A stretch of 64,000 nt of DNA from contig NZ_CP118224.1 in the NCBI RefSeq assembly GCF_030849025.1, forward strand, positions 604,001 through 668,000, written 5' to 3'. The number at the start of each line of letters is the position of its first letter. The stretch's first letter is position 1. Shown piece by piece: positions 1 to 64,000 of this stretch. The DNA comes from Oceanimonas pelagia. GTDB lineage: Bacteria > Pseudomonadota > Gammaproteobacteria > Enterobacterales > Aeromonadaceae. The notes below the pieces were generated by a model. The model had not been told where the DNA came from. It ran no database searches and saw only the letters and a program-made list of their open reading frames with translations. The position numbers and the translations under genes are program-made.

Positions 1-1227
1 CGCAAAAATGGCGGTAATGCCGAAGTGGTTGAAGCTGGCACAGGCCAGGCCAAGCAGGATCCAGAAGCCGTAACGCAATCCCTTCGCGTTCAGTTTTCTG
101 GCTACGCCATTGCCCATGATCAGCACCACGGTCAGCGCCAGGCCCATCATGCCCGCAAACAGGGGGGTAAAGCCGGAGAACAGCATGATCACCAGGGCTA
201 CCAGTGGCATCAGCAGGTACCAGCGCTGTTTCAGCGCCGCCAGCGGCCTGGGGCACTCGGACCTGGGCAGGCCGTTGAGGCCGGCGCGGCCGGCTTCCAG
301 GTGCACCATCAGAAACACGGTAAAGAAGTAGAGCACGGCGGGGATCAGGGCCGCCTTGGTAATGTCCACATAGGGCACGTTGATGGTTTCGGCCATGATA
401 AAGGCCACGGCGCCCATCACCGGCGGCATGATCTGACCGCCCATGGAGCTGGTGGCTTCCACCGCACCGGCAAAGTCGGCCTTGTAGCCGAACTTTTTCA
501 TCAGGGGAATGGTGAACTGACCGGTGCTGACCACGTTGGCCACGCCGGAGCCGTTGATGGTGCCCATCATGCCCGAGGACAATACCGACACCTTGGCCGG
601 ACCGCCACGGGTATGGCCGACCGAGCCGATGGCCACATCGTTGAACAGCCTGAGCATGCCGGCCTGCTCGAGAAAGGCGCCAAACAGAATAAACAGGAAA
701 ATGTAGCTGGATGAAACATAGGTGGGGGTGCCGTAAATGCCCTCGGTGCCAAAGGCGAGCTGGGACACCACCTGATCCAGGCCATAGCCGCGGTGCATCA
801 GGGCGTCGGGCAGGTACTGGCCAAACAGGGCATAGCCCACGAAGCTCAGGCAGATAAGCGGCAGGGCCCAGCCCATCAGCCGGCGTGCGGCGTCAAACAC
901 CATGATCAGGGTGACGCTGCCGATCACCCAGTCGGCCTGACTCATGTCGCCGGCCCGGTAGATCAGGTCGGCCTCAAACCACCAGTGATAAAAGGCAAAC
1001 AGCAGGGCCGCGGCACCAAGCAGCATGCCCCACACCGAAGGGCGGGCCAGCGGCTGGCCACGGCCACCGTAAAGCTGGTAGACCAGAAACAGCAAAAAGC
1101 CCACGTGTACCGCCCGCACTACCGTGGTGGACAGCGGGCTGAAGGCGGCGGTCACCACCTGAAAAATGGAAAAACACAGGGCGCCGTAAAAGATCAGCGC
1201 ATGATGCCGGGTCTCGGAACTGCTCAT
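1..1227 (-). CDS. TRAP transporter fused permease subunit (TAXI type), 3' end cut by window
   Basis: Inner-membrane permease of a TAXI-type TRAP transporter, which takes up small organic acids or amino acids with an ion gradient. The frame is open from an ATG at 1227 to the window edge, giving 409 residues without a stop, so the C-terminal part lies outside. The protein opens MSSSETRHHALIFYG and has many hydrophobic segments. The conserved DctM-like core is visible in GTINGSGVANVVSTGQF, followed by EATSSMGGQIMPPVMG, typical of fused 4TM-12TM permeases. A GGGGAG Shine-Dalgarno lies just upstream. The binding-protein gene precedes it on the same strand, 100 bases away. Substrate cannot be told from sequence. 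Confidence 0.93.
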   Translation of the reverse strand, partial: MSSSETRHHALIFYGALCFSIFQVVTAAFSPLSTTVVRAVHVGFLLFLVYQLYGGRGQPLARPSVWGMLLGAAALLFAFYHWWFEADLIYRAGDMSQADWVIGSVTLIMVFDAARRLMGWALPLICLSFVGYALFGQYLPDALMHRGYGLDQVVSQLAFGTEGIYGTPTYVSSSYIFLFILFGAFLEQAGMLRLFNDVAIGSVGHTRGGPAKVSVLSSGMMGTINGSGVANVVSTGQFTIPLMKKFGYKADFAGAVEATSSMGGQIMPPVMGAVAFIMAETINVPYVDITKAALIPAVLYFFTVFLMVHLEAGRAGLNGLPRSECPRPLAALKQRWYLLMPLVALVIMLFSGFTPLFAGMMGLALTVVLIMGNGVARKLNAKGLRYGFWILLGLACASFNHFGITAIFA

Positions 1228-1297
1228 TATTATCTCCCCGCCCGTGCCGTTGGCAGAACGGCCAGGCTGTTGTTATGTCGGTATTGGCCGAAGGGAT

Positions 1298-1321
1298 GGC
1301 GCCTTCAGGGACGAAGGCGCC
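1298..1321 (-). other. Intercistronic stem-loop between TAXI binding protein and permease
   Basis: A perfect 9-bp stem (GGCGCCTTC / GAAGGCGCC) with a 6-base loop lies between the binding-protein stop and the permease start. No T-run follows on the transcribed strand, so it looks less like a terminator than a processing or stabilising hairpin. Such hairpins often help keep binding-protein mRNA more abundant than permease mRNA; that role is inferred. Confidence 0.6.
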
Positions 1322-1327
1322 GGTTGT

Positions 1328-2275
1328 TTACTGGATCAGGCCCTTTTCCCTGAAGTAACGCTCGGCCCCGGCATGCAACGGCAGCGGCAGGCCGGCGGTG
1401 GCCTGGGCCGGATCGATGCCGTTGGCGGCGTTATGGGCATTGCGCAGCGCCGGCAGGTTTTCATAGACCTGTTTTGCCATCTGGTAGGCGGTTTCGTCAG
1501 AGACCTTGTCATGGGTGATCAGCAGGTTGCTGATGGCTACGGTGGGCACGTCGCTGTCCTGGCCGGAGTAGGTGCCTGCCGGGATCACGCCGGGGCGATA
1601 GGCATCGTTGCCGATGCCGGCGACCAGCTCGGCGGGAATGGGAATGAACACCACGGGGGCGTGGGACGCCAGATCGCGAAAGGCGGCCATGCCGAGGCCG
1701 GCAGACTGCAGGGTGGCATCGAGCTGGCGGTTTTTCATCAGCTCCACCGACTCGCCAAAGGGCAGATATTCGGTGCGCTCGAAATCGTCATAGTTCAGCC
1801 CGGCGGCCTGAAAGATGGTACGGGCATTGAGTTCGGTGCCGGAGCGGGGGGCGCCCACCGACACGCGCTTGCCCTTGAGATCTTCCAGGCTGGTGATGCC
1901 GCTGTCGGCCCGGGCCACGATCTGAATGTAGTTGGAATAGGTGGCGCCGATGGCCCGCAGCTTGCTGAGGGGCGCATTGAAGCCGGCCTCTTCCACGCCG
2001 TTCCAGGCGTCGGCCACACTGTCGGCCAGGGCGAAGCCGATTTCACCCCGGCCCTTTTGCAGCAGGGTCAGGTTTTCAACCGATGCCCGCGTGGCCTGGA
2101 CCTGCACCCGGGCGTCGGGAATCTCCTTGCCATACAGCTGGGACATGGCCACCCCGAGCGGGTAATAGACACCACTGGTGCCGCCGGTGAGCACGTTGAT
2201 AAATTCGCCGGCCTGAGCGGCGGTCACCGACAGCGCCAGGGAGGCGCCGAGCAGGCAAAGTTTGATCCGTTTCAT
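1328..2275 (-). CDS. TAXI family TRAP transporter solute-binding subunit
   Basis: Periplasmic substrate-binding protein of the TRAP transporter encoded just downstream. The start at 2275 (MKRIKLCLLGASLALSVTAAQA) follows AAGGGG and gives a clear signal peptide cleaved after AQA, with a mature protein starting GEFINVLTGGTSGVYYPLG. That GG-T/S-GVYYPLG block is the hallmark of the TAXI family (NMT1-like fold). At 315 residues the length is normal. A longer in-frame start exists upstream but would bury the signal peptide. The ligand is not predictable; relatives bind glutamate, succinate-like acids or unknown compounds. Confidence 0.95.
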   Translation of the reverse strand: MKRIKLCLLGASLALSVTAAQAGEFINVLTGGTSGVYYPLGVAMSQLYGKEIPDARVQVQATRASVENLTLLQKGRGEIGFALADSVADAWNGVEEAGFNAPLSKLRAIGATYSNYIQIVARADSGITSLEDLKGKRVSVGAPRSGTELNARTIFQAAGLNYDDFERTEYLPFGESVELMKNRQLDATLQSAGLGMAAFRDLASHAPVVFIPIPAELVAGIGNDAYRPGVIPAGTYSGQDSDVPTVAISNLLITHDKVSDETAYQMAKQVYENLPALRNAHNAANGIDPAQATAGLPLPLHAGAERYFREKGLIQ

Positions 2276-2525
2276 TGAGTCAATCCCCTTGGTTATGTAG
2301 TTGCGCCACCAGTGTTGCAGTTTTGATGCCACTTGTTTCTCGTTTGTTATTTAAGGTAACCGTTTGATTTATATAGGGTGTGGAGGGGAGGGGTTCCGGA
2401 TTTTCAGAAACCTTTGGCAGTATGGTCTGAAAATTCGGAATAAAATCCGGGAGAAACGGGTGACATTCGGGCCTTTGGGCTTCTGTGATACCCTGAAGGC
2501 AGGGCAGACATGAAGGGCATGACAC
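2276..2525. other. Divergent intergenic region, TRAP operon / CbiM-like gene
   Basis: About 250 bases separate the divergent binding-protein and CbiM-like genes. It must carry promoters for both directions. It is AT-richer near 2340-2380, but I see no confident operator, small ORF or RNA motif. Confidence 0.4.
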
Positions 2526-3152
2526 ATGATGTGGATTCTGGGCGCGGTAATCATGCTGCTGGTGGCGTGGCGGGTAGACTGGCGTGCCCTGCTGGCGGAC
2601 AAGGGCCGGCAGCATCTGTGTTTTGGCGCGGCCATGGCGCTGGTGTTCTTGTGGATGCTGCAGGCGGGCATTCGCGACGGCCTGGAGGTGCATTTCCTCG
2701 GACTGACCACCCTGGCGCTGATGCTGGGCTGGCGCCTGAGCCAGCTGATGGCGTTGCTGGCGTTGCTGCTGGTCACCGCCTTTGGGGTGGAAAGCTGGCC
2801 GGAGTTTGGCGTCAATCTGTGGCTGGGCGTGATACTGCCCATCGCGGTCAGCTACTTCGTGTTTCTGCTGACCTACAGTTACCTGTACCGGCATCTGTTT
2901 GTGTATATCTTCGTGGCCGGTTTTTTCAATGCGGCGCTGACCATGGCGGTGAAGAGCCTGGCCATGGCCGCTTACATGGTGTGGTCGGGGCAATACGGCT
3001 GGCAGACGGTGCAGAGCGACTATCTCAGTATCCTGCCGCTGCTGTTGTTCCCGGAGGCGCTGCTCAACGGCATGGCCATTACCCTGCTGGTGGTGTTCCG
3101 GCCCCAGTGGATGTGCACCTTTTATGACAGGGACTACCTGAACAACAGGTAA
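2526..3152 (+). CDS. CbiM-like energy-coupling factor transporter permease family membrane protein
   Basis: Integral membrane protein of 208 residues with about six hydrophobic segments. The C-terminal block LLLFPEALLNGMAIT followed by a P-x-W-x-x-TF ending resembles CbiM/CbiL-like ECF transporter S components and the stand-alone permease versions annotated in many proteobacteria. No ATPase or T component lies nearby, so it may act alone or with components encoded elsewhere. The start ATG at 2526 follows GAAGGG. Family assignment comes from these motifs; the substrate (cobalt, nickel or other) is not established. The next gene begins 67 bases downstream on the same strand. Confidence 0.75.
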   Translation: MMWILGAVIMLLVAWRVDWRALLADKGRQHLCFGAAMALVFLWMLQAGIRDGLEVHFLGLTTLALMLGWRLSQLMALLALLLVTAFGVESWPEFGVNLWLGVILPIAVSYFVFLLTYSYLYRHLFVYIFVAGFFNAALTMAVKSLAMAAYMVWSGQYGWQTVQSDYLSILPLLLFPEALLNGMAITLLVVFRPQWMCTFYDRDYLNNR

Positions 3153-3219
3153 CATGGCTTCTGGTGGCCGGCGGGCTCTGGTAGGCTGTGTCGACTCATT
3201 GCGTACAAGCGAGAACAAC

Positions 3220-3948
3220 ATGAAACATCGTGCACTGAAAATTCTGGTTCCCATACTGGCCCTTGGCCTAGCGACCCCGGCTCTGGCCGAGCTGAGCCGG
3301 GAAGAATTTCAGCAACGGGTGCGGGAAGCCCTGATGGCCGAGCCGGAGATGCTGCGGGATGCCATCGTCAAGCTGGAAGAGAACGACCGACTGGCCCAGC
3401 AGGCCGAGTTTGCCAAACAGCTCAAGGAGCAGTCGGCCCAGCTGTTTGCCAACAAGACCGACGGCATCATGGGCAACCCCAGGGGCAAGATTGAGATGGT
3501 GTATTTCACCGACTACAACTGCCCCTATTGCCACCGGCTGAACCGGACCCTGCTGGAGGTGCTGAAGAGCGAGCCGGAGCTGAAGATTATCGTCAAGGAC
3601 ATCGGCATTCTGGGGCCGGACTCGGTCAAGGCGGCGCGCCTGGCGCTGGCGGCGGCCCAGGATGCCCCCAAGCAGTATGAAGAGCTGCACCAGGCGCTGA
3701 TGAGCCAGAAGCGGGTGCAGGCGGCGGCACTGGCGACCATCGCCGACAAGGCCGGTCTGAACGCCCGAGAGCTGCAGGCCAAAGCCGACAGCGACGTCAT
3801 CGCCGACAAGCTCAATCAGAACCTGACCCTGTTCCGGGCGCTGGGGCTGAACGGCACCCCGGCCCTGGTGTTTCCCGACGGCACCCTGGTGCCCGGCGCC
3901 ATCGATGAAGCCGGCCTGAAGGACATTCTGGCCAAGCAGAAATCGTAA
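3220..3948 (+). CDS. DsbA family thiol:disulfide protein (ScsC/Com1-like)
   Basis: Periplasmic thioredoxin-fold oxidoreductase or disulfide isomerase of 242 residues. The start at 3220 gives a signal peptide (MKHRALKILVPILALGLATPALA). The mature N-terminus (LSREEFQQRVREALMAEPEM and onward) is a charged helical segment like the oligomerisation helix of ScsC/Com1 relatives. The redox motif CPYC sits in DYNCPYCHRL and the cis-proline loop in NGTPALVFPDG. A start further upstream in frame would hide the signal peptide. Partner DsbB/DsbD-type genes are not adjacent, so oxidase versus isomerase activity cannot be decided. Confidence 0.9.
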   Translation: MKHRALKILVPILALGLATPALAELSREEFQQRVREALMAEPEMLRDAIVKLEENDRLAQQAEFAKQLKEQSAQLFANKTDGIMGNPRGKIEMVYFTDYNCPYCHRLNRTLLEVLKSEPELKIIVKDIGILGPDSVKAARLALAAAQDAPKQYEELHQALMSQKRVQAAALATIADKAGLNARELQAKADSDVIADKLNQNLTLFRALGLNGTPALVFPDGTLVPGAIDEAGLKDILAKQKS

Positions 3949-4017
3949 TTAAAAGCGGGGATTAGGGAATGGACCAGAGAGCGTGAAAGCGTTCCGGTTT
4001 TTCCATCTTCCGATAGC

Positions 4018-4048
4018 AAAAGACCCGGGCCAAGGCCCGGGTCTTTTT
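4018..4048. terminator. Bidirectional intrinsic terminator
   Basis: A 10-bp GC-rich stem (AGACCCGGGC / GCCCGGGTCT) with loop CAAG has A4 before it and T5 after it. It can end transcripts of the DsbA-like gene on the plus strand and of ycaO arriving from the other side. Confidence 0.85.
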
Positions 4049-4107
4049 GTTTTAGCGCAGTGCAGGCTAAATGTTGGGATTCGCTGTGCTCATCGCCAAC
4101 CTGTCAT

Positions 4108-4187
4108 CCTAGTCCCTAGTCCCTAGTCCCTAGTCCCTAGTCCCTAGTCCCTAGTCCCTAGTCCCTAGTCCCTAGTCCCTAGTCCCC
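4108..4187. repeat. 7-bp tandem repeat array, about 11 copies of CCCTAGT
   Basis: A near-perfect head-to-tail array of CCCTAGT units (ten full copies plus a partial first copy) lies in the space between the convergent DsbA-like gene and ycaO. There are no spacers, so it is not a CRISPR array. A related single unit in inverse orientation (TAGGGACT) occurs near 11816. Copy number could vary by replication slippage. Confidence 0.95.
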
Positions 4188-4192
4188 GTGTT

Positions 4193-5950
4193 TTACTTCC
4201 AGCTGGCCTCACGCTTGGCCTTCTGCAGTTTCTCGTAGGTGGCCAGCAGCGCCTGGTGAGCGGCGAAGTCGGTCAGGCTTTCGTCGGCGGCGGTCAGGCC
4301 GTGGAAACGGGCGCTGCCGTCGATCTGGGCCCAGGCCTCGGCCACGGTGTTCTCGCCAAACATGCGGTCAAAGGCGGCGCGGTACTGGGCCGGCTCGCGG
4401 TCTTCGGACAGATGCAGCTCCAGCGAGGCCTTGAGGCAGCGGTAGTAGCGGGCGCGTTCCTCGGTAAACACCGAGGCGTTAAAGCTCAGGGTCCAGTCGG
4501 CGTAGTCGAGGGCGGTTTCCAGCTCGCCGGCGGCCAGCGCCAGCATGCACTTCAGCTCACCCACCCGCAGGGTGTGCCAGGCGGTGCCCTTGTTCGGGGC
4601 GATGCCAATCAGCTCGCGCACCCGGGTAAAGTCGTCCAGACCTTCTTCTTCCAGCCGGTCATACAGGCCCATCAGTTGCTCGCCGTCGGCATCGCTGCCC
4701 GGCAGGCTCAGCAGGGTGGCACGCAGGCCGGCGCCCATGTTGTTGTTGGCCAGTTCCAGATCTTCCACCGGGTAGATGTCGGACATGCCGGGCACCAGAA
4801 TACGGCAGGCATACACCCCCAGATGTTCATAGTCGGCGATGTACACCGGCTGCTCCAGCTCGTTGAAGATGGCCATCAGGTGATTGAACTCTTCCTCGGA
4901 GCTGCCGCTGAAGTCCCAGTCGGCAAAGTCGTAGTCGGCCTGCTCCCGGAACAGATCCCAGCTGATCAGGCCGGAGGAGTCGATAAAGTGGGTTTCCAGG
5001 TTATGGTGATCGGCGACCTCGTCGTCGTCGAACGAGGGCGGCACAAACACGTCCAGATCCTTCAGGCTGCGGCCCTGCAGCAGCTCGGTCACGGTGCGCT
5101 CCAGCGCCACCGCAAAGCGCGGATGGGCGCCAAAGGAGGCGAAACAGGTGCTGTTGGCCGGGTTGAACAGCACCACGCAGATCACCGGGAAGCGGCCGCC
5201 CAGCGAGGCGTCGTAGGCGAAGATGGGGAAGCCTTCGGCTTCCAGCGTGGCGATGGACTCCTGAATGTGCGGGTAGCGCGCCATCACCTCGTCGGGAATT
5301 TGCGGCAGGCTGATGCGCTCGCTGATGATGCGGTTCTTGATGGCGCGCTCAAACACCTCCGACAGCCCCTGGGTGCGGGCCTCGGTTTTGGTGTTGCCGG
5401 CGCTCATGCCGTTGGACACATACAGGTTGCCGACGATGTTCATGGGAATGTAGATGGTCTGGTTGTCACCCTGGCGCTCAAAGGGCAGGGCACAGATGCC
5501 GCGCTCCTCGTTGCCGGACTGCAGATCGATCAGCATGTCGGCGGTCAGTGCGCCCTCGGGATCGTAAAAACCCCGGGTGTAGTCGTCGAGCAGGCCGGCG
5601 GGCAGGCCGTTGTCGGCCGGCAGCGGGAACCACTTCTCATTGGGGTAGTGCACGAAGTCGCCCTCGGCGATGTTGCGGCCCAGATAGAAGTCGGCAAAAA
5701 AGTAGTTGGTGGCCAGACGCTCGAAATATTCGCCCAGGGCCGAGGCCAGTGCCGCTTTCTTGGTGGCGCCCTTGCCGTTGGTAAAGCACAGCGGGCAGTC
5801 CTTGTCGCGAATGTGTACCGACCACACATGAGGCACCGGGTTCAGCCAGGAGGCTTCTTCAATGTTGAAGCCCAGGGCCTGCAGCTTGTCCTGGAAACGG
5901 CTGATGGAGTCTTCCAGCGCGGCATCCTTGCTGGGAATAAAGGTTTTCAT
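4193..5950 (-). CDS. ycaO: YcaO domain protein, RpsL methylthiolation accessory factor
   Basis: Cytosolic ATP-dependent YcaO-superfamily protein of 585 residues, the usual length of E. coli YcaO (586). In E. coli YcaO assists RimO in beta-methylthiolation of Asp88 of ribosomal protein S12. The N-terminus MKTFIPSKDAALEDSISRF and the segment GATKKAALASALGEYFERL match the family core; the C-terminal third is TPR-like (YRCLKASLELHLSEDREPA). The start at 5950 follows a GAGG sequence; an upstream in-frame start adds eight residues without support. No peptide-cyclase or precursor genes are nearby, so a natural-product role is unlikely. Confidence 0.9.
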   Translation of the reverse strand: MKTFIPSKDAALEDSISRFQDKLQALGFNIEEASWLNPVPHVWSVHIRDKDCPLCFTNGKGATKKAALASALGEYFERLATNYFFADFYLGRNIAEGDFVHYPNEKWFPLPADNGLPAGLLDDYTRGFYDPEGALTADMLIDLQSGNEERGICALPFERQGDNQTIYIPMNIVGNLYVSNGMSAGNTKTEARTQGLSEVFERAIKNRIISERISLPQIPDEVMARYPHIQESIATLEAEGFPIFAYDASLGGRFPVICVVLFNPANSTCFASFGAHPRFAVALERTVTELLQGRSLKDLDVFVPPSFDDDEVADHHNLETHFIDSSGLISWDLFREQADYDFADWDFSGSSEEEFNHLMAIFNELEQPVYIADYEHLGVYACRILVPGMSDIYPVEDLELANNNMGAGLRATLLSLPGSDADGEQLMGLYDRLEEEGLDDFTRVRELIGIAPNKGTAWHTLRVGELKCMLALAAGELETALDYADWTLSFNASVFTEERARYYRCLKASLELHLSEDREPAQYRAAFDRMFGENTVAEAWAQIDGSARFHGLTAADESLTDFAAHQALLATYEKLQKAKREASWK

Positions 5951-6023
5951 GGGTACCTCGGGCGTGATCGGCAAAAAAGGGGAGCGATCCTAACCCGGGG
6001 CGATAATTTGAACAAGCGGAAAC

Positions 6024-6051
6024 AAAAACGCCCGCGCGGGGCGGGCGTTTT
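6024..6051 (-). terminator. Intrinsic terminator of asd
   Basis: An 8-bp GC stem (ACGCCCGC / GCGGGCGT) is followed on the minus strand by TTTTTGTTT. It sits between the asd stop and the ycaO start. Confidence 0.85.
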
Positions 6052-6070
6052 CAGCAACAGTGGGAGCTGC

Positions 6071-7177
6071 TTACGGCAGCAGGTGCAGCATGCGGCGCAG
6101 GGGCTCGGCGGCGCCCCACAGCAGCTGGTCGCCCACGGTAAAGGCGGACAGGTACTCGGGACCCATGTTCAGCTTGCGCAGGCGGCCCACCGGCACGCTC
6201 AGGGTGCCGGTGACGGCGGCCGGGGTCAGCTCGTCCATGGACTGCTGGCGATCGTTGGGAATCACCTTCACCCAGTCGTTGTGGCTGGCCAGCAGCTTTT
6301 CGATCTCGGCAATGGAAATGTCTTTCTTCAGCTTGATGGTAAAGGCCTGGCTGTGGCAGCGCAGGGCGCCGATGCGCACGCACAGGCCATCCACCGGAAT
6401 GGTGGCGCCGGTCTGCAGTATCTTGTTGGTCTCGGCCTGACCCTTCCACTCTTCCCGGCTCTGGCCGTTGTCCAGCTGGGTGTCGATCCAGGGGATCAGG
6501 CTGCCGGCCAGGGGCACGCCGAAGTTGTCGACCGGCAGGTCGCCGCTGCGGGTTTTCTCGGTGATCTTGCGCTCCAGCTCCAGAATGGCCGAGCCTGAGT
6601 CGGCCAGCTCCTCGGCCACTTCGTCGCGCAGCATGCCCATCTGGGTGACCAGCTCGCGCATATGGCGGGCGCCGCCGCCGGACGCGGCCTGGTAGGTGGC
6701 AACGGAAACCCACTCCACCAGATCCTGCTCGAACAGGCCGCCCAGGGCCATCAGCATCAGGCTCACGGTGCAGTTACCGCCGACAAAGGTCTTGGTACCC
6801 TTGGCCAGGGCGTCCTGAATTTGCTTGCCGTTGACCGGATCCAGCACGATCAGGGCCTCGTCGTCCATGCGCAGGGCGGAGGCGGCATCAATCCAGTAGC
6901 CGTTCCAGCCGGCGGCACGCAGTCTGGGGTAGACTTCCTTGGTGTAGTCGCCGCCCTGGCAGGTGAGCACCACATCCAGCGCCTTCAGGGCCTCAATGTC
7001 GTAGGCGTCCTGCAGGGTACCGGCGCTTTTGCCAAAGTCGGGGGCAGGCTGACCGGCCTGGGAGGTGGTGAAGAAGACCGGATCGATACGGGCGAAATCG
7101 CCTTCTTCCACCATGCGGCTCATCAGAACGGAGCCGACCATACCGCGCCAGCCGACCAGACCTACTTTTTTCATCAT
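6071..7177 (-). CDS. asd: Aspartate-semialdehyde dehydrogenase
   Basis: Converts L-aspartyl-4-phosphate to aspartate semialdehyde with NADPH, the branch point to lysine/diaminopimelate, threonine and methionine. The protein has 368 residues (E. coli 367). The N-terminal nucleotide-binding loop is [14 protein letters not shown], the catalytic cysteine is C136 in GGNCTVSL, and the acid-base histidine lies in [10 protein letters not shown]. Two adjacent ATGs (7177 and 7174) follow AAAGGA; the second has the more usual spacing, so the true start may be three bases in. The gene stands alone, with its own terminator. Confidence 0.96.
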
Positions 7178-7297
7178 TCAGTGTCCTTTCTTTGAAAGAG
7201 AATCAAAAAACCTGCCATCCACAATACTGATTGCGCGCAAAGGTGCAAGGGGAAAGCAAAATGCGCTGGTGGTTTTTTGACCCCGGCCGTGACGGGC

Positions 7298-8209
7298 TCA
7301 GCCGGCGGTAAACGACAGAAAGCTCAGAATAAGCACGGGTCCCGCCAGGCTCAGCACAAAGCCCGAGACGATGGCCACCGGCACGATGGCCACGCCGCCG
7401 GAGCGTTGCAGCACCGGCAGGGTGAAGTCCATGGCGGTGGCGCCGCCATAGCCGATGGCACAGGACGGATGGCGGCGCATCAGCGCCGGAATGATCAGAA
7501 TGGCAATCAGCTCCCGGGCCAGGTCATTGAGAAAGGCGGCGCTGCCTATCACCGGGCCGAGGGCATCGCCAATCAGAATGCCCGACAGCGAATACCAGCC
7601 GTTACCCGAGGCAAAGGCCAGCCCCTGGCTCAGTGGCAGGCTCAGCAGCCAGGCGGCCATCAGGCCCCCGAGCCAGGAGCTGACCACCACCATCAGGGCG
7701 ATGGCCAGGCCCCAGCGGTTCAGCAGTATCTGACGCAGCTTCATGCCCGAATTGCGCAACTGAACGCCGATCAGCAGCAGCAGCAGCATCAGCGCCCACT
7801 CGCTCAGGGTGTCTACCGCGAACCACTCCGGGTCGAGAAACTGGCCCAGGGCCAGGCCACCGAGGATCACCAGGCACAGCTTGACGGAGTCCAGCAACAG
7901 CGCCCATTTGCTGATGACGGGGGCGCCCCGCTCGCCTTCCGTCCGGCCCCGGCGCAGGTCCAGCAGCCAGAGTCCGGCCAGGTTGCACACCGTGATGCAG
8001 GCCAGAAAAACACCACACAGGGTGAAGATTGTTCCCAGATGAGTACTAAGATTATCGACGAAGGCCAGGCTGATGCCCATCAGGAACAGGATCAGGTACA
8101 CCATGCGTGCCACCGCCACATTGATAAAGTGCACCAGCGACTGGGAGCGGCAGGGAATGCAGTAGCCCAGGGCCAGGGGCAATAAGACGATGAGCATGCC
8201 GGAGTACAT
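7298..8209 (-). CDS. lysO: L-lysine exporter LysO family protein
   Basis: Inner-membrane lysine exporter (formerly YbjE, DUF340) of 303 residues. The opening MYSGMLIVLLPLALGYCIP aligns with E. coli LysO. Conserved blocks include MVYLILFLMGISLAF, GVQLRNSGM, SGNGWYSLSGIL, GPVIGSAAFLNDLARELIAI and MDFTLPVLQRSGG. The start at 8209 follows AGGAAG; a longer in-frame version begins inside the untranslated leader and is not favoured. In E. coli lysO is regulated by lysine through ArgP. Here a strong minus-strand terminator-like hairpin sits upstream in the leader, and paired ARG-box-like sites lie further up, toward the divergent transporter operon. Confidence 0.93.
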   Translation of the reverse strand: MYSGMLIVLLPLALGYCIPCRSQSLVHFINVAVARMVYLILFLMGISLAFVDNLSTHLGTIFTLCGVFLACITVCNLAGLWLLDLRRGRTEGERGAPVISKWALLLDSVKLCLVILGGLALGQFLDPEWFAVDTLSEWALMLLLLLIGVQLRNSGMKLRQILLNRWGLAIALMVVVSSWLGGLMAAWLLSLPLSQGLAFASGNGWYSLSGILIGDALGPVIGSAAFLNDLARELIAILIIPALMRRHPSCAIGYGGATAMDFTLPVLQRSGGVAIVPVAIVSGFVLSLAGPVLILSFLSFTAG

Positions 8210-8287
8210 GAGAATAATCTTCCTGTTCGGGATTAAGGCGCAATTTTTGACCATTAATGTTCGTTGCGACAGCATACGTGAGCAAGT

Positions 8288-8321
8288 CGTTAAAAAAAAG
8301 CCGCGGATATCGGCTTTTATG
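8288..8321 (-). terminator. Terminator-like hairpin in the lysO upstream region
   Basis: Read on the minus strand, AAAGCCG - ATATCC - GCGGCTTT is followed by an unbroken T8. It lies about 80 bases before the lysO start, so it would stop transcripts coming from further upstream on that strand. It may attenuate lysO or end a small RNA. Confidence 0.6.
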
Positions 8322-8398
8322 AGTAACGGCTTGATTCTACTTGCTTATGCACTCTGTCAGCGCTGTGGTGCGCTCTGTACTGTGGTGCGAAATTTGGG

Positions 8399-8437
8399 GG
8401 TGATATTTTATTCTGGTTTGGTGCATAATTTTATACT
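8399..8437. promoter_or_regulatory. Pair of ARG-box-like ArgR operator sites
   Basis: Two 18-bp sites (8399-8416 with core TGATATTTTATTCT, 8420-8437 with core TGCATAATTTTATA) resemble the ArgR consensus TGAAT-WWWW-ATTCA, matching 7/10 and 6/10 arm positions. They are separated by exactly 3 bp, so the centres are 21 bp apart, the classical geometry for hexameric ArgR. A -10-like TATACT overlaps the second site. Regulation of the downstream ABC transporter by arginine is inferred. Confidence 0.6.
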
Positions 8438-8536
8438 GTGGAGTGTCTATTTTTAGTATAAAAAACCGACGTCATTGGCTCTTTATGGCTGATTATGTTG
8501 TTATTGAGCAGGACAAGTGGTAACTTTTCTCGCAAA

Positions 8537-8555
8537 GGTTAACAGCTTGTTAACC
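8537..8555. promoter_or_regulatory. Perfect palindrome upstream of ABC transporter operon
   Basis: GGTTAAC-agctt-GTTAACC is a perfect 7+7 inverted repeat about 55 bases before the ATPase start. It may be an operator for a dimeric regulator or a leader hairpin. No named regulator can be assigned. Confidence 0.45.
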
Positions 8556-8609
8556 ATTCAGGTAAAGGACAGGGCCACGCAAACGGCCCGGCAACTAAAG
8601 GTCTAACGG

Positions 8610-9377
8610 ATGAGCAAACCCGCCCTCGAAGTCACGGGCCTGCACAAGCACTATGGCTCGCTGGAAGTACTGAAAGGCATCGATCTCACCGCCGACAAGG
8701 GAGACGTTATCTCCATTATCGGCTCTTCCGGCTCGGGAAAGTCCACCTTTCTGCGCTGCATCAACCTGCTGGAAATGCCTTCCGCCGGTGAAGTGCGGTT
8801 GCACGGCGAACTGATTGAAATGCGCACCAACCGCGCCGGTGAACGCGAGCCGGCCAGCATGCGTCAGGTGGAGCGGATTCGCTCCCGCCTGGCCATGGTG
8901 TTTCAGAGTTTCAACCTCTGGTCGCACATGACCATTCTGCAGAACATCATTGAAGTGCCGGTGCATGTGTTGGGCGTACCCAAAAAAGAAGCCATTGAGA
9001 AGGGGGAAGCGCTGCTCAAACGGGTAGGACTCTACGAGCGCCGGGATTATTACCCCGGTCATTTGTCCGGCGGTCAGCAGCAGCGCGCCGCCATTGCCCG
9101 GGCGCTGGCGGTGGAGCCGGAAGTCATGCTGTTTGACGAGCCCACCTCGGCGCTGGATCCGGAGCTGGTGGGCGAGGTGCTCGGGGTCATGCGCAGCCTG
9201 GCGGAAGAAGGCCGTACCATGCTGGTGGTGACCCACGAAATGAGTTTTGCCCGGGATGTGTCGAACAAGCTGATGTTTCTGCACCAGGGCGTGGTGGAAG
9301 AGCAGGGCGATCCGAAACAGGTGTTTGCCCACCCTTCCTCCGAGCGGTTCCGGCAATTTATTTCTTCGGTTTACTGA
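8610..9377 (+). CDS. Basic amino-acid ABC transporter ATP-binding protein (HisP/AotP-like)
   Basis: Cytosolic ATPase of a polar amino-acid ABC importer, 255 residues like HisP (257). It carries Walker A GSSGSGKST, the family block NLWSHMT, signature LSGGQQQR, Walker B VMLFDEPTSALD and the H-loop VTHEMSF. Overall it is closer to HisP than to ArtP of E. coli, although the gene order ATPase - binding protein - permease - permease matches artPIQM. Paired ARG-box-like sites upstream point to arginine or ornithine as substrate; this is an inference. It is the first gene of the operon. Confidence 0.93.
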   Translation: MSKPALEVTGLHKHYGSLEVLKGIDLTADKGDVISIIGSSGSGKSTFLRCINLLEMPSAGEVRLHGELIEMRTNRAGEREPASMRQVERIRSRLAMVFQSFNLWSHMTILQNIIEVPVHVLGVPKKEAIEKGEALLKRVGLYERRDYYPGHLSGGQQQRAAIARALAVEPEVMLFDEPTSALDPELVGEVLGVMRSLAEEGRTMLVVTHEMSFARDVSNKLMFLHQGVVEEQGDPKQVFAHPSSERFRQFISSVY

Positions 9378-9407
9378 ATCAAGGTGAATAACACAAGGAG
9401 CAAGTCC

Positions 9408-10184
9408 ATGAAAAAAGTGTGGGTTGCGGGCGCCATTATGGCGGCCCTGGCGGCAGGCGCCGTGCAGGCAAAGGAATGGAAAACCGTGCGGTTCGGCATT
9501 GAAGGCGCCTATCCGCCGTTTTCCTGGACCGATGAAAACGGCGAGCTGCAGGGCTTTGACGTGGACATGGCCAATGCCCTGTGTGAGCAGATGCAGGTGA
9601 AATGCCAGCTGGTGGCGCAGGACTGGGACGGCATTATTCCCGCCCTGCTGGCGCGCAAGTATGACGCCATTATTGCCGCCATGTCGATTACCGAAGAGCG
9701 CAAGCGCACCGTGGACTTTACCGGCAAGTATGCCCTGGTGCCCAACAAGTTTGTGGCGCCGAAAGGCGCCGAGTTTGAGCTGAGCAAGGAAGGCCTGGCC
9801 GGCAAGAAGGTGGGGGTGCAGATCGCCACCACCCACGACAAGTACCTGACCGACAACTTTGGTGATGATGTTACCCTGGTGCGCTACGGCAACGCCGACG
9901 ATGCCTACCTGGATCTCAAGGCCGGCCGGGTGGATTATGTATTCCTCGACGCCACCGCCATTGAGGAAGGTCTGCTCAACAAGGAAGGCGGCGATGCCTT
10001 TGAGTTCGTCGGCCCTTCGGTGACCGATGAACGCTGGTTCGGTGAGGGTTTTGGCATTGCCGTGCGCAAGCAGGACAAGGAGCTGAAAGAGATGCTGAAC
10101 CAGGCCATTCTGGATCTGCGTGAAAACGGCAAATACCAGGAAGTGAACAGCAAGTACTTCGATTACGACGTATACGGCGAGTAA
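9408..10184 (+). CDS. Basic amino-acid ABC transporter substrate-binding protein
   Basis: Periplasmic binding protein (PBP type 2) of 258 residues. The start at 9408 follows AAGGAG and gives a signal peptide MKKVWVAGAIMAALAAGAVQA. The mature protein begins KEWKTVRFGIEGAYPPFSW and contains ELQGFDVDMANALCEQM and DGIIPALLARKYDAIIAAMS, typical of lysine/arginine/ornithine or histidine binding proteins. It lies 30 bases after the ATPase gene. An unusual 185-base spacer with a folded repeat separates it from the first permease gene, which may help hold its expression above that of the permeases. Confidence 0.93.
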   Translation: MKKVWVAGAIMAALAAGAVQAKEWKTVRFGIEGAYPPFSWTDENGELQGFDVDMANALCEQMQVKCQLVAQDWDGIIPALLARKYDAIIAAMSITEERKRTVDFTGKYALVPNKFVAPKGAEFELSKEGLAGKKVGVQIATTHDKYLTDNFGDDVTLVRYGNADDAYLDLKAGRVDYVFLDATAIEEGLLNKEGGDAFEFVGPSVTDERWFGEGFGIAVRKQDKELKEMLNQAILDLRENGKYQEVNSKYFDYDVYGE

Positions 10185-10219
10185 TCGGCGCTGGCCGGCA
10201 CCGGCTCTGGTATCGGCAA

Positions 10220-10325
10220 GGTGACAGTCAGGCTTCGACAAGCAGACCCTCTGCGCCAGGGACGGCGCGGCGGAGCCCCCATGGATGGGTTTACGGCGAG
10301 TCTGCGGTTGAAGCTGACTTTCACC
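10220..10325. repeat. Imperfect palindromic element, predicted three-way junction
   Basis: The outer arms (from GGTGACAGTCAGGCTTC to a closing GAAGCTGACTTTCACC) pair over more than 20 positions with a few mismatches or bulges. They enclose two small hairpins, GCGCC-agggac-GGCGC (10253-10268) and CCCAT-gg-ATGGG (10278-10289). The layout resembles dispersed ERIC/IRU-like intergenic elements, though the sequence is not ERIC. It sits inside an operon, between binding-protein and permease genes. Confidence 0.65.
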
Positions 10326-10369
10326 GATGGGCGGAGTGGAGCTACAGGCCGGCATAACAGGAAGTCGTG

Positions 10370-11110
10370 ATGTTCGATTTAAAAGGTTATGAAGGCGCCC
10401 TGCTGGACGGCGCCTGGGTCACCCTGCAGGTGGCCCTGTTGTCTCTGTTGCTGGCGGTGACCCTGGGGTTGCTGGGGGCGCTGGCCAAGCTGTCGTCGGT
10501 GCGCCCGGCCCGCTGGCTGGCGACGATTTACACCACCCTGATTCGGGGCATTCCCGATCTGGTGCTGATGATGCTGATCTTTTTTGGCGGCCAGGTACTG
10601 CTGAACAATTCCCTTTACGGTCTGAACGAAACCCTTAATGAGTGGATTGGCGGTGGCGACCCCGGCCATGAGTGGACCGGCTATGTGCCCGACTACATCG
10701 AGATCAGTCCCTTTATTGCCGGTATTGTCACCATTGGCTTTATCTTCGGCGCTTACATGGCGGAAACCTTTCGCGGTGCCATTCTGGCGGTGGACAAGGG
10801 CGAGCTGGAAGCGGCCCGGGCCTACGGCATGCGCCCCTGGCTGGTGTTTCGCCGGGTGCTGTTTCCGCAGATGATGCGCCACGCCCTGCCGGGCCTGGGC
10901 AACAACTGGCTGGTGCTGCTCAAGACCACGGCGCTGGTGTCGATCATTGGCCTCGACGACATGGTCCGCAAGGCGTCACTGGCGGCGGGGGCCACCCAGT
11001 TGCCCTTTACCTTTTATATGGCGGTGGCGCTGATCTTTTTGCTGTTCACCAGCCTGTCTACCTCCATGCTGCGCTGGGCCGAACGCCACTACGCCATTCC
11101 GGGAAGGTAA
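10370..11110 (+). CDS. Basic amino-acid ABC transporter permease (HisQ-like)
   Basis: First inner-membrane permease of the importer, 246 residues with about five membrane segments. Conserved blocks shared with HisQ are YTTLIRGIPDLVLMMLIFFGG, GFIFGAYMAETFRGAI, the EAA loop (ELEAARAYGMRPWLVFRRVLFPQM) and LPGLGNNWLVLLKTTALVS. The ATG at 10370 follows AGGA with seven bases of spacing; a GTG one codon earlier is possible. The stop is 3 bases before the second permease start. Confidence 0.93.
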   Translation: MFDLKGYEGALLDGAWVTLQVALLSLLLAVTLGLLGALAKLSSVRPARWLATIYTTLIRGIPDLVLMMLIFFGGQVLLNNSLYGLNETLNEWIGGGDPGHEWTGYVPDYIEISPFIAGIVTIGFIFGAYMAETFRGAILAVDKGELEAARAYGMRPWLVFRRVLFPQMMRHALPGLGNNWLVLLKTTALVSIIGLDDMVRKASLAAGATQLPFTFYMAVALIFLLFTSLSTSMLRWAERHYAIPGR

Positions 11111-11113
11111 GCC

Positions 11114-11806
11114 ATGGACTTTTCAATCATTCTCAACGAGTGGCCGGTGTACTGGCAGGGACTGTACACCACCGTCTGGCTGGTGGCGCTGGCGCTGGTG
11201 CTGGGGTTGTTGATCGCGGTGCCCATGGGCATCATGCGCAACAGCGGCAACTGGCTGCTGAAGGGGCCGGCCTGGGCCTACATTTATTTCTTTCGCGGCA
11301 CGCCGCTGCTGGTGCAGCTGTTTCTGATCTATTACGGTGCCGGCCAGTGGCAGTGGCTGAAGGAGTCGGCGGCCTGGGAGTGGTTCAGTCAGGCCTGGTT
11401 CTGTGCCGTGCTGGCCTTTACCCTCAATACCGGCGCCTATACCGCCGAGATTATTCGCGGTGCCATCAATGCCATGCCCAGAGGGGAAATCGAAGCGGCC
11501 TATGCCTTTGGCATGAGCCGGCTGACCACCCTGCGGCGCGTTATTCTGCCCAATTCCTTTCGCCGGGCACTGCCCGCCTACAGCAACGAGGTGATCTTCA
11601 TGCTGCACGGCTCGGCGGTGGCGGGGGTGATTACCATAGTGGATCTCACCGGTGCGGCCCGTATCGTCAATTCCCGCTACTATTCGCCCTTTGAGGCGTT
11701 CCTGGCGGCGGGACTGCTGTATATGTGCCTGACTTTTCTGCTGGTCTGGGGCTTTCGCCGGCTGGAACACCGCTGGTTCCGGCACCTGCGGCCGCGCAAG
11801 GCCTGA
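11114..11806 (+). CDS. Basic amino-acid ABC transporter permease (HisM-like)
   Basis: Second permease of the importer, 230 residues. Motifs shared with HisM include YIYFFRGTPLLVQLFLIYYG, LNTGAYTAEIIRGAI, the EAA loop (EIEAAYAFGMSRLTTLRRVILP) and LPAYSNEVIFMLHGSA. The C-terminus RRLEHRWFRHLRP is typical. It starts three bases after the first permease stop, so translation is probably coupled and the two form a heterodimeric channel. It is the last gene of the operon; a REP-like double palindrome follows. Confidence 0.93.
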   Translation: MDFSIILNEWPVYWQGLYTTVWLVALALVLGLLIAVPMGIMRNSGNWLLKGPAWAYIYFFRGTPLLVQLFLIYYGAGQWQWLKESAAWEWFSQAWFCAVLAFTLNTGAYTAEIIRGAINAMPRGEIEAAYAFGMSRLTTLRRVILPNSFRRALPAYSNEVIFMLHGSAVAGVITIVDLTGAARIVNSRYYSPFEAFLAAGLLYMCLTFLLVWGFRRLEHRWFRHLRPRKA

Positions 11807-11824
11807 CCCGGGGAATAGGGACTG

Positions 11825-11893
11825 GTAGGCCCGAATTTATTCGGGCAAGCCATACATACCGTAACGCTATTGCCCCAATAAATTGGGGCCTAC
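11825..11893. repeat. REP-like pair of nested palindromes
   Basis: Two 22-base palindromes (11825-11846 and 11872-11893) are inverted copies of each other: GTAGGCCCGAATTTATTCGGGC and the complement of GTAGGCCCCAATTTATTGGGGC. They differ at only two positions, and those two changes are compensatory within each hairpin. A 25-base spacer separates them. This is BIME/REP-like architecture at the convergent end of the transporter operon and xthA, and may also act as a bidirectional terminator. Confidence 0.8.
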
Positions 11894-11915
11894 AGCCCCG
11901 GGCTTAAAGACGCTC

Positions 11916-12725
11916 TTAATCCCTGAAGCTGGCCCAGATGGGAGCGTGATCCGAGGGTTTGTCGATGCCGCGCAGTTCATAGTCGATTCCGGTGTCGGCC
12001 AGCTGCGCCAGCAGCGGCTGGGTGGCCAGGATAAGATCGATGCGCAGGCCCCGGTTGTCGTCAAAGCCCCTGCTGCGGTAGTCGAACCAGGAATAGGTCT
12101 CGGCGTTGTCCGGGTTCTGCTTGCGCCAGGTGTCGTACAGGCCCCAGCCCAGCAGGCGCTCCATCCACTCCCGCTCTTCCGGCAGAAACGAGCATTTGCC
12201 GTCCCGCAGCCAGCGCTTGCGATTGGGCTCGCCGATGCCGATGTCCGCATCGGTGTGGGAGATGTTCATGTCGCCGATCACCACCAGCGCCTCGTCGGGC
12301 TGGTGATGTTCATTCAGGTACTGCTGCAAATCCCGGTAGAAACGCTCCTTGGCCGGAAACTTGGTTTCATGCTTGCGGTTTTCCCCCTGGGGAAAATAGC
12401 CGTTGAGCACGGTCATGGCGCTGCCGTCGGGGCGGGCAAAGCGGCCGATGATCATGCGTCGCTGGGCGTCTTCGTCGTCGGTGGGAAAGCCCTTCACAAT
12501 GGCCTGGGCCGGCTCCTTGCTCAGCAGGGCCACGCCGTAATGGGCCTTCTGGCCGTGAAAATAGACGTGGTAGCCCATGGCCTGCACCGCTTCGAGGGGA
12601 AAGGCCTCGTCGTGCACCTTGGTTTCCTGCAGGCCGATAATGTCGGGAGCGTGCTTGTCGATAAGCGCCTGCAACTGGTGCAGGCGGGCGCGCAGGCCGT
12701 TGATATTGAAGGAAATGATTTTCAT
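11916..12725 (-). CDS. xthA: Exodeoxyribonuclease III
   Basis: DNA repair AP endonuclease and 3'-5' exonuclease of 269 residues (E. coli 268). The start at 12725 ([14 protein letters not shown]) matches E. coli XthA. Motifs of the exonuclease-endonuclease-phosphatase fold are visible: [42 protein letters not shown] and the C-terminal [10 protein letters not shown]. The gene is followed by the REP-like pair and preceded by an SDR gene on the same strand with a 47-base gap. Confidence 0.96.
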
Positions 12726-12772
12726 GATGCAATGGGGTTGAAAAATTTGGCCCCATGCTAGCAGAAAGCGGC

Positions 12773-13543
12773 CTACTCGGCAGCCGGTGTGTCGGTGGCA
12801 CAATCCCGGTAGATCATGCGCCGGCTCATGCCGCCGTCCACAATAAATTCCTGGCCGGTGACAAAGCCGCTTTCATTTGAGAGCAGAAAGCGTGCCATGG
12901 CGGCGACATCGTTGACCAGTCCCACGCGGCCGGCCGGGTGTTGGGCGTGATCCTCCGGTCCCGGGGCCGGGGTGTCACCGGGCTGCAGCGCCGACACGTC
13001 AATCCAGCCCGGGCTGATGGCATTCACCCGCACCCGTGGCCCCAGGCTGATGGCCAGGGCGTGGGTCAGCGCCACCAGCCCGCCTTTGGACGCGGCATAG
13101 GCCTCGCTGTTGGGCTCTGACTGATGTGCCCGGGTGGAGCCGATATTGACGATGGCGCCTCCCTGCTCCAGCAGCGGTGACAAGTGCTTGCAGATCAGCA
13201 TGGGGCCGGTGAGATTGACCGCCAGCACCCGCTGCCAGTGGCTGAGTGAAAGCTTGTCGATGGGTTCATGGTAAGGCTGACTGATGGCGGCGTTGTTGAT
13301 AATGCCGCCCAGGCGGCCAAAGCGGCTTTCCACCAGCCGTGCCAGGCTCTGTACCGAAGACTCTTCGGTCACGTCCAGGTGCACCAGCTGCAGCCCCGGC
13401 ACCTGTGCCTGATCCAGCCGGGCAAGGGCTTCCTTGTCGAGATCCACGCCCAGCACCTGATAATCGTGCCCCAGAAAATAACGGGTCATGCCCAGTCCCA
13501 GCCCGCGGGCCGCCCCGGTGATCACGATATTGCCGCTGTTCAT
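12773..13543 (-). CDS. SDR family NAD(P)-dependent oxidoreductase
   Basis: Classical short-chain dehydrogenase of 256 residues. It has the N-terminal cofactor loop [12 protein letters not shown], the NNAAIS motif, a catalytic serine in NIGSTRAH, the YAASKGG catalytic tetrad segment, and [17 protein letters not shown] near the end, a sequence typical of sugar-alcohol or 3-oxoacyl reductase-like SDRs. The start at 13543 follows GGAGGCGGC. The substrate is unknown. It precedes xthA on the same strand and is divergent from the RND efflux pair. Confidence 0.9.
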
Positions 13544-13710
13544 GCCGCCTCCCTGCGTGCCGCCTTGTCACAATAAGCGTAGCGGGATTTTTGCCCGCTG
13601 CCGCCGGTCTGATGCCCCTGCCACATTTTGTGACAACTTTGCCGGACATTGACATAGTCTGTGCATGCCAAACAGGTACACTGGGAGTAGTCTGTATTGG
13701 AAGCAAGTGC

Positions 13711-14727
13711 ATGAAAAAACATCATTATTCCCTGGCGGCGCTCGGCTTGCTGCTGTTTTCCGCCGTTGCCGCCGGCCGGGGCGGCCCCGTGGTCAGCACC
13801 ATTACGGTCACCGAGCAGCAGCTGCCGGCCCGGCTGCAGCTGGTGGGCACCCTCAAGGCCAACCGGCGGGTGGCCATTGCCCCTCAGGTGGGCGCCCGGG
13901 TTACCGGGGTGCACTTTGTGCCGGGCCAGCGGGTGGAACAAGGGCTGTTGCTGCTGAGCCTGGATGATCGGGCGGCGAAGGCTGACATCAGCGAGGCCCG
14001 GGCCGCGCTGCAGGATGCCCGGCGCATTCTGGTCAACTACCAGGCGCTGTTCAAACGCAAGGCGGTCACCCAGACCGAGCTGGAAGGCCAGCAGGCGGCG
14101 GTGGCGATGGCCGAGGCCCGCTTGCAGGCGGCCCGGGTACAGGCGGATTACCTCCGCCTGAAGGCGCCCTTTGCCGGCGTGATGGGGCTCACCGATGTGG
14201 CCCCGGGCAGCCTGCTCGGCGCCAATGAGCAGGTGGCCGAACTGTTTGACGCCAGCCGGCTCAAGCTGGATCTGGCGGTGCCGGAAAAGCATTTTCTTAA
14301 ATTAAAGGTGGGGGACACCCTGCAGGCCACCACCGAGGCGCACGGTGATCGCCGGTTTAGCGGCCGGCTGGCGGTGGTGGCACCGGCGGTGGATGCCGAC
14401 ACCCTCAATGCGCGGGTGCGGCTGGAATTCGACAACAGCGACGGCGCCCTGGTGCCGGGCATGCTGATGCGGGTGCAGCTGACCCTGGACGACGGCGCCA
14501 GCCTGGCGGTGCCGGCCAGCAGCCTGCTCTATGCCGGCAACCAGCGCTATGTGTTTGTGGTGGACGAGGCCGGCACGGTCAGCCGGCGCAGCATCACAGT
14601 GGGGCGCAACCTGGGGGACTGGGTCCAGGTCAGCGCCGGCCTGAGCGCCGGTGAGCGGGTGGTGAGCGAAGGTGTGGTCAAGCTGCGCGACGGCGTGCAG
14701 GTGGAGGTGGCCGGTGAAGCTCTCTGA
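13711..14727 (+). CDS. Efflux RND transporter periplasmic adaptor subunit
   Basis: Membrane fusion protein linking an RND pump to an outer-membrane channel, 338 residues. The start at 13711 gives a signal peptide MKKHHYSLAALGLLLFSAVAAG without an obvious lipobox. Lipoyl-like halves are seen at RRVAIAPQVGARVTGVHFVPGQRVEQGLLL and the segment ADYLRLKAPFAGVMG; the coiled-coil hairpin between them is short. The last 14 bases overlap the pump gene. No TetR-type regulator or outer-membrane factor gene is adjacent. Confidence 0.93.
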   Translation: MKKHHYSLAALGLLLFSAVAAGRGGPVVSTITVTEQQLPARLQLVGTLKANRRVAIAPQVGARVTGVHFVPGQRVEQGLLLLSLDDRAAKADISEARAALQDARRILVNYQALFKRKAVTQTELEGQQAAVAMAEARLQAARVQADYLRLKAPFAGVMGLTDVAPGSLLGANEQVAELFDASRLKLDLAVPEKHFLKLKVGDTLQATTEAHGDRRFSGRLAVVAPAVDADTLNARVRLEFDNSDGALVPGMLMRVQLTLDDGASLAVPASSLLYAGNQRYVFVVDEAGTVSRRSITVGRNLGDWVQVSAGLSAGERVVSEGVVKLRDGVQVEVAGEAL

Positions 14728-17700
14728 CATCGCCATTGCCCGGCCGGTGCTGGCCACGGTGATCAGCCTGATGCTGTGTGTATTTGGCCTGATCGCTTTT
14801 TTTGAGCTGCCGCTCAGGGAAATGCCCGACACCACTTCGCCTATTGTCACCGTGCGCACCGACTACACCGGCGCCAGCGCCAGCGTGATGGAAAGCCAGG
14901 TCACCAAACGGCTGGAAGACGAGCTGTCGGGGATCAGCGGTGTCAAGTTTATCAGCTCCAGCACCAGTGATGGCAGCTCCCGCATTACCGTGGAATTCAA
15001 CCCCGAGCGGGATCTGGACAACGCCGCCAGTGATGTGCGCGAGGCGGTGTCGCGGGCCTCGCGTCAGTTGCCCGGCGACGCCGATGCCCCCGTGGTCACC
15101 AAGGACACCGGCCGCAACGACGTGATCCTGTGGGTGACCCTGAGATCCACCGGGCTGTCGGCGCTGGAGCTGGGAGACTACGCCGAAAATGTGCTGGCGG
15201 ATCGCTTCAGCCTGCTCGACGGGGTCAGCTCGGTGTGGGTGGGCGGACGCAAGGAGCGGGTGATGAACGTGCGCCTCAATACCGCCGCCATGGCGGTGCG
15301 GGGGGTGACCGTGGCCGACATTGCCGCCGCCCTGCGCAGCCAGAACGTGGAGCTGCCGGCGGGGACTCTGGAAAACGAGCAGCAGAATTTCGCCGCCCGC
15401 ATTGCCCGGGGTTACAAGAGCGCCGAGGATTTCAGCAATCTGGTGATCCGCCGCCTTGGCAGCGAGCGGGTGTATTTGCGGGACGTGGCCGAGATTCGGG
15501 AAGGAGAAAAACCGGAAGATACCCTGTTTCGTTCCAACGGCCAGAACGTGGTGGGCCTTGGCATCGTCAAGCAGACCCAGGCCAATACCCTGGACGTGAT
15601 CGCCGGGGTCAAGCGCGCGGTGCTGGCCCAGCAGCCGTTTTTGCCCGACAACACCGAGCTCACCTGGACCTACGACAGCTCGGTGTTTATTGAAAGCGCT
15701 ATCAACGAGGTGTATCAGACCCTGCTGATCACCATGTCCCTGGTGGTGCTGGTGATCTACATTTTTCTCGGCCAGGTGCGCGCCACCCTGATCCCGGCGG
15801 TGACGGTGCCGGTGTCGCTGGTGAGCGCCTTTATCGTGGCGCTGGTCATGGGCTTTTCGGTCAACCTCATTACCCTGATGGCGCTGATCATGGCCATCGG
15901 CCTGGTGGTGGACGACGCCATCGTGGTGCTGGAAAACATCCATCATCATCTGGTGCGGGGGCGCTCGCCGCTGGCGGCGGCCTGGCACGGTACCCGGGAG
16001 GTGGGCTTTGCGGTGATCGCCACCACCCTGACGCTGATCTCGGTGTTTTTGCCCATCGTGTTCATGGGCGGAGTGATCGGCCGTATCTTTACCGAGTTTG
16101 CGGTGCTGCTGGCGGCGGCGGTGGGCTTTTCTTCATTGGTGGCGCTGACCCTGAGCCCGGTAATGGGCAGCAAGCTGTTGCGGGTGCAACCGTCCACGGG
16201 CTGGCTGGCGCGCCATTTCGATGCGCTGTTTGCCCGCCTTGAGGCGGGCTACCGCCGGTTGCTGGAGCAGGAGCTCAGCCACGGCTGGTGGGCGCCGGTG
16301 GTCATGGTGGCGGCGTTGGGAGTGATGGTGCTGCTGTTTCGGGAAATTCCCCAGAGCCTGACCCCCAAGGAAGACAGGGGCGTGGTGTTCGTGATGGTCA
16401 AGGGCGCCGAAGGCGCCAGCTTTGAGCGCATGAGCCGGGCCATGGGCGAGGTGGAAAGCCGGCTGATGCCGCTGCGTGAACAGGGCGTCATCAGCAGCCT
16501 GACGGTGCGCACGCCCGGCTTTGGCGGTGGCGTGAACAGCGGCATCATGTTTGCCAGCCTGTCCGGCTGGAATGAACGGGACATGCCGGCAGAAGCGGTG
16601 GCCGGGCGCATTCGTGCCTTGACCCGGGATGTGACCGACGTGCTGGTGATCCCCATTTTGCCGTCCTCCATTCGCGGCGGCTCCAGCACGCCGGTGGAAT
16701 TCGTGCTGGGCGGGGCCGATTACGATGAACTGCTGGGATGGGCCGAGCAGCTGAGGACCCTGGCCCGCAACAACCCGGGGCTCAGTGATCTGGAGCTCGA
16801 CTTTGACCGCACCAAACCCGAGTTGCTGGTACAGGTCGACAAACAGCGGGCCGCCAGCCTGGGCATTTCGGTGACCGAGGTGGCCGACAGCCTCAATGTG
16901 ATGCTGGGCGGTCAGGCCATTACCACCTATTCCCGCCAGGGCGAGGAGTATGACGTTTTCCTCAAGGGCCGCGAGGCCGACTTCAGCCGGCTGGATGATC
17001 TGGCCTCCATTTATCTGCGCACCGGTGGCGGTGAGCTGGTGTCCCTCGACAACCTGGTCGATCTGCGTGAGCAGGGCGCGCCGGGCTCGCTCAATCATTA
17101 CAACCGTAAAAAGGCCATCACCCTGAGCGCCAACCTTGAAGGCAGCTACAGCCTGGGCGAGGCGCTGGACTACCTCGACGGCCTGGTGCGGGACAACCTG
17201 CCCGATACCGCCACCGTCGATTACAAGGGCGAGTCGCTGGAATACCGCTCCAACCAGAGCGACGTGGCCTTTGTGTTCGGGCTGGCGCTGGTGGTGGTGT
17301 TTCTGATCCTGGCGGCCCAGTTCGAAAGCTTTGTACATCCCTTCATCGTGCTGCTGACGGTGCCGCTGGGGCTGGTGGGGGGCCTGCTGGGGCTGTATCT
17401 GTCGGGCATTACCCTCAATGCCTACAGCCAGATTGCCATGGTGATGCTGATCGGCCTGGTGACCAAAAACGGCATTTTGATTGTGGAGTTCGCCAACCAG
17501 TTGCGGGATCAGGGCCAGGACTTCGATCATGCCCTGACCGAGGCGGCGGTGCGCCGGCTCAGGCCCATTCTGATGACCGCCTTTACCACCGTGGCCGGCG
17601 CCGTGCCGCTGATCCTGGCCGGCGGAGCCGGGGCGGAAAGCCGTCAGGCGGTGGGCATGGTGGTGTTTGGCGGTGTGGCCCTGGCCACCCTGCTCACCCT

Positions 17701-17800
17701 GTTTATCGTGCCGGCCATGTACCGCATGCTGGCCCGGGGCACCCGCTCGCCACAGCATCAGCAGCGCCGGTTGACGGCCGAGCTGAGCGAGGCCGACTGA
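14714..17800 (+). CDS. Efflux RND transporter permease (HAE1/AcrB family)
   Basis: Inner-membrane proton-driven multidrug exporter of 1028 residues, a full-length RND pump. The GTG start at 14714 follows GGAGG inside the adaptor gene. The proton-relay aspartates lie in IGLVVDDAIVVLENIH (TM4), and the lysine of TM10 is in IGLVTKNGILIVEFANQ. Two large periplasmic loops follow TM1 and TM7. The sequence resembles the MexK/VexD-like branch rather than AcrB itself. Substrates cannot be predicted. It must recruit an outer-membrane channel from elsewhere in the genome. Confidence 0.95.
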   Translation: MKLSDIAIARPVLATVISLMLCVFGLIAFFELPLREMPDTTSPIVTVRTDYTGASASVMESQVTKRLEDELSGISGVKFISSSTSDGSSRITVEFNPERDLDNAASDVREAVSRASRQLPGDADAPVVTKDTGRNDVILWVTLRSTGLSALELGDYAENVLADRFSLLDGVSSVWVGGRKERVMNVRLNTAAMAVRGVTVADIAAALRSQNVELPAGTLENEQQNFAARIARGYKSAEDFSNLVIRRLGSERVYLRDVAEIREGEKPEDTLFRSNGQNVVGLGIVKQTQANTLDVIAGVKRAVLAQQPFLPDNTELTWTYDSSVFIESAINEVYQTLLITMSLVVLVIYIFLGQVRATLIPAVTVPVSLVSAFIVALVMGFSVNLITLMALIMAIGLVVDDAIVVLENIHHHLVRGRSPLAAAWHGTREVGFAVIATTLTLISVFLPIVFMGGVIGRIFTEFAVLLAAAVGFSSLVALTLSPVMGSKLLRVQPSTGWLARHFDALFARLEAGYRRLLEQELSHGWWAPVVMVAALGVMVLLFREIPQSLTPKEDRGVVFVMVKGAEGASFERMSRAMGEVESRLMPLREQGVISSLTVRTPGFGGGVNSGIMFASLSGWNERDMPAEAVAGRIRALTRDVTDVLVIPILPSSIRGGSSTPVEFVLGGADYDELLGWAEQLRTLARNNPGLSDLELDFDRTKPELLVQVDKQRAASLGISVTEVADSLNVMLGGQAITTYSRQGEEYDVFLKGREADFSRLDDLASIYLRTGGGELVSLDNLVDLREQGAPGSLNHYNRKKAITLSANLEGSYSLGEALDYLDGLVRDNLPDTATVDYKGESLEYRSNQSDVAFVFGLALVVVFLILAAQFESFVHPFIVLLTVPLGLVGGLLGLYLSGITLNAYSQIAMVMLIGLVTKNGILIVEFANQLRDQGQDFDHALTEAAVRRLRPILMTAFTTVAGAVPLILAGGAGAESRQAVGMVVFGGVALATLLTLFIVPAMYRMLARGTRSPQHQQRRLTAELSEAD

Positions 17801-17803
17801 TCC

Positions 17804-18274
17804 TTACCAGCCGGGCGGAGCCACCACCGTGTAGCCGCGCCGGTGGGGGCGATAGTAATTGCCGCCGTGGTAATAGTAGGGATGGCCGTTGAAATGCAGG
17901 CTGATGTAACCGCCGGGCAACTCGCGGACCAGGCTGCCCAGGGGCAGAACAATCGAGATGCCGGCCCGGGGCCTGTCGTGATCGCGGCGCGGTGCGTGGT
18001 AATAATGGCGCGGTGCCGAATAATGGTAACGCTCAATTACCCGTACCCGGGGGCGGTAGTGCCTGTGCTTGCGGTAATGACCATAGGTCTTGTGCCTGTG
18101 CTCATGCCGGTGGCGCAGGCCCTGGTGCCGGTACTGGCCGTAAGGCTGGTCATAGCCCCGCAGCCGGTTGTCGTGCCAGCGGCTTTCCCTGTCGGCCTGG
18201 GCCGGTGAAGACAGCAGCAGGGCCGCCAGCAGGGGCAGCCACCAACGGCCGGTGTGAACGAATGAATATGCCAT
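17804..18274 (-). CDS. DUF6515-like secreted His/Tyr/Arg-rich protein
   Basis: Predicted exported protein of 156 residues with a signal peptide ending SSPAQA. The middle (residues about 40-95) is extremely rich in His, Arg and Tyr (RHRHEHRHKTYGHYRKHRHY). The C-terminal part LPGGYISLHFNGHPYYYHGGNYY ending VVAPPGW matches the DUF6515 signature. Function is unknown; the histidines could bind metals, which is speculation. It converges on the RND pump gene with only 3 bases between the stops. Confidence 0.75.
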   Translation of the reverse strand: MAYSFVHTGRWWLPLLAALLLSSPAQADRESRWHDNRLRGYDQPYGQYRHQGLRHRHEHRHKTYGHYRKHRHYRPRVRVIERYHYSAPRHYYHAPRRDHDRPRAGISIVLPLGSLVRELPGGYISLHFNGHPYYYHGGNYYRPHRRGYTVVAPPGW

Positions 18275-18356
18275 GACATATCTCCTTTACTGCTCGGCCA
18301 CGGCCCGGTGTCGTGGCGCTCGGAGATACTTCAAGTATGGCCCATGCAACAAATAC

Positions 18357-18385
18357 AAAAAAGCCGGTGCAGTGCACCGGCTTTT
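18357..18385 (-). terminator. Terminator of the tRNA-Tyr transcript
   Basis: A 12-bp perfect stem (AAAAGCCGGTGC / GCACCGGCTTTT) with loop AGT is followed on the minus strand by more T residues. It lies just after the promoter-distal tRNA-Tyr gene. Confidence 0.9.
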
Positions 18386-18391
18386 CAATGA

Positions 18392-18476
18392 TGGTGGAGG
18401 GAGCTGGATTCGAACCAGCGAAGGCTGAGCCGTCAGATTTACAGTCTGATCCCTTTGGCCACTCGGGAACCCCTCC
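18392..18476 (-). tRNA. tRNA-Tyr (GTA), copy 2
   Basis: An 85-base class II tRNA with the CCA end encoded. The acceptor GGAGGGG pairs with TCCCTCC (one G-U), the anticodon loop is CTGTAAA (anticodon GTA), a variable arm is present, and the T arm is GCTGGTTCGAATCCAGC. It is identical in sequence to the copy at 18531-18615, 54 bases upstream in the transcript. Confidence 0.98.
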
Positions 18477-18530
18477 ACGAGTAAACTTGCAAATTGTGTG
18501 CTTAACGCCAGTGCGTTACAGCTGAACAGG

Positions 18531-18615
18531 TGGTGGAGGGAGCTGGATTCGAACCAGCGAAGGCTGAGCCGTCAGATTTACAGTCTGATCCCTTTGGCCA
18601 CTCGGGAACCCCTCC
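18531..18615 (-). tRNA. tRNA-Tyr (GTA), copy 1
   Basis: Promoter-proximal member of a tandem pair of identical 85-base tyrosine tRNA genes with anticodon GTA and encoded CCA. It is transcribed with the second copy and ended by the hairpin at 18357-18385. The arrangement recalls the tandem tyrT/tyrV genes of E. coli. Confidence 0.98.
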
Positions 18616-18630
18616 ACATCAGTGGGGCGC

Positions 18631-18658
18631 ATACTACCAAAACGAACGGCGATGTGAA
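18631..18658 (-). promoter_or_regulatory. Sigma70-type promoter of tRNA-Tyr pair
   Basis: On the minus strand TTCACA (-35) and TAGTAT (-10) are separated by 16 bp and followed by a GC-rich discriminator (GCGCCCCAC), as expected for a stringently controlled stable-RNA promoter. Confidence 0.65.
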
Positions 18659-18681
18659 CCCCTGAAAGGCAATTAATTTAC

Positions 18682-18708
18682 TAAAATTCGGCGTTTACCG
18701 GCCGATAA
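18682..18708 (+). promoter_or_regulatory. Sigma28 (FliA)-type promoter before VC2046/SO_2500 gene
   Basis: TAAAATTC - 11 bp - GCCGATAA. The -10 matches the sigma28 consensus at all eight positions, the -35 at six of eight, and the spacer is exactly 11. It is 38 bases before the ATG at 18746. Confidence 0.65.
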
Positions 18709-18745
18709 GGGTTTAAACGCTTAACTTTTAAACTTTTCTCGCATT

Positions 18746-19225
18746 ATGGCCACACCGGTTCACGCCAATCTGCTGATCAACGACAGCCAGCTGGGAGACA
18801 GCCTTAACCGGGCGGTCCACCAGGGCCGGCGCGGCGATTTTGGCCTGTTGCTGGCCATGCTGTCGGACGATGCGCGGGATCTGCCCCGCATTGATGAGCC
18901 GGCCGCCGGGCTGAGTGAGCCGGACTGGCGGGCTCACTTCGCCCTGCCCGAGCCCACACCACCCCTGTTTGCCGAGGCGGTGGACCAGGCCCGGGCCACC
19001 GGTCTGAGCCAGTTGGCGGGAGAGCTGCAACAGGACAGCCTGCGGCTGCTGCTGGCCATGCGCGGCGAGCCGCTTAAACCTTCCCGCGATGAACTGCCGG
19101 CGGAAGTGGCCGCCAACCTGCATCCCCGCACTCTGGCGCGCATGCAGGGCCAACTGAATGCCTGCCTGCCCCGGCAGCCCGAGCGCCTGCTGGAGGTAGT
19201 GCAGGCGGTGCACGCCACCGCCTGA
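18746..19225 (+). CDS. VC2046/SO_2500 family protein of unknown function
   Basis: Cytosolic protein of 159 residues without signal peptide or membrane segment. LLINDSQLGDSLNRAVHQGRR and FGLLLAMLSDDARDL resemble the VC2046/SO_2500 family found in Vibrio, Shewanella and Aeromonas relatives. Function is unknown. The ATG has no recognisable Shine-Dalgarno (upstream ...AACTTTTCTCGCATT). A sigma28-type promoter immediately upstream suggests expression with late flagellar genes; this is inferred from sequence only. The gene ends opposite a FabH-type gene, with a long palindrome between the two stops. Confidence 0.75.
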   Translation: MATPVHANLLINDSQLGDSLNRAVHQGRRGDFGLLLAMLSDDARDLPRIDEPAAGLSEPDWRAHFALPEPTPPLFAEAVDQARATGLSQLAGELQQDSLRLLLAMRGEPLKPSRDELPAEVAANLHPRTLARMQGQLNACLPRQPERLLEVVQAVHATA

Positions 19226-19238
19226 GTTGCTCAAGGTC

Positions 19239-19273
19239 AAACATCAGACGTAAACGTTTGACGTCTGATGTTT
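19239..19273. terminator. Long palindrome between convergent genes
   Basis: AAACATCAGACGT and its exact complement flank a 9-base loop that itself contains AAACGTTT. The 13-bp stem lies between the stops of the VC2046/SO_2500 gene and the ketosynthase gene. T-runs are short, so terminator activity is plausible but not certain. ACGTCT/ACGTTT-type units continue to about 19313. Confidence 0.55.
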
Positions 19274-19296
19274 CCAACGTCTCCACGTCTCCCGTT

Positions 19297-20382
19297 TTAC
19301 GTCTCACGTTTAGCCCGCCGGCAGCCTTCAATGGCCGGCGCCAGCAGCTCCAGCGCACTGTGCTCGCAGGGGGGCAGGGCGGCCTGGCTGCGGCCAAGAG
19401 GCGTGACCCGTTCCCCCCAGCGGATTACACCGGCGCCCCAGGTGAGGCCGGCGCCAAAGGCGGCGGTGAGCAGCAGGGCTCCGGGGCGAATGCGGCCTCG
19501 TTCCAGGGCTTCGCACAGGGCAATGGGCACGGTGGCCGCCGAGGTATTGCCGTAGTCGGCGATATTGATCATGACCTTTTCCGGCGGCAGCGCCATTTTT
19601 TTGGCCAGGGTCTCGATGATGCGCACATTGGCCTGATGGGGCAGCAGCAAGTCGATGTGCTCCGGGCCCACGCCGGCCTGGTCCAGTACCACGGCGGCGG
19701 CCTCGCCCATGCCCCGTACCGCCCGCTTGAAGATTTCCTGCCCTTCGAAGTTCACTTCAAACAGGCCGTCCACATGGGCAAAGCGGGTACGGCAGGTGCC
19801 CGAGTCGGGCACCGCCAGTATGTCTCTGGCCTCGGCGTCGCAGCCCAGCTTGTCGGCCAGCAGGCCCACCGGCGCCTCGGAGGCTTCCAGCACCACGGCG
19901 CCGGCCCCGTCGCCAAAGAGCACGGCGGTATCGCGGCGGGTCCAGTCCAGGTAGTGAGTCAGGCGCTCGGCGCCGATCACCAGCAGCCGGTTCATGCCGC
20001 CCGCCTTGATCAGCGCCGAGCCCACGCTCAGACCATAGAGAAAGCCGGTGCAGGCGGCGTTAAGGTCAAATACGGCGGCGGCGGGAATGCCCAGATTGCG
20101 CTGTACCGCCGAGGCGGCGCTGGGTACCAGGCTGTCGGGACTGGCGGTGGCCAGAATAATGCCGTCAATCTGGGTTGGCTCAAGGCCGGCGGCGGCCAGG
20201 GCATGCCTTGCCGCTACCGTGGCCAGCTCAGAGGTATTGACGTGGGAAATACGCCGGGTGCGAATGCCGGTGCGGCTTTGAATCCAGTCGTCGGAGGTAT
20301 CGAGAAAGCTACCGAGATCGTCGTTGCTGAGCACGGCCGGGGGCAGGCACTTGCCCCAGCCGGTGATATTGGCATAACGCAT
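19297..20382 (-). CDS. Beta-ketoacyl-ACP synthase III family protein
   Basis: FabH-type condensing enzyme of 361 residues, predicted to join an acyl-CoA or acyl group to malonyl-ACP. The catalytic triad is present: C111 in NAACTGF, H249 in LLPHQANVR and N279 in [10 protein letters not shown]. The N-terminus [15 protein letters not shown] and the long C-terminus (about 30 residues past the usual FabH end) set it apart from housekeeping FabH (about 317-320 residues), and it is not beside fabD/fabG. It is probably a second FabH-like enzyme of marine gammaproteobacteria; substrate unknown. Confidence 0.88.
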
Positions 20383-20449
20383 GGCATTCCCGTTGGTTGA
20401 TGGGTTTTCAACCGATTATGCCCAAGCCCGAGGGCACTGTCACCCGGCT

Positions 20450-20827
20450 TTACAGCCGGCCTTCCCGCTCCAGCCGGCTGCGTACCCAGTAACGGTAGAG
20501 CCGGGACAGCACCGGCCGTATCAGCGGCAGGCCAATCAGCATGGCCAGTGGCCTCAGCCGGGGCACGCGTCGCATCAGCAGAATATAGGCGTCCAGCTCC
20601 GAGTAGATCTCGCCTTCGGCGGTTTGCACATGCAGCTCCTGCAGCGCCTGCTGGGGGCTGATGCCCAGGCTGAGCAGCACCTCTTCCCGGTCGGTGATGT
20701 CAAACCAGCAGATCTCGTGGCCCCTGTCGCCGGCCCAGCGTTCATAGCGGGCCCGGTCCCTGATGCAGCTCTCGCAGGAGCCGTCATAAAACACCACCAG
20801 CCGGTGGCGCGGCTTTTTTTCATCCAA
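20450..20827 (-). CDS. Thiol-disulfide oxidoreductase DCC family protein (DUF393)
   Basis: Small 125-residue protein with the DCC signature DGSCESC in VVFYDGSCESCIRDR, predicted to have a thioredoxin-like fold. The C-terminal half has a hydrophobic amphipathic stretch (LRPLAMLIGLPLIRPVL). Members of the family have a conserved DxxCxxC motif but no settled function. It sits between the ketosynthase and M32 carboxypeptidase genes, all on the minus strand. Confidence 0.88.
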   Translation of the reverse strand: MDEKKPRHRLVVFYDGSCESCIRDRARYERWAGDRGHEICWFDITDREEVLLSLGISPQQALQELHVQTAEGEIYSELDAYILLMRRVPRLRPLAMLIGLPLIRPVLSRLYRYWVRSRLEREGRL

Positions 20828-20881
20828 TGTTTGCCCTCCCTGGCCTGCTTCCCTGAGGCCTGTACTTAAGCATAGCCTGAA

Positions 20882-22357
20882 TCAGCCCAGGTAACGTTGC
20901 TCCAGGTGACGGCGGAAGGGGGCGGCGTCAAGCACATGGCCGGTGGCCCGGGCCATCAGCTCCCCGGTAGAGCACAGGCTGGCGTGGCGCCAGATGTGGT
21001 GCTCCAGCCAGCCAAATACGGCGGTCAGATCGTCGTCGATCAGCCGCTCAAAAGGCCCCAGTTGCTGCTGCATGGCTTCGGCCTGCTGAGCGGCGTAGAT
21101 AGCGCCCAGGGTGTAGCTGGGAAAATAGCCGAAGCTGCCGTCGGTCCAGTGAATGTCCTGCAGGCAGCCGTCTTTATCATTGCCTTCGGTACTGAGCCCC
21201 AGGTACTGCTGCATCAGCTGGTTCCAGCGTTCCGGCAGATGACGGGGCGCCAGCGTGCCTTCGATAAGATCCCGTTCGATGCGGTAACGCAGCATGATGT
21301 GGGCGGGGTAGGTGACTTCGTCGGCATCCACGCGGATGAGCCCGGGCTGCACCCGGGTGTAGAGCCGGGCCAGGTTGCCGGGTTCAAAGGCCGGCTGATC
21401 GCCGAAGTATCGTGCCAGCAGCGGCGACAGCCGGGCAATAAAGGCCGGGTGGCGGGCGAGCTGCATCTCAAAGAACAGGCTCTGGGACTCGTGCACGCCC
21501 ATGGATCTGGCCTGCCCCACCGGCAGGCGGCGCCAGGCCGCGGGCAGACCCTGCTCGTAACGGGCGTGGCCGGTTTCGTGAATAATGCCCATCAGCGCCT
21601 GGGCCACGTCGGCCTCGTCGTAGCGGGTGGTGAGGCGCACGTCTTCACTGACGCCGCCGCAAAAGGGGTGGGCGCTGACATCCAGCCGGCCGTGGTGAAA
21701 GTCAAAGCCAAGCCAGCTCATCACTTCCAGCCCCAGGGCTTTTTGTTTATCGGTGGCAAAGGGGCCTTGCGGCGACAGCACGGTTTCAAGCCGCTGTTTT
21801 TCCTGCACCTCGGCAATCAGTCCGGGCAGCCAGCCACTCAGCTCGCCAAACAGGGTGTCGAGCGCCTGAGTGCGCATGCCCGGCTCGTATAGCTCGAGCA
21901 GGCTGTCGTAGCGCGACAGCCCCAGTGCCTCGGACCGGGCTGCGGCGGCTTCCCTGGACAGCGCCACCACCTCCTCGAACAGCGGCAGAAAGCCGGCCCA
22001 GTCGTTGGCAGGACGCAGGCTGCGCCAGGCGTGCTCGCAGCGGGAGCCGGCCAGGGAGCGGGCGCGCACCAGGTCGGCGGGCAGCAGGGTGGCATCGCGC
22101 CACGCCCGGCGCATTTCGGCCAGGCTTTGTTGTTGCTCCTGTGACAGCGGCTCGCTCTCTGCCCGAGCGAACCAGTCGCCCAGGCGCGGATCCTGCAGTT
22201 GCCGGTGGCACAGCACCGCCAGGGTGCCCAAAGCCTCGGCCCGGGCCTCGTTGCCGCCGGGGGGCATCATGGTGGCCTGATCCCAGCCACAGATGGCGCC
22301 CAGATGCTGCAGGTGGTGCAGTTGTTCAAAATGTTGTTCCAGTGCGGAATAAGACAT
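20882..22357 (-). CDS. M32 family carboxypeptidase (Taq-type)
   Basis: Zinc metallocarboxypeptidase of 491 residues, the normal length for M32. It removes C-terminal residues from peptides in the cytosol. The zinc motif HETGH is at residues 260-264 in IIHETGHARYEQG. The family-specific blocks ICGWDQATMMPPGG (N-terminus) and SFGYFPSYTLGAIYAAQ (C-terminus) are present. It begins about 24 bases after the smrA stop on the same strand. Confidence 0.95.
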   Translation of the reverse strand: MSYSALEQHFEQLHHLQHLGAICGWDQATMMPPGGNEARAEALGTLAVLCHRQLQDPRLGDWFARAESEPLSQEQQQSLAEMRRAWRDATLLPADLVRARSLAGSRCEHAWRSLRPANDWAGFLPLFEEVVALSREAAAARSEALGLSRYDSLLELYEPGMRTQALDTLFGELSGWLPGLIAEVQEKQRLETVLSPQGPFATDKQKALGLEVMSWLGFDFHHGRLDVSAHPFCGGVSEDVRLTTRYDEADVAQALMGIIHETGHARYEQGLPAAWRRLPVGQARSMGVHESQSLFFEMQLARHPAFIARLSPLLARYFGDQPAFEPGNLARLYTRVQPGLIRVDADEVTYPAHIMLRYRIERDLIEGTLAPRHLPERWNQLMQQYLGLSTEGNDKDGCLQDIHWTDGSFGYFPSYTLGAIYAAQQAEAMQQQLGPFERLIDDDLTAVFGWLEHHIWRHASLCSTGELMARATGHVLDAAPFRRHLEQRYLG

Positions 22358-22380
22358 GCGGTGATCCTTGCGCTAAAAAG

Positions 22381-22962
22381 TCAGCCCCGGTGGCTTTGCA
22401 GCCACTCGCGGGTGTGTTGTTTGGCCTGCTCGCTCTTGCGCAGCAAAACATACAGGCAGCCGCTGCCGCCGTGCTGGCGCAGGGCGCTGTGGCAGGCCAG
22501 CACCTCCGGCAATTGGGGCAGCCAGCCGGAAACATAACTCTTGAGCAGGGCCGGCGGCTGGCTGCGCTCGCCCTTGCCGTGAACGATGATCACGGAGCGC
22601 AGATCCTGACGCAGGCAGGCGCGAATAAAGTTCAGCAGGGCACTCCGGGCCCGCTCCACGCTGTGGTGATGCAGATCGAGCCGGGCCTCGCACGGATATT
22701 TGCCCAGGCGCAGCTTTTTGAACACGCCGTCCTGCACCCCGGGCTTCTTGTAGCTGATCATGTCGTCGGGGCGTAGCAGTACCACCCTGTCCAGCGACAG
22801 GCCGGGATCGGCGGCTTCGGCCTGGATCTCGGCGGCACGACGGCGTTCGGCGAGGGCGACGGCGTCCCGCGGGTCGCGGTGGCCGGTGGGCAGGGTATCC
22901 TGCTCCAGCGGGGTGAGTCCGTCCAGTTCATCAAGAAAGGACGACCAGTCGGAATGGCTCAT
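22381..22962 (-). CDS. smrA: Smr domain DNA endonuclease SmrA
   Basis: Small MutS-related (Smr) domain protein of 193 residues, matching E. coli SmrA (YdaL, 187). SmrA-type proteins nick DNA or RNA; their cellular role is unsettled. The blocks LRLGKYPCEARLDLHHHSVE, SVIIVHGKG and HGGSGCLYVLLRKSEQAKQ are characteristic. The start at 22962 (MSHSDWSSFLDEL) follows GGAG; an upstream in-frame start lacks support. Confidence 0.9.
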   Translation of the reverse strand: MSHSDWSSFLDELDGLTPLEQDTLPTGHRDPRDAVALAERRRAAEIQAEAADPGLSLDRVVLLRPDDMISYKKPGVQDGVFKKLRLGKYPCEARLDLHHHSVERARSALLNFIRACLRQDLRSVIIVHGKGERSQPPALLKSYVSGWLPQLPEVLACHSALRQHGGSGCLYVLLRKSEQAKQHTREWLQSHRG

Positions 22963-23076
22963 GGCGCGGCTCCTTTGATTCAGGCATAGCCGCAGTATAA
23001 GCAAATGGGATAAAAGGGGGAACGACGGAACCCGGGGGAGGAGGAGGTCGGATTCCGCCGTTATTAAACCTGAGGG

Positions 23077-23229
23077 TTATTTACCGGCTTCGTGGCCGGG
23101 CTCTGACTTCATCACCTTGTAAATGAAGTAACCGGCGTAAAAACTGATCAACAGGGTGGTGGCAATGATGACCAGCATGGACATCAAGCCCACATCGCTG
23201 CCAAACATCAAATCGAGCCAGAATTCCAT
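23077..23229 (-). CDS. DUF3149 small membrane protein (50 aa)
   Basis: A short ORF encoding 50 residues, MEFWLDLMFGSDVGLMSM to ...GHEAGK. It contains one hydrophobic segment (LVIIATTLLISFYAGYFIY) followed by a short basic-acidic tail, so it is a single-pass inner-membrane protein. The FWLDLMFG-x-x-VGLMSM opening is the DUF3149 signature, a family of tiny proteins in gamma- and betaproteobacteria of unknown function. AAAGGAGA precedes the ATG at good spacing. It lies between smrA and the TraB/GumN gene. Confidence 0.85.
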   Translation of the reverse strand: MEFWLDLMFGSDVGLMSMLVIIATTLLISFYAGYFIYKVMKSEPGHEAGK

Positions 23230-23299
23230 GGGATGTCTCCTTTCGCGCTCTCCGTTGAAGCCATCCTAACGGGACCACAGTGGCACATGCTGATCCTGA

Positions 23300-24151
23300 T
23301 CAATAAAGCGGCGGGTCCTCCACTTTATTGAGGGTATAACCCGCTTGTTTCAGCAGGGCAATGAGACCCCGATCACCATAAAGGTGCAGCGCGCCCACCA
23401 CCATCAGCGCCCGCCGGGGCGCCAGTTGCTCCAGCCGCGTCAGCCACATGCGATTGCGTTGTGCCAGCAGCTCATTCTCGATAAAACGGGTGAGCGTCGG
23501 GCTTTGCTCATCCTGCAACAAGGCCAGCAGGGTCTGTTCGTCGCCGCTCAGCCAGGCTCTGAGCAAATGATCGAGGTGATCCTGCATGTGCTTGAGTTCG
23601 TCCAGGCTGTGGGCCACAAAGTCCCGTTCAAGGTCGCGCCGGTGCAGCGACGACAGCAGTCCCATCACCAGCGCCGGCTGCTCCAGCCCGGCCACCGGCA
23701 GTTGCCGGTCCCGGGCCAGCAGCCGCAGCTGCATGTCGACGCCCTGGCGACTGTGAAAACCCAGCTCGGCGGCGCGCAGCTGGGTCAGTTGCAGGGCCAC
23801 AAACCAGGGCGGCAGCTCGCGCAGGGCCGGGCGACCGCTGCGGGCCACGGCCTGCTCCAGCTCGAAGGCCAGCCGGGGGCCGAGCCGCTCGCGCCAGTCG
23901 GTATCGCGTTCAATCAGGTGGGCGAAGTCGTTAAAGTGAAGGGCAAGGGGGTCGATTTCCAGCAACAGCAGCTCGCTGCTATCCAGCGCCGCGAGCAGGG
24001 CCGGCGGCAGGGTGGCAAGGCGTTCATCGGCAACATGAACCGAGCCGAACAACCACAGTTGCCGCTCTCCCTTGGTGGCCTGCCACAGAGCGGGGGCGGC
24101 CAGTGCCTGAGTGCACCACAGCCACAGTAAAAAATGCAACATCCGTTTCAT
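23300..24151 (-). CDS. TraB/GumN family protein
   Basis: Predicted exported protein of 283 residues with a signal peptide ending CTQALA. The signature LFGSVHVAD near the start and ALMVVGALHLYGDRGLIALLKQAGY near the end define the TraB/GumN (ChaN/Tiki-related) fold, whose conserved GxH and Glu residues suggest a metal-dependent hydrolase. Tiki relatives are proteases; the bacterial substrate is unknown. A GGAGAG sequence precedes the start. Confidence 0.9.
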   Translation of the reverse strand: MKRMLHFLLWLWCTQALAAPALWQATKGERQLWLFGSVHVADERLATLPPALLAALDSSELLLLEIDPLALHFNDFAHLIERDTDWRERLGPRLAFELEQAVARSGRPALRELPPWFVALQLTQLRAAELGFHSRQGVDMQLRLLARDRQLPVAGLEQPALVMGLLSSLHRRDLERDFVAHSLDELKHMQDHLDHLLRAWLSGDEQTLLALLQDEQSPTLTRFIENELLAQRNRMWLTRLEQLAPRRALMVVGALHLYGDRGLIALLKQAGYTLNKVEDPPLY

Positions 24152-24197
24152 GAGACTCTCCGCTTGGCATGCCAGCCGTGATGATAAGAGGTGGACG

Positions 24198-25028
24198 TCA
24201 GCCGCCGGCCTTCAGCATCAGCCGATCCAGTGCCCGGTCGCTCAGCAACCGGCGCAGCCAGCCCAGCATGATGGTGGGACGGGTGACCGGATAGCGGGTT
24301 TTGGGACGGTCGCTGGTGAGGGCGTGCAGCAGGGGCGGCAGGCAGGCGTCCGCCGGCAGGCTGTAGCGGGAGCCGGGGCCGGGTTTTTCCAGCCGGGCCA
24401 AGGTCTGCTGATAGCCGGCCTTGTGCCGGCTGTGCGCCATGTCGATATGGCGCAGAAAGGCGGCTTTGGCGTTGGCGCGAAAGCGGGTTTCAATGGGGCC
24501 GGGTTCCAGCAGGCTGACATGCACACGGGTGCCGGCCAGCTCCAGCCGCAGGGTGTCGGTGTAACCTTCGAGGGCGAACTTGGTGGCATTGTAGGCGCCG
24601 CGGTATTGCATGGCCACCAGCCCCAGCACCGAGCTGTTCTGAATAATGCGGCCTTCGCCGGCCTCGAGCATGAGCGGCAGCACCAGCCGGGTGAGGTGGT
24701 GGGTGCCGAACAGGTTGGTGTTGAACTGCTCGCGCAGGGCCGCGGTGGGCAGATCTTCCAGGGCGCCGGGCTGGCCATAGGCGCCGTTGTTGAACAGGCC
24801 GTAGAGTTGGCCGCCGGTGAGCGTGAGGGCCTGCTCCAGGCCGCGCTCTATGCTGGCGTCATCGGCCAGATCCAGTTGCACCGCCCTGAGCCCCTGCTGT
24901 TGCAGCTGCGCCACGTCCTGTTCGGCCCGGGCCGAGGCGATAACCTGAAATCCCCGGCGGTGCAGGTAATGAGCGGCGGCGTGGCCAATGCCGGTTGAGC
25001 AACCGGTGATCAGAACAGACTTGGTCAT
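24198..25028 (-). CDS. SDR family oxidoreductase
   Basis: Classical SDR of 276 residues. It has the cofactor loop ITGCSTGIGHAAAHYL, the NNGAYG motif, serine in NSSVLG and the YNATKFALEG catalytic block. The C-terminal region VSLLEPGPIETRFRANA resembles the large group of SDR proteins annotated as retinol dehydrogenase-like or YbbO-like. The substrate is unknown. The start at 25028 follows GGGAG. The tRNA-Arg gene lies just upstream on the same strand. Confidence 0.9.
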   Translation of the reverse strand: MTKSVLITGCSTGIGHAAAHYLHRRGFQVIASARAEQDVAQLQQQGLRAVQLDLADDASIERGLEQALTLTGGQLYGLFNNGAYGQPGALEDLPTAALREQFNTNLFGTHHLTRLVLPLMLEAGEGRIIQNSSVLGLVAMQYRGAYNATKFALEGYTDTLRLELAGTRVHVSLLEPGPIETRFRANAKAAFLRHIDMAHSRHKAGYQQTLARLEKPGPGSRYSLPADACLPPLLHALTSDRPKTRYPVTRPTIMLGWLRRLLSDRALDRLMLKAGG

Positions 25029-25090
25029 GAATGGCTCCCGTTATCAAGCTGGGGCCAATGTAGCAGAAAAGGCGCGGGAGGATCGATGGC

Positions 25091-25165
25091 TGGCGTCCCC
25101 GGCAGGAATCGAACCTGCATCTAACCCTTAGGAGGGGCTTGTTTTATCCATTAAACTACGGGGAC
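25091..25165 (-). tRNA. tRNA-Arg (CCT)
   Basis: A 75-base tRNA with encoded CCA. The acceptor GTCCCCG pairs with CGGGGAC, the anticodon loop CTCCTAA gives anticodon CCT, and the T arm is TGCAGGTTCGATTCCTGCC. It matches E. coli argW closely. Such tRNA genes are common phage integration sites, but no integrase or duplicated 3' end is seen here. Confidence 0.97.
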
Positions 25166-25241
25166 AAGGCCGGCACAATATTGCAAATTTCGCCTGAGGG
25201 TGCAACGTCGTGCCGAGCGTTTGGCGGTTATTCGAGCAGGA

Positions 25242-26375
25242 TTACAGCTGGGTCAGGCGATCGCCGGGCATCACCGCAATGCGTTTGGCCTCGGCGCCGG
25301 CCGGCACCAGCAGGCTGTAGTCGGCATGGCTTTGCTGCACCACAAAGGCGGCCTGTGATGCCGTTTCGCTGTAATAGCCCGGCGTCAGCTGACGGCGGTG
25401 AGTGAGGGTGAATCTGTCTCCCACCTGAATGCCCTCGCGCCGGCCCAGATCCATCAGTATGCCTTCCTCCGACTGTTGCACTATGTTGCCCACCGCCTTG
25501 AGACAGGCCTGGGCCTTGATCACGTCCTGGCTGATGCTCGCCAGCAACTGCTCCACCGCCAGACCGTAACCGGACTGCCAGAATGCCTGTTCATGCACAT
25601 TGACCCTGTCGTGCTTTTTATAGTCCCAGCTGGCGCGGGTCTGATAGCGGCGTTGCAGCAGCACGTCGCCGGTCAGGCTGTCTTCCAGGGTGATGCGCAT
25701 GCGAAAGGCCCGGGGAATGTCGGAAAAGGTCCACTGGGTCCAGTGTCCGTCCTCGATGCTGATGTCTTCAATCACGCCGCTCAGTAACAGCCGGGACTGC
25801 TGTGTGCCGGCGAGCACATCGCTGCCCCGGCGCAGGCCGGCCGTGCGGGGCAGGGCCGGGTCGGTATCCAGGCCAAGGGCAAGGGTCGACGTAATATTGA
25901 CGCTGGGCTCCAGCCGGCTGGCCAGCCGCTGGGCCAGTGCCGTGCCCAGTTCATAGATCTGCCCGGTGGCGCCCTGCTGCGGATGCAGCAGGGTGATGGG
26001 CGTCAGGGTCATGCCCGGGCGATAACGACCGGCGCACTGCTCCTGGCGGCGCTCGCCGGGCCAGATGTCGGCCCGTACCGTCAGCCACAGCCGGCCCTGC
26101 TCCCGGTGCTCGTTCAGGATCAGGTAGTCCATCAGCTCGCCCTGGGCGGAAATATCCAGTTGCTGGCCGGCAAAGGCGCCGTTGGTGGCCGACTGCACCG
26201 TGCTGAGAGAGGCGCCCGACTGCAGCAGCGCATCGCTCAGGGCCTGCTCCAGTGCCTGCTGGCGGGCGGTGTCAACTCCCAGACTGAGCGGCGCCGAGCC
26301 TTCGGCCTGATACCAGTCGGCCCGGGCGAGCAACGGAAACAACAGCAACAGTGAAGCAAGGTTTTTTCTGAGCAC
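25242..26375 (-). CDS. flgT: Flagellar H-ring assembly protein FlgT
   Basis: Periplasmic protein of the H ring that surrounds the LP ring of sodium-type polar flagella and helps anchor the stator. It has 377 residues with a signal peptide MLRKNLASLLLLFPLLARA. The FlgT N-terminal domain is seen in ADWYQAEGSAPL and the following region, with ALADALLQSGA-like helices; the C-terminal SH3-like part contains GRREGIQVGDRFTL. The start is a GTG at 26375 behind AGGA. A sigma54-type promoter lies about 70 bases upstream. The gene is divergent from flgOP. Confidence 0.92.
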   Translation of the reverse strand: MLRKNLASLLLLFPLLARADWYQAEGSAPLSLGVDTARQQALEQALSDALLQSGASLSTVQSATNGAFAGQQLDISAQGELMDYLILNEHREQGRLWLTVRADIWPGERRQEQCAGRYRPGMTLTPITLLHPQQGATGQIYELGTALAQRLASRLEPSVNITSTLALGLDTDPALPRTAGLRRGSDVLAGTQQSRLLLSGVIEDISIEDGHWTQWTFSDIPRAFRMRITLEDSLTGDVLLQRRYQTRASWDYKKHDRVNVHEQAFWQSGYGLAVEQLLASISQDVIKAQACLKAVGNIVQQSEEGILMDLGRREGIQVGDRFTLTHRRQLTPGYYSETASQAAFVVQQSHADYSLLVPAGAEAKRIAVMPGDRLTQL

Positions 26376-26433
26376 GGATGCATCCTGTCAAACGGTGAGC
26401 CGCCCTTAAAAAGTCGCGGTCCCAGTGAGAATA

Positions 26434-26461
26434 TGGCAAGGTTTATGCAAAAACCTTGCCG
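26434..26461. promoter_or_regulatory. Bidirectional sigma54-type promoter (flgT and flgO)
   Basis: The palindrome GGCAAGGTTT-atgcaa-AAACCTTGCC (26435-26460) contains a -24/-12 element on each strand: plus TGGCAAG-GTTT-ATGCA and minus CGGCAAG-GTTT-TTGCA. In both, GG and GC are 10 bp apart, and both use the same self-complementary GC at 26447-26448 as the -12 element. Confidence 0.7.
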
Positions 26462-26491
26462 GGCACATGGCCGCAACCTGGCCTGAAAGCG

Positions 26492-26518
26492 TAAAGTTGA
26501 CGCTCCACTGGCCGATAT
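26492..26518 (+). promoter_or_regulatory. Sigma28 (FliA)-type promoter of flgOP
   Basis: TAAAGTTG - 11 bp - GCCGATAT, matching the FliA consensus TAAAGTTT-N11-GCCGATAA at 14 of 16 positions. It is 34 bases before the flgO start. Confidence 0.85.
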
Positions 26519-26551
26519 ACACTCAGTTTCTTTTGCTTCGGGAGCCTGTGA

Positions 26552-27280
26552 ATGACAAGAGCCCTTATCCTGCTTGCCGTGCTGGGATTGTCCGCCTGCA
26601 CCGGTCAGCCCCGGTTCGACGGTCAAAACCATTACCTGCCTCATGATCATGCGGCTCACTACGTCAGTCACCAGGCCCTGGGGGAGCAGCCGGCGCCGGC
26701 CCGTTCGCCCCGGCACAGTCAGGACGGTGTGCCCATGCGCATGAGTGCCGGCACCCGCAGTGCCCATCTGCCCGAGGCCGGGCCCTCGCTGGTGGGGGGC
26801 CAGACCCAGTTGCAGCGGCACATGTCGGCCCTGGCGCACCGGCTGGTGGCCTCGGCCCACAATATGAACCGGCAGGCAGGCATCGCCGTGAGTGGTTTTG
26901 TCAGCCAGGAGGACTACACCAGCCAGGACGAGTTCAGCCGGCTGCTGTCGGAAACCATGATGTTTCAGCTCAATCAGTACGGGCTGAAGGTGGTGGACTT
27001 CAAGGCGCTGCCCTTTATTCGCATTACGCCCGAGGGGGATGTGAGCACCAGCCGGGACTACCGCCAGCTGAGCGGGCGCATCAATGCCCAGTATCTGTTG
27101 CACGGCACCATCAGCGACACCCAGGGCGGCAAACTGATCAATGCCCGGCTGATCTCCATGGCGGATCACGGCATTGTCAGCAGCGCCCAGCAGTTTGTGC
27201 CCGATTATCTGGTGGCGGCCATGCTGAATACGCGCGGTCCCGAGATCCCCGACTACATCAGGAAACGCTATGAAAAATAA
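26552..27280 (+). CDS. flgO: Flagellar outer-membrane lipoprotein FlgO
   Basis: Outer-membrane lipoprotein of the polar flagellar H ring, 242 residues. The lipobox is LSAC (C17 region) after a short signal peptide. The FlgO domain is recognisable in LAHRLVASAHNMNRQAGIAVSGF, the segment FSRLLSETMMFQLNQYGLKVVD and the final YLLHGTISDTQGGKLINARLIS. FlgO shares its fold with SBP-like TolB-N domains. Its stop overlaps the flgP start by 11 bases, so the two are translationally coupled. Both a sigma54-type and a sigma28-type promoter precede it. Confidence 0.9.
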   Translation: MTRALILLAVLGLSACTGQPRFDGQNHYLPHDHAAHYVSHQALGEQPAPARSPRHSQDGVPMRMSAGTRSAHLPEAGPSLVGGQTQLQRHMSALAHRLVASAHNMNRQAGIAVSGFVSQEDYTSQDEFSRLLSETMMFQLNQYGLKVVDFKALPFIRITPEGDVSTSRDYRQLSGRINAQYLLHGTISDTQGGKLINARLISMADHGIVSSAQQFVPDYLVAAMLNTRGPEIPDYIRKRYEK

Positions 27281-27671
27281 GCTGATTGCCCTGCTGGCAC
27301 TGGTCACCCTGGCCGGCTGTGCCGGCCAGGGAAGCGCCGGTAGTCCGGCCCGGAATCATCTTTATGCGGTGGGTTATGCTCCCATCAGCCTGCAGCGCCC
27401 GGCGGACTACCAGCAGAAACTGCTGCATGCCATGCGTGCCTCGCGTCTGGACGCCTACCGGGAGCTGAGTGAGCAGCTGAGCGGAGTGCGGGTATCGAGC
27501 TCCAGTCAGCTCGACAGTCATATTCTGCAGGACGGCACCGTGAGTAGTGCCAGCCGGGGGGTGGTGCGCGGAGCTCGGGTGGTGAACAGCTATCCCGACG
27601 GCGACATGTACGTGACCGAACTGGAACTGGATCTGGCGCTGTATCAGAAACTGCGCCGGGATGGATTATAA
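27270..27671 (+). CDS. flgP: Flagellar lipoprotein FlgP
   Basis: Outer-membrane lipoprotein of 133 residues that forms the basal disk or H ring around the polar flagellar motor in Vibrio and relatives. The lipobox LAGC follows MKNKLIALLALVT. The conserved region AMRASRLDAYRELSEQLSGVRV and the following SSxSQLDSHILQDGTV are typical. It overlaps flgO and ends convergent to flgN, with 15 bases between stops. Confidence 0.9.
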   Translation: MKNKLIALLALVTLAGCAGQGSAGSPARNHLYAVGYAPISLQRPADYQQKLLHAMRASRLDAYRELSEQLSGVRVSSSSQLDSHILQDGTVSSASRGVVRGARVVNSYPDGDMYVTELELDLALYQKLRRDGL

Positions 27672-27686
27672 GACAGCGGCGGCGGC

Positions 27687-28100
27687 TCACACCTTGAAGC
27701 CGGCCCCCTTGTTGATGCCCCGGGTGTGGCCTTTCTGATCGTAGGTCATGCTCTGGCGCTCGTGCAACCGGCTTAAAATATTGGCCAGCTGGCGGGTGCC
27801 GGCCAGGGACTGCTCCAGTACCTGCTCGGCCACCTGGTTGCGTTCCCGGCACCGTGCCATGAGGGCGCGCAGGGCATCGACCCGGGATTGATGGGTGGTT
27901 TTCAGTTGTTCCACCTCGGGGTGAGCGCACAGACTGGCGTCGGTGGCCTGAATATCGAGCAGCAGTTGTTGCTTTTGCTCGGTGAGGGGGGGCAGCTCCA
28001 GCGCCTTGCGCCGAACGATAAGCTGAAGCTCCCGTTCGGTCAGCTCAAGCAGCCGCTCGAGTTGTTCCTGTTGTTGTTGCAGCAGCGTATCAAGACTCAT
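27687..28100 (-). CDS. flgN: Flagellar export chaperone FlgN
   Basis: Cytosolic chaperone that delivers the hook-filament junction proteins FlgK and FlgL to the flagellar export gate. It has 137 residues, almost entirely helical and Gln/Leu-rich (LLQQQQEQLERLLELTEREL). The assignment rests on size, helical content and position downstream of flgM, as in Vibrio and Aeromonas. The ATG overlaps the flgM stop (TAATG), so translation is coupled. FlgK and FlgL are encoded 11 kb away. Confidence 0.85.
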   Translation of the reverse strand: MSLDTLLQQQQEQLERLLELTERELQLIVRRKALELPPLTEQKQQLLLDIQATDASLCAHPEVEQLKTTHQSRVDALRALMARCRERNQVAEQVLEQSLAGTRQLANILSRLHERQSMTYDQKGHTRGINKGAGFKV

Positions 28101-28420
28101 TAATACAGGGACTCTATGTCTTGCTCCAGATTGATGATGTTTCCGGCCAGCCTGTCGGCGTTCACCTTGTAGCTGCCGTCGTTAACCGCCTTTTTCAGGG
28201 CTTCCAGCCGCGCGCTGTTATCGGCGCCGGCACCGGCCTGCAGGCTTTGCTGCACGCGGCCGAGCTGTTTTGCTTCCGGGGTCAGGGTCACTTCGTCGCG
28301 GCCAGCCATGGTCTGGGCACGATGGTCTGTGCCGGTGCTGGCGGTACCGCTTTTTTGCGGGTACCTGTTGCTGACCGACGGGCCGTTATGAAATCCGGGG
28401 GGGAGCTTGTCGATGGCCAT
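28100..28420 (-). CDS. flgM: Anti-sigma28 factor FlgM
   Basis: Cytosolic inhibitor of the flagellar sigma factor FliA, exported through the hook when basal-body assembly is complete. It has 106 residues. The C-terminal FliA-binding part is visible (LEALKKAVNDGSYKVNADRLAGNII), and the N-terminal half is polar and unstructured. The ATG at 28420 has AGGA at normal spacing; a TTG three codons earlier is not needed. A sigma28-type promoter directly upstream (28455-28481) would make it part of the FliA regulon, closing the usual feedback loop. Confidence 0.92.
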   Translation of the reverse strand: MAIDKLPPGFHNGPSVSNRYPQKSGTASTGTDHRAQTMAGRDEVTLTPEAKQLGRVQQSLQAGAGADNSARLEALKKAVNDGSYKVNADRLAGNIINLEQDIESLY

Positions 28421-28454
28421 AAGATTCAATCCTGATTCGCTGCTGTCAGCCTGG

Positions 28455-28481
28455 TTATCGGCCGGCCTGTAAGCAACTTTA
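28455..28481 (-). promoter_or_regulatory. Sigma28 (FliA)-type promoter of flgMN
   Basis: On the minus strand TAAAGTTG - 11 bp - GCCGATAA, matching FliA consensus at 15 of 16 positions. It lies in the 68-base gap between flgA and flgM. Confidence 0.9.
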
Positions 28482-28488
28482 GCAGAAT

Positions 28489-29208
28489 TTACAGTCCGAC
28501 TCTCACCACCCCTGCCTCGCTGATCCGCCCCTGGATCTGGCGTCCGGAACGGCTGTTGCGAATGCGAATGGACTCATTAAAGCTGCCGTCTTCCTCGGCG
28601 ATGCCGTCGGTGCGTATCGACAGCCCGCCGGTTTCGGCCACTATGGTGACCCTGTCGCCCTTGCACACCACACACAGCTGGCTGGCCAGCACCGGCCGGC
28701 CCGGGCGCAGATCCCGTTTGCTGCGGGTGCCTAGCAACGCTTGAATGTCGTCAAATACATCGCCGCGCAGCAGCACCTCGTCCTGGTAGCTTATCTGCAA
28801 CTGTCCGGGCTGCAGCAGGGTATTGCGGGCGATGGGAACTGCAGCGGTCACCACCGGTTTGAGAATGCGCACCCGCACCGGCACAAACAGGCTCCAGCCC
28901 GGCTCTTCGTGGCACTGCACAAAAACGTGGGTGTTGCGCCGGACCTCGCCGGCTCCGCGAATGTCGGCGGTAAGCAGGCCCGGGCATTCGGTCAGTTGCA
29001 GGCGGGTGTCTATGCTGGCGGCTTCCACTTCAACCTGGTCCCGAGGGCCGGCGGCCACAAAATCACGCACATAGTCTTCGGTGTACTGGCGAACCTGTTC
29101 GTGCACACCACCCCAGGCCACCAGCGGTATGGTGGTCAGCAGCATCAGACTCAGCCGGGCTGCAAAGGGAAAACGACCTCTGTGCCGGGAAAAAAAACCG
29201 TTAAGCAT
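28489..29208 (-). CDS. flgA: Flagellar basal body P-ring formation protein FlgA
   Basis: Periplasmic chaperone needed for FlgI P-ring assembly, 239 residues. The start at 29208 (MLNGFFSRHRGRF) follows GGAGTGAAG; an N-terminal hydrophobic segment (LSLMLLTTIPLVAWGG) serves as signal peptide or anchor. SAF-domain features are clear: VPVRVRILKPVVTAAVPIARNTLLQPGQ, and SKRDLRPGRPVLASQLC. The final SGRQIQGRISEAGVVRV is typical. A sigma54-type promoter lies about 110 bases upstream. Cysteines in ECPG and CVVCKGD may form disulfides. Confidence 0.93.
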   Translation of the reverse strand: MLNGFFSRHRGRFPFAARLSLMLLTTIPLVAWGGVHEQVRQYTEDYVRDFVAAGPRDQVEVEAASIDTRLQLTECPGLLTADIRGAGEVRRNTHVFVQCHEEPGWSLFVPVRVRILKPVVTAAVPIARNTLLQPGQLQISYQDEVLLRGDVFDDIQALLGTRSKRDLRPGRPVLASQLCVVCKGDRVTIVAETGGLSIRTDGIAEEDGSFNESIRIRNSRSGRQIQGRISEAGVVRVGL

Positions 29209-29315
29209 CTTCACTCCATCGCCGATAACGCCTTCATCGCGGATCTTGACTGTGCCGGGCTCAAGTAGCGCTGACACCTTGCCGGTGTTAAGCTAGGTGA
29301 CGGCAGATTACTAAT

Positions 29316-29333
29316 TATGCATAAAATATGCCA
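29316..29333 (-). promoter_or_regulatory. Sigma54-type promoter of flgA
   Basis: On the minus strand TGGCATATTTTATGCAT has GG and GC exactly 10 bp apart and matches TGGCACG-N4-TTGCAT with a few changes. It faces flgA, in the gap shared with cheV. Confidence 0.65.
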
Positions 29334-29376
29334 TGCACCTTGGCGTGGCGTTATGAATCGTTCTGGAGGCGGAATA

Positions 29377-30288
29377 ATGGCGGGAGTACTTGACTCGGTA
29401 AACCAGAGAACCCAGCTGGTGGGCCAGAACCGGCTGGAATTGCTGCTGTTCAGGCTCAATGGCCGCCAAAGATTTGGCATCAACGTCTTCAAGGTCAAGG
29501 AAGTGCTGCAATGCCCCCGGCTGAGCAGCCTGCCCCAGCGTCATCCGGTGATTCGCGGCGTGGCCAATATTCGTGGCCAGACCATCTCCATTATCGATCT
29601 GAGCAAGGCCATGGGGGGCCGGCCCATCGAGCAGACCGACAACAGCTTTGTAATCATCTCCGAGTACAACCGTTCGGTGCAGGGCTTTCTGGTGCACTCG
29701 GTAGAGCGCATTATCAACGTGAACTGGGAGTCCATTCTGCCGCCGCCCAAGGGGGCCGGGCGTTTCAACTACATGACCGCCGTCACCGAAATTGACGGCG
29801 AGCTGGTGGAAATTCTCGACGTTGAAAAAATCCTCGATGAAATTTCCCCGGCCAGCACCGAAGTGAACGCGGACATCATCGAGCAGTCCCTGCATCAGGG
29901 AGGGCGGCACAAACCCGTGCTGATTGCCGACGACTCCTCGGTAGCCCGCCGTCAGGTGCAAAAGGCGGTGGAATCCCTGGGGCTGGAGTGCATTGTCACC
30001 GAAAATGGTCGCCAGGCCCTGAACAAGCTGGTGGAGCTGGCCGGGCAGGGCCCCATTCACGACCAGTTGTCGCTGGTGATTTCCGATGTGGAAATGCCGG
30101 AGATGGACGGCTATACCCTGACCGCCGAAATCCGCAATAATCCGGCACTGAAAGATCTGCACGTGATCCTGCACACTTCCCTGAGCGGCGTGTTTAACAA
30201 GGCCCTGGTTGAAAAGGTCGGGGCCGACAACTTTATTGCCAAGTTCCAGCCCGATGAGCTGGCCTCGGCCGTTAACAACGCGCTCTGA
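29377..30288 (+). CDS. cheV: Chemotaxis coupling protein CheV
   Basis: Cytosolic hybrid of a CheW-like domain (residues about 15-165) and a response-regulator receiver domain (about 180-300), 303 residues. CheV couples receptors to CheA and is tuned by phosphorylation. CheW features include LELLLFRLNGRQRFGINVFKV and RGVANIRGQTISIIDL. The receiver has VLIADDSSVAR, the phospho-acceptor Asp in ISDVEMPEMDG, and a lysine in NFIAKFQPDEL. The start at 29377 follows GGAGGCGG. It is followed by cheR with 20 bases between, just before the flgB operon. Confidence 0.95.
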   Translation: MAGVLDSVNQRTQLVGQNRLELLLFRLNGRQRFGINVFKVKEVLQCPRLSSLPQRHPVIRGVANIRGQTISIIDLSKAMGGRPIEQTDNSFVIISEYNRSVQGFLVHSVERIINVNWESILPPPKGAGRFNYMTAVTEIDGELVEILDVEKILDEISPASTEVNADIIEQSLHQGGRHKPVLIADDSSVARRQVQKAVESLGLECIVTENGRQALNKLVELAGQGPIHDQLSLVISDVEMPEMDGYTLTAEIRNNPALKDLHVILHTSLSGVFNKALVEKVGADNFIAKFQPDELASAVNNAL

Positions 30289-30308
30289 GCAAGGTGTAAC
30301 GTACACGG

Positions 30309-31130
30309 ATGAAAAATTTCACCGACGAGCAGTACTCGGCGTTTTGCCGGTTTCTGGAAAGCAACACCGGCATCGTGCTGGGTGACAGCAAGCAGTATCT
30401 GGTAAAGAGTCGTCTGGCGCCTCTCATGGCGCGTTTTGGTATCGAGTCCATGGGGCAGTTGCTGGAGCGCTCCATGCAACTGCGCGAGCGGGAGCTGAAA
30501 ACCGCGGTGATCGACGCCATGACCACCAACGAAACCCTGTGGTTTCGGGATAGCTACCCCTTTGTTCAGCTCAGCGAGCGGTTGTTTCCCGAGCTGGCCA
30601 GGCCCGGCAAGTCTTTGCGCATCTGGTCGGCGGCCTGCTCCTCGGGGCAGGAGCCTTACTCTATTGCCATGACCGCCCAGGAATATTCGGCCCGGCGGCC
30701 AGGCAGTTTGCCGGGGCTGCAAATTCTTGCCACCGATATTTCCGCCACCATGCTGGAGCAGTGCAAAACCGGCATTTACGACAGCCTGTCGCTGGCCCGC
30801 GGCCTGTCGCCGGAGCGGCGCAGCCGTTTTTTTACGCCGCTGGATAACGGCCGCATGCAGTTGCAGGCAAGCATCAGAAACATGGTCAGCTTTCGGCCCT
30901 ACAACCTGCTTGACAGCTATGCCTCACTGGGCAAGTTCGACATTATTTTCTGCCGTAACGTGCTGATTTATTTCTCTCCCGAGAACAAGTCCAAGATCCT
31001 CAACCAGTTTGCCGGCGCACTTAACCCCGGTGGCTACCTGCTGCTGGGGGCGTCGGAATCCCTCACCGGTCTGTCGGATCGGTTTGACATGATCCGTTGT
31101 ACTCCCGGCATCATCTACCGTCTCAAATAA
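30309..31130 (+). CDS. cheR: Chemotaxis protein methyltransferase CheR
   Basis: S-adenosylmethionine-dependent enzyme that methylates glutamates of chemoreceptors, 273 residues. The N-terminal helical CheR_N domain (YSAFCRFLESNTGIVLGDSK) is followed by the catalytic domain with IWSAACSSGQEPYSIAM (SAM-binding), LQILATDISATML and FDIIFCRNVLIYF, then LGASESLTGL at the end. It pairs with cheV, as in Vibrio. The upstream region between cheV and cheR has only a weak Shine-Dalgarno. Confidence 0.95.
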   Translation: MKNFTDEQYSAFCRFLESNTGIVLGDSKQYLVKSRLAPLMARFGIESMGQLLERSMQLRERELKTAVIDAMTTNETLWFRDSYPFVQLSERLFPELARPGKSLRIWSAACSSGQEPYSIAMTAQEYSARRPGSLPGLQILATDISATMLEQCKTGIYDSLSLARGLSPERRSRFFTPLDNGRMQLQASIRNMVSFRPYNLLDSYASLGKFDIIFCRNVLIYFSPENKSKILNQFAGALNPGGYLLLGASESLTGLSDRFDMIRCTPGIIYRLK

Positions 31131-31133
31131 ATC

Positions 31134-31149
31134 TGGCACACCTTTTGCT
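31134..31149 (+). promoter_or_regulatory. Sigma54-type promoter of the flgB operon
   Basis: TGGCACACCTTTTGCT: GG (-24) and GC (-12) are 10 bp apart, a near-perfect match to TGGCACG-N4-TTGCW. It begins 4 bases after the cheR stop and lies about 45 bases before flgB. Confidence 0.9.
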
Positions 31150-31193
31150 TTATTAGGGACCATTACCGGGTCACGACAAAGCAGGAGGTGGCG

Positions 31194-31595
31194 GTGACGA
31201 TTTCTTTCGACAAGGCGTTTGGCATTCACCAGCATGCGCTGGTGGCTCGTTCCGAACGGGCCGAGCTGCTGGCCGGCAACCTGGCCAATGCCGACACGCC
31301 GGGCTACAAGGCCAAAGACATGGACTTTCAGGCCGCCCTCAGCCAGGCCCAGGGCGCTCAGGGGTTTTCCCTCAACCGCACCAACAGCCGCCATTTTGCC
31401 GTTGAACTGGCGCCGCCCGGCGCTGTGCAGTACCGGGTGCCTACTCAGCCCGATACCGGCGACGGCAATACGGTAGACGTGCAGGCCGAGCGCACCAGTT
31501 ACATGGAAAACGCCCTGCAATACCAGGCCTCGCTGGAGTTTCTCAACAGCAAGATTTCCGGCCTGCTGAAAGCGATCAAAGGAGACTCAATGTGA
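31194..31595 (+). CDS. flgB: Flagellar basal body rod protein FlgB
   Basis: Proximal rod protein of 133 residues, exported through the flagellar type III system. The GTG start at 31194 ([13 protein letters not shown]) fits AGGAGG spacing; a GTG two codons earlier sits inside the Shine-Dalgarno. The rod motif [20 protein letters not shown] is clear. The stop overlaps the flgC start. It is the first gene of the long rod, hook and ring operon, behind a strong sigma54-type promoter. Confidence 0.95.
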
Positions 31596-32011
31596 GCCTT
31601 TTTAAGGTATTCGATATTTCCGGCAGCGCCATGAGCGCCCAGTCGGTCCGCCTGAACACCACCGCCAGTAACCTGGCCAACGCCGACAGCGTGAGCTCCA
31701 GCATCGATCAGACCTACCGGGCTCGCAAGCCGGTGTTTGCCGCCGATCTCGACAAGGCACTGTCACATCGTCAGGAAAGTGTCGGCGTCAAAATCATGGG
31801 CATAGTGGAAACCGACAAGCCGCTGCAAAAGGAGTTCAATCCGGATCATCCCCTGGCCGACGCCGAGGGCTTTATCTACAAGCCCAATGTCAACGTGGTG
31901 GAAGAGATGACCGACATGTTGAGTGCCTCGCGTAACTACCAGACCAATGTGCAGGTGGCCGACGCCGCCAAGCAGATGCTGCAGCAGACCCTGCGGCTGG
32001 GCAAGGGGTGA
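31592..32011 (+). CDS. flgC: Flagellar basal body rod protein FlgC
   Basis: Proximal rod protein of 139 residues. The GTG start overlaps the flgB stop (ATGTGA). The motif [24 protein letters not shown] near the N-terminus and the C-terminal [28 protein letters not shown] are diagnostic. It belongs to the sigma54 rod operon. Confidence 0.96.
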
Positions 32012-32014
32012 TAA

Positions 32015-32698
32015 ATGAATATATCCGGATATATTAACGGACTGCGGGAAACCGAGCCGGTTGACCTGGGAACACCCAAGGATCAGCAGCTGAAACAGGA
32101 AGACTTCTTTCAGCTGCTGACTCAACAACTGGCTTATCAGGATCCGTTCAAGCCGGCGGACAACGCCGACATGATCAGTCAGATGACCGCCTTTTCTACC
32201 TCTGAAGGCATTGCTTCCATGACCAAGCAGGTAGAAAGTCTTAATTCGGTCATGACTTCCAGCCAGGCCTTGCAGGCGTCCAGTCTGGTGGGGCAGCGGG
32301 TGCTGTTGCCGGTCAATACCGGACACTGGGATGGCAAGGCACCGGTTGATGGGGTAATTGTAACGGGTTCCGGGGTCGGTAACCTGACCATTACCGTAGA
32401 AAATGAAAAGGGGCAGACGGTGCGTACGCTGAACCTGACAGGGCCACATAAAGGCAACGTTCCCTTTACCTGGGACGGGCTGAATAATAACGGTGAAGCA
32501 CTTACGCTGGGAAATTACAAATTTAAGGTAAACGGACTGGTCAATGGCGCCGGTACCGAGCTGAATGCGTTGGTTTTTGGCAAGGTCAGCAGCGTAACCC
32601 TGGGCAGTGGCACCAGCCCCAACCTGGTTAATGTTGTAGGTATGGGCGGTGTGCCGCTTGACAAGGTTCTTGAAATAGCCGGCGGAACGTCTGCGTGA
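32015..32698 (+). CDS. flgD: Flagellar hook assembly (scaffold) protein FlgD
   Basis: Hook cap protein of 227 residues that guides FlgE polymerisation and is absent from the finished hook. The N-terminal block DQQLKQEDFFQLLTQQLAYQDPFKPADNADMI is conserved, and the C-terminal half has FLG_D Ig-like/Tudor-like features (GPHKGNVPFTWDGLNNNGEAL). It begins 3 bases after flgC. Base use becomes visibly AT-richer here than in flgBC and stays so through flgE. Confidence 0.95.
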   Translation: MNISGYINGLRETEPVDLGTPKDQQLKQEDFFQLLTQQLAYQDPFKPADNADMISQMTAFSTSEGIASMTKQVESLNSVMTSSQALQASSLVGQRVLLPVNTGHWDGKAPVDGVIVTGSGVGNLTITVENEKGQTVRTLNLTGPHKGNVPFTWDGLNNNGEALTLGNYKFKVNGLVNGAGTELNALVFGKVSSVTLGSGTSPNLVNVVGMGGVPLDKVLEIAGGTSA

Positions 32699-32710
32699 GG
32701 AGAATGAATT

Positions 32711-34792
32711 ATGTCGTTTAATATTGCTCTCAGTGGCATTAATGCTGCCCAGAAAGACCTGGATGTAACAGCCAATAATATCGCTAACGTCAATACCTAC
32801 GGTTTCAAGGAATCCCGGGCCGAGTTTGCCGATGTTTATTCCAACTCGATTTTTGCCAATGCCAGAACCCAAACCGGTAATGGCGTGCAAACGGCAGCGG
32901 TGAGCCAGCAGTTTCATGAAGGTGCGTCGCTTTATACCAATAACCCCCTCGATATGCGTATCAGTGGCCAGGGTTTTTTTGTGGTGGGGGACGAACTCAA
33001 CAGCAGCCAATACACATTAACCCGCGCGGGTGCTTTTAAACTTAATAATCAGAACTATGTGACCAACTCCCAAGGTCAGTATCTGCGGGTATATAACGTG
33101 GACGCACAGACCGGGGGAGTCAGTAACCTGGGGCTGGGAGAAACCACGCCGCTGCGGATTCCTCAGGCGGCAGGTGCGCCGGAAGCCACCCGTAACATTA
33201 CCACCAGCCTGAACCTGGACAAGGGCAGCAAATACCTTACCGCGTCCGGTACCTCTGCCATTCTGGCCGGAACTCAGGTATTGCCGCCCAGCCGCCAGAG
33301 TTCAGCCAGTGTTACCCTGAATGATGCTCCCGTTTTTCCGCTTACCATTAATACCGGGGGAGTGACGTTAGAGGTAACCGCCGCCAGCTATCGTCCCTGG
33401 CAGGGAGAAAGTCAGCCTTCGAGAACCACCATCACCCTGCCGGAAGGCACCTATAGCACCCTGTCGCAGGTAGAAAGCGCCATCAACCTGGCGTTGAAAA
33501 ACACCGCACCTCAGGCCGGGCAGGTGGCGTTAGCGACCGATGCCAATGGCAAGCTGCAGATTGCTTCACGAACCAAGGGAGAGGGAGCTTACATTGATGT
33601 GAGTTTGCCCACAGAGCTGGGCAGTGGGGCAAATAGCCAGTGGATCGATAATGGCACCAGGGATTACAGTACCAACAACCTGACCTTTAATATCAGCGTT
33701 GATGGCACGCCCAATGTGGCAGTAACTCTGGATAAGAATTACCAGAGTAATGCCAATGGTCTGGATGGCATGTTAAAAGATATTGAAAGCAAAATTAACA
33801 GTGCCCTTGCCCCTTACGAAAAAAAAGTGGCCGTGGCACTGGACGCCAACGGACAGCTTTCAATCACGTCCCAGAGTCAGGGCAGTGAATCCAGCCTGTC
33901 GTTGTCGGCGGACACTACCGGTACTCCCTCACCGGCCAGTTTGCTGGCTGAGCTCGGTCTGGCCAATAACAGCAGTGTTATGGGGAGTGATGCGGTACTC
34001 GACATTACCGATAGCAAGACCTACAGCAACAGTACCACCATCACCATTTACGACTCCCTGGGACAACCGCGTCAGGCCACCATGTATCTGACCAAGCGAA
34101 GCATGCCCGAAAACAGCTGGAATGCGACCCTGACCGTGGATGGCAAGCCCATCAGTGTGCCCGGTGGTGGTGTTGACACCACAGTGACTTATCCTAATCC
34201 GCTGGACTCCTCCAAGCGACTGGATCATCAGGTTGAAGGATTTGTGGTGACCTTTGATAACAAGGGAGGGAACCCTACCTTCAGTGTGGATCCGCTGCAG
34301 ACAGAAACCCTGGAAAATGCCGGTATACCGGCTGACGGCGCCGATCCTTCCCAACAGTTTACGCTTGCGTTTGATGAGCTCACCCAATACGCCAGCCCCT
34401 TTGAAGTGCTGGCAATGGAGCAGGACGGCAACACGGTTGGTTACCTGACTTCCCTGGATATCAACGAAGACGGCCTGGTGGTGGCCAGTTACAGCAATGC
34501 CAGCAAGGAGTATCTGGGGCGTGTGGCGGTGGCCCGGGTGCCTAATGAACAAGGCCTGCGCTCGGTTGGTGGCACAGGCTGGATTCCTACTCAGGAGTCG
34601 GGCGAACCGGTTGGAGGAAAGCCCAATGAAGGTCCCAATGGCCGAATATTGTCGGCTACGCTGGAGCAGTCCAATACCAACCTGACCAGTGAGCTGGTGG
34701 ACTTGATCACCGCTCAGCGCAACTTTCAGGCCAACTCCCGGGCGCTGGAAGTGAACAGCACCCTGCAGCAGACCATACTGCAAATCCGGTAG
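32711..34792 (+). CDS. flgE: Flagellar hook protein FlgE, unusually long
   Basis: Hook subunit of 693 residues, much longer than E. coli (402) or typical Vibrio (about 435) FlgE. The N-terminal rod-like motif (MSFNIALSGINAAQKDLDVTANNIANVNTYGFKESRAE) and C-terminal SNTNLTSELVDLITAQRNFQANSRALEVNSTLQQ are normal, so only the surface-exposed middle is enlarged. That middle (about 205-430) holds two IN-like repeats, each with VESAINLAL or IESKINSAL followed by a DANG-LQIAS or DANGQLSITS turn. Base composition is AT-richer than neighbouring rod genes. A hairpin and a new sigma54-type promoter follow. Confidence 0.95.
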   Translation: MSFNIALSGINAAQKDLDVTANNIANVNTYGFKESRAEFADVYSNSIFANARTQTGNGVQTAAVSQQFHEGASLYTNNPLDMRISGQGFFVVGDELNSSQYTLTRAGAFKLNNQNYVTNSQGQYLRVYNVDAQTGGVSNLGLGETTPLRIPQAAGAPEATRNITTSLNLDKGSKYLTASGTSAILAGTQVLPPSRQSSASVTLNDAPVFPLTINTGGVTLEVTAASYRPWQGESQPSRTTITLPEGTYSTLSQVESAINLALKNTAPQAGQVALATDANGKLQIASRTKGEGAYIDVSLPTELGSGANSQWIDNGTRDYSTNNLTFNISVDGTPNVAVTLDKNYQSNANGLDGMLKDIESKINSALAPYEKKVAVALDANGQLSITSQSQGSESSLSLSADTTGTPSPASLLAELGLANNSSVMGSDAVLDITDSKTYSNSTTITIYDSLGQPRQATMYLTKRSMPENSWNATLTVDGKPISVPGGGVDTTVTYPNPLDSSKRLDHQVEGFVVTFDNKGGNPTFSVDPLQTETLENAGIPADGADPSQQFTLAFDELTQYASPFEVLAMEQDGNTVGYLTSLDINEDGLVVASYSNASKEYLGRVAVARVPNEQGLRSVGGTGWIPTQESGEPVGGKPNEGPNGRILSATLEQSNTNLTSELVDLITAQRNFQANSRALEVNSTLQQTILQIR

Positions 34793-34799
34793 TTCTAAT

Positions 34800-34847
34800 C
34801 GTGAGGGGGAGGGCGTGATGAAGTGAGGCGGCCTGCATCCCCTCACG
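34800..34847. other. Inverted repeat between flgE and flgF
   Basis: CGTGAGGGG (34800-34808) and CCCCTCACG (34839-34847) form a 9-bp stem around a 30-base purine-rich loop. It may weaken or stop transcription after flgE. The sequence belongs to the low-complexity GTGAGG/CACGTC type that recurs in other gaps of the window. Confidence 0.5.
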
Positions 34848-34877
34848 CTTCTCTCCCTGCCCCTCACAACATATCAA

Positions 34878-34894
34878 TGGCACTGATTTTGCAT
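34878..34894 (+). promoter_or_regulatory. Sigma54-type promoter before flgF
   Basis: TGGCACTGATTTTGCAT matches TGGCACG-N4-TTGCAT except one base in the -24 block, with GG and GC 10 bp apart. It lies 41 bases before the flgF start, implying a separate flgF-J(KL) transcript. Confidence 0.85.
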
Positions 34895-34934
34895 TATTTC
34901 CGCCATTACCCACTCGGCCAACTGCGGAGCTGAA

Positions 34935-35681
34935 ATGGATCACCTGCTTTATATCGCCATGTCGGGCGCCAAGGAAAACATGCACAGCGTGGCCCTGCGC
35001 GCCAACAACCTGGCCAACGCCAACACCACCGGCTTTCGTGCCGATCTGGAGCAGGCCCGGGCCATGCAGGCCTTTGGTGAAGGGCTGCCGTCCCGGGTGT
35101 TTGCCATGACCGAGCGCCCGGGGCAAAATTTTGCCGCCGGTCCCATTCAGACCACGGGTCGGGAACTTGACGTGGCCGTGGCCGGTGACGGCTGGCTGGC
35201 GGTGGAAGCGGCGGACGGCAGTGAGGCCTACACCCGTTTTGGCAACCTGCAGGTGTCGGTGGAAGGCCTGCTGCAGACCAGCACCGGGCTCAATGTGCTG
35301 GACGACGGCGGCAATCCCATTGCGCTGCCGCTGCCGCTGGAAAAACTGGAAATCAACAAGGACGGCACCCTCTTTGCCCGGCTGGAAGGCGAGCCCGCCG
35401 ATGGCGGCGCCGAGCTGCAACGCATCAAGACGGTATTGCCGGCCCATGATCAGATCGAAAAGGGGGCGGATGGCCTGTTTCGCCGCAAGGACGGCGAAGC
35501 CGAGCCGGCCTCGGCCCAGGTGCAGCTGATTGCCGGCGCCCTGGAAGGCAGCAACGTCAATCCCATTAGTGAAATGACCCACCTTATCGACCTGCAACGG
35601 CGCTTTGAGACCCAGCTGAAGATGATGAATCACGCCGAAGAGAACGACAAGGCCCATGCCCAGTTGCTGCGCATCGGCTAA
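34935..35681 (+). CDS. flgF: Flagellar basal body rod protein FlgF
   Basis: Proximal rod protein of 248 residues. The FlgF opening MDHLLYIAMSGAKENMHSVALRANNLANANTTGFRAD is clear, the middle has ELDVAVAGDGWLAVEAADGSEAYTRFGNLQ, and the C-terminus GSNVNPISEMTHLIDLQRRFETQLKMM completes the family pattern. Base composition is GC-rich again. The gene has its own sigma54-type promoter. Confidence 0.96.
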   Translation: MDHLLYIAMSGAKENMHSVALRANNLANANTTGFRADLEQARAMQAFGEGLPSRVFAMTERPGQNFAAGPIQTTGRELDVAVAGDGWLAVEAADGSEAYTRFGNLQVSVEGLLQTSTGLNVLDDGGNPIALPLPLEKLEINKDGTLFARLEGEPADGGAELQRIKTVLPAHDQIEKGADGLFRRKDGEAEPASAQVQLIAGALEGSNVNPISEMTHLIDLQRRFETQLKMMNHAEENDKAHAQLLRIG

Positions 35682-35692
35682 AGGAGAGCAGA

Positions 35693-36481
35693 ATGAACCC
35701 CGCATTGTGGATCAGCAAAACCGGGCTCGATGCCCAGCAGACCAACATCTCGGTCACTTCCAACAACCTGGCCAACGCCAGTACCGTGGGCTTTAAAAAG
35801 GGCCGGGCCATTTTTGAAGACCTGCTCTACCAGAACATTCATCAGCCCGGCGGCCGTGCCACCGCCGACAGCAATCTGCCGTCCGGCCTGATGCTGGGCG
35901 CCGGCAGCAAGGTGGTGGCCACCCAGAAGACCTTTACTCAAGGGAGCGTGCAGACCACCGACAACGCCCTGGATGTAATGATCGACGGCCGCGGCTTTTT
36001 TGAGGTGCTGCTGCCCGATGGCACCACCGGCTATACCCGCAACGGCCAGTTCGCCCTCAACGAGGAAGGCATTATCGTCACCCCCGGCAACGGCTATCCG
36101 TTGCTGCCGGAAATGCAGATCCCGGAAAATGCCCAGAGTATCAGCGTGGGCACCAACGGTGAGGTATCGGTGCAACTGGCCGGCCAGGCCGACTCCCAGG
36201 TGATCGGTCAGATTATCGTGACCGACTTTGCCAACCCCGCCGGTCTGCAGCCCAAGGGGGAAAACCTCTACCTGGCCACCCAGTCCAGCGGTGCGCCGTT
36301 GCAGGGCATTGCCGGCGCCGACGGTTTTGGCACCCTCAAGCAGGGCATGCTGGAAACCTCCAACGTCAACGTGACCGAAGAGCTGGTCAACCTGATCCAG
36401 GCCCAGCGGGTGTATGAGATGAACTCCAAGGTGATCTCCGCCGTGGACGACATGCTGGCCTATGTGAACCAGCAACTGTAA
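35693..36481 (+). CDS. flgG: Flagellar distal rod protein FlgG
   Basis: Distal rod protein of 262 residues, the normal length. MNPALWISKTGLDAQQTNISVTSNNLANASTVGFKKGRA is the FlgG N-terminus, and ETSNVNVTEELVNLIQAQRVYEMNSKVISAVDDML the C-terminus. AAAGGAGA precedes the ATG. It forms the driveshaft inside the LP ring proteins encoded next. Confidence 0.97.
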   Translation: MNPALWISKTGLDAQQTNISVTSNNLANASTVGFKKGRAIFEDLLYQNIHQPGGRATADSNLPSGLMLGAGSKVVATQKTFTQGSVQTTDNALDVMIDGRGFFEVLLPDGTTGYTRNGQFALNEEGIIVTPGNGYPLLPEMQIPENAQSISVGTNGEVSVQLAGQADSQVIGQIIVTDFANPAGLQPKGENLYLATQSSGAPLQGIAGADGFGTLKQGMLETSNVNVTEELVNLIQAQRVYEMNSKVISAVDDMLAYVNQQL

Positions 36482-36493
36482 CCGGAGGCCGCC

Positions 36494-37168
36494 ATGCGAC
36501 TCGCCCTGATCCTGAGCGCGGCCGCCCTGCTGGCGGCCTGCACCGCCACGCCCTATACCCCCAAGCCGGACGATCCGGCCTACGCGCCTGTCATGCCCGG
36601 CCCAGGGCACGAGCAGCTGGAGCCCAACGGCGCCATTTTTCAGGACAACTACGCCAACAGCCTGTATTCCGACATCAAGGCGCATCGTGTCGGAGACATC
36701 ATTACCGTGGATCTGGCCGAGTCGACCCGGGCCCAGAAGCGGGCCACCACCCAGCAGGCCAAGGACGGCAGCCTGAACATCAATCCCCTCAACATAGGTG
36801 GTCAGGCCATCAATGTGGCCGGCTATCCGGTGACCGCCAGCATGTCGAGCAACAACGAGTTTGACGGCCAGGCTAACACCAACCAGAGCAACAGCCTGCA
36901 GGGCAGCATTACCGTGAGCGTGGCGCGGGTACTGCCCAACGGCAACCTCATGGTGCAGGGGGAGAAGTGGCTGATGCTCAACACCGGTGAGGAATATGTG
37001 CGCATCAGCGGCATGATCCGCCCCCAGGACATCAGTGCCGACAACCGGGTGGAGTCCACCCGGGTGGCCAACGCCCGCATCTACTACGGCGGCACCGGCG
37101 ACTTCGCCAACACCCAGTCCCGCGGCTGGCTGGCCAAGTTCTTCAACAGTCCCTGGTTCCCCTTCTAG
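36494..37168 (+). CDS. flgH: Flagellar L-ring protein FlgH
   Basis: Outer-membrane lipoprotein of the L ring, 224 residues. The lipobox LLAAC follows a short signal peptide ([11 protein letters not shown]). Conserved parts are [62 protein letters not shown] and [32 protein letters not shown]. It sits 12 bases after flgG and 10 before flgI. Confidence 0.97.
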
Positions 37169-37178
37169 GAGTAACGGC

Positions 37179-38270
37179 ATGAAGCTCATTTTCGGTGTGT
37201 TGCTTGCCGGCCTGCTGGCACTGCCGGCTCAGGCGGCGCGGATCAAGGACATCAGCTCGGTGGCCGGGGTGCGCGCCAACCAGCTGGTGGGTTATGGCCT
37301 GGTGGTGGGCCTGCCCGGCACCGGCGAGCGCAATAACGCCTTTGCCCAGCAGACCTTTCGCACCATGCTCACCAATTTCGGCATTACCGTGCCGGAAAAC
37401 CTGCGCCCCAAGATGAACGACGTGGCACCGGTGGCGGTGCATGCCGAGCTGCCGCCCTTTGCCAAGCCGGGCCAGACCATCGACATTACCGTGTCGGCCA
37501 TTGGCGAGGCCAAGAGCCTGCGCGGCGGCACCCTGCTGCAGACCTTTCTGAAAGGGGTGGACGGCCGGGTATACGCCCTGGCCCAGGGCAGCCTGGTGGT
37601 GGGCGGGCTGGGCGCCGAGGGGACCGACGGCTCCTCCATCATGATCAACACGCCCACCGTGGGCCGCATTCCCGGTGGCGCCATGGTGGAGCGGGAAGTG
37701 CCCAGCTCCTTCGCCCGGGGCGATACCATCACCTTTAACCTGCACCGGCCCGACTTTACCACCGCCAAACGCATGGCGGAGGCGATTAACGAGCTGATTG
37801 GCCCCGACAGTGCCCAGGCGCTGGATGCCACCTCGGTGACCGTGTATGCGCCCCGGGATACCGGCCAGCGCGTCAGTTTTCTGTCGACCCTGGAAAACCT
37901 GACCGTGGACGTGGCCGACGAAGCGGCCAAGATCATCATCAACTCCCGCACCGGCACCGTGGTGATTGGCCAGCAGGTGCGGCTCAAGCCGGCGGCCATT
38001 ACTCATGGCGGGCTCATCATCACCATCAATGAAAACCCTCAGGTATCCCAGCCCAATGCCCTGGCCGGAGGCGATACCGTGGTGGTGCCCAACTCCACCA
38101 TCAATGTACAGCAGCAGGACGGTCGCATGTTCAAGCTGGACACCGGCACCACCCTGGACGATCTGGTGCGGGCGGTGAACCAGGTGGGCGTGGCTCCCGG
38201 CGATCTGGTGGCCATTCTCGAGGCCCTGCGTCAGGCGGGCGCCATTCAGGGTGAACTGGTGATTATTTAA
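37179..38270 (+). CDS. flgI: Flagellar P-ring protein FlgI
   Basis: Periplasmic P-ring protein of 363 residues. The start at 37179 gives a signal peptide [19 protein letters not shown]. Family blocks are [42 protein letters not shown] and [33 protein letters not shown] at the end. A longer in-frame start lies within flgH and is not supported. FlgA (28489-29208) is its assembly chaperone. Confidence 0.97.
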
Positions 38271-38301
38271 CGTCTTTAACCGGAGTGGGCGGAGGCAGCG
38301 C

Positions 38302-39282
38302 ATGAAAAATATCGATAATGTTCAGAACAGCCTGCTGGCCAACGATATTCAGGGGCTGGACAGGCTGCGCCAGCAGGGCTTTGCCAGAGACAGGGGCGAG
38401 GCGCTGGATGCGGCCGCTCGCCAGTTTGAAAGCCTGTTCACCCAGCAGCTGTTCAAGTCGATGCGCGATGCCAACAAGGTGTTTGAAGCCGACAGCCCCA
38501 TGAACAGTCGCTACACCCAGTTTTATCAGGATATGCACGATCAGCAGATGAGCAGCGAGCTCAGCCGGCAGGGCAGCCTGGGGCTGGCGGACTTGATTGT
38601 GCGCCAGCTGGGCGGCGGTGAAGACGCCGCTGCGGCTCCGGAAGCTCGCCACTTCCCCCTCGAGAATGTACGCCGCATTCAGGGCAAGGTGGTGCGTCCG
38701 CCCGAGGAAAATACCAGCGCGGCCGAGCCGGGAGCAAAAGCCGGACCGCCGCTGAAGGCGGCGCAAAATACACAGGATCATGCCGTGACCCTGGCCGCCG
38801 GGCAGACCTTTGACTCACCGGAAGAGTTCGTGCGCCGGTTGCTGCCCGCGGCCACCGCCGCAAGCGAGCGGCTGGGGCTGGACCCCAAAGCCATGCTGGC
38901 TCAGGCGGCGCTGGAAACCGGCTGGGGCAAAAAAATCATCGGCAGAAAAAATGGCGAGTCCAGCCATAATCTTTTTGGCATCAAGGCCGATAAAAGCTGG
39001 AAAGCGCAGAAAACCTGGGTCAGTACCCTGGAATACGAGCAGGGCATTGCCGTGCAGGTAAAGGCACCGTTCAGAACCTATGCCTCCTTTAACGACAGCT
39101 TTAACGATTATGTGCAGTTTCTGAACGACAACCCCCGTTACGGTGACGCCTTGCAGCAAACCGGCTCCCCCCGGCAGTATTTTCAGGCCCTGCAACAGGC
39201 GGGCTATGCCACCGACCCGAACTATGCCAGCAAGCTTGCGGCGGTGCTCGACACCGTCAACCGGCTGGCCTCACAAGCATAA
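38302..39282 (+). CDS. flgJ: Flagellar rod-cap / peptidoglycan hydrolase FlgJ
   Basis: Two-domain protein of 326 residues. The N-terminal rod-cap domain (FESLFTQQLFKSMRDANKVF) helps rod polymerisation; the C-terminal glucosaminidase domain (from about residue 165) opens a path through peptidoglycan, with the catalytic-type glutamate in AQAALETGWGKK and the end block NYASKLAAVLDTVNRLA. A linker rich in Glu, Ala and Pro joins them. GGAGG precedes the start at useful spacing. Confidence 0.96.
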   Translation: MKNIDNVQNSLLANDIQGLDRLRQQGFARDRGEALDAAARQFESLFTQQLFKSMRDANKVFEADSPMNSRYTQFYQDMHDQQMSSELSRQGSLGLADLIVRQLGGGEDAAAAPEARHFPLENVRRIQGKVVRPPEENTSAAEPGAKAGPPLKAAQNTQDHAVTLAAGQTFDSPEEFVRRLLPAATAASERLGLDPKAMLAQAALETGWGKKIIGRKNGESSHNLFGIKADKSWKAQKTWVSTLEYEQGIAVQVKAPFRTYASFNDSFNDYVQFLNDNPRYGDALQQTGSPRQYFQALQQAGYATDPNYASKLAAVLDTVNRLASQA

Positions 39283-39291
39283 GGACACACC

Positions 39292-41232
39292 ATGGCTGTT
39301 GATATGTACCAAACCGGGGTAAGCGGGCTGCTGGCGGCTCAGGCCCAGCTGGCCACCACCGGCCACAACATTGCCAACGTGAACACCGAAGGCTACCACC
39401 GCCAGCGGGTTGAGCAGGGCACCGCTCATGCCATGCGCGAAGGAGGCATGTACATTGGCACCGGCGCCCAGGTGTCCAGTGTTACCCGTCTTTACCAGGA
39501 ATATGCTTTCAAGGATCTGCTGGTCAATAATACCGAGCAGGCCGGTGCCAGCGCCCTTCACCAGCGTTTATCCCATCTTGATCAGGGCCTGACCAACCTG
39601 AGCAAGGCCATTACCGGGGGAATGGACGAATTGTATGGAGCGCTCAATGCCATTGTCGATAACCCGGGGGATCTGGGAAACCGGGATATTGCCTTGTCGA
39701 GAGCGGAAGATCTGGCTGGTCAGTACAATCGTTTACACGACTTTTTCTCTCAGGAAATGGCCACGGCCAGCAGTGAAATTGACACCAGAAGTAACTCGAT
39801 TAACAAGATGACATCGGCCCTGGCCAGGCTTAATCAGGAAATTCAGCAGGCAGGGCAAACCGGTATTCCCAATGATCTGCTGGACCAGCGCGACAAGCTC
39901 ATCCATCAACTGTCATCAGAGGTCAAGATAACCACGCTGAAAGATGAGAAAACCGGCATGGTATCTGTGCTGCTGGGCGGCCGTGAGCCGCTGGTCAGCG
40001 GTAATCGTGCCTACCAGCTGCAAAGCCGCCCGGGACAAGCAGATCCACGGGAACGAGAGCTGTATCTGGTTAACCCCGATAATCCAGCCCTGGCTACAAG
40101 CGTGAACGGCAACGATCTGGGTGGTGAGCTGGGAGCCGTATTGAAATACCGGAACCAGGTGCTGCCCCGAAGCCTGAGTGAAATTGGCAAGGTGGCAGTA
40201 GCCATTGCCGATGTGTTCAATCGGGTACAGTCTCAGGGAGTGGATCTGGATGGTCAGCCAGGGCAGAACTTTTTTAACGACATCAACAGCCCGCAGGCCC
40301 GCAGCAACCGCTTTCTTGGCACCAACAGCAATGTCGGTGGCGAGGTCAGCATCACAGATGTGGGCAAATTGAGCGGTGATGAGTTCAGCCTTAAATACAC
40401 CGGCAGCGGTTACGAGCTGACCAACCTGAATACCGGCAAAGTGGAAAGCTATGCCGGTATTGATGAGCTCAATACCAGCCTGGACAGCAACCATGGCATC
40501 AGCCTGAAGCTGACGGAAAATCCGGCCGGCTCACTGACGGCCGGCGACATCATGCAATTGCGGCCCACCCGCAGTGGTGCCGGCGAGCTGGGTGTAAACC
40601 TGACCGATGGCCGGCAGATTGCGGCCTCCGGCTCGGTGCACGTCAGCCCGGGCAGTGATAACAGTGGCGCCGTCTCTCTGGAGATCACCATAGCTGACCA
40701 GACTCGCATACCACAGAAGGGATCCCCCTGGACGGTCAGTTTTGATGATGCCGGTAACTACACTGTCGACTTTGTGAATGCGAGTGGTGATCCACAAAGT
40801 GTGACAGCCGCTTTTGATGCCAGTAACCCGGTGATCACGGTGGAAGGGCTCAGTGTGAAAGTGAACGGCTTGCCCAAAGCTTATGATCGCTTTGAAATAG
40901 AGCATGCCGCCGGTACCGGCAACAATACTAATGCGGTGGCCCTGGCCAATATCAAATCCGGCAAATGGCTGGACAGGGGAAACACTAGCCTGGCTCAGGG
41001 GCTTAATCAGTCGGTGGTGAGTGTGGGTACGCAAACCTATAACCAGCGGATTCGTGCCGAAACCGCGGCGGCGGTTTACAGTCAGTCGCTTGATCGTGAG
41101 CAGTCAATAACAGGAGTCAACCTGGATGAAGAAGCAAGCAACCTGCTGCGTTTTCAGCAGGCCTACATGGCGTCGGCCCGTGTGGTGACGGTGGCCAGTG
41201 AAGCCATGAATACCCTGTTGCAGATCCGTTAA
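39292..41232 (+). CDS. flgK: Flagellar hook-filament junction protein FlgK
   Basis: Junction protein (HAP1) of 646 residues linking hook and filament. The N-terminus DMYQTGVSGLLAAQAQLATTGHNIANVNTEGYHRQRV and the C-terminal NLDEEASNLLRFQQAYMASARVVTVASEAMNTLLQIR are conserved. The middle is divergent, and its base composition is AT-richer than the flgF-J block. Its export is served by FlgN. It starts 9 bases after flgJ, so it is probably cotranscribed. Confidence 0.96.
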   Translation: MAVDMYQTGVSGLLAAQAQLATTGHNIANVNTEGYHRQRVEQGTAHAMREGGMYIGTGAQVSSVTRLYQEYAFKDLLVNNTEQAGASALHQRLSHLDQGLTNLSKAITGGMDELYGALNAIVDNPGDLGNRDIALSRAEDLAGQYNRLHDFFSQEMATASSEIDTRSNSINKMTSALARLNQEIQQAGQTGIPNDLLDQRDKLIHQLSSEVKITTLKDEKTGMVSVLLGGREPLVSGNRAYQLQSRPGQADPRERELYLVNPDNPALATSVNGNDLGGELGAVLKYRNQVLPRSLSEIGKVAVAIADVFNRVQSQGVDLDGQPGQNFFNDINSPQARSNRFLGTNSNVGGEVSITDVGKLSGDEFSLKYTGSGYELTNLNTGKVESYAGIDELNTSLDSNHGISLKLTENPAGSLTAGDIMQLRPTRSGAGELGVNLTDGRQIAASGSVHVSPGSDNSGAVSLEITIADQTRIPQKGSPWTVSFDDAGNYTVDFVNASGDPQSVTAAFDASNPVITVEGLSVKVNGLPKAYDRFEIEHAAGTGNNTNAVALANIKSGKWLDRGNTSLAQGLNQSVVSVGTQTYNQRIRAETAAAVYSQSLDREQSITGVNLDEEASNLLRFQQAYMASARVVTVASEAMNTLLQIR

Positions 41233-41241
41233 GGAGCCATG

Positions 41242-42516
41242 ATGCGCATTTCCAGTTCCGGGTTTTATCAAACTCAACTTAATAACATTACCGGCAAAAC
41301 GGCTCAAATCAGTGAGCAGCTGGACAAACTGTCTTCCGGTATTCGTGTACAGACGGCGGCGGATGATCCCGTGGCCATGAACGGCATTGTCAATTACCGG
41401 CAAGAGCTGAAAAACATCGAGCAGTATGGCCGCAATATCGATCTGGCTGAAAATCGCCTGCGCCGGGAAGAGTCAGCCCTGACCACGGGGGAAACCCTGC
41501 TGCAGCAAAGTCGCGAACTCTTGTTGAAGGCCAACAACGGTGCCAACACCCAGGCCGAGCGCGATGCCCTGGCGATGCAACTGAAAAACAATATGGGTGA
41601 GTTGTTGAACCTGGCCAACAGCCAGGATGAGTTCGGGCAGTATATTTTTGGTGGCTTTCAGAGCGACAAGGCGCCCTTTGTCATGCAGCCAGACGGGCAG
41701 GTGAGTTATGGAGGCGATGGTGGCCAGCGTGAAATGCAGATTGGGGCCTCGGTGCGAGTGGCCACCAGTCACGACGGGCGTCTGGTGTTTGGTCAAATTC
41801 CCAATCCCAGAGGAGACTTTCTGGCATCTTATGATCTGAAAGAGCAAATTCGAGCAGACAGTCTGAGGGTCGAAAAGGCGTCGATTGATCCTGATAACAG
41901 AGCAAGTTTTAATGATGCCCCAAATTACACTATTGTGTTTGAAGATGATTCCAATAATCCCGGTGGGATAGCATTTAGAATCAGTGACGGTAATGGTAAT
42001 GATTTTCCAGCATCTCCGCTCCCACCGGCCCCTCAGGTTCCACCTGCTCCTTATACGCCGGGAAGTAAAATAGATGCGTTGGGATTAAATATCACTATTA
42101 AAGGTGAAGCCAAACCAGGCGATACCATTACACTGTCTTCTGACGTACAAAAGGGTACCGGCCAGGATCAACTGAGTGTATTTGACAGTTTGAATCGTGC
42201 CCTGAACTGGCTGGAACAAGACAACAACTCCGCCAGTGGCCAGAGCGAGCTCAATGAAGTGCTGGACGAGCTGGATGCAACTTCAGCCCACTTTACCCGA
42301 GTGCGTGCCGATACCGGCAACCGGCTGCTGCGGCTGGAAAACCAGAGAAACGGACATGAAGACATGGCCCTGACCCTGGAAAAGGTGCGCAGCGGTATGG
42401 AAGATCTCGATTATGCCAAGGCCACCGGTGAGCTGGGCCAGAGCATGGTGGCACTGCAGGCCAGCCAGACCATGTTTGGCAAACTGCAGGGCATGAGCCT
42501 GTTTAATTACATCTGA
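41242..42516 (+). CDS. flgL: Flagellar hook-associated protein FlgL
   Basis: Second junction protein (HAP3), 424 residues. MRISSSGFYQTQLNNITGKTAQISEQLDKLSSGIRVQTAADDPVAM is flagellin-like, as expected. Two consecutive ATGs occur (41239, 41242); the second has better spacing from AAGGAG. A proline-rich insert (PASPLPPAPQVPPAPYTPG, about residues 255-275) with AT-rich flanks is unusual for FlgL. The C-terminal YAKATGELGQSMVALQASQTMFGKLQ is normal. It is the last gene of this flagellar block. Confidence 0.95.
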   Translation: MRISSSGFYQTQLNNITGKTAQISEQLDKLSSGIRVQTAADDPVAMNGIVNYRQELKNIEQYGRNIDLAENRLRREESALTTGETLLQQSRELLLKANNGANTQAERDALAMQLKNNMGELLNLANSQDEFGQYIFGGFQSDKAPFVMQPDGQVSYGGDGGQREMQIGASVRVATSHDGRLVFGQIPNPRGDFLASYDLKEQIRADSLRVEKASIDPDNRASFNDAPNYTIVFEDDSNNPGGIAFRISDGNGNDFPASPLPPAPQVPPAPYTPGSKIDALGLNITIKGEAKPGDTITLSSDVQKGTGQDQLSVFDSLNRALNWLEQDNNSASGQSELNEVLDELDATSAHFTRVRADTGNRLLRLENQRNGHEDMALTLEKVRSGMEDLDYAKATGELGQSMVALQASQTMFGKLQGMSLFNYI

Positions 42517-42540
42517 TATAAATCAGCGGCAGCTGAAATG

Positions 42541-42574
42541 AACAAGGGCCGGCGTTTGCCGGCCCTGTTGCTTT
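42541..42574. terminator. Convergent terminator, flgL / decarboxylase
   Basis: A long stem (AACAAGGGCCGGC / GCCGGCCCTGTT, one bulge) with loop GTTT lies between the flgL stop and the decarboxylase stop. The T-tract is short on the plus strand, so efficiency is uncertain. Confidence 0.65.
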
Positions 42575-44834
42575 ATTGCGCCACGCAGTCCACAAAGTAG
42601 CGGGTTTCGCTCTGCTGTTCTTCCGCCACCAGGCCGTGAATGTAGGTTTCAAAGCCGGGGAAGCGCTGGTTGAACGCCCGGGCAAAGCGCAGGTAGCTGA
42701 TGATGGTGTCGTTGAACACTTCACCGGGGATCAGCAGCGGAATACCGGGCGGGTAGGGGGCCACCATCACCGCCGTGGTGCGGCCGGCCAGCTCGTCCAG
42801 CGGTACCCGCTCAATGTCCTTGTGGGCCATTCTGGCAAAGGCGTCTGCCGGTTTCATGGCCGGCACCAGATCCGACAGGTACATTTCCGTGGTCAGCCGG
42901 GCCACGTCGTTTTCCTTGTACACGGCGTGGATCTGATCGCACAGATCCCGCAGGCCCACCCGCTCGTACTGGGGTTGGCTTTGCACAAACTCCGGCAAAA
43001 TCTTCCACAGCGGCACGTTGTTGTCGTAATCGTCCTTGAACTGCTGCAGCTCGGTCACCATGGTGTTCCAGCGGCCCTTGGTGATGCCGATGGTAAACAT
43101 GATAAAGAAGGAATAGAGCCCGGTTTTCTCGATCACGATGCCGTGCTCGGCCAGGTATTTGGTCACCACCACCGCCGGAATGCCCGACTCGGCAAACTGG
43201 CCCTTCATGTTGAGGCCGGGGGTAAGAATGGTGGCCTTGATCGGATCCAGCAGGTTAAAGCCGGGCTCGATGTCGCCAAAGCCGTGCCAGCTGTCTTCCG
43301 AGCGCAGCATCCAGGCGTCCCGCTCATCCAGGCCGTGATCGGTCAGATCGTCCGGCCCCCACACCTTGAACCACCAGTCGATGCCGTATTCGTCGTCCAC
43401 CTTGCGCATGGCGCGGCGGAACTCCAGCGCCTCAGCCAGGGATTCTTCCACCAGGGCGGTGCCGCCCGGCTCTTCCATCATGGCCGCGGCCACGTCGCAT
43501 GAAGCGATAATGGCGTATTGCGGGCTGGTGGAGGTGTGCATCAGGTAGGCTTCGTTGAACACATGGCGGTCGAGCCGGGTCTTTTCACCGTCCTGCACCA
43601 GGATCTGCGACGCCTGGGACAGGCCTGCCAGCAGCTTGTGGGTGGACTGGGTGGCAAACACCATGGAGTCCTCACAGCGGGGCCGGCCCTCGCCAATGGC
43701 GTGATAGTCGCCGTAGAAGTCGTGAAAGGCGGCGTGGGGCAGCCAGGCTTCGTCGAAGTGCAGGGTTTCAATTTCGCCGTCGAGCAGGCCCTTGATCTCC
43801 TCGACGTTGTAGAGGATGCCGTCGTAGGTGGACTGGGTAATGGTGAGCACCCGGGGCTTGATGTTCGGGTTTTTCGCCAGAATTTCCCGGCAGAAGGGGT
43901 TGGCTTCCATCTTCTGGCGAATGCGGGCGGGCTCGAACTCGCTGCGCGGGATCGGGCCGATAATGCCGTAGTGGTTGCGGGTCGGCATCAGGAACACAGG
44001 CACGGCGCCGGTCATCATGATGGCGTGCAGAATCGACTTGTGGCAGTTGCGGTCCACTACCACAATGTCGCCCGGCGCCACGGTGGAGTTCCACACGATC
44101 TTGTTGGAGGTGGAGGTGCCGTTGGTCACAAAAAACAGGTGATCGGCGTTGAAAATGCGGGCGGCATTGCGCTCGGAGGCGGCCACCGGGCCGGTGTGAT
44201 CCAGCAACTGGCCCAGCTCGTCCACCGAGTTGCACACGTCGGCGCGCAGCATGTTTTCGCCAAAGAACTGGTGGAACATGCGACCCACCGGCGATTTCAG
44301 AAAGGCCACGCCGCCGGAATGCCCCGGGCAGTGCCAGGAGTAGGAGCCGTCCTGGGCATAGTGGGTGAGGGCGCGAAAGAACGGCGGCGCCAGCGAGTCG
44401 AGGTAGCTTTTGGCCTCGCGAATGATGTGCCGGGCCACGAAGTCGGGGGTGTCTTCGTGCATGTGAATAAAGCCGTGCAGCTCCCGCAGAATGGCGTTGG
44501 GAATGTGGCGGGCGGTGCGGGTTTCACCATAAAGGTAAATAGGAATGTCCGGGTTGCGGTGGCGAATTTGTTCCACAAAGCCGCGCAACTGCTCCAGCAC
44601 CGAATGCGCTTCTTCCCGGCTGCCGGCCAGCTCCTCGTCGTCGATGGACAACACAAAGCCGGCGGCCCGGCTTTGCTGCTGGGCAAATGAGGTCAGATCA
44701 CCGTAACTGGTGTAGCCCACCACGTCCATGCCGGCCTTTTCAATGGCCGAGGCCAGCTCGCGAATGCCGGAGCCACTGGTGTTTTCGGAGCGAAAGTCTT
44801 CGTCGATGATGACGATGGGAAAGTAAAAGCGCAT
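42573..44834 (-). CDS. Orn/Lys/Arg decarboxylase (PLP, fold type III-like class I)
   Basis: PLP-dependent decarboxylase of 753 residues with an N-terminal wing domain, PLP core and C-terminal domain, like E. coli AdiA/CadA/LdcC and Pseudomonas LdcA. The PLP lysine is K400 in ATQSTHKLLAGLSQAS; other core blocks are WHCPGHSGGVAF, FFVTNGTSTSNKIVW, DRNCHKSILHAIMMTGA and HFDEAWLPHAAF. It probably makes agmatine, cadaverine or putrescine; the substrate cannot be fixed from sequence. The start at 44834 follows AAGGGA. A well-formed sigma70 promoter lies upstream. Confidence 0.92.
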   Translation of the reverse strand: MRFYFPIVIIDEDFRSENTSGSGIRELASAIEKAGMDVVGYTSYGDLTSFAQQQSRAAGFVLSIDDEELAGSREEAHSVLEQLRGFVEQIRHRNPDIPIYLYGETRTARHIPNAILRELHGFIHMHEDTPDFVARHIIREAKSYLDSLAPPFFRALTHYAQDGSYSWHCPGHSGGVAFLKSPVGRMFHQFFGENMLRADVCNSVDELGQLLDHTGPVAASERNAARIFNADHLFFVTNGTSTSNKIVWNSTVAPGDIVVVDRNCHKSILHAIMMTGAVPVFLMPTRNHYGIIGPIPRSEFEPARIRQKMEANPFCREILAKNPNIKPRVLTITQSTYDGILYNVEEIKGLLDGEIETLHFDEAWLPHAAFHDFYGDYHAIGEGRPRCEDSMVFATQSTHKLLAGLSQASQILVQDGEKTRLDRHVFNEAYLMHTSTSPQYAIIASCDVAAAMMEEPGGTALVEESLAEALEFRRAMRKVDDEYGIDWWFKVWGPDDLTDHGLDERDAWMLRSEDSWHGFGDIEPGFNLLDPIKATILTPGLNMKGQFAESGIPAVVVTKYLAEHGIVIEKTGLYSFFIMFTIGITKGRWNTMVTELQQFKDDYDNNVPLWKILPEFVQSQPQYERVGLRDLCDQIHAVYKENDVARLTTEMYLSDLVPAMKPADAFARMAHKDIERVPLDELAGRTTAVMVAPYPPGIPLLIPGEVFNDTIISYLRFARAFNQRFPGFETYIHGLVAEEQQSETRYFVDCVAQ

Positions 44835-44884
44835 CAGGAGTCCCTTGTTGCGTGGATCGAGTGCCAGAATCATAGCCGTTCCGC

Positions 44885-44913
44885 ATTCTACTGCCTGACC
44901 GAAAGCCTGACAA
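44885..44913 (-). promoter_or_regulatory. Sigma70-type promoter of the decarboxylase gene
   Basis: On the minus strand TTGTCA (-35), a 17-bp spacer and TAGAAT (-10) precede the gene by about 50 bases. Confidence 0.65.
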
Positions 44914-45022
44914 AAGATAGTTATGCATCAGGAGTGATTAAATAACTTTTGGCCAAGGGATGAGTGGAAAAGTCCGAGCGGTAAAGGCACTATTTGAAAC
45001 CTGTTTGAAACAGGATGTTCTC

Positions 45023-45619
45023 ATGCCAAAACCCTTTCATTTTGCCGCCCTTGCCCTGGTGGCGACACTGGCCGGCTGTGCCACCAAGCCGCCCAGGAAC
45101 CCCGACAACCTCTGTGCCATTTTTGAGCAATATCCCGACTGGCACGAGGCTGCCGAAGACACCCGGAAAAAATGGGGCGCGCCGGTGCACGTGACCATGG
45201 CCATGATGTTTCAGGAGAGCAGTTTTCGGCACGACGCCCGGCCGCCCATGCGCTGGTTTCTGTTTATTCCCTATGGCCGGGCATCGAGCGCCTACGGCTA
45301 CGCCCAGGCCAAGGACGAAACCTGGGCCGATTACCGGCGCGAGACCGGCAGCGGCTGGGCCGACCGGGACGACTTTGACGACGCCATCGATTTTATGGGC
45401 TGGTACATGAGCAAGACCAGCCGGCTGAACGGCATCTCGAAATGGGACGCCTACGGCCAGTATCTCAATTACCACGAAGGCTGGACCGGTTACCGCCGCG
45501 GCAGCCACCTGAAAAAACGCTGGCTGCTGGGGGTGTCACGCAAGGTGGAAAGCCGCGCCAGACGCTATGCCGAGCAGTACTGGCGCTGCAAGGACGAGCT
45601 GAATGACGGCTGGTTCTGA
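45023..45619 (+). CDS. Lytic transglycosylase-like lipoprotein of uncertain function
   Basis: Predicted lipoprotein of 198 residues with lipobox LAGC (signal MPKPFHFAALALVATLAGC). The segment MAMMFQESSFRHDARPP resembles the catalytic-glutamate ES motif of SLT-type lysozyme folds, and SAYGYAQAKDETWADYRRETGSG continues it. YLNYHEGWTGYRRGSHLKK is shared with relatives annotated as transglycosylase SLT-like lipoproteins. It may cut peptidoglycan at the outer-membrane side, but activity is inferred. The start at 45023 is chosen by AGGA spacing and the signal peptide; a longer frame begins at 44960. Confidence 0.75.
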   Translation: MPKPFHFAALALVATLAGCATKPPRNPDNLCAIFEQYPDWHEAAEDTRKKWGAPVHVTMAMMFQESSFRHDARPPMRWFLFIPYGRASSAYGYAQAKDETWADYRRETGSGWADRDDFDDAIDFMGWYMSKTSRLNGISKWDAYGQYLNYHEGWTGYRRGSHLKKRWLLGVSRKVESRARRYAEQYWRCKDELNDGWF

Positions 45620-45656
45620 GGCGTCAGGGAGGTTGCTGAAGCCGGGGAGTCGTCGC

Positions 45657-45675
45657 TCCGGGCTTGCCCCGGAGT
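45657..45675. repeat. Small dispersed-type palindrome (CTCCGGG / CCCGGAG)
   Basis: A 7-bp GC stem with loop CTTGC lies in the 120-base gap between the lipoprotein gene and dsdA, beside a second hairpin at 45708-45729. Such hairpin pairs are common dispersed intergenic elements; only one example is visible in this window. Confidence 0.4.
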
Positions 45676-45699
45676 CCATTGCAGGCGGCTCAGAGGCTT

Positions 45700-45729
45700 G
45701 TTAAAAGATACCGGCTCGAGGGCCGGTAT
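45700..45729 (-). terminator. Hairpin after dsdA, probable terminator
   Basis: ATACCGGC-tcgagg-GCCGGTAT followed on the minus strand by CTTTTAAC. It lies 10 bases past the dsdA stop. Confidence 0.6.
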
Positions 45730-45739
45730 GACGGCAACA

Positions 45740-47098
45740 TCATTCCCTGGTGGTGCCCGCTTCTAAATATTTCGCCATTTCCTCTTCGGGGACCATGCCG
45801 CCGCCGGTGGACCACACCAGGTGGTGGGCCCGGGCCAGCCGCGCCGGGGTCAGTCCCATGCGCTCCCGGTAGCCCTGGTCTTCGCTTTCCACCCGCCACG
45901 GGCCGGGCATGCCGGCCAGGGCCGAGGGCTCGAGACGAATGCCTTCCTCTTGCGCCAGCAGGCCGAGCAGGCTCAGCATCTGTTCATCGGGCAGGGTGTA
46001 AAAGCCGTCCAGCAGCGGCGCCATCACCCGGCCCACAAAACCGGAAGGCCGGCCCACCGCCAGGCCGTCGGCGGCGGTGCGGTTGTCAATGCCCAGGTCC
46101 TGCACCGCAATGGCGTCGTGCAGGCCGGTGTAGACGCCCAGCAGCATGCAGGGGGAGTGGGTGGGCTCGGCAAACACGCAGTGCACCGCATCGCCAAAGG
46201 CCAGTTTCAGGCCAAAGGCCACGCCGCCGGGACCGCCTCCCACCCCGCAGGGCAGGTAAACGAACAGCGGATGTTCCCGGTCCACGCGAATGCCCTGCTG
46301 CTCCAGCTGGGCTTTCAGCCGCTGGCCGGCCACGGCGTAACCGAGAAACAGCTGCACCGAGTTTTCGTCATCCACAAAATGGCAGTAAGGATCGCTCAGG
46401 GCCTCGGCCCGGCCTTCGGCCACCGCCACCGAGTAATCGCTCTGGTACTCCACCACCTTCACACCGTGGCGGCGCAGCAGCGCCTTTTTCCACTCCCGGG
46501 CATCCGCCGACATGTGCACGCTGACCTTAAAGCCCAGTCTGGCGCTGATAATGCCGATGGACAGGCCCAGGTTGCCGGTGGAGCCCACGGCCACCGAGTA
46601 ACGGCCAAAGAAATCGCGAAATGCGTCGCTGTCGAGCCGGGCGTAGTCGTCGTTCAGGTGCAGCAGTCCGGCCTTGAGCGCCAGTTTTTCGGCATGGTGC
46701 AGCACCTCGTAAATGCCGCCCCGGGCCTTGATGGAGCCGGACACCGGCAGCAGATCGTCCCGTTTCAGCAGCAGGGTGCCGGCCAGGGGCTGGCCATGGC
46801 GCCGATCCAGCGCTTGCTGCATGGCGGGAATGGCCTGCAGCGGGGACTCAATAATGCCGTCAAGCGCGCGGGTATCGGGAAACACGGCCCGAAACCAGGC
46901 GGCGAAGCGACCCAGCCGTTCGGCGGCGTCGGCCACATCGTCGGCGGTCAGGCCGACCCCCGCCAGTGCCCGCTCCAGCGGCTGACGCTCCGGGTTGAAC
47001 CAGGTGACCGGTTTCAATGCCATCAGCGGGTTCAGCAGCGGGTAGCCGCGAACGAGTTTATCGATGGCGCTTTGGGAATAATGAGGATGTGAATGCAT
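45740..47098 (-). CDS. dsdA: D-serine ammonia-lyase (D-serine dehydratase)
   Basis: PLP enzyme that deaminates D-serine to pyruvate and ammonia, 452 residues (E. coli 442). The PLP lysine is K124 in [15 protein letters not shown], and the phosphate-binding block is [29 protein letters not shown] and [19 protein letters not shown] are family blocks. The start at 47098 ([13 protein letters not shown]) follows AGGA. No dsdC regulator or dsdX permease is adjacent; an AgcS-type symporter lies upstream on the same strand, separated by a terminator. Confidence 0.95.
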
Positions 47099-47260
47099 TA
47101 AAAGGCGTCCTGAATACAAGCTGGTGCCAGTATAACAGCCTGCACTAACGAACAAAGAGGATTGCCGGCATTCTCTTTGCCTCTCTCACACTTCTAATTA
47201 CGTCTCCGTCTTCGCGGACATGACGGGTGTTTTTTCCGTGAAGGTACCGGGACTCCGGCA

Positions 47261-47292
47261 ATAAAAAAGGGCACCGTTCATCGGTGCCCTTC
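47261..47292 (-). terminator. Terminator of agcS
   Basis: GGGCACCG-ttcat-CGGTGCCC is followed on the minus strand by TTTTTTATT. It lies 23 bases past the agcS stop. Confidence 0.9.
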
Positions 47293-47314
47293 GGCTGAAT
47301 ACGTGCCTGAGCAA

Positions 47315-48655
47315 TCAGTCTGTTTTCTGCCGGGAAAAGTACTCCCTGGTCAGGCGGAACACCACCGGGCTCAGCAGCGCCAGGGCGATCAGGTTGGGGA
47401 TGGCCATCATCGCATTCAGGGTGTCGGCCAGCAGCCAGATAAACTCCAGCGACTGGGTGGCGCCAATGGGCAGGGCCAGCACCCAGGCAATGCGAAAGGG
47501 CACAATGGCCTTGACCCCGAACAGGAACTGCACACACTTCTCGCCGTAGAAGCTCCAGCCCAGAATGGTGGTAAAGGCAAAAATCGCCAGCGCCACCGAA
47601 ACAATGTATTCCCCGCCGGGAATGGCCAGGGAGAAGGCCAGGGTGGTGAGCGAGGCGCCGGCTTCACCGCTGGTCCAGCTGCCGGTCACGATAATGGCCA
47701 GGCCGGTAATGGAGCAGACGATAATGGTATCGATAAAGGTGCCGAGCATGGCAATCAGGCCCTGGCGCACCGGGTTGTCGGTTTTGGCGGCGGCGTGGGC
47801 GATGGGCGCGCTGCCCAGGCCCGCTTCGTTGGAAAACACGCCTCGGGCCACCCCAAAGCGAATGGCGGCCCACACGGCGGCGCCGGCAAAGCCGCCCTGA
47901 GCGGCGATGGGGGTAAAGGCATGCTCAATGATCAGGGCAACGGCGGCGGGCACGGCGTCCAGGTTAACGGCCAGCACCGCGATACCGGCGGCGAAGTAGG
48001 AGACCGTCATCAGTGGCACCAGTTTGCCCGCTACTTCCGAGATCCAGCGAATGCCTCCGATCAGCACCAGCCCCACCAGCACCATCAGCACCACGCCGGT
48101 GGTGATGTGGGAAATGCCAAAGGAAGAGTCGAGGGCGTCGGCCACCGAGTTGGCCTGCACGGTATTGCCAATGCCAAAGCCGGCAAAACCGCCGAAAATG
48201 GCAAAGGCCACCCCCAGCCAGGCCCACTTTGAGCCGAGGCCGTTGCGAATGTAGTACATGGGGCCACCTACATGGTTGCCCAGTTTGTCGGTTTCCCGGT
48301 ATTTCACCGCGCATACCGCTTCGGCGTATTTGGTGGCCATGCCCACCAGGGCGGTCATCCACATCCAGAACAGGGCGCCCGGGCCACCGAAGAAGATGGC
48401 GGTAGCCACACCGGCAATGTTACCGGTACCAATGGTGGCCGACAGGGCCGTCATCAGGGCGTTGAAGGGAGAAATTTCGCCGGCGCCGGCTTCGGTTTTG
48501 CTGAACAGCAGTTTAAAACCGGTGCCCAGCTTGCGAATGGGCATCAGTCCCAGACCCAGTTGCAGGTACAGGCCCAGGCCGAGAATGCCCACCAGCATGG
48601 GCACGCCCCAGACAACGCCGTTGATTGAAGTTAACAGTGAGGTAAGTAGTTCCAT
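47315..48655 (-). CDS. Alanine/glycine:cation symporter (AgcS family)
   Basis: Inner-membrane sodium-coupled amino-acid symporter of 446 residues with about eleven membrane segments. AgcS signatures are SPFNALMTALSATIGTGNIAGVATAIFFGGPGALFWMW, SVADALDSSFGIS, and VFSNEAGLGSAPIAHAAAKTDNPVRQG. AgcS proteins import alanine, glycine and in some cases D-alanine; D-serine import is conceivable next to dsdA but unproven. The start at 48655 follows GGGAG. Confidence 0.94.
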   Translation of the reverse strand: MELLTSLLTSINGVVWGVPMLVGILGLGLYLQLGLGLMPIRKLGTGFKLLFSKTEAGAGEISPFNALMTALSATIGTGNIAGVATAIFFGGPGALFWMWMTALVGMATKYAEAVCAVKYRETDKLGNHVGGPMYYIRNGLGSKWAWLGVAFAIFGGFAGFGIGNTVQANSVADALDSSFGISHITTGVVLMVLVGLVLIGGIRWISEVAGKLVPLMTVSYFAAGIAVLAVNLDAVPAAVALIIEHAFTPIAAQGGFAGAAVWAAIRFGVARGVFSNEAGLGSAPIAHAAAKTDNPVRQGLIAMLGTFIDTIIVCSITGLAIIVTGSWTSGEAGASLTTLAFSLAIPGGEYIVSVALAIFAFTTILGWSFYGEKCVQFLFGVKAIVPFRIAWVLALPIGATQSLEFIWLLADTLNAMMAIPNLIALALLSPVVFRLTREYFSRQKTD

Positions 48656-48755
48656 CTATGCCGCTCCCGAGTAAAAAGCAGGTGGGTGAAAACCGTCAGT
48701 TGAAGATTAGCCCCATTCAGGTCAATAGCATAATGAGTTAATGTTTCAGTTGAAA

Positions 48756-50771
48756 TTAAAAGTAACAGGCCACGGCCTGGCGCAGCGCCGAGACCACGCT
48801 TTTCTGCCCGGCATAGCCGAGCTCCCTGGCCAGTTGCGCCGGCTCCGCCCCTTGCACCAGCGCCGCCTGCACCAGCGTCTGTTGCTGCCCGGTGAGAGGC
48901 CGCTGCGGCGGATGGCGTTCCACAAAACGGCGCAAGGCCGGCCGGTCGGCATACAGATCCCGGTGGTAACAGGCAAAGTCGCGGGCCCGTTGCCGGTCCC
49001 GCCCGTCATCAACCAGCGGCGCAGGCAGGGGCAGGCCGTTGGGGGCGGGGCGCCCTTCCGAAGCCAGGTCGGCGCTGAACAGCCTTTGCCACAGGGGCAG
49101 CAGGGCCCTGGCCCGGTCGCTGGCCGGCCACAGCATCATGGCCGCAGGCAGGCCGCTGACGGCATCGGCGGCCTGCCCCATGCGCACCAGCCGAAAACCG
49201 TTGCCATGCCAGAAGGCCAGCAGCTCGGCGCTGGCGCCAAAGCTGGTGCCAAGAAAGTCGGTGCTGAGCTCTTGCTTGAGCCAGCCCAGCAGTTGCGAGC
49301 CAATGCCCGCCTGCTGGCAGGCCGGATGCACCACAATGCGCATGATGCGCTGATAACCCAGCCCGCAGGCCTCGCCCAGGCCACCATGAAAGGCCAGCGA
49401 CTGGGGCAGCAAATGCCCGCGGGGGCGGCGCTGGCCCCGCCATATGTGCTCGGCCAGGACAGCGTCCAGCTCGCCTTCCCGCAGCAGCAGGGCCGCCGCC
49501 ACCGGCACGTCCCGGCGCCATGCCAGCGCCAGTGACACCCCGGGGGCGTCCAGCAACTGGCGCAGATCGCCGGGGCGGGTCTGGTAATGGGCCAGGGTAA
49601 GCAGGCCGAACACCTGTTGCAGCAAAACGTCGTCCGCCAGCAGACGGGCACGCTCAACCCAGGCCATGCGCAGCGTGCCGGTGGCAGGCGGCGTGGGAGC
49701 ATCGGCATTGAGGGCCAGCAGCCGGAACAGCAGGGGTTCAAGCGGATCGTCGGGGCTCCAGCGGGCCGGGGTGTCGATGTGCACCTTGAAAAAACCGGGA
49801 TAAAGCGCCGCCAGCGCCGGCTGAAACTTGAGGGCAAAGCCCAGGCCGGTGCCCTCATAACCGTGCTCGGTGCTGGCGAACAGACAGCAGTAGCGGCGGG
49901 CCAGGGTCAGCAGCATGGGCACCGGAATGGCGGCGGCTTCATCCACCAGCAGCACATCGGCCCGAGGACGCTGTGCCAGCAGGGCATCGGGTGCGACAAA
50001 GGGCAGGGGGCGGTTGCAGCGGGCCTGGACCTGAGCGGCGGCTCCCGGGCTGGGGGCGGTGAGCAGTACCCGTTTGCCGGCGCCCAGCAGCCGCTCCGCC
50101 GTCAGCCCCAGCAGGCTGGACTTGCCCCGGCCCCGGTCGGCGGTCAGCACCAGAGGGCGGTGAGTACGGGCGCTGTGCAGCAACCGGGCCAGGGCATGGC
50201 GCTGCTGGCCGTTCAGACACCCGCGGGCGTCGGCGCGCAGCCGCCACGGTGGGCCGGACGGCACCGGCGGCGGTAAAAATGTCTCGCCCTGCTGCCAGAG
50301 CAGGACGTGAGGATCGGTGCGCAGCAGCGACACGAGCCGCGCAACAAACGGGCTGGTCAGCCCCTCGGCCTGCTCCGGCAGGGCCACGTAACGGCGCAGA
50401 TCCGGATCCGCAAAGGTGGGCCAGTGCTCCAGGGGCGGGCACAGCAGCAGCAGCACACCGCCGGCGGCCAGGGCCCCCCCGGCGGCGCCCAGGGCATCGG
50501 GGTGCAGGCCGCTGTAGGCGTTAAACACCAGATTGCGGTATTCCCGCCCCAGTGCGGTGTGATATTTGCCCATGGGGCAGTGGCTGACATCGGCCGGGGC
50601 ATCGCCCAGCCAGAGGGTGGTTGAGGCCGGATCACCGGCCAGCAGCCGCTGTGCCCGGGCCTGGGTCCAGTCTGCGCTGCCGGCCAGCACCAGCAGGCGG
50701 CGTTCGCCAAGGTGAAGCAGACACCGGCGAAAGCCGGGCCAGTCAGTCAAACAGGCGCTCACCGTTTTCAT
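48756..50771 (-). CDS. tmcA: tRNA(Met) cytidine acetyltransferase
   Basis: Makes N4-acetylcytidine at the wobble position of elongator tRNA-Met with ATP and acetyl-CoA, in the cytosol. It has 671 residues (E. coli TmcA 671). The RecD-like helicase domain carries Walker A at about 211-219 (ADRGRGKSS) and DVLLVDEAAAIPVPML (Walker B). The GNAT domain is visible in RIMRIVVHPACQQAGIGSQLLGWLKQ. The start overlaps the end of the HlyU-family gene by 29 bases, so expression is probably coupled. Confidence 0.94.
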   Translation of the reverse strand: MKTVSACLTDWPGFRRCLLHLGERRLLVLAGSADWTQARAQRLLAGDPASTTLWLGDAPADVSHCPMGKYHTALGREYRNLVFNAYSGLHPDALGAAGGALAAGGVLLLLCPPLEHWPTFADPDLRRYVALPEQAEGLTSPFVARLVSLLRTDPHVLLWQQGETFLPPPVPSGPPWRLRADARGCLNGQQRHALARLLHSARTHRPLVLTADRGRGKSSLLGLTAERLLGAGKRVLLTAPSPGAAAQVQARCNRPLPFVAPDALLAQRPRADVLLVDEAAAIPVPMLLTLARRYCCLFASTEHGYEGTGLGFALKFQPALAALYPGFFKVHIDTPARWSPDDPLEPLLFRLLALNADAPTPPATGTLRMAWVERARLLADDVLLQQVFGLLTLAHYQTRPGDLRQLLDAPGVSLALAWRRDVPVAAALLLREGELDAVLAEHIWRGQRRPRGHLLPQSLAFHGGLGEACGLGYQRIMRIVVHPACQQAGIGSQLLGWLKQELSTDFLGTSFGASAELLAFWHGNGFRLVRMGQAADAVSGLPAAMMLWPASDRARALLPLWQRLFSADLASEGRPAPNGLPLPAPLVDDGRDRQRARDFACYHRDLYADRPALRRFVERHPPQRPLTGQQQTLVQAALVQGAEPAQLARELGYAGQKSVVSALRQAVACYF

Positions 50772-51021
50772 CGATCAGCCGCCTGGCTTTGCTGACCATC
50801 AGCTCGGCGGCCTGCTCGGCCGTGGGCAGCAGATCGGCGCGGATCAGCCGGTATTCCCGTGGCGCGTCCTGCCGGTGGTGCACGATGCGCCCCTGCAGCC
50901 GGAACTGGCCGCCCTCGGCCCCCGGCTCGGGAATGATGTAAAAGCCCTTGTATTCCACCGGCTCAAAGCGGGTGCCGGCGGGGGCGGAGGAAGCAAACAG
51001 ATTTTTCAGCCAGGTGAACAT
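50743..51021 (-). CDS. HlyU family protein (PF10115-like)
   Basis: Small 92-residue cytosolic protein. FEPVEYKGFYIIPEPGAEGGQFRLQGRI and ADLLPTAEQAAELMVSKARRLIDENGERLF match the HlyU family of Pfam, named as a transcriptional activator by association; the molecular function is unsettled. It is not the ArsR-type HlyU of Vibrio cholerae. It begins 5 bases after crr and overlaps tmcA by 29 bases, forming a crr-hlyU-tmcA unit. Confidence 0.85.
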   Translation of the reverse strand: MFTWLKNLFASSAPAGTRFEPVEYKGFYIIPEPGAEGGQFRLQGRIVHHRQDAPREYRLIRADLLPTAEQAAELMVSKARRLIDENGERLFD

Positions 51022-51026
51022 GGTGG

Positions 51027-51536
51027 TTACTTCTTCACCCGCAGGATCACGTCGTCGGCGGCGGTGACGATGCCGCTTTGCCGGATGAGCTCCTTGACCT
51101 CGTCCATATTGGAAATGACGATGGGAGTAAGAGTGGACTTGGCCTTTTGCTCCAGCAGGGCCAGATCGAATTCCAGCACGGTATCGCCCTTTTTCACCTG
51201 CTGGCCTTCCTGGGCCACGCGGGTAAAGCCTTCGCCCTTGAGCTCGACGGTGTCGATGCCGAAATGCACGAACAGCTCCAGGCCGGAGTCGGATTCAATG
51301 GAAAAGGCGTGGTTGGTTTCAAAAATCTTGCCGATGGTGCCGTCGCAGGGAGCCACCATTTTATTGCCGCTGGGCTTGATGGCGATGCCGTCGCCCACGA
51401 TTTTTTCGGCAAACACCACGTCCGGTACTTCTTCAAGGGGCACGATTTCACCGGACAGGGGCGCGAACACTTCTATGAGGTTGGCTTCATTGGTATCGTC
51501 TGACACCATTTTTTTCAGTTTATCGAACAGACCCAT
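51027..51536 (-). CDS. crr: PTS glucose-specific enzyme IIA
   Basis: Cytosolic EIIA-Glc of the phosphotransferase system, 169 residues, same size as E. coli. The phosphorylated histidine is H91 in LELFVHFGIDTVELKG, the second active histidine is H76 in ETNHAFSIE. It passes phosphate to glucose permease and regulates adenylate cyclase and permeases. Unlike in E. coli, ptsH and ptsI are not adjacent: crr directly follows cysK with only a terminator and promoter between. TCAGGAGCTGAGACG gives a strong Shine-Dalgarno. Confidence 0.95.
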   Translation of the reverse strand: MGLFDKLKKMVSDDTNEANLIEVFAPLSGEIVPLEEVPDVVFAEKIVGDGIAIKPSGNKMVAPCDGTIGKIFETNHAFSIESDSGLELFVHFGIDTVELKGEGFTRVAQEGQQVKKGDTVLEFDLALLEQKAKSTLTPIVISNMDEVKELIRQSGIVTAADDVILRVKK

Positions 51537-51566
51537 CGTCTCAGCTCCTGAAGGATTCAGTTGATG

Positions 51567-51594
51567 ATGATAGCACGGCGTGAAAGCAGGTAAA
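51567..51594 (-). promoter_or_regulatory. Putative sigma70 promoter of crr-hlyU-tmcA
   Basis: On the minus strand TTTACC - 16 bp - TATCAT lies between the cysK terminator and crr, about 30 bases before the crr start. Confidence 0.5.
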
Positions 51595-51622
51595 CAGCCA
51601 TGGCGCGGGGGATATCACCATC

Positions 51623-51648
51623 AAAAAAGGCGCCTTGCGGCGCCTTTT
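51623..51648 (-). terminator. Terminator of cysK
   Basis: AAAAGGCGCC-ttgc-GGCGCCTTTT: a 10-bp stem ending in a T6 tract on the minus strand, just past the cysK stop. Confidence 0.9.
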
Positions 51649-51660
51649 GGTGGCTGCGGA

Positions 51661-52629
51661 TTACTGTTGCAGCTCCTGCTCGGTAAAGATGCCCTGGAAC
51701 AGGGCGGTACTCAGGTAACGTTCACCGGAGCTCGGCAGGATCACGACAATGTTCTTGTCGGCAAACTCGGGCAGCGCGGCAATGCGGTTGGCGGCCACCA
51801 CGGCGGCGCCGGAGCTGATGCCGGCCAGAATGCCTTCGTCCTTCATCAGGCGACGGGCCATGTCGATGGCTTCCTCGCTGCTGATCTGCTCCACCCGGTC
51901 GATCAGAGACAGATCCAGGTTGCCGGGAATAAAGCCGGCGCCAATGCCCTGAATTTTATGCGGGCCGGGCTTGATTTCCTCACCGGCCAGGGCCTGGCTG
52001 ATCACCGGCGACTCCACCGGCTCCACCGCCACGGTGGTGATGGCCTTGCCCTGAGTGTGCTTGATGTAGCGGGACACGCCGGTCAGGGTGCCGCCGGTGC
52101 CCACCCCGGCTACAAACACGTCCACCTCGCCGTCGGTGTCTTCCCAGATTTCGGGGCCGGTGGTCTTTTCGTGGATCTCCGGGTTGGCCGGGTTGTTGAA
52201 CTGCTGCAGCAGCACGTATTTTTCCGGCTCGGCTTCTTTCAGTTCCATCGCCTTTTCAATGGCCCCCTTCATGCCCTTGGCGCCGTCGGTCAGTACCAGG
52301 TTGGCGCCCAGGGCCTTGAGCAGCTGGCGACGTTCCAGGCTCATGGTATTGGGCATGGTCAGGGTGATGGGATAGCCACGGGACGCCGCCACAAAGGCCA
52401 GGGCAATGCCGGTGTTGCCGCTGGTGGGCTCAATAAGCTCCTTGCCGGCCACCAGCTCGCCACGCTTTTCGGCATCCCAGATCATGTTGGCGCCAATGCG
52501 GCACTTGACACTGAAGCTGGGGTTGCGGCTTTCCACCTTGGCAAACACGCGGCCCTTGGTGACCCGGTTCAGCTTGACCAGAGGTGTGCGGCCAATGGTG
52601 AGAGAGTTGTCTTCAAAAATCTTGCTCAT
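51661..52629 (-). CDS. cysK: Cysteine synthase A (O-acetylserine sulfhydrylase)
   Basis: PLP enzyme that makes cysteine from O-acetylserine and sulfide, 322 residues (E. coli 323). The PLP lysine is K42 in [15 protein letters not shown], the phosphate loop is [20 protein letters not shown], and the [14 protein letters not shown] block is present. The C-terminus differs from the E. coli end. The start at 52629 follows AGGGA. The cysZ sulfate-transport gene is about 3 kb away across the ldtD-mepK insert, as part of an otherwise E. coli-like neighbourhood. Confidence 0.96.
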
Positions 52630-52715
52630 TGTGGCTGTCCCTGATGTAAATAAACATGAAAGATGGAATACAGTGTTAGCTTAATCCTTCCTGCGGGAAT
52701 GAGAAGTGACGATTT

Positions 52716-52743
52716 GTTATAACAATATGTTATTAAATGATAA
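52716..52743 (-). promoter_or_regulatory. Putative cysK promoter
   Basis: On the minus strand TTATCA - 16 bp - TATAAC, in an AT-rich stretch. A TTTAAGGAATATGATT segment immediately upstream loosely resembles CysB sites of E. coli; this is a weak match and would need testing. Confidence 0.4.
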
Positions 52744-52924
52744 AATCATATTCCTTAAACCCCATTACCTGATTGCCGCCTGAAACCCTGTGACTCGGGT
52801 CACGGTTTGTTTTTCGCCATTACCGGTGTTTTTGAACGCGGCCTTGTCTTACAGTCATAAAAAAATCACAGCATGGCCGGTTTGTCCGGTCATGATACAT
52901 AACGGAATATTCGGAACCGCGCTG

Positions 52925-54382
52925 ATGAAAAGAACCCTTGTCATAAGCTGGTTGTGGGGCCTGTGGCTGCTGAGCTTTGCCACCCTGGCCGCCGGCTGGC
53001 AGCAAGTTCCCCAGGCTCGCCTGCAACTGCACCAGCTGGGGCTGGAGCTGGCCCTGGCCGACGTGCACCCGGAGCTGACCCGGCGCTGGCAGCTGGCGGT
53101 GTCGGCCGACACCGCCTCCGAAGCGGCAGACGATCAGTTGTGGCTGGGGCTGGCCGCCTTCTGGCGCCAGTGGGCCACCCTGGACTTTGAACAGCGCCAG
53201 TACCTGAACACCGGCAAATTGTCGCTGGTTTCCACCGACGAGGAGCGGTCACGGCTTGCCGCCGCCGTGAGCGGCGACGACCGGCTGGCGCTGGTGCGCG
53301 AGCTGATGCCCGGCTATGGCGATTACCCCGCCCTCAAGGCGCAACTGGCCCGGCTGCTGGCCCTGGCCGACGCGCCCTGGCCCGCCATAGCCGGCGCCAC
53401 CCTCAGGCCGGGGCAGCGTGGCGAGGCGGTGGTCAGTTTGCGCCGGCGGCTGCAGCAGCTGGGCGACATGGACGCCGGCACCGAGCCTGACGATCCCGCC
53501 CTGTTCGACCAGACCCTGGCTGCGGCGGTGGCGGCCTTTCAGCATCGTCATGGCCTGACGGTGGACGGCGTGGTTGGCCCCCACACTTATGGCTGGCTCG
53601 ATCTGCCGCCCCGGCGCCGGGCCCAGTTGCTGATGCGCAGCATGTTGCGCACCCTGATCGGCGACAGCCTGCCGGCGTCCTACCTGCTGGTGAACATTCC
53701 CGAATACCGTTTGCGGCTGTATCAGGACAGGGTACAGGTGCTGGAGAGCGAGGTGATCGTGGGCCGCGACAGCCGGCGCACGCCCATTATGCACAGCGCC
53801 ATTACCAACGTGGTGGTCAACCCGCCCTGGAATGTGCCCCGCTCCATTATGACCAAGGACATAGTGCCCCGGCTGTACCGGGATCCGGGTTACATTGCCC
53901 GCGAGGGCTTTGAGGTGATCGACAGTGCCGGCCGGGTGGTGCCCACGGAAGAGTGGCAATACGTGCTTTACATGGAGAACCGCTTTCCGTTTCGTCTGCG
54001 GCAAAAACCCGGCAGCAACAACGCCCTGGGGGCCTGGAAGTTCCACCTGCCCAACAACGACGCCATTTATCTGCACGACACCCCCTCCCGGGGGCTGTTT
54101 GCCCGTGACAGCCGGGCGCTCAGCTCCGGCTGCGTGCGGGTGGCCAATGCCGAGCAACTGGCGTTGTGGTTGCTGAGCACTACCTGGAGTCCTGAGCGGC
54201 TGGCGGCACTCAAGGCGGCCAAGCGCACCAAGTGGCTTCCGGTGAGCGAGCCGCTGCCGGTGTTTATGGTGTACTGGCGCGGCTGGCTGGGAGCCGATGG
54301 CCTGCCCCGGTTTCGCGACGATATCTACGACTTCGACAAGGATCTGGCGGATCCCTTTGCAGCACTGCACCGGCAAAGCTGA
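52925..54382 (+). CDS. ldtD: Murein L,D-transpeptidase (LdtD/YcbB-like)
   Basis: Periplasmic cross-linking enzyme of 485 residues that forms 3-3 peptide bridges in peptidoglycan. The start at 52925 gives a signal peptide ending SFATLAAG. The domain order is an N-terminal region, a peptidoglycan-binding domain (LAAAVAAFQHRHGLTVDGVVGPHTYGWL), then the YkuD catalytic domain with IPEYRLRLYQD, LHDTPSRGLFARDSRALSSGCVRVANAEQ, where the catalytic cysteine is about residue 402. The gene is followed by mepK, the same order as ycbB-ycbK in E. coli. Confidence 0.92.
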   Translation: MKRTLVISWLWGLWLLSFATLAAGWQQVPQARLQLHQLGLELALADVHPELTRRWQLAVSADTASEAADDQLWLGLAAFWRQWATLDFEQRQYLNTGKLSLVSTDEERSRLAAAVSGDDRLALVRELMPGYGDYPALKAQLARLLALADAPWPAIAGATLRPGQRGEAVVSLRRRLQQLGDMDAGTEPDDPALFDQTLAAAVAAFQHRHGLTVDGVVGPHTYGWLDLPPRRRAQLLMRSMLRTLIGDSLPASYLLVNIPEYRLRLYQDRVQVLESEVIVGRDSRRTPIMHSAITNVVVNPPWNVPRSIMTKDIVPRLYRDPGYIAREGFEVIDSAGRVVPTEEWQYVLYMENRFPFRLRQKPGSNNALGAWKFHLPNNDAIYLHDTPSRGLFARDSRALSSGCVRVANAEQLALWLLSTTWSPERLAALKAAKRTKWLPVSEPLPVFMVYWRGWLGADGLPRFRDDIYDFDKDLADPFAALHRQS

Positions 54383-54540
54383 ACAAACAGGCTAATACTC
54401 GAGCGGGTCCTTATAACCAATGGTTGTTGATCCACCGGCTTGTTCCGGGTTAGCTTTCGCTCACTTTTAGCTTTGAACAAGGCCGGAATCACTCCGCGGT
54501 GACCCGGCTTTTCAGTGGTTTACCGTTTCGTGGAGGTTGT

Positions 54541-55086
54541 ATGCTGAAACGCCATCTGGGTCGTCGTCGTTTTCTGCTGGGACTGGGAGGGCTGGGCGCC
54601 GCCGCCCTGATGCCGAAGCCGGCCGAGGCCAGTTTGTCGGCGCCGGTGCGCAAGCTCAGCCTGCATAACCTGCATACCGGTGAAAAGGTCAGCGCCAGCT
54701 TCTGGGAGGAAGGCCAGTATCTGGATGAGGGCCTGGCGTCGTTCAACCGGGTGATGCGCGATTTTCGCAGCAATGAGGTGTATCGCATCGACCCGAAACT
54801 GTTTGATCAGCTGTTTTTGCTGCAGCACCGTCTGGGCAAACAGGGCGAAATTCAGATCATCTCCGGTTACCGCTCACCGGCCACCAACGCCATGCTGCGC
54901 CGCAACAGCTCGGGGGTGGCCAAGAAAAGCTATCACATGAAGGGGCAGGCCATTGACTTGCGCATGCCCGGTGTTGAGCTGGCCCATCTGCGCCAGGCCG
55001 CCCGCAAGCTGGCGGTGGGCGGGGTGGGCTATTACCCCGGCTCCAATTTTGTTCACCTGGACACGGGCCCGGTGCGCAGCTGGTAA
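54541..55086 (+). CDS. mepK: Murein endopeptidase MepK-like (DUF882, peptidase M15)
   Basis: Periplasmic endopeptidase of 181 residues. In E. coli MepK (YcbK) cuts 3-3 cross-links made by L,D-transpeptidases, matching its neighbour here. A Tat-type signal is visible: RRRFLLGLGGLGAAALMPKPAEA. The zinc ligands and catalytic motifs are SYHMKGQAIDLRM and FVHLDTG. The start at 54541 follows GGAGG. Its 3' end overlaps the cysZ gene on the other strand by 34 bases. Confidence 0.92.
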   Translation: MLKRHLGRRRFLLGLGGLGAAALMPKPAEASLSAPVRKLSLHNLHTGEKVSASFWEEGQYLDEGLASFNRVMRDFRSNEVYRIDPKLFDQLFLLQHRLGKQGEIQIISGYRSPATNAMLRRNSSGVAKKSYHMKGQAIDLRMPGVELAHLRQAARKLAVGGVGYYPGSNFVHLDTGPVRSW

Positions 55087-55814
55087 AAGTGATCCACCCA
55101 CAGCGCGGTGGCGCCGCACACGGCCACCGGCATGACCAGCAGGTTGATAAAGGGCAGGCTGGAGCAGAGGGTGACGCTGGCGCCAAAGCCCCAGGTCAGC
55201 CGGCGCTTGGTGCCCAGCTCCCGCTGCATGAGGGTGAAGTCGATCTTGTGGTTGTCGAACGGGTAATCGCAATACTGAATGGCCATCATCCAGGCGCTGA
55301 AGGCAAACCACACCAGGGGCGCCAGGGTCTGACCCACCACCGGCACCAGAAACAGCAGCAGGCAGCCCAGCGCCCGGGGCAGATAATAGGCCAGCTTGCG
55401 CCACTCCCGGCCGAGCATGCGCGGGGTATCCTTGATTAAATCCAGCCAGCCGCTGTCGGGCACCGGGGTGCCGGTGAGCTTGAGCTCGACCCGCTCCGCC
55501 AGCAGGCCGTTGAAGGGCGCCGCCAGCATGTTGGCAAAGCCGGTGAACACAAACGAAAACACCACCGCTATGCTCACCAGCGCCAGCGGCCACAGCAGGT
55601 AGCCAAGCCAGTGCAGGTAGTCTGGGGTCTGCCCTGCCAGCCAGGCGAACAGCAGCTCCAGCCGGGTAAACAGATAATAGAAGGCGCCCCCAAACAGCAG
55701 CAGGTTGATAAGCAGCGGCACCAGCACAAAGGGACGCAAGTCCCGCTCGCTGATAAGCGACAACCCCTTCATCAGATATTGCGGCCCGCTGGCGCTGTGA
55801 TAACTGGCAGACAT
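55053..55814 (-). CDS. cysZ: Sulfate transporter CysZ
   Basis: Inner-membrane sulfate uptake protein of 253 residues (E. coli 253), with several membrane segments. The opening SGPQYLMKGLSLISERDLRPFVLVPLLINLLLF, FTGFANMLAAPFNGLLAERVE and ALWVDHFYQLRTG are conserved. The start at 55814 follows GAGGGTG; a longer frame adds ten unsupported residues. It is divergent from zipA, as in E. coli, and converges with mepK with a 34-base overlap. Confidence 0.95.
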   Translation of the reverse strand: MSASYHSASGPQYLMKGLSLISERDLRPFVLVPLLINLLLFGGAFYYLFTRLELLFAWLAGQTPDYLHWLGYLLWPLALVSIAVVFSFVFTGFANMLAAPFNGLLAERVELKLTGTPVPDSGWLDLIKDTPRMLGREWRKLAYYLPRALGCLLLFLVPVVGQTLAPLVWFAFSAWMMAIQYCDYPFDNHKIDFTLMQRELGTKRRLTWGFGASVTLCSSLPFINLLVMPVAVCGATALWVDHFYQLRTGPVSR

Positions 55815-56080
55815 GACACCCTCATTTCCTGAAACGAAGCGCACATTCTAAATAAGCCCTTGCCCGACCGCTACCGTCGCGCGAAACCGGCTGTCGCAGG
55901 GCATTTGCCCGGCAAGAAGGGGCCTGAGCGGGCAAAGCGCATGATTTTGTGTCACCAGTGCCCGCCAGACTCTTGTCAAACCCGAATGGTAAACATACCC
56001 TTGTCGCAGTATTCGGGATAACCCCTATGGATTGCGCCGGTGCCAGCGGCTCGGCCGGCAAACAAAACAGAGAAACGATA

Positions 56081-59169
<3,089 letters not shown>

Positions 59170-59225
59170 AACGGGGAGACGGAAGACGAAAGGCGTGAGG
59201 GGGGAAGCGAGGAATGGATATGGAG

Positions 59226-59248
59226 TGCGGGCAGCTTGCCCGCATTTT
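59226..59248 (+). terminator. Probable ligA terminator
   Basis: TGCGGGCA-gct-TGCCCGCA, an 8-bp GC stem followed by TTTT. Confidence 0.65.
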
Positions 59249-59335
59249 GCCGCACAGCGGCAACCTGGACTTGCTGTAACCGCCGCTTCAGCCGGCAGGA
59301 AACGGAAGACATAAGCTGTATTGTCCGGCATCTTA

Positions 59336-59375
59336 CGTCTTCCCGTCTTCCCGTCTTCCCGTCTTCCCGTCTTCC
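59336..59375. repeat. 8-bp tandem repeat, 5 copies of CGTCTTCC
   Basis: Five head-to-tail copies, the last followed by CGTTCCC. The reverse complement GGAAGACG occurs once near 59182 in the same gap, and related ACGTCT units occur at 19258-19313 and near 47200. Confidence 0.95.
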
Positions 59376-59409
59376 CGTTCCCCCCTCCCTCCCATCCTCA
59401 CAAAATGCC

Positions 59410-59436
59410 TAAAGCTTTGCCAAATGAAGCCGATAG
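59410..59436 (+). promoter_or_regulatory. Sigma28-type promoter 1 of flagellin gene
   Basis: TAAAGCTT - 11 bp - GCCGATAG: six or seven of eight matches in each block, exact spacer. It is about 143 bases before the flagellin start. Confidence 0.85.
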
Positions 59437-59495
59437 CCAGATCAGCAGGCGCGCAGTATGCGAAGAAAAGGCAAAGAAAAAGTGCAAAAAAGCAC

Positions 59496-59522
59496 TAAAG
59501 AAGCTTAACCCTTCGCCGATAG
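59496..59522 (+). promoter_or_regulatory. Sigma28-type promoter 2 of flagellin gene
   Basis: TAAAGAAG - 11 bp - GCCGATAG, 86 bp downstream of promoter 1 and about 57 bases before the flagellin start. It is probably the main flagellin promoter. Confidence 0.85.
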
Positions 59523-59579
59523 CCTGAACAAGCAACGCCGGCAGAGCGCCGGAACAGAACTCATCACGGAGATTCGATT

Positions 59580-61856
59580 ATGGCGATTACAGTTAATTCC
59601 AACGTTTCGGCCCTCACCGCCCAGCGCAACCTCAACAAATCCAGCAGTGCCCTGGCCACCTCCATGGAGCGGTTGTCTTCCGGCAGCCGCATCAACTCCG
59701 CCAAGGACGATGCCGCCGGCCTGCAAATCTCCAACCGCCTGAACTCCCAGATCAAAGGTCTGGGTGTGGCGATGAAAAACGCCAGCGACGGCATCTCCAT
59801 GGCGCAAACCGCCGAAGGCGCCATGCAGGAATCCACCAATATTCTGCAGCGCATGCGGGATCTGGCGCTGCAGTCCGCCAACGGCTCCAACTCCGATGAA
59901 GACCGCGCCTCCATTCAGAAGGAAATCGGCCAGCTGCAGTCGGAACTCACCCGTATCGCCGACTCCACCTCTTTTGGTGGCCAGAAACTGCTGAACGGCG
60001 CCTTTGGCACCAAGTCGTTCCAGATTGGCGCCAACGCCAACGAATCCCAGAGCCTGGGCCTGTCGGATATTTCCGCTTCCGCCATTGGCCGCAAGTTCCA
60101 GAGCTTTGACAAAACCGCTGATCTCACCACCAAGGTGGCCGGTGGCACCGAAAGCGGCGCCGGCCAGGTGCTGGTGAAGGTGGGCGACAAGACCCATAAC
60201 ATTGCCCTGAATGCCGGCATGTCCGCCAAGGATGTGCAGGAAAAAATCAATAGCATTTCCGGCCTGAGTGATGTGAAGGTCAGCGGCGGTGAAGGTTCTG
60301 CGGAGCCTGTGCAGGCCACCATGAAGCTGGATAATATCAAGGTTAATTCAGGTGATACATTAACCCTTAAAATTGGTACCGGAAGCTCACAGCAAACAGT
60401 AAACCTTACTGGTACCGGCAATGCAGAAAATGATGCTGCCACCTTTAAGAGTGCCATTGAGACCGCAACAGCTAATGCAGGTTATGGTGTCACTGAAAAA
60501 GATGGTGAATTTACCTTTACCGGGCCTGAGGATGGTTCACAAATATCGATTGAGGTGAGTTCTGCCTCAACTTCATCGAATACACAGGCAGTTGTAAATG
60601 GTAATGCCTACGTTGGTGCTGCTGGTGGTATTTCTGCGACGACCGAAAAATCCACCAATGGTATTCCGGCTAGTACTACCCAGGCATCAATGGCGGTTGA
60701 TTTGGGTGCTTTTGCCGCAGGCGGTGCTACTGGCGATATCGACCTGGAAATAGATGGCTATACGTTAACCCTGGATAAAGCTGCAGCGGTAGCAACGGCT
60801 AACGAAAAGCTGGCATGGAAACAACAAATTGAAGAAGCTGCAGACAAAGCCGGCTACACCATCAAGTACGATACAGCGAATACCACAGAAGATATCACTG
60901 CAGGTTTCTCTCTTATCGGAAAAGAAGATGGCTCCCAGGTTAATGCAGCAGTCACCGATGTCACTGGTGCAGGTAATGCATTTGATCTGAATGGAAGCAC
61001 TTACGCAACGGGCGCCACCACAGCCGGCACCGAAGTCTCCACTGACGGCATTCAGGGCCTGGATACCATGGGGCAGGCGACCATGGAGTTAAGTGGTTTC
61101 CAGGCATTGGAAGCTGGGGACTCAATGACATTGACCATTGATGGCACTGATGTGCTGGTTGATGAGAAAATAACTTCTGCAGCTAACCTAGCTGATGCTA
61201 TTAACAGCGTGATGAAAGATGCCGGTAAGGATATTACCGCTACCGCCAGCGATAATGGCAAGATTATGCTGACCGGTGCTGCCGATGGCAGTAACTTTGA
61301 GGTTAAAGTAGATCTAACTGCCACAGAAGCGACCGATGGCATTACAGTAGCTGGTCAGACTTTTGTAGGTAACGGAACCAAATCTGGCACTGTAGAAACC
61401 ACTAATGGACGTCCGGCATCCGACTTTGTAATTGATTTCAGCAACGCCAAGCTGGATGACGGTATTGCCAGTGTGGCGGTGGGGGCCACCGAAAGCGACT
61501 TGGACTCTGGCACCATGGCCTTGGCCGAAGGCACCACCTTCAAGTCGGTGGCCAGCATTGATCTCAGCACCGCCGAAGGCGCCAACGAGGCCGTTGAAAT
61601 TCTGGACAAGGCCCTGGCCTCCATCGACGATCAGCGCGCCAGCCTGGGTGCCTTCCAGAACCGCATGAACAGCACTATCAACAACCTGGCCAGCATTCAG
61701 GAAAACGCCGCCGCCGGTATGAGCCGCATTATGGATGTGGACTTTGCCCAGGAAACCGTCAACCTGACCAAGCAGCAGATCCTGCAGCAGGCCGGCACCT
61801 CCATTCTGGCCCAAGCCAAGCAGCTGCCCCAGGCGGCGCTGTCGCTGCTGGGTTAA
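59580..61856 (+). CDS. Polar flagellin, long, with three modular repeats in the variable region
   Basis: Filament subunit of 758 residues; typical polar flagellins are about 300-500. D0/D1 ends are normal: [37 protein letters not shown] at the start and [19 protein letters not shown] near the end, so it should polymerise with [10 protein letters not shown] at the tip of D0. The centre (about 245-614) holds three diverged modules, each opening QA[TS]M and closing ST[ND]G-type, at M248, M371 and M502. This part (60312-61421) has clearly AT-richer codons than the conserved ends. GGAG lies upstream. Two sigma28-type promoters precede the gene. Confidence 0.95.
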
Positions 61857-61881
61857 GGAAGCAAGGCACTATCGTATGTTT

Positions 61882-61907
61882 ACAAGGGGCGGCAACGCCC
61901 CTTTTGT
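61882..61907 (+). terminator. Flagellin terminator
   Basis: AAGGGGCG-gcaa-CGCCCCTT followed by TTG. It lies about 28 bases past the stop. Confidence 0.75.
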
Positions 61908-61934
61908 GCAGTTTGTTGTCGTTCATTCAGACCC

Positions 61935-61969
61935 TAAAGCAAAATGGTCATGATGTGGGTTTTGCTTTA
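61935..61969. other. AT-rich inverted repeat upstream of flaG
   Basis: TAAAGCAAAA and its exact complement TTTTGCTTTA are 15 bases apart, 58 bases before flaG. The left arm looks like a sigma28 -35, but no GCCGATAA follows, so it is more likely an operator or a leader hairpin. Confidence 0.45.
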
Positions 61970-62027
61970 TGGTCTTACCGCGCTCAAGGCTCATCACGGC
62001 CCAGCGCGCTTATCAAGGAGCCATGGT

Positions 62028-62405
62028 ATGGACATTCCAGCCCCCACCAACCGGCAGCAAACCGCCGCCGAGGTAAGTACCCAGCCGCGCCAGGCGCCGG
62101 CCCCGTTAACCCCGGCCCAGGCCGAGGCCACGCAAACCAGGCAGGCGGTGCAGGCCGGCGCCGAGGCCGGTGAGGCCAATCTCTCTGCCGAGCAGTTGAA
62201 AGATATGGCCGGGCAGATGCAGGAGTTTATCGGCAGCTTTAACCGCAGCCTGCAGTTTCGGGTGGATGAAGACTCGGGCCGCAATGTGGTCACCGTGCTG
62301 GACGATCAGGGCGAAGTGATACGGCAAATTCCCAGCGAAGAGCTGCTGGATGTGATTACCCGCCTGGCCGAGGCCAGCGGCGGGCTGATCGACACCCGAG
62401 CCTGA
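62028..62405 (+). CDS. flaG: Flagellar protein FlaG
   Basis: Cytosolic protein of 125 residues, FlaG family, thought to affect filament length. The FlaG core is LQFRVDEDSGRNVVTVLDDQGEVIRQIPSEELLDVITRLAEA; the N-terminal 60 residues are Ala/Gln/Pro-rich and poorly conserved. The start at 62028 follows AAGGAG; other starts further upstream would lengthen it without support. It lies between flagellin and fliD, the usual polar order. Confidence 0.92.
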   Translation: MDIPAPTNRQQTAAEVSTQPRQAPAPLTPAQAEATQTRQAVQAGAEAGEANLSAEQLKDMAGQMQEFIGSFNRSLQFRVDEDSGRNVVTVLDDQGEVIRQIPSEELLDVITRLAEASGGLIDTRA

Positions 62406-62451
62406 CAAACACGCGCGCCGATAACGACACGCGCCAGAAAGGAGACGCAAC

Positions 62452-63834
62452 ATGGGTGATCTCAAACTGCCCGGGGTGGGCTCGGGTTTTCCCATTCAGA
62501 GCTTTGTGGATGCCACCGTCAACGCCGAGCGCGGCCCCAAGGAGCAACTGCTTAACAAGCGGGCGGCCGACATTAACGTTAAGCTCTCGGCCTATGGCTC
62601 CCTTACCGGCGCGCTCGACGGCTTTAAAACCGCCCTCGGCAAGCTGGAGGGTAACGACGCCTTTCAGAAACGCTCCACCAGCTTCAGTGAAAGCGGCTTT
62701 GTTTCCGCCAAAGCCGGCAAAAATGCCGTGGCCGGCAGCTATACCCTGGTGGTGGAGCAACTGGCACAGGCCCACAAGGCGGGCAGCCAGGCCATCGACA
62801 AAAGCACCAAGCTGGGCGAGGGCAGCCTCAACATCAGCGTGGGAGATCAGTCCTTTGCCGTGACGGTGGAAAAAGACCAAAGCACCCTGTCCGGCATTGC
62901 CCAGGCTATCAACAGCGCCGAGAACAACAAGGGCGTAAAGGCCACTGTGGTGACCGATGACGCCGGCTCGCGGCTGGTGCTGTTTTCCGAAAAAACCGGC
63001 ACCGACCACCAGATTGGCCTCACCGTCAGCGAAGGCACCCCGGGCGGCCTGTCGCAACTGCTGGATGCGGACGGCAAGCTCACCGAGGTGCAGGCGGCCA
63101 AAAACGCCGAGCTCACCATAGACGGCGCCCGGGTTACCAGCCAGAGCAACGAAATAAAAGACGCCATCGCCGGCGTGACCCTGACCCTGGACAAGGCCAA
63201 TACCACCGAAAAGCCCGACACCCGGCTGACCATTGGTTACGACAAAAAGGCGGTGGAAACCAACATCAAGAGCCTGGTGGATGCCTTTAACAAGGTGGCC
63301 AGCACGGTGGGCTCGCTCACCAGTTACGACGCCGATGCCGGTAAGGCGTCGCCGCTGAATGGCGACACCAGCACCCGCAATTTAATGTCGCAGTTAAGGC
63401 GCATGATGAGCGCCCCGCTGGCAGGCGCCCAACCGCCGGTGCAGAGCCTGGCGGATCTGGGCATTACCACCAACAAGGACGGCAGCCTGGAGCTGGACAG
63501 CGAGCAGTTGCAGCAACAGCTGGATGACAACTTTGAACAGGTTGGTCTGCTTCTTGCTGGCGACAAGGGCCTTACCGGTCAGTTAAAGGGCCTGGCCGAC
63601 GATTTTGTGGGCAAGGAAGGGGTCATCACTCAAAAGGGTGAAACGCTCAGCCAGCAAATGAAAAAGCTGGAAAAAGAGAAGGCGTCGTTCGACGAATACA
63701 TGGAGCAGTACGAGGCGCGGGTGTACAAGCAGTTTTCCGCCATGGACATGGTGGTGTCGCAAATGAACCAGCAGCTCAGCTCGGTGATCAGCGCCTTTGA
63801 AAACATGCCCGACTTTTATGGCAGCAAGAAATGA
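62452..63834 (+). CDS. fliD: Flagellar filament cap protein FliD
   Basis: Filament cap (HAP2) of 460 residues that adds flagellin subunits at the tip. The start MGDLKLPGVGSGFPIQSFVDATVNAERGP, the middle flagellin_IN-like part (QSTLSGIAQAINSAENNKGVKATVV), and the C-terminal MKKLEKEKASFDEYMEQYEARVYKQFSAMDMVVSQMN are typical. The stop overlaps the next start (ATGA). A GAAAGGAG Shine-Dalgarno precedes the ATG. Confidence 0.95.
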   Translation: MGDLKLPGVGSGFPIQSFVDATVNAERGPKEQLLNKRAADINVKLSAYGSLTGALDGFKTALGKLEGNDAFQKRSTSFSESGFVSAKAGKNAVAGSYTLVVEQLAQAHKAGSQAIDKSTKLGEGSLNISVGDQSFAVTVEKDQSTLSGIAQAINSAENNKGVKATVVTDDAGSRLVLFSEKTGTDHQIGLTVSEGTPGGLSQLLDADGKLTEVQAAKNAELTIDGARVTSQSNEIKDAIAGVTLTLDKANTTEKPDTRLTIGYDKKAVETNIKSLVDAFNKVASTVGSLTSYDADAGKASPLNGDTSTRNLMSQLRRMMSAPLAGAQPPVQSLADLGITTNKDGSLELDSEQLQQQLDDNFEQVGLLLAGDKGLTGQLKGLADDFVGKEGVITQKGETLSQQMKKLEKEKASFDEYMEQYEARVYKQFSAMDMVVSQMNQQLSSVISAFENMPDFYGSKK

Positions 63835-64000
63835 GTCTTACCGAACAACTGGAAACCCTGGATGCCGGGCTGCTGGCTCGCTTTGGCGCGCCGGAGCAGC
63901 TGGATGGCGAACAGCTGCAGGAACTGCTGGCCGAGCGGGCACGCCTGCTGGCGCTGCTGCTGGAGCAGGAAATGCTCAGCCCCGGGCAGGTCAATGCATT
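63831..64000 (+). CDS. FlaI/FliT-like flagellar chaperone, 3' end cut by window
   Basis: Open frame from ATG at 63831 (overlapping the fliD stop by four bases) to the window edge, 56 residues. The visible part (MSLTEQLETLDAGLLARFG ... ELLAERARLLALLLEQEM) is helical and Leu/Glu-rich. By position between fliD and, usually, fliS it should be the FlaI/FliT-type protein, a FliD chaperone; sequence alone does not prove this. Confidence 0.65.
   Translation, partial: MSLTEQLETLDAGLLARFGAPEQLDGEQLQELLAERARLLALLLEQEMLSPGQVNA

Follow-up and report, generated by a model that had tools for sequence, protein, structure and literature searches.

A candidate bidirectional sigma54 promoter with one -12 between two -24 elements in the flgT/flgO gap of Oceanimonas and related genera

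The divergent genes flgT and flgO of Oceanimonas pelagia are separated by a gap that contains an inverted repeat, each strand of which reads as a sigma54 promoter. FlgT, FlgO and FlgP are parts of one ring, and the question raised by this locus is whether their genes can be transcribed from two opposed promoters built on the same few base pairs and, if so, what a polymerase bound there would do. The window (the whole stretch of DNA that was analysed, 64,000 nucleotides) contains the following features:

25242-26375, minus strand: flgT (Pfam FlgT_N and FlgT_M, with FlgT_C under the cut-off)
26552-27280, plus strand: flgO (Pfam FlgO, PF17680)
27270-27671, plus strand: putative flgP, second gene of a flgOP unit (named from Pfam LPP20 lipoprotein and its position after flgO)
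26435-26444 (GGCAAGGTTT) and 26451-26460 (AAACCTTGCC): palindrome arms, perfectly complementary over 10 bp, read directly
26434-26449, plus strand: sigma54 -24/-12 element toward flgO, TGGCAAGGTTTATGCA, TGGCAAG-GTTT-ATGCA, read directly
26461-26446, minus strand: sigma54 -24/-12 element toward flgT, CGGCAAGGTTTTTGCA, CGGCAAG-GTTT-TTGCA, read directly
26447-26448, both strands: -12 GC common to both elements, read directly
26492-26517, plus strand: sigma28 (FliA)-type promoter of flgO, TAAAGTT-N11-GGCCGATA, full site TAAAGTTGACGCTCCACTGGCCGATA, from pattern and conservation

Beyond the flgP-like gene, Pfam matches identify flgN, flgM and flgA on the minus strand, then a CheW-plus-receiver gene (of the CheV kind) on the plus strand. 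A tRNA-Arg gene (CCT) is located at 25091-25165 on the minus strand, just past the end of flgT. The genome contains rpoN (TIGR02395 above cut-off) and a FliA-family gene, also above cut-off.

The perfect 10-bp palindrome reported by the first-pass annotation proved exact on re-reading, in letters as in positions, and so did its description of a -24/-12 element on each strand with GG and GC ten bases apart (the context being TGGCA/TTGCA-like). The two elements had also been said to use the same GC at 26447-26448; this is correct, and in fact the four bases TGCA (26446-26449) are common to the plus and minus elements. One core element can be read both ways, which at the level of the sequence is what is expected of a bidirectional promoter. 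Elements were scored with our own weights (maximum 21.5), built on the general sigma54 -24/-12 consensus, and both elements reach 20.0. From the spacing, transcription is predicted to start at about 26460-26461 on the plus strand and at about 26434-26435 on the minus strand.

To evaluate the role of chance, the site was compared with shuffled sequences and with the rest of the genome. When each of two opposed GG-N10-GC elements on one GC is required to score 19 or more, the window contains a single such pair and none of 60 dinucleotide shuffles has any; at a laxer cut of 17.5 three such pairs are found, whereas the 60 shuffles average 0.53 and never exceed 3. The pattern GGCA-N7-TGCA-N7-TGCC is not enriched in the window when up to two mismatches are allowed (9 matches, 9.49 expected). 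Its exact form is present at a single place in the 3.59-Mb genome, in which up to one mismatch fits 24 places: only the exact match stands out against expectation, the lax form does not.

Conservation of the site was analysed in a genus group of 23 genomes, which includes Oceanimonas, Oceanisphaera and Zobellella species and in which 20 genomes have a FlgO match. A GC common to two strong elements (score of at least 17 each) was found in 17 of these 20, and the 17 shared sites score at least 20 on either side. Their GC is located 89 to 327 bp from where flgO is estimated to start. In the shared sites T1, G2-A5, G7, A12 and TGCA of the plus element are invariant (position 6 is A in 14 sites and G in 3), as are GGCAAG and TTGCA of the minus element; these fixed letters are partly built in, since the sites were chosen by a score or by a pattern demanding TGGCA, TGCA and TGCC. 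When the gaps of eight genomes, picked for their short gaps, were aligned, 21 of the 28 columns of the site were invariant, versus 7 of 58 on its flgT side and 1 of 30 in the columns that directly follow it. The other invariant stretches are found near both gene starts, where they would correspond to ribosome-binding regions, and at the sigma28-type promoter; beyond these, the eight-genome alignment showed no conserved block to propose as an FlrC site.

Three other genomes of the group (G003, G006 and G018) depart from the shared strong layout. G003 and G006 retain GG-N10-GC-N10-CC with a weakened flgO side, the scores being 15.5 and 14 respectively. It can be noted that in these two genomes, where the flgO-side element is weakened, FlgO is unusually diverged (about 50 and 56% identity to that of the window, with 76 and 67% for FlgT). 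In G018 (locus L015) the plus and minus promoters are both complete and face each other with their GCs 50 bp apart, which suggests a site that was split, shifted or duplicated while both directions were kept. Two separate promoters are as would be expected if both directions are needed.

The first-pass annotation had named conservation of the palindrome in relatives as a check. The layout of two elements is kept, with the weakening of the flgO side in G003 and G006 mentioned above, and the palindrome itself is not: the 10-bp arms are perfect in only 3 of the 17 shared sites, which is not the lasting complementarity that relatives of a palindromic operator should display. Arm-to-arm pairing fails to different degrees along the site, position 8 being paired in 8 of the 17 sites, position 9 in 6, position 1 in 1 and position 12 in none; this relation between arms, unlike the fixed letters, was not built in by site selection. 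Position 12 is systematically A toward flgO and T toward flgT (17 of 17), so that no site contains TTGCAA, though TTGCAA would give TTGCA on both strands. Toward flgT, all shared sites have TTGCA (21 of 21, counting the genus group together with a second family, f16), and toward flgO, ATGCA is found in 17 of 17 sites of the genus group. On this comparison the perfect palindrome is a local accident, and the kept feature is a pair of -24 elements around one -12.

The search was extended to other lineages of the order, in which FlgO-like matches were obtained in 202 of 394 genomes and a chosen part was fetched. Family f16 was represented by five genomes, four of them with a FlgO match; in G089, which has no tblastn FlgO match, the gap was read outward from flgT. 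A GC common to opposed elements is present in 4 of the 4 f16 gaps read, with unlike arms, distributed as follows: TGGCAAG, TGGCGAA, TGGCAAG and TGGCGAG toward flgO, and TGGAAT, TGGAAC, TGGAAC and TGGAAC toward flgT. As for a common origin of the layout, the FlgT tree unites f16 with the genus group (support 98/87 with 59 rows and 86/89 with 48 rows), but long branches meet in this tree and the test does not reject a clade of the two f1 genera (p-AU 0.124).

The presence of a GG at the mirrored place was surveyed in 57 gaps, 13 of 70 loci having been dropped as they had no flgT match beside flgO; in the survey of shared GCs, 16 of the 20 loci L066-L085 were dropped, their flgT match not being beside flgO. 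The best flgT-side element, by which we mean the top score in the gap and which in some gaps (such as that of L099) may differ from the true flgT promoter, scores 16 to 19.5 in all 57 gaps, and flgO-side elements are more variable or missing. When the genus group, f16 and genus g62 are set aside, 49 control gaps remain, and a GG is found at the mirrored place in 1 of them. Genus g2 (Aeromonas by inference), which belongs to the family of the window, has a flgO-side GG at this place in none of the 12 gaps read. Opposed promoters in other arrangements were also observed. Family f21 has four gaps with plus and minus promoters 60 bp apart; in family f22 the two promoters face each other at 58-71 bp in 6 of the 7 gaps, with flgO-side scores of 16 to 17. 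Two loci of genus g4, again in the family of the window (L240 and L241), have opposed sigma54 elements facing each other with unshared GCs 22-23 bp apart. Genus g62, a member of f21, was considered as further support and set aside: its two gaps (2 of 2) have two strong elements on a common GC, but a second, stronger flgO element is located 60-61 bp off, at the spacing of its relatives.

Genome scans give an idea of how often comparable sites occur elsewhere. The pattern TGGCAMG-N4-WTGCAW-N4-CKTGCC, which would miss layouts like those of f16, matched 57 loci in genome contigs, nine of which are the flgT/flgO site of the genus group. A crude ORF screen, made on the first match at each of the 57 loci, placed six others in divergent gaps. 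Pfam analysis of the flanks of five of these six (the sixth being L118) identified two beside HSP70 in Gemmatimonadetes and one beside a sodium/proton exchanger in Pandoraea, the remaining two having a TPR protein or nothing named; none of the five looked flagellar. The two Gemmatimonadetes loci (L125 and L153) carry a TGGCACG...CGTGCC inverted repeat in a divergent gap by the HSP70 gene, which could represent a heat-shock operator and not a sigma54 site. The pattern TGGCA-N7-TGCA-N7-TGCCA matched in 9 of the 394 genomes of the order, with no control hits in the rows obtained. Two of these 9 are sites of the genus group (flgT/flgO in G012 and flgF in G020), and in 6 of the other seven the match is inside an ORF of 150-691 aa.

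The flgF promoter was used as a control for the behavior of mirrored elements. In the window it is located at 34878-34905 (TGGCACTGATTTTGCA) and has a mirrored element, TGGCGGAAATAATGCA, on the same GC, pointing back to flgE. FlgF was matched in 22 of the 23 genomes of the genus group, and 20 were read after G001 and G010 (weak matches) had been left out. A strong forward element was found in 15 of the 20, with a mirrored GG in 6 of those 15, a proportion higher than one in sixteen at a place where there is no divergent gene. A mirrored element can thus appear, or be retained, where no divergent gene is present. Such elements are less kept at flgF than between flgT and flgO, and the idea that a mirror element is a general trait of sigma54 promoters in these genomes was abandoned: 6 of 15, though above chance, is not general.

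flgO has a second candidate promoter, which was absent from the first-pass annotation. The sequence at 26492-26517 resembles TAAAG...GCCGATA, which we take to be the sigma28 motif; the spacing matches and fliA is present in the genome, which makes it a predicted sigma28 promoter. The pattern was found in 19 of 20 genus-group, 4 of 4 f16 and 3 of 3 family-f12 flgO gaps read. Across the eight aligned gaps, 15 of the 27 columns from 26492 to 26518 are invariant, compared to 1 of 30 in the preceding stretch. Because of this conserved sigma28-type promoter, flgOP need not depend on the shared sigma54 site. The plus element may be partly dispensable, given this promoter and the decay of the flgO side in G003 and G006.

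Taken together, it appears likely that the site is a bidirectional sigma54 promoter, with one -12 between two -24 elements, on which polymerase can bind either way and not both ways at once; the polymerase would probably have to choose a direction at each binding. The proposed mechanism is as follows. With the TGCA -12 flanked by a -24 on each side, the closed complex of the sigma54 polymerase would face flgT or flgOP, never both, and a flagellar activator of the FlrC class would open whichever complex is loaded. In this way 28 bp would provide flgT and flgOP with shared expression of class III timing, and the downstream sigma28-type promoter would add later, independent transcription of flgOP. 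Mutual exclusion of the two polymerases is suggested by the geometry of the site, and dependence on sigma54 and FlrC by the orthologous genes of Aeromonas and V. cholerae; use of the sigma28 promoter for flgOP is predicted. In Aeromonas, flgT transcription is reported to be absent from flrA and flrBC mutants and present when fliA is mutated (PMC4960245). Work on V. cholerae reports that expression of a flgO reporter needs phosphorylated FlrB, and assigns flgOP and flgT to the FlrBC regulon (PMC12607845). In V. fischeri, FlrA was found to act on a flgO reporter, and flgT-lacZ was not significantly changed in a flrA mutant (PMC3948606); by analogy, this last result would count against the two-way sigma54 reading.

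Given a bidirectional promoter, the chances are about even that both directions work and never interfere at natural rates, the site providing compact co-regulation without choice. That V. cholerae flgOP and flgT belong to one FlrBC regulon would fit such co-activation as well as it fits choice. According to a study of sigma70 bidirectional promoters having their -10 in common, opposed polymerases exclude each other and competition is possible once one direction has been activated, and the five promoters tested had too little basal activity to compete (PMC12825309). On the other hand, the sigma54 polymerase of E. coli is reported as mostly bound and transcriptionally inactive under the conditions tested (PMC4591121), so that occupancy could exceed that of the sigma70 sites.

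A regulatory choice between flgT and flgOP is possible, and we regard its strict form, a true direction switch, as rather unlikely. The sigma54 polymerase would load in a stable inactive form with its orientation redrawn at each loading, one activator would fire whatever is loaded, and flgT and flgOP transcripts would alternate near a fixed ratio in single cells. The fixed asymmetry of TTGCA (flgT) versus ATGCA (flgO) would set this ratio, which would match genes for parts of one ring, and sigma28 would later free flgOP.

It is quite improbable that only the minus (flgT) sigma54 promoter works, the plus element being a relic or by-product and sigma28 driving flgOP. The steady scores of flgT-side elements in all 57 gaps, next to flgO-side ones that vary more or are missing, would fit this explanation, as would the conservation of the sigma28 motif in the genus group and the decay of the plus element in G003 and G006. 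However, the plus element keeps TGGCA, G7 and ATGCA in the 17 shared sites while the flanks have diverged (eight genomes), the flgO reporter of V. cholerae is FlrB-dependent, and in G018 the plus promoter is complete and stands away from its minus counterpart. Finally, the idea that the repeat binds a dimeric regulator as its operator or folds into a hairpin, with the -24/-12 likeness secondary, was rejected as very improbable: the perfect 10-bp arms of this genome would fit it, but arms lose complementarity across relatives with mispairing at positions that sigma54 ignores, they are unlike in f16, the elements are separated in G018, and neither predicted transcript would hold both arms because the predicted starts are at the outer ends of the repeat.

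The bidirectional sigma54 promoter proposed here can be compared with several known systems. Like the site proposed here, bidirectional sigma70 promoters in E. coli (Warman, Grainger and others; PMC12825309) are reported to have a symmetric core used both ways, on which opposed polymerases exclude each other, with starts that flank this core or fall inside it. They differ in that the -10 is shared and starts are mostly 18 bp apart, whereas here it is the -12 and the predicted starts are about 25-27 bp apart, each on the -24 GG of the other promoter; the -12 would be read by sigma54, which needs an activator, and the term sigma54 occurs 0 times in the main text of that article. The divergent sgrR and sgrST-setA of E. 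coli were both concluded to be under an NtrC-dependent RpoN holoenzyme (PMC8743547), which makes them a divergent pair with RpoN on both sides; compared by description only, they differ in that two -24/-12 elements on one -12 are not part of the account available. In Salmonella, 20 RpoN binding sites in divergent promoter regions are called bidirectional promoters (PMC10794520), but this label is positional (between divergent genes) and a shared -12 does not figure in the description available.

Among flagellar systems, the class III flgT of Aeromonas hydrophila is similar in having a putative sigma54 promoter that is FlrC-dependent by RT-PCR (PMC4960245), whereas in genus g2 (Aeromonas by inference) all 12 gaps read lack a flgO-side GG opposite it. 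Likewise, the flgOP and flgT genes of V. cholerae are both class III and FlrBC-dependent; a shared site does not figure in the description available, and the word 'divergent' occurs 0 times in the main text of that article (PMC12607845). A pair reported by Johansson and others in 2008, considered by its title (a reference in PMC3844500), also has divergent promoters and cross-talk with sigma54 polymerase, but involves a non-overlapping sigma70 promoter and not two sigma54 promoters on one -12. In the open-access articles searched, most subscription journals being outside this scope, we found no account of two sigma54 promoters built around a single -12.

Shared-core bidirectional promoters are a recent sigma70 theme, and a conserved counterpart for sigma54 would extend it to a mechanistically separate sigma family. 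With sigma54, loading is uncoupled from firing and the activator is obligatory, so that orientation choice, interference and noise would be separable and testable, and natural variants of the site (shared, weakened and separated) exist within one genus group. Divergent genes both under sigma54 were known already, as were sigma70 promoters sharing a -10, and the flgT/flgO site is best read as the sigma54 counterpart of the latter, with a shared -12.
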